A stretch of 20,483 bases of DNA. Origin: a virus. How positions within the stretch are numbered: position 1 is the first letter of the stretch; every line of letters begins with the position of its first letter. The notes under the pieces were generated by a model. The model worked only from the letters and a program-made list of their open reading frames with translations, made no database searches and was not told where the DNA came from. A program made the position numbers and the translations under genes. The stretch is taken from positions 1 to 20,483 of the IMG/VR virus record IMGVR_UViG_3300010885_014141, one strand, 5' to 3'. Of this stretch, positions 1-20,483 are shown in pieces.

Positions 1-50
1 ATTAATCAATTGTCATCTAACATGTGCTTAAATAATAATCAATAGTTAAG

Positions 51-87
51 TGTTGTAAAAATACAACAGTGTTGCGTAAATGAGACA
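51..87. promoter_or_regulatory. Tandem pair of 18-bp dyads (operator-like), left copy
   Basis: Site 1 (51-68) reads TGTTGTAAAAATACAACA, a perfect TGTTG-N8-CAACA dyad with an AT-only centre. Site 2 (70-87) reads TGTTGCGTAAATGAGACA, with the same spacing and a degenerate right arm. The two starts are 19 bp apart. The pair recurs in inverted orientation at 465-501. Such a layout fits binding of two dimers of a repressor or replication protein, but the binding protein is not identified. Confidence 0.55.
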
Positions 88-165
88 GTTGTGATACACA
101 TAGTATCTACTGTACAATCGTACAATAACATCTGCCTAAATATTAAGCACTTGTTCTGTAAGGAA

Positions 166-268
166 CTATCCACAACTTATCCACAGAAAATTACAAAGTA
201 ATTTTGTCCACAGGTTTGATTAAAACTATCCACATTCTATCCACAATTTAATGCACAGCATATCCACA
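166..268 (+). promoter_or_regulatory. Array of seven DnaA-box-like sites
   Basis: Nine-mers close to the DnaA box TTATNCACA lie in one orientation at 166 (CTATCCACA), 177 (TTATCCACA, perfect), 204 (TTGTCCACA), 226 (CTATCCACA), 237 (CTATCCACA), 249 (TAATGCACA) and 260 (ATATCCACA); each non-perfect copy has one mismatch. Start-to-start distances are 11, 27, 22, 11, 12 and 11 bp, so most sites lie on the same helix face. The pair at 164-185 is repeated at 224-245 with three differences in 22 bases. Host DnaA binding is inferred from the consensus match. Confidence 0.72.
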
Positions 269-406
269 AGTGGGGTGCTATAGTGCTATCAATGAAGGGG
301 CAAAATGCGCCTATGGGCTTAAAAAGGGCATTGGTGAGGGTGTCATTTATCCCTGTTAAGGGTGCAATAGCTTAACAATTAATTGTCATAAAACATTCAT
401 AAAAGG

Positions 407-437
407 TTCATATTCAAACGAATGAAATTGATATAAT
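407..437 (+). promoter_or_regulatory. Extended -10 sigma70-type promoter
   Basis: A perfect TATAAT (432-437) is preceded by TG one base upstream (429-430), forming an extended -10 element. A weak -35, TTCATA (407-412, four of six matches to TTGACA), sits 19 bp upstream. Transcription would start near 444 and run into the first gene at 516. The second dyad pair (465-501) falls inside the leader, where a bound protein could block the polymerase. This is the likely early promoter recognised by host RNA polymerase. Confidence 0.6.
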
Positions 438-464
438 GCTCTCAACGCAACGAAAAACAGCAAG

Positions 465-501
465 TGTTGCTTTTTTACAACAGTGTCTCATTTTTACAAC
501 A
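465..501. promoter_or_regulatory. Tandem pair of 18-bp dyads, right copy (inverted)
   Basis: Site 3 (465-482) is TGTTGCTTTTTTACAACA, a TGTTG-N8-CAACA dyad. Site 4 (484-501), read on the - strand, is TGTTGTAAAAATGAGACA, sixteen of eighteen bases identical to site 2 at 70-87. The starts are 19 bp apart, exactly as in the left pair. The whole 37-bp unit aligns with the reverse complement of 51-87 at about 27 of 37 positions. It overlaps the leader and lies just before the ribosome binding site of the gene at 516. Confidence 0.55.
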
Positions 502-515
502 AAGGGGTTTTAATC

Positions 516-803
516 ATGGTTACAGTAAAACAAGGTAAACAATTGGCATCACTATTTAATAGCTATCAAGTAGCGCATGACATGGCTACAAAAGCGGTAC
601 AAAAGGGAAATAGAGAGGGTTATAGACTATGGGCAGATAGTGCAGATATCGTCTCTTTAGTGTTAAGTAATCATTTCAACATCTACTTACCGAATAATCA
701 GGAAAGCCTTAACGAACAAATCTTTTTATATGGTGCAGAAAAAACACAATGGCGCATTGAGAATAGGTATCAAGATGTGATTGATTATTGTAACAAAGCA
801 TAA
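516..803 (+). CDS. Hypothetical early protein, 95 aa
   Basis: This is the first gene after the putative early promoter and is not recognised. The ATG at 516 is chosen because AAAGGGG (501-507) sits at ribosome-binding distance; an upstream in-frame start at 483 would overlap the dyad at 484-501. The product is probably mostly helical, with a basic N-terminal third and a more acidic C-terminus, and has no cysteine pair, signal peptide or membrane segment. Its position suggests an immediate-early, host-directed or regulatory role, but nothing in the protein itself shows that. Confidence 0.7.
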   Translation: MVTVKQGKQLASLFNSYQVAHDMATKAVQKGNREGYRLWADSADIVSLVLSNHFNIYLPNNQESLNEQIFLYGAEKTQWRIENRYQDVIDYCNKA

Positions 804-1150
804 CTGAAGAGCCCTTAATGGGCGAAACCCTAGCAATAGGGTCTTATGCACTAAGCAATTGCATGGCGGTAAAATACTTAGCTGGGCGGGTTCCTACGGG
901 GGTCTAGTTGCCTTAAGCCAAACCATGAAAACCTTAGAGCTACTTACAATAGCCTTGAATGTAGCCCATCACTAAGCCGTAGATTAGGGGCAAGACTAAA
1001 GATACTAGGTAAGATGACTAAACCCTAAAGCATAGTTATTGCTTGCTATGGTGTCCAGAATGGTGTCGTAAGTGTTTTACGGCTTTGCTTTGGGGTGAGG
1101 TCAAACTAATGACACTTAGTAATAGGTGTTATTACTTTGGCTTTTAACAA
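804..1150 (+). ncRNA. Candidate structured non-coding RNA
   Basis: No ORF with a start and RBS spans this stretch, yet it is dense in hairpins and its first part is about half G+C in an AT-rich genome. Visible stems: GCCC-TTAAT-GGGC (811-823); ACCCTA-GCAA-TAGGGT (827-842), a six-pair stem closed by a GNRA tetraloop; ATGCA/TGCAT (846-864); GCTAC/GTAGC (939-965); CATAG/CTATG (1031-1050); GTCGTAA/TTACGGC with one G-U pair (1065-1083); and AGTAATA-GGTGT-TATTACT (1118-1136) followed by a T-rich run. It lies between two co-directional early genes, so it could be a processed RNA, a long leader for the gene at 1160, or an intron-like relic. It does not match a known family that I can recognise. Confidence 0.45.
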
Positions 1151-1159
1151 GGGGCAATT

Positions 1160-1552
1160 ATGAAAGAGTATTCATATCAAGAACTCGCTAACATTGGGCG
1201 CAAGTATTATAAAGATAGGAACTTCTGCACTGTTGTTGCATTGGCTGTGACATGTCAACAAGCTTTTGGCAAGTGCTATCACACCATGAAACGATTGGGC
1301 AGAAAAGACGGACACGGGGCGTTTGGTGTGCTTGATGGTGTTAAAATCTTAGGCTACAATGCCACACGGATAGACCATGAATTGGTTTATAATAGGCAAG
1401 TAAAGACAGTCACTAAACTATTACCAGCAACAGGGCATTATATGGTATTCGTTCGGGGGCATGTGTTAGCGGTAAGAAACGGGCAAGTAATAGATTGGAC
1501 AGAAGGGCGAGCACACCGCATAATGAGCGTTTGGAAAATTGAAAGGGTATAA
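1160..1552 (+). CDS. Putative papain-like/C39-like cysteine peptidase, 130 aa
   Basis: A small soluble protein resembling a group of phage proteins with a bacterial papain-like (C39-type) fold. Cys23 lies in DRNFCTVVALAV, where such enzymes carry the nucleophile at the start of a helix. His101 lies in RGHVLAV and Asp112 in NGQVIDW, so a Cys-His-Asp triad in the expected order is possible. There is no signal peptide or ABC transporter domain, and 130 residues is about the length of a minimal C39 domain. The RBS AAGGGG precedes the ATG. It is the first gene after the hairpin-rich stretch. A host-protein target or deubiquitinase-like role would be speculation, and the assignment rests on motifs only. 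Confidence 0.6.
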   Translation: MKEYSYQELANIGRKYYKDRNFCTVVALAVTCQQAFGKCYHTMKRLGRKDGHGAFGVLDGVKILGYNATRIDHELVYNRQVKTVTKLLPATGHYMVFVRGHVLAVRNGQVIDWTEGRAHRIMSVWKIERV

Positions 1553-1553
1553 T

Positions 1554-1718
1554 ATGCAATTAAATCATGATGAAATATGTACTTTAGCACAAACAATTAA
1601 CCCGTCTGTGGAATATTATAGACAATTAGCCAGTCAACCCTTTGCTACTAGGTATGATAGAGAAATTCTAGAAGTCTTAGAAGAATTACAAACCAAATTG
1701 GAGGAACATTTAAAATGA
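1554..1718 (+). CDS. Hypothetical small early protein, 54 aa
   Basis: This short ORF starts one base after the stop of the peptidase-like gene, with AAAGGG inside that gene's last codons as RBS, and ends ATGA-overlapped with the next start at 1715. The product ends in a glutamate- and leucine-rich helix (residues 38-54, EILEVLEELQTKLEEHLK), probably a short coiled coil. It has no recognised family. Its coding status is supported by perfect fit between neighbours and by translational coupling at both ends. Confidence 0.7.
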   Translation: MQLNHDEICTLAQTINPSVEYYRQLASQPFATRYDREILEVLEELQTKLEEHLK

Positions 1719-1939
1719 AAGCTACTGAAATGAAACAAGGTGATGTTATTCGTTTTTATGGGGCAGATTTTATACTTGGGGAAGTGTTTAATCGTGAGGG
1801 GGTTTATTGGTCAGAGGGGAAAACATTAAAACCCTCTGAAGCAATGCTAAGTGCACCTTACTATTTCCCTAAAGATGATAACGGGCTATATTGCTGGAAG
1901 TTTCAAGGGAATAAACTACGGGAATTAACTAAAGTTTAA
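1715..1939 (+). CDS. Hypothetical early protein, 74 aa
   Basis: Not recognised. It starts in an ATGA overlap with the 54-aa gene and has GGAGG (1700-1704) upstream. The product begins MKATEMKQGDVIRFYG and has alternating hydrophobic/polar segments that look like a small beta-barrel (strands around residues 10-30 and 46-70), similar in feel to small phage SH3- or OB-like proteins. It has no catalytic motif, membrane segment or zinc ligands. It belongs to the early co-transcribed row of small genes. Confidence 0.7.
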   Translation: MKATEMKQGDVIRFYGADFILGEVFNREGVYWSEGKTLKPSEAMLSAPYYFPKDDNGLYCWKFQGNKLRELTKV

Positions 1940-1942
1940 GGG

Positions 1943-1988
1943 GGCAAGTAATAATTCTCTCACGGGGGTTATTGCTGGCAATCTTGCC
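1943..1988 (+). other. Nested hairpin in intergenic leader
   Basis: The 69 bases between the genes at 1715 and 2009 can fold into a nested stem: GGCAAG (1943-1948) pairs with CTTGCC (1983-1988), and AATAA (1950-1954) with TTATT (1969-1973). The RBS GGAG of the next gene lies just downstream at about 1997, outside the stem. There is no T-run, so it is not a standard terminator; it may stabilise or process the mRNA. Confidence 0.4.
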
Positions 1989-2008
1989 AAACTAGCGGAG
2001 AAAACACC

Positions 2009-2236
2009 ATGAGTTTAGTAGATGCAAAAATGAAACAATCATACGCAGTAATGAATAATGAGGGCTTTGAGGGGGGTTTCGGCTCATCTACCCTCGAGGG
2101 ATTGAAACAACAAATTAATTCAAGGTTTAAATTTGACACTATGACACCCGATAATCGTGTATATTGGGAAAACTACCTAAAACAGTTAAAAATTGTTAAG
2201 GTAACAGAGATTATTGAGGATATTGAACAATGCTAG
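2009..2236 (+). CDS. Hypothetical early protein, 75 aa
   Basis: Not recognised. GGAG lies nine bases before the ATG. The product has a glycine-rich patch (GFEGGFGSSTLEGLKQQI, residues 19-36) followed by basic and then acidic helical segments. It has no membrane segment or metal-binding motif. It overlaps by seven bases the 31-codon membrane-peptide gene that follows, so the two are probably translationally coupled. Confidence 0.68.
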   Translation: MSLVDAKMKQSYAVMNNEGFEGGFGSSTLEGLKQQINSRFKFDTMTPDNRVYWENYLKQLKIVKVTEIIEDIEQC

Positions 2237-2325
2237 AATCTTATGATAGTATTCGGGAACTGGGGGCATTTATGCTTGCTTGTTCTGTTTATGTGGTTTT
2301 ATATTTAATATTTTTTGGAGAGTAA
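2230..2325 (+). CDS. Tiny single-pass membrane protein, 31 aa
   Basis: A 31-codon ORF starting within the end of the previous gene. Residues 12-29 (GAFMLACSVYVVLYLIFF) form one hydrophobic segment that could span a membrane, with a charged N-terminus (ESYDSIRE). Its last codons, TTT GGA GAG TAA, supply the GGAGAG RBS of the next gene. Phage early regions often carry such peptides with unknown or host-envelope roles. Coding is supported by overlap and spacing only. Confidence 0.5.
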   Translation: MLESYDSIRELGAFMLACSVYVVLYLIFFGE

Positions 2326-2327
2326 AA

Positions 2328-2603
2328 ATGGACACAAAATACAATGGTTGGACAAATTACGCAACATGGCGCATTAACTTAGAGATTTTTGATAATATGG
2401 AACTCGGGGATTTTTGGGGGTTTCATGATGCCGAAGAAGTGGAAGCATACGAACTAGGGGAAGTATTAAAAGACTATGCCGAAGAAGTTATTTTACAGGA
2501 TAGTAACGTAGACTCTTTGGCTTTTAGTTATGCTTTAGCTTTCATTAGTGATGTAAACTGGACTGAAATTGCTCAGTCTATTATTGACAATTCAAAGGAG
2601 TAA
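2328..2603 (+). CDS. Conserved phage protein with NGWTNYATW motif, 91 aa
   Basis: The N-terminus KYNGWTNYATWRINLEIFD is a hallmark of a widespread small phage protein family (NGWxNYxTW motif) of unknown function. The rest is strongly acidic (EEVEAYELGEVLKDYAEEV) and helical, giving a protein that could act as a DNA mimic or bind a basic partner, but this is not shown. The ATG at 2328 is used because GGAGAG lies six bases upstream; a longer in-frame extension from 2280 lacks an RBS and overlaps the membrane peptide. Confidence 0.8.
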   Translation: MDTKYNGWTNYATWRINLEIFDNMELGDFWGFHDAEEVEAYELGEVLKDYAEEVILQDSNVDSLAFSYALAFISDVNWTEIAQSIIDNSKE

Positions 2604-2607
2604 TAAA

Positions 2608-2850
2608 ATGCTTTCAATCAATGTTATAGGCTCAAATCAAACAGAACTAACAGCGAATGGGGTAAAGGTGTTGTTTAGCTATAACACACCAGTCGCATGC
2701 TGGATTAACGGGCAATTCTATAAAACTAGGCAAAAATGGAGTGTGACAACATCTAAACACATTAATAAATGGGCACATTTGCCCTTAGAAAAAGAACAAG
2801 TTTTCTTTGATGGTTTAGTGAGTAAATTTAATATGGAAGGGGTTTTATAA
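2608..2850 (+). CDS. Conserved phage protein with KWSVTTSKHINKW motif, 80 aa
   Basis: The product carries VLFSYNTPVACWINGQFYKT (residues 22-41) followed by KWSVTTSKHINKW, a signature I recognise from many small phage proteins of unknown function, predicted as a compact alpha/beta fold. The start at 2608 follows AAGGAG at good distance and lies just after the stop of the NGWTNY gene. The stop overlaps the next start as TAATG. It is part of the early small-gene row. No enzymatic residues can be assigned. Confidence 0.8.
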   Translation: MLSINVIGSNQTELTANGVKVLFSYNTPVACWINGQFYKTRQKWSVTTSKHINKWAHLPLEKEQVFFDGLVSKFNMEGVL

Positions 2851-2993
2851 TGCTTTATGAATATTATTTATTGTATGCAAAAAATAATGGATTTCAACCA
2901 ATGAAAAGAAGTGTTTTTGATTCATTTATAAAAGTTGGGTTTACTTTTACGCATAATGGTTTACAAGCCCCTATAAAAAGAGAGGTTTTATAA
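2850..2993 (+). CDS. Hypothetical small basic protein, 47 aa
   Basis: A short ORF coupled by TAATG to the gene before it and again by TAATG to the gene after it. The product is aromatic and basic (MLYEYYLLYAKNNGFQPMKR at the N-terminus) with no recognised domain. GGAAGGGG of the upstream gene (about 2835-2842) serves as RBS. Its coding status rests on the two stop-start overlaps and the absence of a gap. Confidence 0.6.
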   Translation: MLYEYYLLYAKNNGFQPMKRSVFDSFIKVGFTFTHNGLQAPIKREVL

Positions 2994-3160
2994 TGAAGCA
3001 AACCTATCAATACTTATACAACATAGGCGGAAAAGACATTGTTAGGCACTTGGCTTTTTTGGAAACCATTGGAATGGATACCCGAATTTATTATGACGGC
3101 AAACAAGCCAAAAAATTAAGAAAACAAACATTTATAAGAAAGGGACAAAATGAATTATGA
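2993..3160 (+). CDS. Hypothetical small basic protein, 55 aa
   Basis: The ATG overlaps the preceding stop in TAATG, with AGAGAGG just upstream (about 2979-2985). The 55-aa product is basic, especially at the C-terminus (KQAKKLRKQTFIRKGQ), which could bind nucleic acid. It is unrecognised. The end of its coding sequence supplies AAAGGGA, the RBS for the gene at 3150, with an 11-base overlap. Confidence 0.58.
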   Translation: MKQTYQYLYNIGGKDIVRHLAFLETIGMDTRIYYDGKQAKKLRKQTFIRKGQNEL

Positions 3161-3362
3161 TGTATGGGCGGAAGTGGATAAACAACTCGATAAGGATTAC
3201 AGAAGACGGAACCATATATCTTGGAACTTACACAAGAAAGAAAAACGAGCTAACACTCTATCTAGAATTAAGCAATGCTTCATTGATGAATTTGAGCTTG
3301 TTCTATTGGGATGCAGTCTTATTGGTTGCATATACGTTATTATTTTATTGCTTAACAAGTAA
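3150..3362 (+). CDS. Small C-terminally membrane-anchored protein, 70 aa
   Basis: The N-terminal 45 residues are charged (DKDYRRRNHISWNLHKKEKR), and residues 51-67 (LVLLGCSLIGCIYVIIL) form a membrane segment, giving a tail-anchored topology with the charged part in the cytoplasm. AAAGGGA precedes the ATG at 3150. A 106-codon ORF in another frame (3157-3477) overlaps it; this frame is preferred for its RBS and because the next gene starts cleanly at 3377 behind a strong AAGGAGAG. Function unknown; phages use such proteins for envelope targeting or superinfection exclusion, but that is only possible here. Confidence 0.6.
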   Translation: MNYDVWAEVDKQLDKDYRRRNHISWNLHKKEKRANTLSRIKQCFIDEFELVLLGCSLIGCIYVIILLLNK

Positions 3363-3376
3363 GGAGAGAAAAGAAA

Positions 3377-3541
3377 ATGTCAGAGAAATTAAACACATAC
3401 GAGGTTACCTTTTATTTAGAGCAGAAAGGACAGTATACGGATTGGATAGCAGAGGTTTTACAAAGTGGTTTAAATAGTGGGGAGGCAATTTATTATTTAG
3501 ATGTTTATAAAATTCCTGAGCATGAAATGGAGATACATTAA
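3377..3541 (+). CDS. Hypothetical small acidic protein, 54 aa
   Basis: A strong RBS, AAGGAGAG (3361-3368), lies eight bases before the ATG. The product begins MSEKLNTYEVTFYLEQKGQY and has two short beta segments and one helix; the pattern TYEVTFYLEQKGQYTDWIAE is compatible with a small ferredoxin-like fold. It is unrecognised. The ORF ends one base before the ATG of the next gene and contains that gene's GGAGA RBS. Confidence 0.62.
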   Translation: MSEKLNTYEVTFYLEQKGQYTDWIAEVLQSGLNSGEAIYYLDVYKIPEHEMEIH

Positions 3542-3542
3542 A

Positions 3543-3827
3543 ATGAACTTATATCAAATGGATGTATACGAAATTGAACGCTATATAAGAAATAATTCTA
3601 TAGAAGCGAACACTTTAACTGTAGTTTTAATTGAGAAATTAAAAGAAGTTAGTGGAAAATACGAGGAGATCACAACACTTCTTGATGATTTAGACTTATC
3701 AATTAATGCTGGAGATTTAGAGGACGAACTAAGAACAATTTTTTATGATTGGGATTGTGATAGACAAGAAATAAAAGCTTTACAAAATGACTTAAATGTG
3801 TTAAAAGAACCTTTTCAAACTAACTAA
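3543..3827 (+). CDS. Hypothetical acidic coiled-coil protein, 94 aa
   Basis: The ATG at 3543 follows GGAGA (3528-3532). The product is mainly helical and acidic with heptad-like leucines and isoleucines (TLTVVLIEKLKEVSGKYEEI, then DRQEIKALQNDLNVLKEPF), suggesting a coiled coil or helical hairpin. No zinc-binding or catalytic motif is present. It precedes the zinc-ribbon gene and the primase. Function unknown. Confidence 0.68.
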   Translation: MNLYQMDVYEIERYIRNNSIEANTLTVVLIEKLKEVSGKYEEITTLLDDLDLSINAGDLEDELRTIFYDWDCDRQEIKALQNDLNVLKEPFQTN

Positions 3828-3835
3828 GGGTTTTT

Positions 3836-4006
3836 ATGCACTGTCAGTCATGTGATGTAGAATTAACAGATACAGAAGCAACTAGAAAGGACTTGAGAGG
3901 GAATTTTCTTGATCTTTGTACTTATTGCTATTATGAAATAAGGAAAGATGTTTCCCTCTCTAACAATTTTGATTTAAACATCATTGAGAAAGATGAAGAG
4001 GACTAA
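3836..4006 (+). CDS. Small zinc-ribbon protein, 56 aa
   Basis: Two CxxC pairs, CQSC (Cys3, Cys6) and CTYC (Cys28, Cys31), frame the segment LTDTEATRKDLRGNFLDL. This C-x2-C-x21-C-x2-C layout with an EATRKD centre matches a common small phage zinc-ribbon family of unknown function found near replication genes. It would fold around one zinc ion. The acidic tail (EKDEED) supplies GAAGAGGA, the RBS for the primase two bases downstream, so the two are probably co-translated. Confidence 0.75.
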   Translation: MHCQSCDVELTDTEATRKDLRGNFLDLCTYCYYEIRKDVSLSNNFDLNIIEKDEED

Positions 4007-4007
4007 A

Positions 4008-4691
4008 ATGGCTTTTATAGGATTTCACCCATGCCCAAAATGTAATAGTCGGGACAACATGGCAGAATATACAGATAATTTTTATTGTTTTGGGTGTGGT
4101 TTTGTAGAACAAAAACGAAGTTTAAGTCGATTTAAGACACAAACAGAAGTTAGGGTATGTGATGGTATCACTTTAGAAAATTCTTTGCCTGTAGAGGCTA
4201 AAAAGTGGCTTCTTGCCTATCATTTAACTCCAAAAGAGATGGAACAATTCAAATATTCGAGAGAAAGGGTTACAAAATATGGACAAAAACGCTGTAATTT
4301 ATTGGTGCTTATTGCTAATAGCAACTATTGGCTTGCTCGCAACCTTGACGACGGGGTTAGATATTTAAGCAGTGGGGTTAAGCCATATTTAGAATATGGA
4401 GATAATAGTAATACACTAGTTTTTGTTGAGGATGTCATTAGTGCAGTGAAAGTGGGACGAGTGGCAACTGCAGTGCCAATGTTAGGGGCTTCAGTGCTTA
4501 GAGATTGGTGGGATAATGCTAAAAAGTATGACCGAATTATAATATGGGGTGATAGGGATAAGGCATCTCAGAATGTGATACAAGCAAAGAGAGCAAGTGA
4601 ATTTGTAGGTAAAAAGGTAGAGATTATCATTACTGATAAAGACCCAAAAGAATTTGATACAAATGAAATAAAAGCATTGACAAAATGTTAA
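4008..4691 (+). CDS. DNA primase, zinc-binding and TOPRIM domains, 227 aa
   Basis: This makes RNA primers for lagging-strand synthesis. It corresponds to the N-terminal half of T7 gp4, here as a separate gene. The zinc-binding domain has CPKC (Cys9, Cys12) and CFGC (Cys27, Cys30), which read the template recognition site. A TOPRIM core follows: LVFVEDVISAVKVGR holds the conserved Glu near residue 139, and RIIIWGDRDKAS holds the DxD metal site near residues 183-185. The start at 4008 is chosen over an in-frame ATG at 3984 because GAGGA lies six bases upstream and the upstream codons lie inside the zinc-ribbon gene. The helicase follows after a 45-bp AT-only tract. Primase and helicase are fused in T7, separate here. 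Confidence 0.93.
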   Translation: MAFIGFHPCPKCNSRDNMAEYTDNFYCFGCGFVEQKRSLSRFKTQTEVRVCDGITLENSLPVEAKKWLLAYHLTPKEMEQFKYSRERVTKYGQKRCNLLVLIANSNYWLARNLDDGVRYLSSGVKPYLEYGDNSNTLVFVEDVISAVKVGRVATAVPMLGASVLRDWWDNAKKYDRIIIWGDRDKASQNVIQAKRASEFVGKKVEIIITDKDPKEFDTNEIKALTKC

Positions 4692-4704
4692 AAGCAAATT
4701 ACCC

Positions 4705-4749
4705 TAATTATTAATTATATATATAATATAATAATAATTAAATAATAAA
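4705..4749. other. 45-bp tract with no G or C between primase and helicase
   Basis: The intergenic space contains 45 consecutive A/T bases made of overlapping ATTATTAATTATATATATAA-type units, followed by the AAAGGA RBS of the helicase. The first 30 codons of the helicase gene are also very AT-rich. Such a tract melts easily; T7 uses an AT-rich segment as part of its primary origin. It could be a secondary unwinding site or simply a spacer. Confidence 0.45.
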
Positions 4750-4758
4750 GGATTAATA

Positions 4759-5979
4759 ATGATTGAATATAGTATTATTAAATTATTTATAAATAATAAT
4801 GAATTATATGATAAGTATTTTTCATCATTAAAATTAAATTACATTGAACAGAACTATAAAACACTTTTTAGATGTTTTAAATGCCTCCCTGTAAACTCAC
4901 TTGAGGGCTTGGAAGCTAAGTTCCTTGCTGAGTATCCAGTGATCAGAGAGGGAGATAGAGATGTGGTAAGAGGGGTTATTAATGACATTTCTAAAGCTTC
5001 TGCAATTGAGGCTGAAGTTACCCCTTATCTAGAGAGTCATCTTGCACAGGCTTGGGCGGCTGAATTAGCTATCCTTGCCCTTGAAGTCGGAGAGGGTCGG
5101 AAGACAGTAGAGCAACTTGATGAACTTATTGCTAAACGTGATAGTTCTTTAACCCTTGAGGAAGAGGAAGTCCAATATGTTTGCACAGACATTGAGGAAC
5201 TCATTAATAATGAAACCATAGAGGGTGGCTTACACTGGAGGTTAAATTGCCTTAACAGGAGTTTAGGACCACTACGCAAAGGGAACTTTGGACATATCTT
5301 TGCACGAGTGAATACAGGTAAAACTGCAATGTGGATTTCAGAACTAACACACATGGCACAGCAAACAGATAAACCAATATTAATATTTTTTAATGAGGAG
5401 CAAGGAGAAGATGTTGTATATCGTATGTATAATGCTATCACTGGTCTTACTTATCTTGAACTAAAGAATGATCCTATAGGTGCTAAAAAATTATGGGATT
5501 CAAAGTTTGGAGATAGGATTAAATTTATTGATGACCCCACGATGGTCAATAAGAAGATGATGGAGAAGTTATGCGCCTTACATGAACCTGCTTTAATTCT
5601 TATTGATAACATGGATAAGGTTAAAGGGTTTAGTGGAGATAGAAAAGACCTACTCTTGCATGAGATTTACAAGTGGGGAAGAGATTTAGCAAAGACCTAT
5701 TGCCCTATTATTACCATTGGTCAAGCAGATAGCACAGGGCATAATAGCAAGGTGATTGATGAGAGTCAGATGGCAGATAGTAAAACTGCTAAACCTTCAG
5801 AGATGGACTTTATTATTGGTATTGGACGAGAAGATAAAGAGGGCTATGAGAACATGCGATATTTGACAGTGAGTAAGAACAAATTACGAGGGGATGAAAA
5901 TACTCAAGAAGAAATGCGACACATGCGAGGACACCCTGTTATTTTAAGAACACAATTTTCTACTTACGAGGATATGTAA
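4759..5979 (+). CDS. Replicative DNA helicase (RecA-like, DnaB/T7 gp4 type), 406 aa
   Basis: A hexameric 5'-3' helicase that unwinds the fork and works with the primase. An N-terminal helical domain (about 1-130) and linker lead into a RecA core. The P-loop is ARVNTGKT (residues 182-189), with Ala in place of the usual first Gly. FFNEEQ resembles the H1a/Glu region, LILIDNMD the Walker B strand, and ITIGQADSTGH the H3 motif with its sensing Gln. SKNKLRG near the C-terminus provides basic residues for the arginine-finger region. The start has AAAGGA upstream. The gene is complete and of usual length for the C-terminal half of T7 gp4 plus an N-terminal domain. The 3' end holds GAGGA, the RBS for the next ORF. 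Confidence 0.92.
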   Translation: MIEYSIIKLFINNNELYDKYFSSLKLNYIEQNYKTLFRCFKCLPVNSLEGLEAKFLAEYPVIREGDRDVVRGVINDISKASAIEAEVTPYLESHLAQAWAAELAILALEVGEGRKTVEQLDELIAKRDSSLTLEEEEVQYVCTDIEELINNETIEGGLHWRLNCLNRSLGPLRKGNFGHIFARVNTGKTAMWISELTHMAQQTDKPILIFFNEEQGEDVVYRMYNAITGLTYLELKNDPIGAKKLWDSKFGDRIKFIDDPTMVNKKMMEKLCALHEPALILIDNMDKVKGFSGDRKDLLLHEIYKWGRDLAKTYCPIITIGQADSTGHNSKVIDESQMADSKTAKPSEMDFIIGIGREDKEGYENMRYLTVSKNKLRGDENTQEEMRHMRGHPVILRTQFSTYEDM

Positions 5980-5980
5980 A

Positions 5981-6136
5981 ATGACTACTTTAGACTTTGA
6001 GATTAAAAATATTGAATGGTGGGATGAAAAAAACCAAGATAAAGAAAGATGTATTCAGTATGATGTTGACTTTGAGCATGAAGTAGTAGAACATATTACT
6101 CATGGTGAACTACTAGAGGTTGAAAATCATGATTAA
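5981..6136 (+). CDS. Hypothetical acidic protein, 51 aa
   Basis: A short ORF one base after the helicase stop, with GAGGA (5968-5972) at good distance. The product is acidic (DVDFEHEVVEHITHGELLEV) and starts with a beta-rich part containing WW (IEWWDEKNQD). It has no recognised family. It fits exactly between the helicase and the gene at 6146 and is in the same transcript. Confidence 0.62.
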   Translation: MTTLDFEIKNIEWWDEKNQDKERCIQYDVDFEHEVVEHITHGELLEVENHD

Positions 6137-6145
6137 AGGAAAAGA

Positions 6146-6367
6146 ATGAAGACAATTATTCACGTTAATCAACATGTAATTAAAAGTAATGCAAAGACTG
6201 GAAGTAAAGATCCAGTGCTAACAGTTAAGACATATAAAACTAATACTTATGCCCATGAAGTTGAAATTAAAGGCGATAGCAAGATTGTATACAGCCCTGA
6301 CAAGCCATTAAGCTGTGGAGCTAAAGTTTGGATTGAAACACAGGGTGAAGTTATCATTTTAAAATAG
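6146..6367 (+). CDS. Conserved small phage protein, 73 aa
   Basis: Sequence features HVNQHVIKSNAK, TVKTYKTNTYAHEV and YSPDKPLSCGAKVWIET are typical of a small beta-rich protein seen in many phage replication modules next to polymerase genes; its function is not known to me. AAAGGA lies five bases before the ATG. It sits immediately upstream of the DNA polymerase N-terminal half, suggesting a role with replication, but no motif supports a specific activity. Confidence 0.78.
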   Translation: MKTIIHVNQHVIKSNAKTGSKDPVLTVKTYKTNTYAHEVEIKGDSKIVYSPDKPLSCGAKVWIETQGEVIILK

Positions 6368-6378
6368 GAAAATAATAC

Positions 6379-7524
6379 ATGATAGTTAAAGCATGTGATT
6401 TAGAGACTACCATCTTCAATAAGGGAAACGCATTTGATGTTAGGAATGAGGTTTGCTTTATAGGACTTGGTGATACATTGTGGGATATACAATATTCAGA
6501 GGAACCCTATGGACAGAAATTGTTGGAAATACAAAATTGCATTGACAATTGCGACCTTTTGCTTTTTATTAATGCTAAGTTTGATTTACATCATCTTCGT
6601 AATTTAGGAATTAAATTTAATCACAAACGGATTTGGGACTGTCAACTAGTAGACTTTATGCTAGAGGCTCAAACTACCCCTTATCCATCTATGAATGGGA
6701 TGGCAGAAAAATATGGTTTACAGAGTAAAGACGATAAGATTGCAACGTATTGGGAAGCTGGCATCTGCACTAAAGGGATTCCGTATGACGAGATATCGGA
6801 GTATCTACGACATGACCTTAAAACGACTGAAGAAATTTATAATATACAGAAGGAACTTGTTGAACTCAAAGATAAGAAATTCCAAAGACTTCTCAGTCTA
6901 ATGAACCAAGACTTACTAGTTCTACAAGATATTGAATACAACGGATTTTACTTTAATGAAGAAGCTTGTTTAGAACGAGCTAAAAATAGTCAAAAACAAA
7001 TTGATGAACTAAGGATGGAATTAAATGATTACCATAACATCGAAGGATTTAACAGTGAAAGTGGAGACCACATCTCTGCTCTCTTATACGGAGGAACAAT
7101 TACTATCCCTTGCAAAGAACTTATCGGAGTTTATAAAACAGGAGATAGAAAAGGAGAAGATAAATACGGATGGAAAGATAAGTGTTACACTCTCTCTAGG
7201 TTATTTAACCCTCTGCCACGAACAGAACTTAAAAAAGACGGCTATTACGCAACAGGAGAGGACGTTCTTAAACAACTTAAATCTAGGGATAAGTCCGCTA
7301 GACGGGTTATTGAAATTATCTTAACTCTGGCTAAATTAGAAAAGATTGTAGGAACCTATTACAATGGACTGCCCAAACTAAGAGAGACAATGAACTGGAA
7401 ACCTAACATGTTGCATGGAAATTTAAACCAAGTAACAGCTAGGACAGGAAGACTTAGTAGCACCAAGCCAAACCTACAGAATATTAGTGGGGATATGAAA
7501 GAAATATTTACATCGAGGTATTAA
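6379..7524 (+). CDS. DNA polymerase family A, N-terminal half (3'-5' exonuclease and thumb), 381 aa
   Basis: This is the proofreading domain and the first part of the polymerase domain of a T7/Pol I-type enzyme. Exo I is CDLET (Asp7, Glu9), Exo II is FINAKFDL (Asn65, Asp69) and Exo III is YLRHD (Tyr142, Asp146), so proofreading residues are intact. The C-terminus holds the conserved TGRLSSTKPNLQNI followed by KEIFTSRY and then stops with TAA. In intact relatives the chain continues at once into motif A. Here the missing palm and fingers are encoded by a separate gene starting at 8075, after three small genes. The last codons contain CGAGG, the RBS of the gene at 7526, so the new end has been adapted to its neighbours. 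Activity needs the C-terminal half, presumably by association. Confidence 0.93.
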   Translation: MIVKACDLETTIFNKGNAFDVRNEVCFIGLGDTLWDIQYSEEPYGQKLLEIQNCIDNCDLLLFINAKFDLHHLRNLGIKFNHKRIWDCQLVDFMLEAQTTPYPSMNGMAEKYGLQSKDDKIATYWEAGICTKGIPYDEISEYLRHDLKTTEEIYNIQKELVELKDKKFQRLLSLMNQDLLVLQDIEYNGFYFNEEACLERAKNSQKQIDELRMELNDYHNIEGFNSESGDHISALLYGGTITIPCKELIGVYKTGDRKGEDKYGWKDKCYTLSRLFNPLPRTELKKDGYYATGEDVLKQLKSRDKSARRVIEIILTLAKLEKIVGTYYNGLPKLRETMNWKPNMLHGNLNQVTARTGRLSSTKPNLQNISGDMKEIFTSRY

Positions 7525-7525
7525 T

Positions 7526-7636
7526 ATGTTAGTGTGCGTATATTGTGGTGAAGAAATAGATGAAGGACAACTTGAATGTTGTGGAGAAAACCATTTTGAG
7601 GAGATTGATGATGACGAAGACTACCCTTTCGATTGA
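7526..7636 (+). CDS. Tiny zinc-ribbon-like acidic protein, 36 aa
   Basis: This is the first of three genes inserted between the polymerase halves. It starts one base after the N-half stop, with CGAGG (7514-7518) as RBS. The product has CVYC (Cys4, Cys7) and CC (Cys18, Cys19) and an acidic tail (EEIDDDEDYPFD), compatible with a single small zinc site. It is unrecognised. It overlaps the next gene by about 26 bases. Confidence 0.6.
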   Translation: MLVCVYCGEEIDEGQLECCGENHFEEIDDDEDYPFD

Positions 7637-7895
7637 AACACAAGTAGTAGATTTTTTATCCTTTACACCAAAACTATCAGATTATATTGATGATACATCT
7701 TGGATGGCAGACGAAGTAAATATTATTTTACATGATGATGAAGATGATAAACTAGCTCGGATTCGTGATATTTATTTTAAAGAGTTTTATAAAATGGCTA
7801 CCTTTGTAGCTGATAACCATGAATCTGCTCCTACTGCATCATGGCTATATAATGAAATTATAGACGAAGACTTTTTGGAGGACGAAGATGAGTAA
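7611..7895 (+). CDS. Hypothetical acidic protein inside split polymerase, 94 aa
   Basis: GAGGAG (7598-7603) precedes a double ATG at 7608/7611; 7611 has the better spacing. The product is strongly acidic, rich in Asp and Glu (HDDEDDKLARIRD; NEIIDEDFLEDEDE at the C-terminus) and helical. No domain is recognised. It is the middle gene of the cassette that separates the polymerase halves and overlaps both neighbours by a few bases, so all are read from one transcript. A bridging or clamp-like role between the polymerase halves is only a thought. Confidence 0.68.
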   Translation: MTKTTLSIETQVVDFLSFTPKLSDYIDDTSWMADEVNIILHDDEDDKLARIRDIYFKEFYKMATFVADNHESAPTASWLYNEIIDEDFLEDEDE

Positions 7896-8091
7896 GTTAC
7901 AGGAGTATCCTGAAGAGGATTATAAAGTAGATGTTACCTATGATATGGAAGAGGCATGGGTTTATGCAACAACTTCAAATGCTGATGAAGTGATACAAAA
8001 ATATGGAGTTGATTTCTTTATTGAAAAACTCCCTCGATATTCTAAAATAGCTTTACTTGCTTGGAAACAAAAAAATGTTAATACAGGCTGA
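7888..8091 (+). CDS. Hypothetical protein overlapping start of polymerase C-half, 67 aa
   Basis: GGAGG (7877-7881) lies six bases before the ATG, inside the end of the preceding gene. The product begins MSKLQEYPEEDYKVDVTYD and ends in a basic tail (LLAWKQKNVNTG). No family is recognised. Its last 17 bases overlap the start of the polymerase C-terminal half (ATG 8075), which has only a weak RBS of its own, so this gene probably drives translation of the polymerase half by coupling. Confidence 0.68.
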   Translation: MSKLQEYPEEDYKVDVTYDMEEAWVYATTSNADEVIQKYGVDFFIEKLPRYSKIALLAWKQKNVNTG

Positions 8092-8788
8092 TGCTGCTGC
8101 ACTAGAGATTAGGGTTGCTGCTTTTCTTAGTCAAGATGAAACTCTAATTAAAGAGATTGTAGAAGAGTTAGATATTCATACTGATAATCAGAATAGATTT
8201 GGACTGCCATCTAGACTCATTGCAAAGATATTTGTGTTTAGACTTTTATATGGAGGCAGTGCTTATTCCTATGCTAATGATCCTGAGTTTATGGAGATTA
8301 GTAAGAGTGAGAAATATTGGCAAGAAATTATTGATGCTTACTATGATAAATATAAGGGGATTAAGAAATGGCATATTAAACTTGTAAGAGAGGCAGTAGA
8401 AACAGGTAAGGTAATTAGTCCCACAGGAAGGGAATATCGGTTCCAGCAATATAATGGGAACTACAAGGATACACAGATTAAGAACTACATTGTGCAGGGT
8501 ACTGGGGCTGACATTATGGCTCTTGCACGAGTTAGCTTCTTCAATCGACTCAAGAAGTTAAACTATAGCGAGTGCTTACTGGTTAATACAGTGCATGATT
8601 CAATAGTTCTTGACTTTAATGAGAAAACATGCGACAATAAGCTTATAGCTCAAACATTGCATGAAGTGTTTGATGATATTCCAAAGAATTTTGAGAAGTT
8701 GTTTTTAACCCCTTTCAATGTACCTATGACTTGTGAAGTGCTAATGGGCAAAGACTGGGAAAATATGGAGGTAATAGAATGTTTATAG
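8075..8788 (+). CDS. DNA polymerase family A, C-terminal half (palm and fingers), 237 aa
   Basis: This carries the whole polymerase active site. Motif A is QADAAALEIR with the catalytic Asp at residue 6. Motif B is RLIAKIFVFRLLYG (Arg47, Lys51, Phe55, Tyr59), in which Phe55 matches E. coli Pol I Phe762. Motif C is TVHDSIVLD with His174 and Asp175. The protein begins only six residues before the motif A Asp, where the N-half gene stopped, so almost nothing is lost between the two. The ATG at 8075 is used; an in-frame TTG at 8057 is the alternative. Translation is probably coupled to the gene ending at 8091. It overlaps the SSB-like gene by ten bases. All key residues are present, so it should work with the N-half in trans. 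Confidence 0.92.
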   Translation: MLIQADAAALEIRVAAFLSQDETLIKEIVEELDIHTDNQNRFGLPSRLIAKIFVFRLLYGGSAYSYANDPEFMEISKSEKYWQEIIDAYYDKYKGIKKWHIKLVREAVETGKVISPTGREYRFQQYNGNYKDTQIKNYIVQGTGADIMALARVSFFNRLKKLNYSECLLVNTVHDSIVLDFNEKTCDNKLIAQTLHEVFDDIPKNFEKLFLTPFNVPMTCEVLMGKDWENMEVIECL

Positions 8789-9306
8789 AAATTGTAGACG
8801 TAGTTCGAGAAGAGAAGCCTAGCAGTAATGGTAAAGGAACTTATGGGGCTTTAACAGTTACTTATCGTAGTAATGGTAAGATTGCAGAGAAGAAATTGAT
8901 GTCCTTTGCAAATCCTACAGTATTTAAATATTTTGAGAAGGCAGTTAAGGGAGATACAGTTGATGTAACTTCAGTTAAGAATGAGAAAACAGGTTATTGG
9001 GACTGGACAGGTATTGGAACAGGAGAAGCACAAGTGGCTACACCATCATCAGCAAATACATCAGCAACAACACGAGTTACAGGAAGTAATTATGAAACAA
9101 AAGAAGAACGAGCAGTTAAACAACGATACATTGTCCGACAAAGTTCAGTTGCTAATGCTATTTCTGCTTTGGCTATTAGTGCTAAGTCCACTCCTAAGTC
9201 TGGTGAAATTATCACGTTAGCAAAACAGTTTGAAGAGTATGTATTTTCAATTCCATCTGCTTTAGATATGCTAGTAAATGAATTAGAATCAGATATTCCA
9301 GAATAA
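8779..9306 (+). CDS. Putative single-stranded DNA-binding protein, 175 aa
   Basis: The N-terminal 85 residues are beta-rich and OB-fold-like (TYGALTVTYRSNGKIAEKKL, then KNEKTGYWDWTGI), followed by a Ser/Thr/Ala-rich linker and a helical part starting ETKEERAVKQRYIVRQSSVA, a segment I associate with phage SSB-like proteins. The C-terminus is acidic (NELESDIPE), as in proteins that bind polymerase or helicase through their tail. GGAGG (8766-8770) is the RBS, inside the polymerase end. A strong intrinsic terminator follows directly, suggesting this product is needed in larger amounts than the genes downstream. Assignment is from family resemblance and position. Confidence 0.75.
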   Translation: MFIEIVDVVREEKPSSNGKGTYGALTVTYRSNGKIAEKKLMSFANPTVFKYFEKAVKGDTVDVTSVKNEKTGYWDWTGIGTGEAQVATPSSANTSATTRVTGSNYETKEERAVKQRYIVRQSSVANAISALAISAKSTPKSGEIITLAKQFEEYVFSIPSALDMLVNELESDIPE

Positions 9307-9318
9307 GTTGCTCACTCA

Positions 9319-9343
9319 AAGGGGGCTAGTCCCCCTTCTTTTT
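9319..9343 (+). terminator. Intrinsic terminator after SSB-like gene
   Basis: AAGGGGG (9319-9325) pairs with CCCCCTT (9331-9337) around a CTAGT loop, followed by CTTTTT (9338-9343). It is a compact seven-pair hairpin with a U-tract, lying in the only gap of this size within the replication block. It would end or attenuate transcripts after the SSB-like gene; the genes from 9354 on need read-through or their own promoter. Confidence 0.85.
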
Positions 9344-9353
9344 AAGGAATAAT

Positions 9354-10058
9354 ATGATAGCACTATTAGATGGAGATTTAATTTTATATAGATGTGCCGC
9401 TAGTGCTGAGAATGATCCTTATGGCATTGCACAATCAAGGGTCAATGAACTTTTAGATCAGATTTTAGAAGCTATAGATGCAAAGGAATACCGCTTCTTT
9501 CTATCAGGCAAAAAGAATTTTAGGAAAGCAATCTATCCTGAATATAAAGCCAATCGCACTCAACCTAAACCTATCCACTTATCATCTCTTAGAGAGTGGG
9601 CTTGTGAATCTTTAAATGCAGAAGTAACAGACCATGAATTAGAAGCAGATGATTATATGGGAATCTACCAAGATAAAGTAGAAGGTAGTACAACTATTTG
9701 TTCCCTTGATAAAGATTTATTGATGATTCCAGGAAATCACTATCAATGGCAATTTGGAACTAGCAAGTGGACTAAAGAAGCAAATCGTATGTATCAATCT
9801 GAATTAGAAGGTTTAAGACTATTTTATGAGCAATGTCTTAAAGGGGATAAAGCAGATAATATTAAAGGTATAGCAGGACTTGGAGATGCTAAAGCAAAAA
9901 AACTTCTAGCTGAATGTACTAATGAAAAAGAGATGCTAGATATTGTTTTAGAAAAATATGGGCATGAGGAAGAGTTTTTAATGAACGCACAGTGCTTGTG
10001 GATATTACAAGGATTTGACCAATATTATTTGGAGAGATATGATGCACTTAAAACTTGA
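9354..10058 (+). CDS. 5'-3' exonuclease (FEN/T7 gp6-like), 234 aa
   Basis: A flap/5' nuclease that removes RNA primers and degrades host DNA. The N-terminal metal site starts LLDGDLILYR (Asp6, Asp8). Later acidic residues are in DHELEADDYMGI and CSLDKDLLMI, and GDKADNIKG is followed by the helix-three-turn-helix GIAGLGDAKAKKLL that grips DNA. All are in family order; 234 residues is a short but complete phage version. The ATG follows AAGGAAT. It is the first gene after the terminator at 9319-9343, and its end overlaps the next gene by about 20 bases. Confidence 0.92.
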   Translation: MIALLDGDLILYRCAASAENDPYGIAQSRVNELLDQILEAIDAKEYRFFLSGKKNFRKAIYPEYKANRTQPKPIHLSSLREWACESLNAEVTDHELEADDYMGIYQDKVEGSTTICSLDKDLLMIPGNHYQWQFGTSKWTKEANRMYQSELEGLRLFYEQCLKGDKADNIKGIAGLGDAKAKKLLAECTNEKEMLDIVLEKYGHEEEFLMNAQCLWILQGFDQYYLERYDALKT

Positions 10059-10290
10059 TATAGAACAGATGGGAGAGGTAGCAATAGTCTACTTGAGGGA
10101 ATGTATTATGTTAGAACTTCTCTTTGATAGGAATGAGAAAGTATTAAAACACTATATGTTTGTATTAAAAGAAATAACCCCTCCTGGAGAACATAATGAG
10201 TACAAGAAAAACTTCTACAAAGAAATCTGTAGAATGGACAGAGGGTCGCTTCAGAGCCTTCATAACGAGTACACTGAGGGGTGGTTTTAG
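10039..10290 (+). CDS. Conserved small phage protein, 83 aa
   Basis: GGAGAG (10031-10036) precedes a double ATG at 10039/10042. The product is helical (LDIEQMGEVAIVYLRECIML, then NEKVLKHYMFVLKEITPPGE) and resembles short phage proteins of unknown role that end in a YYMTP-like segment. Its last 95 bases overlap the HNH gene in a different frame, an unusually long overlap for this genome; the residues after about 53 may therefore be an extension created when the HNH gene became fixed here. Confidence 0.58.
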   Translation: MMHLKLDIEQMGEVAIVYLRECIMLELLFDRNEKVLKHYMFVLKEITPPGEHNEYKKNFYKEICRMDRGSLQSLHNEYTEGWF

Positions 10291-10600
10291 AAGATACCCT
10301 CCAAAATATGAAGTATTGAAAGAAGCTTTATGGGGTAAGAAAGTCAATAGCAAGTCTGGTAGGATGTGTTTACATTACACTTGTAATGAGTGTAAAGGGC
10401 AGTATCCAGCTAAAGAGGTTAATGTAGATCATATACTCCCTGTAGTAGATCCAGCAATAGGTTTTAAAAATTGGGATGTATTTGTTAAAAGACTTTTTTG
10501 TGATAAAGAAAACTTACAAGTATTATGCAGTAAATGCCATACCAAAAAAACTAAACAGGAAAGAGAGGTTCGAAATGCTACTACTAGATCCAGCAAGTAA
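10196..10600 (+). CDS. HNH endonuclease, 134 aa
   Basis: A zinc-dependent HNH nuclease. CNEC (Cys63, Cys66) and CSKC (Cys111, Cys114) hold a structural zinc; VDHI gives Asp78-His79, ENLQVLC gives Asn106, and CHTKK gives His115, making a complete HNH motif. The N-terminal part (VEWTEGRFRAFITSTLRGGF, then RRYPPKYEVLKEA) belongs to a family conserved in phages next to replication genes, so it may be a resident phage nuclease (a role like T7 endonuclease I) as well as a possible homing enzyme. GGAG lies seven bases upstream of the ATG. It overlaps neighbours at both ends (95 and 26 bases). Confidence 0.88.
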   Translation: MSTRKTSTKKSVEWTEGRFRAFITSTLRGGFRRYPPKYEVLKEALWGKKVNSKSGRMCLHYTCNECKGQYPAKEVNVDHILPVVDPAIGFKNWDVFVKRLFCDKENLQVLCSKCHTKKTKQEREVRNATTRSSK

Positions 10601-10853
10601 ATATGCAGATTGTATTATTGGGGAAGATTATTATGGAAGTAAAGTGGTCTATGATGCTGAAAAAGTAATTAAAGTTTTAATGACTATGGATGAAATGACT
10701 GAAGAAGAAGCTTTAGAATACTTTGAATTTAATATTGTTGGTGCCTATGTTGGAGAAGAAACTCCTCTTTTTATTTGGAAGACAGATGGATGGAATGAAG
10801 ATAGGGTAGATATAATTGGGCAAAACGGAAATGATGGAGATCATTATGAGTAA
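10575..10853 (+). CDS. Hypothetical acidic protein, 92 aa
   Basis: The ATG at 10575 follows GAGAGG (10563-10568); a longer frame open to 10476 lies within the HNH gene and lacks a start signal. The product (MLLLDPASKYADCIIGEDYY, then EEALEYFEFNIVGAYVGEET, then IFIWKT-like and DRVDIIGQNGNDGDHYE) resembles a small conserved phage protein whose function I do not know. It has no metal or membrane motif. It overlaps the HNH end by 26 bases and the phosphatase start by eight. Confidence 0.7.
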   Translation: MLLLDPASKYADCIIGEDYYGSKVVYDAEKVIKVLMTMDEMTEEEALEYFEFNIVGAYVGEETPLFIWKTDGWNEDRVDIIGQNGNDGDHYE

Positions 10854-11640
10854 ACGTATTTTAGTGATACCTGATAGTCAAGTACAACCTGATGATTCAT
10901 TTGAATTTCTATCATTCATTGGTCAATATGCTGTAGATATTCGTCCTGATATCATTGTGCATTTGGGGGATTTTGCAGATATGCCTAGCCTTTCTAGCCA
11001 TGATAAAGCAGGAAGCAAAAGTATGGAAGGACAACGATATAAAGCAGATGTAAATGCTACTATTGAGGCAATGACTACTTTATTAACTCCAATTAAATCT
11101 CATCAAGAACTTCTTAAACAACAACATCGTCCTCGATGGAATCCTAGAATGGTTATGTTATATGGAAATCACGAAAATCGTATTAATCGGGCTATTCAAA
11201 ACGACCCTAAACTGGATGGGCTTATTTCTCTCTCCGATTTGCAATATGAAGAAATGGGATGGGAGACTTACCCTTTCTTACAGCCTGTCAATATTGAAGG
11301 GGTCATGTTCTGCCATTATTTTGTTTCTGGGGTTATGGGTAATCCTTGCACAACTGCTCGTGCTATACTTAATAAACATCATCAATCCTGCATTGCTGGA
11401 CATCAACAAGGACGGGATATAGCTTTTGGTAAACGTGCTGATGGTACCGAGATGACTGCCATGATTGTAGGCAGTGGGTACGAGCACGACGAAAAATATT
11501 TAAATTCACAAACAAATAATCATTGGAGAGGAGTTGTAGTATTGCATGAAGTAGTAGATGGTCACTTTGATGAAATGATGGTTTCATTGCGCTATCTTAG
11601 AACTAAATATAGTAAAGTTAAATTAGAAAGGGTAGCATAA
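10846..11640 (+). CDS. Calcineurin-like metallophosphoesterase, 264 aa
   Basis: A two-metal phosphoesterase. The motifs occur in order: VIPDSQVQP (first Asp, with Gln where the family often has His), HLGDFAD (GD), YGNHENR (GNHE) and CIAGHQQGR (GH). The family includes DNA/RNA phosphatases and nucleases; the substrate cannot be read from sequence. In phages it often sits in DNA-metabolism modules, as here. The ATG at 10846 is chosen because TGGAGA lies upstream and MSKRILVIPDS begins the first strand; the longer frame from 10816 is within the previous gene. The stop overlaps the DUF3310 gene start as TAATG. Confidence 0.88.
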   Translation: MSKRILVIPDSQVQPDDSFEFLSFIGQYAVDIRPDIIVHLGDFADMPSLSSHDKAGSKSMEGQRYKADVNATIEAMTTLLTPIKSHQELLKQQHRPRWNPRMVMLYGNHENRINRAIQNDPKLDGLISLSDLQYEEMGWETYPFLQPVNIEGVMFCHYFVSGVMGNPCTTARAILNKHHQSCIAGHQQGRDIAFGKRADGTEMTAMIVGSGYEHDEKYLNSQTNNHWRGVVVLHEVVDGHFDEMMVSLRYLRTKYSKVKLERVA

Positions 11641-11888
11641 TGGGATTGCCTGATTACGCATCTAAAGAAAGTACACTACCCTCTAGCAAACAGATTGGTG
11701 GGGCACATTATAAAAAGTATGCTATTCAACCTGCAGAGTTTTGTCATTATAATAATATTCCATATCTAGAAGCCACAGCCATTAAGTATTTGTGTCGATG
11801 GAGAGATAAAGGTGGAATGGAAGACTTAGATAAAGCAATCCATTACATTGAACTTCTAAAAGAATTTGAATATGTTGACATTAAGTGA
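11640..11888 (+). CDS. DUF3310 protein (T7 gp1.7-like domain), 82 aa
   Basis: The segment GGAHYKKYAIQPAEFCHYNN followed by EATAIKYLCRWRDKGGMEDLDKAIHYIELL is the DUF3310 signature (HYK, IQP, IKYLCR, KGG.EDL.KA.HY). This domain is found in many phages and in T7 gp1.7, a nucleotide kinase; kinase activity is not shown for most members. At 82 residues it is the bare domain. Its location just before the ribonucleotide reductase fits a nucleotide-metabolism role. Translation is coupled to the phosphatase by TAATG, and its 3' end overlaps the 51-aa gene. Confidence 0.88.
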   Translation: MGLPDYASKESTLPSSKQIGGAHYKKYAIQPAEFCHYNNIPYLEATAIKYLCRWRDKGGMEDLDKAIHYIELLKEFEYVDIK

Positions 11889-12027
11889 ATTAAAAGAAAG
11901 AATAATCGAGCAAGTTAGCGAAGAAGACCTCATTGACTTGCTTGGATTAACAACGGAAGAATTGGTAGATGCTTTTCCATATAAGATAGAAGACAAGTAT
12001 GAAGCCCTTCTCTCTGAGTTGGAATGA
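11872..12027 (+). CDS. Conserved small phage protein, 51 aa
   Basis: The product is an acidic helical protein (MLTLSELKERIIEQVSEEDL, then TTEELVDAFPYKIEDKYEAL) of a type common in podovirus genomes near nucleotide-metabolism genes, without known function. It overlaps the DUF3310 end by 17 bases. The LSELKERI...L..L...EELVDAF pattern suggests a small helical bundle. Confidence 0.75.
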   Translation: MLTLSELKERIIEQVSEEDLIDLLGLTTEELVDAFPYKIEDKYEALLSELE

Positions 12028-12079
12028 CTGGTTTCCTCCAATTAATTTATATAACTACCCTAGAAAAGAAAGAAAATAC

Positions 12080-13930
12080 ATGGATATAAGTCAAAAAATC
12101 CTAAGTGATGTTACCATCTTTAATAAGTATGCTAAATACATCCCTGAAATAGAACGTCGTGAGACATGGCAAGAGTTAGTAGAACGTAATATGGCAATGC
12201 ACATCCGTAAATATCCTCAACTTAAAGATGAGATTAAGGAAAACTATCAATATGTATTCAATCGGCAAGTGCTACCTTCAATGCGTTCTTTGCAATTTGG
12301 TGGCACTCCTATTGAGCTTTCTAATAATCGTATGTTTAATTGTGCTTACTCCCCTTGTAATCATCCAGCCGTCTTTAGTGAGACGATGTTTAATCTTCTT
12401 GGAGGTTCGGGAGTCGGATTTTCGGTTCAGAGCCGTCATGTGGAGAAACTCCCTAGTATACAGGGTCCAACGGAAAAACAAAGGAGGTTTTTAATTGGTG
12501 ACTCTATTGAAGGATGGGCTGATGCTGTTAAAGTGCTCATTAAAGCATATACCCTTGGTAAGTCTGACCCTGTGTTTGATTTTAGGGATATCCGTCCTAA
12601 AGGGGCAAGACTTATTACTAGCGGAGGGAAGGCTCCAGGTCCAGACCCTTTACGCATCTGTCTTGATAAGCTTCGTAGCGTACTCAATGACTCTATTGGT
12701 CGTCAACTCAAACCGATTGAAGTGCATGATATGGTTTGTCATATCGCTGATGCTGTCCTATCTGGCGGTATTCGACGTGCTGCTCTAATTAGTTTATTTG
12801 ACCATGATGATTTAGATATGCTTTCTGCAAAAAGTGGTATGTGGTGGGAATTGAACCCTCAACGTGGTCGTGCTAATAATTCAGTAGTGCTACATCGTCA
12901 ACATACAACAAGCGAGATGTTCTTTAAAGTATGGGAAAGAGTTAAAGCAAGTGGAGCTGGGGAACCTGGAATCTTTTGGACTAATGATTATGATATGGGT
13001 AGTAATCCTTGCTGTGAAATTGCTCTTAACCCAAATCAATATTGTAATCTAGTAGAAGTAAATGTATCTGATATAGAGACACAAGAGGAATTAAATGCTC
13101 GTGTTAAAGCTGCAACTTTTATTGGTACATTACAAGCTGGCTATACTGACTTTCATTACCTTCGTAATGCTTGGAAAGATCAAACAGAGAAAGAAGCACT
13201 GCTTGGTGTAAGTATGACAGGAATTGGTTCTGGTAAAGTATTATCCTTAAATATAAAAGAAGCTGCATCTCTTACTAAACAGGAGAATGAACGTGTGGCA
13301 CAAATTATTGGTATTAACCCTAGTGCTCGCATTACCACTGTTAAACCTGCTGGTACTACTTCTCTTGTGCTTGGTAGTTCTAGCGGTATTCATGCTTGGC
13401 ATAATGACTATTATATTCGGAGAATGAGGGTTGGTAAGAGTGAACCTCTTTATACTTATATGGTAAATACTGTTCCAGCTCTTATAGAAGATTGTGTAGA
13501 TAAACCACATATTCAAGCAATTATGCAGTTTCCACAAAAAGCCCCTGAAGGCTCTATGCTTAGGACTGAAAGTTATTTAAACTTATTAGAACGAGTAAGA
13601 CGTTTTAATTTAGAATGGATAGAAGAAGGACATGTATCAGGAAATAATAAACATAATGTATCTTGTACTATTTCATTGAAAGATGATGAGTGGGAAGGAT
13701 GTGGGATTTGGATGTGGAATAATAGGGAAGACTATACAGGAATTTCTGTACTCCCTTATGATAATGGCACTTATGTTCAAGCACCATTTACAGATTGTAC
13801 TAAAGAAGAGTATGAAGAGTTATTCTCTCATCTTACTGAAATTGATTTAACCAAAGTAGTAGAACATGAAGACCACACAGAACAGAAAGATCAAGTTGCT
13901 TGTGGAGGAGGTGCTTGTGAAATTAACTAG
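12080..13930 (+). CDS. nrdJ: Class II (adenosylcobalamin-dependent) ribonucleotide reductase, 616 aa
   Basis: This reduces ribonucleotides to deoxyribonucleotides with coenzyme B12 as radical source, and needs neither oxygen nor a second subunit. It is most similar to the monomeric triphosphate reductase type. FNCAY carries Cys88 and GSNPCCEIAL carries Cys311 and Glu313, with Cys322 in QYCNLVEV; the 11-residue spacing matches Cys408 and Cys419 of the Lactobacillus leichmannii enzyme. The tail ends CGGGACEIN (Cys608, Cys613), the shuttle pair that is re-reduced by thioredoxin. It is shorter than the 739-residue model enzyme but keeps all catalytic residues. AAGAAAG precedes the chosen ATG; an upstream in-frame ATG at 11999 lies inside the previous gene. 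It depends on host cobalamin. Confidence 0.95.
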   Translation: MDISQKILSDVTIFNKYAKYIPEIERRETWQELVERNMAMHIRKYPQLKDEIKENYQYVFNRQVLPSMRSLQFGGTPIELSNNRMFNCAYSPCNHPAVFSETMFNLLGGSGVGFSVQSRHVEKLPSIQGPTEKQRRFLIGDSIEGWADAVKVLIKAYTLGKSDPVFDFRDIRPKGARLITSGGKAPGPDPLRICLDKLRSVLNDSIGRQLKPIEVHDMVCHIADAVLSGGIRRAALISLFDHDDLDMLSAKSGMWWELNPQRGRANNSVVLHRQHTTSEMFFKVWERVKASGAGEPGIFWTNDYDMGSNPCCEIALNPNQYCNLVEVNVSDIETQEELNARVKAATFIGTLQAGYTDFHYLRNAWKDQTEKEALLGVSMTGIGSGKVLSLNIKEAASLTKQENERVAQIIGINPSARITTVKPAGTTSLVLGSSSGIHAWHNDYYIRRMRVGKSEPLYTYMVNTVPALIEDCVDKPHIQAIMQFPQKAPEGSMLRTESYLNLLERVRRFNLEWIEEGHVSGNNKHNVSCTISLKDDEWEGCGIWMWNNREDYTGISVLPYDNGTYVQAPFTDCTKEEYEELFSHLTEIDLTKVVEHEDHTEQKDQVACGGGACEIN

Positions 13931-13939
13931 GAGAAAATT

Positions 13940-14086
13940 ATGTATGTAGTTTTTCAGTGGATTAGTGGATTTATTATAGGGTTTGAACTACTTTCTTATG
14001 AGGAAATTGGAATGGAAGGGACAGGATGGATTTGTGCAGTCAATTTTGGCATTTTTAGGCTTTGTATAGAAAAAGACGCTTCATAG
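13940..14086 (+). CDS. Conserved small phage protein, 48 aa
   Basis: A short ORF nine bases after the reductase stop with GGAGAAAA as RBS. The product (MYVVFQWISGFIIGFELLSY, then TGWICAVNFGIFRLCIE) has two weakly hydrophobic beta-like segments and resembles small conserved phage proteins of unknown function. It is the last + strand gene before the bidirectional terminator. Confidence 0.68.
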   Translation: MYVVFQWISGFIIGFELLSYEEIGMEGTGWICAVNFGIFRLCIEKDAS

Positions 14087-14107
14087 GAGACGTTTAAACG
14101 AAATAAA

Positions 14108-14139
14108 AAAGGGCAGTCAATACGATGCCCTTTCTTTTT
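14108..14139. terminator. Bidirectional intrinsic terminator between convergent blocks
   Basis: AAAGGGCA (14108-14115) pairs with TGCCCTTT (14126-14133) around a ten-base loop. On the + strand CTTTTT follows; on the - strand the upstream A-run (14104-14110) becomes a U-tract. It therefore serves both the replication block arriving from the left and the late block arriving from the right. A perfect palindrome CGTTTAAACG (14091-14100) lies just beside it. Confidence 0.85.
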
Positions 14140-14188
14140 ATCTAAAACTCGTCTAAGAGCTTAAAAATAGTGTTCCTAACGATTTAGC

Positions 14189-15700
14189 CTAGTAAGTAGG
14201 TACAAACAGGTCACTTCTACCTATTCCTTCAGATGTTGCTACAGAAACTGCAGGGAAAATTAGAATATTCTGCAAAGTTTTAGCTCTAACTGCTTTATCA
14301 ATATTTTTTGGCACTGATAAAACCTTTTGCATCATTGTTCCAGATTGTGCTCTATCTAAAACTCCTAACTCACGAAGACCTGGAGCAATACGTTTAAACT
14401 CACTTACCATTTTTTCAGGATCAGATAGATTTTTAATATGTTGATTTAAAGCAGCCAACAAATCATTCTTACCCTCTGGAGATTGTTTGACTAAATTAAT
14501 TACTTTAGTAAATTCTGGAGTTCCAAACTTAAACCCTTCATTTAAAAGAGTAGGCATAGCATCTCTGGCTTCTGCAATAAATTCCTGACGTTCTGCAGAT
14601 TTAAGCACACTATATTGTTTCTCTCCTAGATTACGTTGAAGGTATTCATCAAAGCGAGTTTTTAAAGCATCTCTAGCAGCTTCAGGTATTTTAGTTTTAG
14701 TTTCTATTTCTGCACCCTTCTTAGCTACAGTGTATACCCCACCATTTTGAATAAGATTTAGCACATCTTTAGAGGCAAAAGGCTCTACTTTAGGATTAGT
14801 GGAAAGTTCAGAGAATAATGTCTTCTTTAAATTACCAGCTTCTCCTGCAGTCATTTGACCACGTTCAATAAGGGCATTAACATCATCCATTAAAGTTTTA
14901 TACTCTGGAGAAGTAGCAAATACATTAGGGGTAGTTGTTTTAGTTACAACTTTAGGGGCAACTTCTAATCCCATTGCTGAATATTGTGCAGGAGTTACTT
15001 CTTTAGTTACTGATACTTGACTCTTTAAATTTTTAAGGTTTGCATAAAAATCAGTACGAAGTAGATCAGATGCTTTTGTATCTACACTAGCAGCCAAAGC
15101 TCCTAAATTCCCACCAAATATTTGTGATTTTAAAGCATTTTGAGTAGCCTCTGAATTTTCAGTAGTATGAAAAACACCATAAGTATCTTTACCAAACATC
15201 CTTTCCCCAACCACTTCAGAAGCTCGTTGTTCTACATTGTTAGGAATTAAATTAGAAAGCACTCGACCTTTCCAAGGAAGAAGTTTAGCCGCCCCTTTAA
15301 TTCCCATTAAACCACCTTGAGTTCCAAGACTAGCTACTAGTTCAGCAGTTAAAGCTGTAGCAGGAGATGCTTTCATAGTTCTAGCTGCCTCACCTGCAAG
15401 TCCTCCAGTAGCTCCTAATAAGCCACCTAAACCAGCAGCAGGAAGTACACCAACCCACGTTGGACTACCTAACACTGCACCCATTCCAGCACCAATAGCT
15501 GCCTCAGTACCTACATTTTTAAGACTAAAGTCATGCTCTGGTCCAGGGGAAGTAAATTGCTCCCAAGCAGTTTTTGGAGCTGTTAATGTCTCACTAGTAG
15601 TTGTTGGTTGATTTAAAGCATTTAATATAGTAGGATCAGTAACATATCCTTCATTAAGTTGCTTTAATAATTCTGGATCTTGAATATATTCTTCAGCCAT
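14189..15700 (-). CDS. Putative internal virion/DNA-ejection protein, 503 aa
   Basis: The last gene of the - strand block. The N-terminus has two copies of a short motif (DPELLKQLN and DPTILNALN). Residues 64-136 are rich in Gly, Ala and Leu (AAIGAGMGAVLG, LPAAGLGGLLGATGGLAG) and could enter or cross a membrane; the rest is long and helical. This composition is usual for podovirus ejection proteins, which leave the capsid and form a channel through the host envelope, but no specific homolog is recognised. The ATG at 15700 is chosen over one at 15715 because GGAAGAA lies six bases upstream and it overlaps the previous stop as TAATG. Confidence 0.72.
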   Translation of the reverse strand: MAEEYIQDPELLKQLNEGYVTDPTILNALNQPTTTSETLTAPKTAWEQFTSPGPEHDFSLKNVGTEAAIGAGMGAVLGSPTWVGVLPAAGLGGLLGATGGLAGEAARTMKASPATALTAELVASLGTQGGLMGIKGAAKLLPWKGRVLSNLIPNNVEQRASEVVGERMFGKDTYGVFHTTENSEATQNALKSQIFGGNLGALAASVDTKASDLLRTDFYANLKNLKSQVSVTKEVTPAQYSAMGLEVAPKVVTKTTTPNVFATSPEYKTLMDDVNALIERGQMTAGEAGNLKKTLFSELSTNPKVEPFASKDVLNLIQNGGVYTVAKKGAEIETKTKIPEAARDALKTRFDEYLQRNLGEKQYSVLKSAERQEFIAEARDAMPTLLNEGFKFGTPEFTKVINLVKQSPEGKNDLLAALNQHIKNLSDPEKMVSEFKRIAPGLRELGVLDRAQSGTMMQKVLSVPKNIDKAVRAKTLQNILIFPAVSVATSEGIGRSDLFVPTY

Positions 15701-17124
15701 TATTGTTTCTTCCATCCTTTACCATCATTTACATAAGTAACACCATTAATTACTTTTGTAGTTAAAGCAGAAGTGCCTAAAGCTTCTTTATCAGTACCAT
15801 TTACTTTTAACCAGTCTGCAAATTTAACTGTTGGATTCTTTTTAGCATACAAAGAGTATTTAGCTACATCAGTTCCAGTAAAAGGAATAGCTTGTTTTAC
15901 TTTCTCTAAGTTAGCAGTGATAGCTGCTTTTTGCTCATCAGATACGGCAGGATTAGTCATTGCAGCATCAGAAGCTGCCTCAGCAATTTGACGAAGCTCA
16001 CCCATCTTTTGCACTTGAACTACATAAGGTTGTCCAGGTTTAGCAATAAGGGCACTTTTCAAATTGTCAAGTTGAGAAATAGTTGTACGTCTACCACCAT
16101 TTTGCATTGTACCAATATTTTGTATCACTGGAAGCATAATAGATTCATACTGACCTGATTCAGAGGGAGTAATAGCAGTACCAAAGGCAGCCCCTGTTGA
16201 TGAAAGGATACCAGTTCCCTTTAAGCCAGTAAATACACCAGCAGTGATTGGAGAAGTTCCACCATTAGTAAGAACATTTAAGTTAGTTGTTGCTGGTACA
16301 AGTTCTGCAGATGAAGTTACAAAGTTATTGGCATATCCACGTTCATAAACAGATGATTTACTACCATTATCTTTAGGTTTTAATGAGGCAGTTAAAGCAG
16401 CTAAATCCATTCTATTTTGTTGTCGAATAGCTTCCATTTCTTTTGCATTAGCATTTCTATCTAAACCTGCTTGCACTCTAGCATCTGCTGAAGCTTTAGC
16501 TTGATCAATCATCACCTTACGATAAGCCTCTTTATCTGCTGAATTTTGCATCATAGTAGCAAGTTTATCTGCTGGCATAAATTGAGAAGCTACTCCAATA
16601 ATTTCTTCATTAGTAGGAGTTTGTCCTAATACTTGTTTAGATTTCCATAGTTGTGCAATAGCTTCTTGCCCTTTCTTTTGTTGAAGGGCTTCTTGTTCTT
16701 TTGCAGCAATTTCAGTATTAAGTTTAGCAGTTTGTGCTTGGTTTTTAGCAGACTCTTGGTAAAGTTGAGAAGCTTGACTAGCCTCTCTACCAAAGCCAGC
16801 ATCACCTAATTTTTGTGAAAGGGTTCCATAAAGTTTAGTAGGGTCTGAACTATCAGCACCTAATTCAGTTTGAGTTTCTTTAAGGATATTTTCTAATTTA
16901 GTAGCCCGTTCAATCATTGGGTCTTGAATACCAAACAAAGCACCACCAAGAGCTTGTCCAATACCATGACCTAATAAAGCTCTATTATAAATTTTACCAG
17001 GAGCTACACTTCCTTTAGCCATCATCATGGCATAATTTTGGTTTTCCTCTTGTTGCTTTTGTCTTTGTTGAGCCTGTAATTCAGGAACAGATAGTCCAAA
17101 TAAACTTCCTACGATATCAGCCAT
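15700..17124 (-). CDS. Putative internal virion/structural protein with coiled coil, 474 aa
   Basis: The product begins with a Gln-rich helix (ELQAQQRQKQQEENQNYAMM), has a Gly/Ala segment (GHGIGQALGGALFG, near residue 52) and a long charged helical region (about 100-260: KNQAQTAKLNTEIAAKEQEA, RVQAGLDRNANAKEMEAIRQ), probably a coiled coil. The last 15 residues (INGVTYVNDGKGWKK) resemble a small beta-hairpin cap seen at the ends of virion proteins. No enzyme motif is present. AAGGAAG precedes the ATG. It lies between two other proteins of similar composition and is coupled to the next by TAATG, so an ejection or internal-core role is inferred from context. Confidence 0.7.
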   Translation of the reverse strand: MADIVGSLFGLSVPELQAQQRQKQQEENQNYAMMMAKGSVAPGKIYNRALLGHGIGQALGGALFGIQDPMIERATKLENILKETQTELGADSSDPTKLYGTLSQKLGDAGFGREASQASQLYQESAKNQAQTAKLNTEIAAKEQEALQQKKGQEAIAQLWKSKQVLGQTPTNEEIIGVASQFMPADKLATMMQNSADKEAYRKVMIDQAKASADARVQAGLDRNANAKEMEAIRQQNRMDLAALTASLKPKDNGSKSSVYERGYANNFVTSSAELVPATTNLNVLTNGGTSPITAGVFTGLKGTGILSSTGAAFGTAITPSESGQYESIMLPVIQNIGTMQNGGRRTTISQLDNLKSALIAKPGQPYVVQVQKMGELRQIAEAASDAAMTNPAVSDEQKAAITANLEKVKQAIPFTGTDVAKYSLYAKKNPTVKFADWLKVNGTDKEALGTSALTTKVINGVTYVNDGKGWKKQ

Positions 17125-17133
17125 TATTCTTCC

Positions 17134-18135
17134 TTAGATTTTACCAAATTTAATTCCTGGAGATACATTAGATGTACCTGGAGTTGGAGTACTTCCAAAT
17201 AAATTACTCATCCAACCACCTGCACTACCTGCTTGGCTACCAAGAGCACTCATCCCACCAGTAGCATAAGAAAGACCAGCTTGTCCTAATCCACTTAATA
17301 AGTTATCAAATAGACTTGGAGTATTTTCTGCAGCTACACGAGCATCTTCTTGACCTTGATATAGTTTAGCTTGATTAGCCCCAGCTTGTGCCCCTGCATT
17401 TCCAATATCCACTCCCATAGCTAAAGGTTTAAGTCCTAGACTTTCTATACCAGTACCATAACCTAATATTTGATTCATAGCAGTGTAAGGATCTTGTTTA
17501 ATTTGTTGCCCCATTCCGTAAGTAGCCAAAGCTTGTTTAATGTCATCAATTTGTTGTTGTCTAGCTTTATCAGTAGATTGAGCACCTAATTGAGCATCAG
17601 CTAATGATCTTGCAGAAAGAAGACTAAATTGTTCAGGATTAATATAGCCAGTTTGACCTGCATTATTAGTCATTCCAACCCCAACCCCAGTTCTACCTGT
17701 TTTAAATAGAGTGTCTGCAAGTTGTGAAGACTCTTGTGCTCTTCCAGGCTGCATTAAAGCTTGTTGTTGATTATAATAGTTTTGAGCAAGTTGATTAGTA
17801 TCTAAATTAGCCGCCTTACCGAATAAATTAATACCATAATTAGAAACATTATTAGCATAATCTGTTTGAGCTTGGGTAGGTGCCATACCTTGAGCACCCC
17901 CATAAAACATATCTCTAAAAGCAGCTAGTTTAGGGTCAAGAGTATATCCAGCAGTTTTATTATCTGTATTAAAATTAGAAGTACCAAACCCTGTTGAAAC
18001 TGAGTAAGGAGTAAATTTAGCAGCATTAATTGCTTGTGAGTAATCAGGAGTAGCTACATCACTTCCAAAAATAGCATCAAATAATGCTGGGGTACACCAA
18101 TTAATTACATATTCATACCATCTAAGCCAATTCAT
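17134..18135 (-). CDS. Putative internal virion protein, Gly/Ala/Gln-rich, 333 aa
   Basis: A low-complexity, Gly/Ala/Asn/Gln-rich protein with an N-terminal hydrophobic stretch (WLRWYEYVINWCTPALFDAIFG) and a C-terminal Gly/Ser segment with hydrophobic patches (GLGQAGLSYATGGMSALGSQ, then GGWMSNLFG). The repeated Gln-rich helices (QLAQNYYNQQQALMQPGRAQ) look like T7 gp14 or P22 gp7 type ejection proteins, though identity is not established. GGAG lies six bases before the ATG, inside the end of the cupin gene, which overlaps by 14 bases, so the cupin and this protein are translated together. Confidence 0.7.
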   Translation of the reverse strand: MNWLRWYEYVINWCTPALFDAIFGSDVATPDYSQAINAAKFTPYSVSTGFGTSNFNTDNKTAGYTLDPKLAAFRDMFYGGAQGMAPTQAQTDYANNVSNYGINLFGKAANLDTNQLAQNYYNQQQALMQPGRAQESSQLADTLFKTGRTGVGVGMTNNAGQTGYINPEQFSLLSARSLADAQLGAQSTDKARQQQIDDIKQALATYGMGQQIKQDPYTAMNQILGYGTGIESLGLKPLAMGVDIGNAGAQAGANQAKLYQGQEDARVAAENTPSLFDNLLSGLGQAGLSYATGGMSALGSQAGSAGGWMSNLFGSTPTPGTSNVSPGIKFGKI

Positions 18136-18502
18136 TTAATTCTCCAATTTTAACACTATCAATATCATCAACGTCTGCATACTCAGTAGCATGTATACAA
18201 AACCAAATACTATCTTCCAAAGCAACTATTGCATGTTCTTTACCAGCTTCAATTAATATACAGGCAGGAGCACTATATTCTACTTCATTCTCTTCTGTAA
18301 CTACTTTAACTTTACCACTACCTAAAATAGAAAGATGGTCATAAGAATGAATATGTTTTTTAGCAGTGTGGTTTTTTAATAAAATTGCTTGTCTAGCATA
18401 AACCCCAGCACCGAAGTGATGTTGGATTTGAGGATCATGTTCAAAATACCCTGTAGGAACTTCTCTTGCTTTTTCTAAAATAGTTGACATTAATTTATCC
18501 AT
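18122..18502 (-). CDS. Cupin-domain protein, 126 aa
   Basis: A single-domain cupin. KKHIHSYDHLSILG supplies the first metal motif (His50, His52, with His56 where many cupins have Glu), and LIEAGKEHAI supplies the second (Gly87, His90). All four metal ligands are therefore possible. The barrel runs about residues 33-105, followed by an acidic tail. The substrate is unknown; small cupins can be dioxygenases, isomerases or only structural. The ATG directly follows the radical SAM stop; an internal ATG at 18490 with GGAT upstream is an alternative. It is the third of three metal-enzyme-like genes (with 18503 and 19864) in the late block. Confidence 0.8.
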   Translation of the reverse strand: MDKLMSTILEKAREVPTGYFEHDPQIQHHFGAGVYARQAILLKNHTAKKHIHSYDHLSILGSGKVKVVTEENEVEYSAPACILIEAGKEHAIVALEDSIWFCIHATEYADVDDIDSVKIGELNELA

Positions 18503-19855
18503 CTAAATAGGTTGAATTGAAATAACTCTTTTTGCTTTAGGAATACCATTAATAGAACCAATAATATCTTTGCGGTCTTCTCTAAAATCCCCATCAATAT
18601 AAAATGGAATTGTCCCTGTTAACATTTCCCATCCAGCCATAAAAAAGGGAATATTATCACTATATGAGTTATTACAAGCTAAATCCCACATCCCACCTTC
18701 TAAAAACATACAAGAGCCTTGACATAATTGTAGTACAGGGCACTTAGGGCAATCTTCTCTATGACTCCAATGGGTACTTGTATTTAATTTAATTTTATCA
18801 AAATTATCTAAATGCCCAATTAAATGTTTTTCTCCATTAAAACTAGTAGAGATTGCACTTTGGTTTTGGCAAGTTAATACATTTCCTTTTAAATCCACTG
18901 CGATTTTACTAGGGTCATCCATTCCACATTTTTGCCCTAACACTTCTGCAGGTCTTTTATTTAAAATAGATTTAATAAAACCTTCTGTTTTTTTATGAAT
19001 GATATCAAATGAGTTAGCTTTTCCAGATCTAATATCTCCAAATGATTCTAGTCTAAATTTAATATGCTCTTCTGGATCTTTCATACAAGAGGCTACACCA
19101 CCTTCATCGTATGGGTCAATAAATCCACCTTCCCCTATTGGAGGTTCAAACCCTAGTTTATTCTTGAACCATTCTTGAACATCTACACGACTTTTATTAT
19201 CTTTATGGATCATACAATTAAAACTCATGCGACCTTTTGGCCCTAACTTTTCCCATAAATCCATAATATTAGCTAGTTGTTCTGGATCATCTAAAGGGTC
19301 TAATCCTCGTACATGATATCCTGGACCATCATGGGACAACCCAATTCCAAAGCCAATCTCATCAATCCAATCATTAATTTCCTTAGTTAATAATGATCCA
19401 TTAGTAACCATATTTAATATAGCATTAGGGTATAAAGTTTTAATTCCTTCTGCAAGGGGTCTTAATGTTTTAATATAAACTAATGGTTCCCCACCCCAAA
19501 ATTCAACTCTAAATTCTTCAGAAGGAGTAATCCAACTAGGAAGTTTATCTAAAAATGGTTGAACATCATCTTTAGTTGTTTCATCTGCTTTAGGTACAAA
19601 TCTTTGGTTACAATAACTACATTCATAATTACATGATAAACCAAGTTGAATCTTTAATACTTTTACTTCTTTAGATTTTCCTGCAGGAGTTTCTTTACTT
19701 GTTTTAACAGGGAAAGGGGTATAGTCTTTCTCCTCTCCTTTAAATTCTATAGTTGATCCATCTTCATTAAAAACCATAGATGTCATATTGTCATACCAAT
19801 ATACTATATTTTCATTTGTAATTGGTTTTGTTGCAGTTATTCTAAATTTAGCCAC
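18503..19855 (-). CDS. Radical SAM/SPASM domain enzyme, 450 aa
   Basis: The protein binds a [4Fe-4S] cluster through CNYECSYC (Cys75, Cys79, Cys82) and cleaves S-adenosylmethionine to a radical. WGGEP is the usual GGE motif after the second strand. The C-terminal third is a SPASM domain with two auxiliary clusters: KCGMDD, LTCQN, CPKCPVLQLCQGSC and LAC. SPASM enzymes modify peptides and proteins, such as sulfatase maturases and RiPP maturases. The first 65 residues are an extra beta-rich region that might bind a substrate. The start is GTG at 19855 with AAGGA five bases upstream. It lies between an oxygenase-like gene and a cupin among virion genes; no precursor peptide is visible nearby. The natural substrate is not known. 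Confidence 0.92.
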   Translation of the reverse strand: MAKFRITATKPITNENIVYWYDNMTSMVFNEDGSTIEFKGEEKDYTPFPVKTSKETPAGKSKEVKVLKIQLGLSCNYECSYCNQRFVPKADETTKDDVQPFLDKLPSWITPSEEFRVEFWGGEPLVYIKTLRPLAEGIKTLYPNAILNMVTNGSLLTKEINDWIDEIGFGIGLSHDGPGYHVRGLDPLDDPEQLANIMDLWEKLGPKGRMSFNCMIHKDNKSRVDVQEWFKNKLGFEPPIGEGGFIDPYDEGGVASCMKDPEEHIKFRLESFGDIRSGKANSFDIIHKKTEGFIKSILNKRPAEVLGQKCGMDDPSKIAVDLKGNVLTCQNQSAISTSFNGEKHLIGHLDNFDKIKLNTSTHWSHREDCPKCPVLQLCQGSCMFLEGGMWDLACNNSYSDNIPFFMAGWEMLTGTIPFYIDGDFREDRKDIIGSINGIPKAKRVISIQPI

Positions 19856-19863
19856 AGAAATCC

Positions 19864-20483
19864 TTATAATTTAATGTAGTTACGGACTGCTTCAACTACT
19901 TTAATATTTGTTACTAAGGCTATAGTGTCTTCATTCCCTAAATTAGCTTCAGTTGTATGAAACACAGAAGCAGAGTGCATTAAAAATAAACCAGGTTGTG
20001 GAGATACTGGGAACAACATGTTATGATTAAGAAGTCTACTTCTAGCTGCTATAGGATCAATCATATGAAAACGATTTCCTGCCATTTTCTGATGTGTCTG
20101 GTTATTAGCAAAATCTGTTATCTCCAAAGAAAGCCATAATACAGCGACATAATCTACACTACGATGATTATGAGGTTTTGCATATTCACCTGGACCAAAT
20201 TTACGCAAGCTTGTAATAGCTTCAAATTCTACTGTTTCTGGCTGAGCAAATCCTTCTGCTTTGGCTATATCAATCATTTTAGTTTTTAATAGGTTTTTAA
20301 ATAATTGGCAAGATGGTCTATTATCTGCTAAAAGGTTATAAGCAACCTCTTGGTTCTTTCTCATATAATGAGGTACATGGGCTTCTGGATGTTGAGCTTC
20401 ATACTCTTCACCTATAGCAATAATATCAGAGATAAATTCTGGAGTGACTTCTTGAGGAATTTCAGCAATAATATTGGTAGGCC
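19864..20483 (-). CDS. 2OG-Fe(II) oxygenase-like protein, partial (start beyond window)
   Basis: The reading frame is open to the right edge of the window, so the true start is beyond 20483; an ATG at 20364 has no RBS and lies within continuous coding sequence. About 205 C-terminal residues are seen. KFGPGEYAKPHNHRSVDYVA holds a His-x-His pair (visible residues 104 and 106), with PGLFLMHSASVFHTTEA (His175) as the distal strand; this is the layout of the small double-stranded beta-helix oxygenases common in phages that use Fe(II) and 2-oxoglutarate. The 2-oxoglutarate-binding Arg is not obvious, so it may instead be a cupin-like relative. It precedes the radical SAM gene by eight bases and is probably co-expressed with it. 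Confidence 0.68.
   Translation of the reverse strand, partial: PTNIIAEIPQEVTPEFISDIIAIGEEYEAQHPEAHVPHYMRKNQEVAYNLLADNRPSCQLFKNLLKTKMIDIAKAEGFAQPETVEFEAITSLRKFGPGEYAKPHNHRSVDYVAVLWLSLEITDFANNQTHQKMAGNRFHMIDPIAARSRLLNHNMLFPVSPQPGLFLMHSASVFHTTEANLGNEDTIALVTNIKVVEAVRNYIKL

Follow-up and report, generated by a model that had tools for sequence, protein, structure and literature searches.

A family A DNA polymerase encoded as two genes cut just before motif A in a clade of Zobellviridae-like phages

Split family A DNA polymerases have been published for the Methylophilales phages MEP401 and MEP402 (Zobellviridae), where the enzyme is encoded by ORF13 and ORF15 (PMC10580990). The same paper on OM43 phages reports the split in both phages and in most group I genomes and calls an intron possible (PMC10580990). 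Other phage replication genes are likewise split in two. The family B polymerase of Aeromonas phage 25 is divided into 43A and 43B, which co-purify and are active (PMC2988022), and T4 gene 60 was split by a homing endonuclease (mobA), with a bypassed insert that may protect it (PMC5009743). These systems belong to other protein families and come with an endonuclease, to which gene 60 adds a recoded insert, whereas the locus analysed here has neither.

The window, meaning the whole 20.5-kb virus record analysed here, encodes its family A DNA polymerase as two genes 550 nt apart. An earlier note made from the sequence had described this split, with an N-half ending in TAA, a C-half and 550 nt between them, and all three are present as described. 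The features of the locus are as follows.

6379 to 7524, + strand: polymerase N-half, 381 aa, TAA stop, ending ..IFTSRY; 3'-5' exonuclease (residues D7, E9, D69, Y142, D146) and thumb, then TGRLSSTKPNLQNI
7519 to 8077, + strand: the break; last N-half codon Tyr at 7519-7521, stop at 7522-7524, first C-half codon at 8075-8077
7526 to 7636, + strand: spacer ORF1, 36 aa, with CxxC; Shine-Dalgarno GAGG
7608 to 7895, + strand: spacer ORF2, 95 aa, no assigned function; Shine-Dalgarno GAGGAG
7888 to 8091, + strand: spacer ORF3, 67 aa; Shine-Dalgarno GGAGG; 17-nt overlap with the C-half start
8075 to 8788, + strand: polymerase C-half, starting with ATG, 237 aa; palm and fingers with motif A (D6-E11), motif B (R47/K51/F55/Y59) and motif C (HDS at 174-176)
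9319 to 9337, + strand: terminator-like hairpin downstream of the polymerase operon (pattern scan, weak evidence)

The split itself is already known from MEP401-type phages and the window is ordinary within its clade. It shares with MEP401 and MEP402 the same two halves and boundaries (identity 45-46% for the N-half and 52-53% for the C-half), the operon order from primase to ribonucleotide reductase and the presence of small ORF content between the halves, which consists of one 77-aa ORF in those phages and of three unrelated ORFs in the window. With two ORFs cut before motif A, the same boundaries and the same operon, the window carries a MEP401-type split polymerase, a type that may act as a two-subunit enzyme. 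MW202796 (Manatee Spring) and Alcaligenes phage vB_Af_QDWS535 also have the split boundaries of the window; the former differs by a 3.6-kb spacer with a cytosine methyltransferase gene and the latter by a TAATG junction without any spacer. The polymerase of Vibrio phage ICP2 (L006:4960-4990) is also found in two ORFs near motif A, but compared with the window its break lies about 15 residues further upstream, with a 9-nt spacer and both ORFs in the same frame. ICP2 falls outside the split clade in our tree and therefore probably represents a second, independent split. In its annotation, the C part appears as a hypothetical protein.

Motifs and predicted folds identify the protein pair of the window as a family A DNA polymerase with a Pol I fold. 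The N-half matches positions 49-135 of the Pfam DNA_pol_A profile (E 1.4e-17) and the C-half positions 154-380 (E 6.7e-32). The N-half also matches PHROG DNA polymerase families and carries the conserved segment TGRLSS..NLQN after the thumb. AlphaFold2 models have a pLDDT of 92.2 for the N-half, with a less certain tail, and of 95.3 for the C-half, in which a strand at residues 2-7 bears the motif A Asp. In Foldseek comparisons the C-half corresponds to the palm and fingers of Bst and Klentaq (TM about 0.8) and the N-half to the exonuclease plus thumb of Pol I-family structures. The catalytic residues of exonuclease and polymerase, including H174 and D175 of the C-half, are kept and nearly all of them are invariant or near-invariant among relatives. 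The initial description of the exonuclease motifs and motifs A to C as intact consequently holds for every catalytic residue and needs correction at motif C, which reads HDS instead of the usual HDE, as it does across nearly the whole clade. A search of bacterial and archaeal genome contigs returned no relatives of the C-half. A split intein at the break was also considered; there is no intein Pfam match and no extra domain, the N-half ending directly in SRY and the C-half opening with MLIQAD.

The cut lies in a hairpin of the palm and is highly constant in position. One-piece relatives read through the junction as SRF-ENG-VILDVD or as SR[FW]-EGG-KIxEAD, the latter being the junction of the HMO-2011-type polymerases, the nearest broad one-piece group, which are continuous through motif A. 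The window instead has SRY-stop and M-LIQAD. Aligned to these relatives it lacks only the three turn residues ENG/EGG, and Met replaces the next residue. This agrees with the earlier claims that at most a few residues are missing and that the break lies at the edge of the palm, the turn that was replaced being next to the strand with the motif A Asp. The C-half start codon precedes the motif A Asp by exactly five codons in 142 of the 146 loci that could be assessed (132 ATG, 6 TTG and 4 GTG), and in 97 of 131 loci the N-half continues for 13-15 residues past NxQN before it ends. The nearest relative of the window, L088, contains no ATG, GTG or TTG before motif A (8460-8500); the conserved start site holds ATC instead, preceded by a good ribosome-binding site (AAGGAG), and the catalytic subunit of this phage may possibly start at AUC.

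The 550 nt between the halves of the window are filled with genes. Each of the three spacer ORFs overlaps a neighbouring ORF and, as first noted, has a good ribosome-binding site. This description does not extend to the C-half, whose Shine-Dalgarno sequence is weak (GGAAA), unlike those of ORF1 to ORF3, and its translation probably depends on coupling to ORF3. A pattern scan, weak evidence in itself, found no terminator-like site on the + strand between the halves. Relatives of ORF3 occur in the spacers of L088 (2.7e-10), L013 and L024, while ORF1 and ORF2 have no relatives among the spacers of other loci. None of the three ORFs matches endonuclease families in Pfam or PHROG, and no resident homing endonuclease is present between the halves. 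The zinc-ribbon resemblance of ORF1 is weak, being a sub-threshold Pfam match only. An origin of ORF1 from a DnaJ-type zinc insert, as found in HMO-2011, was dropped for this reason and is also countered by the one-piece relatives that are continuous across the junction.

Among relatives, the spacer is an insertion slot with turnover of its cargo. N-half stop and C-half start overlap in 16 loci (for example by 17 nt in L014) and are separated by 0-5 nt in eight, with TAATG junctions in L117, L137 and L004. Spacers of 100-349 nt are found in 68 loci and spacers of at least 700 nt in 25, up to a maximum of 3.6 kb; some of the longest contain introns. Clustering of the spacer ORFs that reach 75 aa or more (73 in all) gave 54 clusters. 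In MW202796 (L001), which has the largest spacer seen, a cytosine methyltransferase gene and a stomatin-like gene (9882-11051 and 11675-12061) are located between the halves.

The split loci form a single clade. A search of IMG/VR with both halves, of the kind proposed in the earlier note, yielded 188 distinct loci that are split or incomplete, besides 13 one-piece loci; about 150 distinct contigs show the same split boundaries. A quick tree search on the C-half core, with L006 and L073 as long branches, separates 125 rows, every one of them split, from the one-piece rows by a branch with SH-aLRT 98. On the one-piece side, automatic labelling had called three rows split (L066, L076 and L086). 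They are HMO-2011-like contigs; in L066 and L076 the sequence runs on without a break across motif A, and L086 is truncated at its contig end. The presence of one split clade apart from one-piece relatives makes a single origin the simplest reading, and the split looks ancestral. Distances among N-halves and among C-halves correlate with r = 0.91 over 128 loci, a value obtained without a background control. A search for further one-piece relatives seeded with L073 returned only L073 itself. In four HMO-2011-like loci (L066, L067, L069 and L076) the exonuclease and polymerase domains are found in different, overlapping ORFs with a different split point.

Very probably, the two ORFs encode subunits of one replicative family A polymerase that goes back to a single old fission in the ancestor of a Zobellviridae-like clade. 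The fission would have replaced the exposed 3-residue turn of the palm hairpin, leaving an N-half with the exonuclease, the thumb and the strand ending ..IFTSRY and a C-half that starts with Met on the strand of the motif A Asp. Coupled initiation on a single mRNA would produce both subunits, which would then join non-covalently, their hairpin strands pairing the way they do in a one-piece enzyme, into a single proofreading polymerase. The co-purifying, active 43A/43B polymerase of Aeromonas phage 25 is a precedent for such assembly (PMC2988022). The gap between the genes would later have become a free insertion slot. Two polypeptides assembling into one polymerase is the best reading because the catalytic residues are kept, the folds are complementary, the halves diverge in parallel, the boundaries are constant and no intron is found. 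The earlier proposal of two polypeptides forming one enzyme is thus supported by folds, boundaries and N-C correlation, and we infer association, activity and translational coupling of the halves. A replicative polymerase cut at the hairpin of its catalytic Asp yet kept across a phage clade would represent a natural two-part polymerase design.

Relatives of the window carry small insertions at one site within motif A. In 17 distinct relatives (16 from IMG/VR and MW202697, L005), 1-10 nt are inserted between DAxQ and the W of EW in the C-half, leading to a frame change or a stop after the catalytic Asp. Motif A of the window has no such scar. The scars and their regions are listed below.

CAG CTT TGA GTGG: L064, L204
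CAR CTT TAG AGTGG: L181, L195, L223
CTT TAG CCC, CTC or CTT GAA: L053, L063, L192, L369
CAG TAG CGG CTA GAA: L191
CTT TAG ACC CGAA: L384
CAA CTT TCT TGAG: L044
Longer scars: 8 nt in L186; 7 nt in L062; two 10-nt forms in L208 and L211
Scar regions: L044:930-985; L062:2080-2130; L063:2275-2325; L064:310-345; L186:4955-5000; L192:4960-5010; L204:4965-5010

In the scarred genes, the reading frame set by the start codon retains M[LI][LI]xxD ahead of the scar, and beyond the scar the downstream frame retains the remainder of the enzyme. Outside the scar and intron sites, the only other C-half frame breaks noticed are a stop in L037 and an early end in L223. L204 and L064, a pair with the same scar, differ by dN 0.16 and dS 1.11 (dN/dS about 0.14), which argues that scarred genes still work and that the gene outside the scar is under selection. 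Each scarred record has a single family A polymerase, and no family B polymerase (PF00136) was found in the eight scarred records checked; a PolB_2 search, which gave no match in any control, is not counted as evidence. Dead genes are disfavoured as an explanation, given the restriction to one site, the low dN/dS of this pair and the single family A polymerase per record. Assembly errors are unlikely since the same scar is present in separate contigs (L181/L182/L183, L186/L187, L053/L391, and L064 and L204), although for MW202697 alone, whose frame is shifted by a single base, a sequencing error is conceivable.

The distribution of the scars points to mobile elements. On the tree, the 16 scarred rows require 15 state changes and like scars are located on separate branches, which argues for mobility or repeated origin. 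HNH genes are present in the spacers of 7/16 scarred and 5/143 unscarred loci (p = 1.6e-5; the rows are not independent and the counts include some introns in the N-half). Directly beside motif A, HNH genes are found in scarred L044, L062, L063, L186 and L192, as a relic in L191, and in unscarred L051 and L119; L044, L062 and L063 have a second, degenerate copy of motif A upstream of the HNH gene. A Leu codon CTT followed at once by a stop is found in 10/16 IMG/VR scars, and CTT is used at this position in 11/54 unscarred clade members. CTT TGA is the frameshift site of bacterial prfB. By analogy, this suggests homing-endonuclease-linked recoding as in T4 mobA/gene 60, the only case of endonuclease-linked bypass returned by a search of the phage literature. 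The scars might more specifically be endonuclease-resistant sites that spread with HNH genes and are read by programmed +1 frameshifting or ribosome hopping inside the active-site codons, as a recurrent mobile recoding cassette comparable to that of T4 gene 60, the split being an old product of the same process and the window unscarred; we put this forward tentatively, as a nearly even call. If true, homing endonucleases would repeatedly force recoding in active-site codons of an essential enzyme. The split had been published before; the scars found in its relatives are new and a surprising lead. A degenerate DNA pattern used to look for more scars found almost only unrelated, largely terminase-like genes and was discarded.

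The fission itself may have been caused by a homing endonuclease that targeted motif A. Such an endonuclease would have inserted there, like mobE in Aeh1 nrdA or mobA in T4 gene 60, split the gene and later been lost or replaced by other genes, an origin that is compatible with the two-subunit explanation. HNH genes and frame scars recur in relatives at motif A, 27-30 nt past the C-half start, the upstream copies of motif A in three of them resemble relics, and such an origin has been reported for other split phage genes (PMC2988022, PMC5009743). Against this, neither the spacer of the window nor most spacers of relatives contain an endonuclease, the insertions in relatives postdate the split, and the split is too old for its cause to be dated. 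We entertain this origin with some doubt, as a weaker point than the two-subunit reading.

A self-splicing intron that contains the small ORFs and whose removal restores one mRNA is highly improbable. Group I introns do occur at other sites in the polymerase of relatives. With HNH genes they are found at motif B (L060, L065, L070, L075, L213, L217, L218 and L221) and before NLQN (L061, L361, L387 and L208); L065, L061 and L213 were tested against Rfam (E about 1e-6) and the others were judged by like sequence. These intron-bearing relatives, however, carry the split in addition. The spacer of the window has no Rfam intron signature even at E 10, whereas the same tool detects the introns of relatives, which serve as positive controls below the Rfam gathering score. 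Its fold is unremarkable and it is packed with unrelated genes having their own ribosome-binding sites. Overlapping or TAATG junctions leave nothing to splice, and introns cannot explain the split in loci without any spacer. The intron question for the MEP401-type split is now largely answered, against an intron. In L222 and L223 the polymerase match ends at NYPVQG, perhaps a third intron or insertion site.

Decay of the gene, with the halves as remnants and another polymerase replicating the genome, might be suspected from a stop codon and spacer within a normally single gene but has a negligible probability, given that all catalytic residues are kept, that about 150 distinct contigs share the arrangement with conserved proteins and that the isolated, productive phages MEP401 and MEP402 have the split (PMC10580990). 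An assembly or sequencing error, conceivable for a metagenomic fragment, is just as remote since independent genomes, isolates included, have the same boundaries. The initial judgement that the split is neither an error nor a decayed gene is borne out by this recurrence.

Elsewhere in the window (18122-20364, - strand), cupin-like, radical SAM and 2OG-Fe(II) oxygenase-like genes follow one another in a row (weak Pfam matches). This set adjoins matchless, possibly structural genes and is unusual for a small phage.
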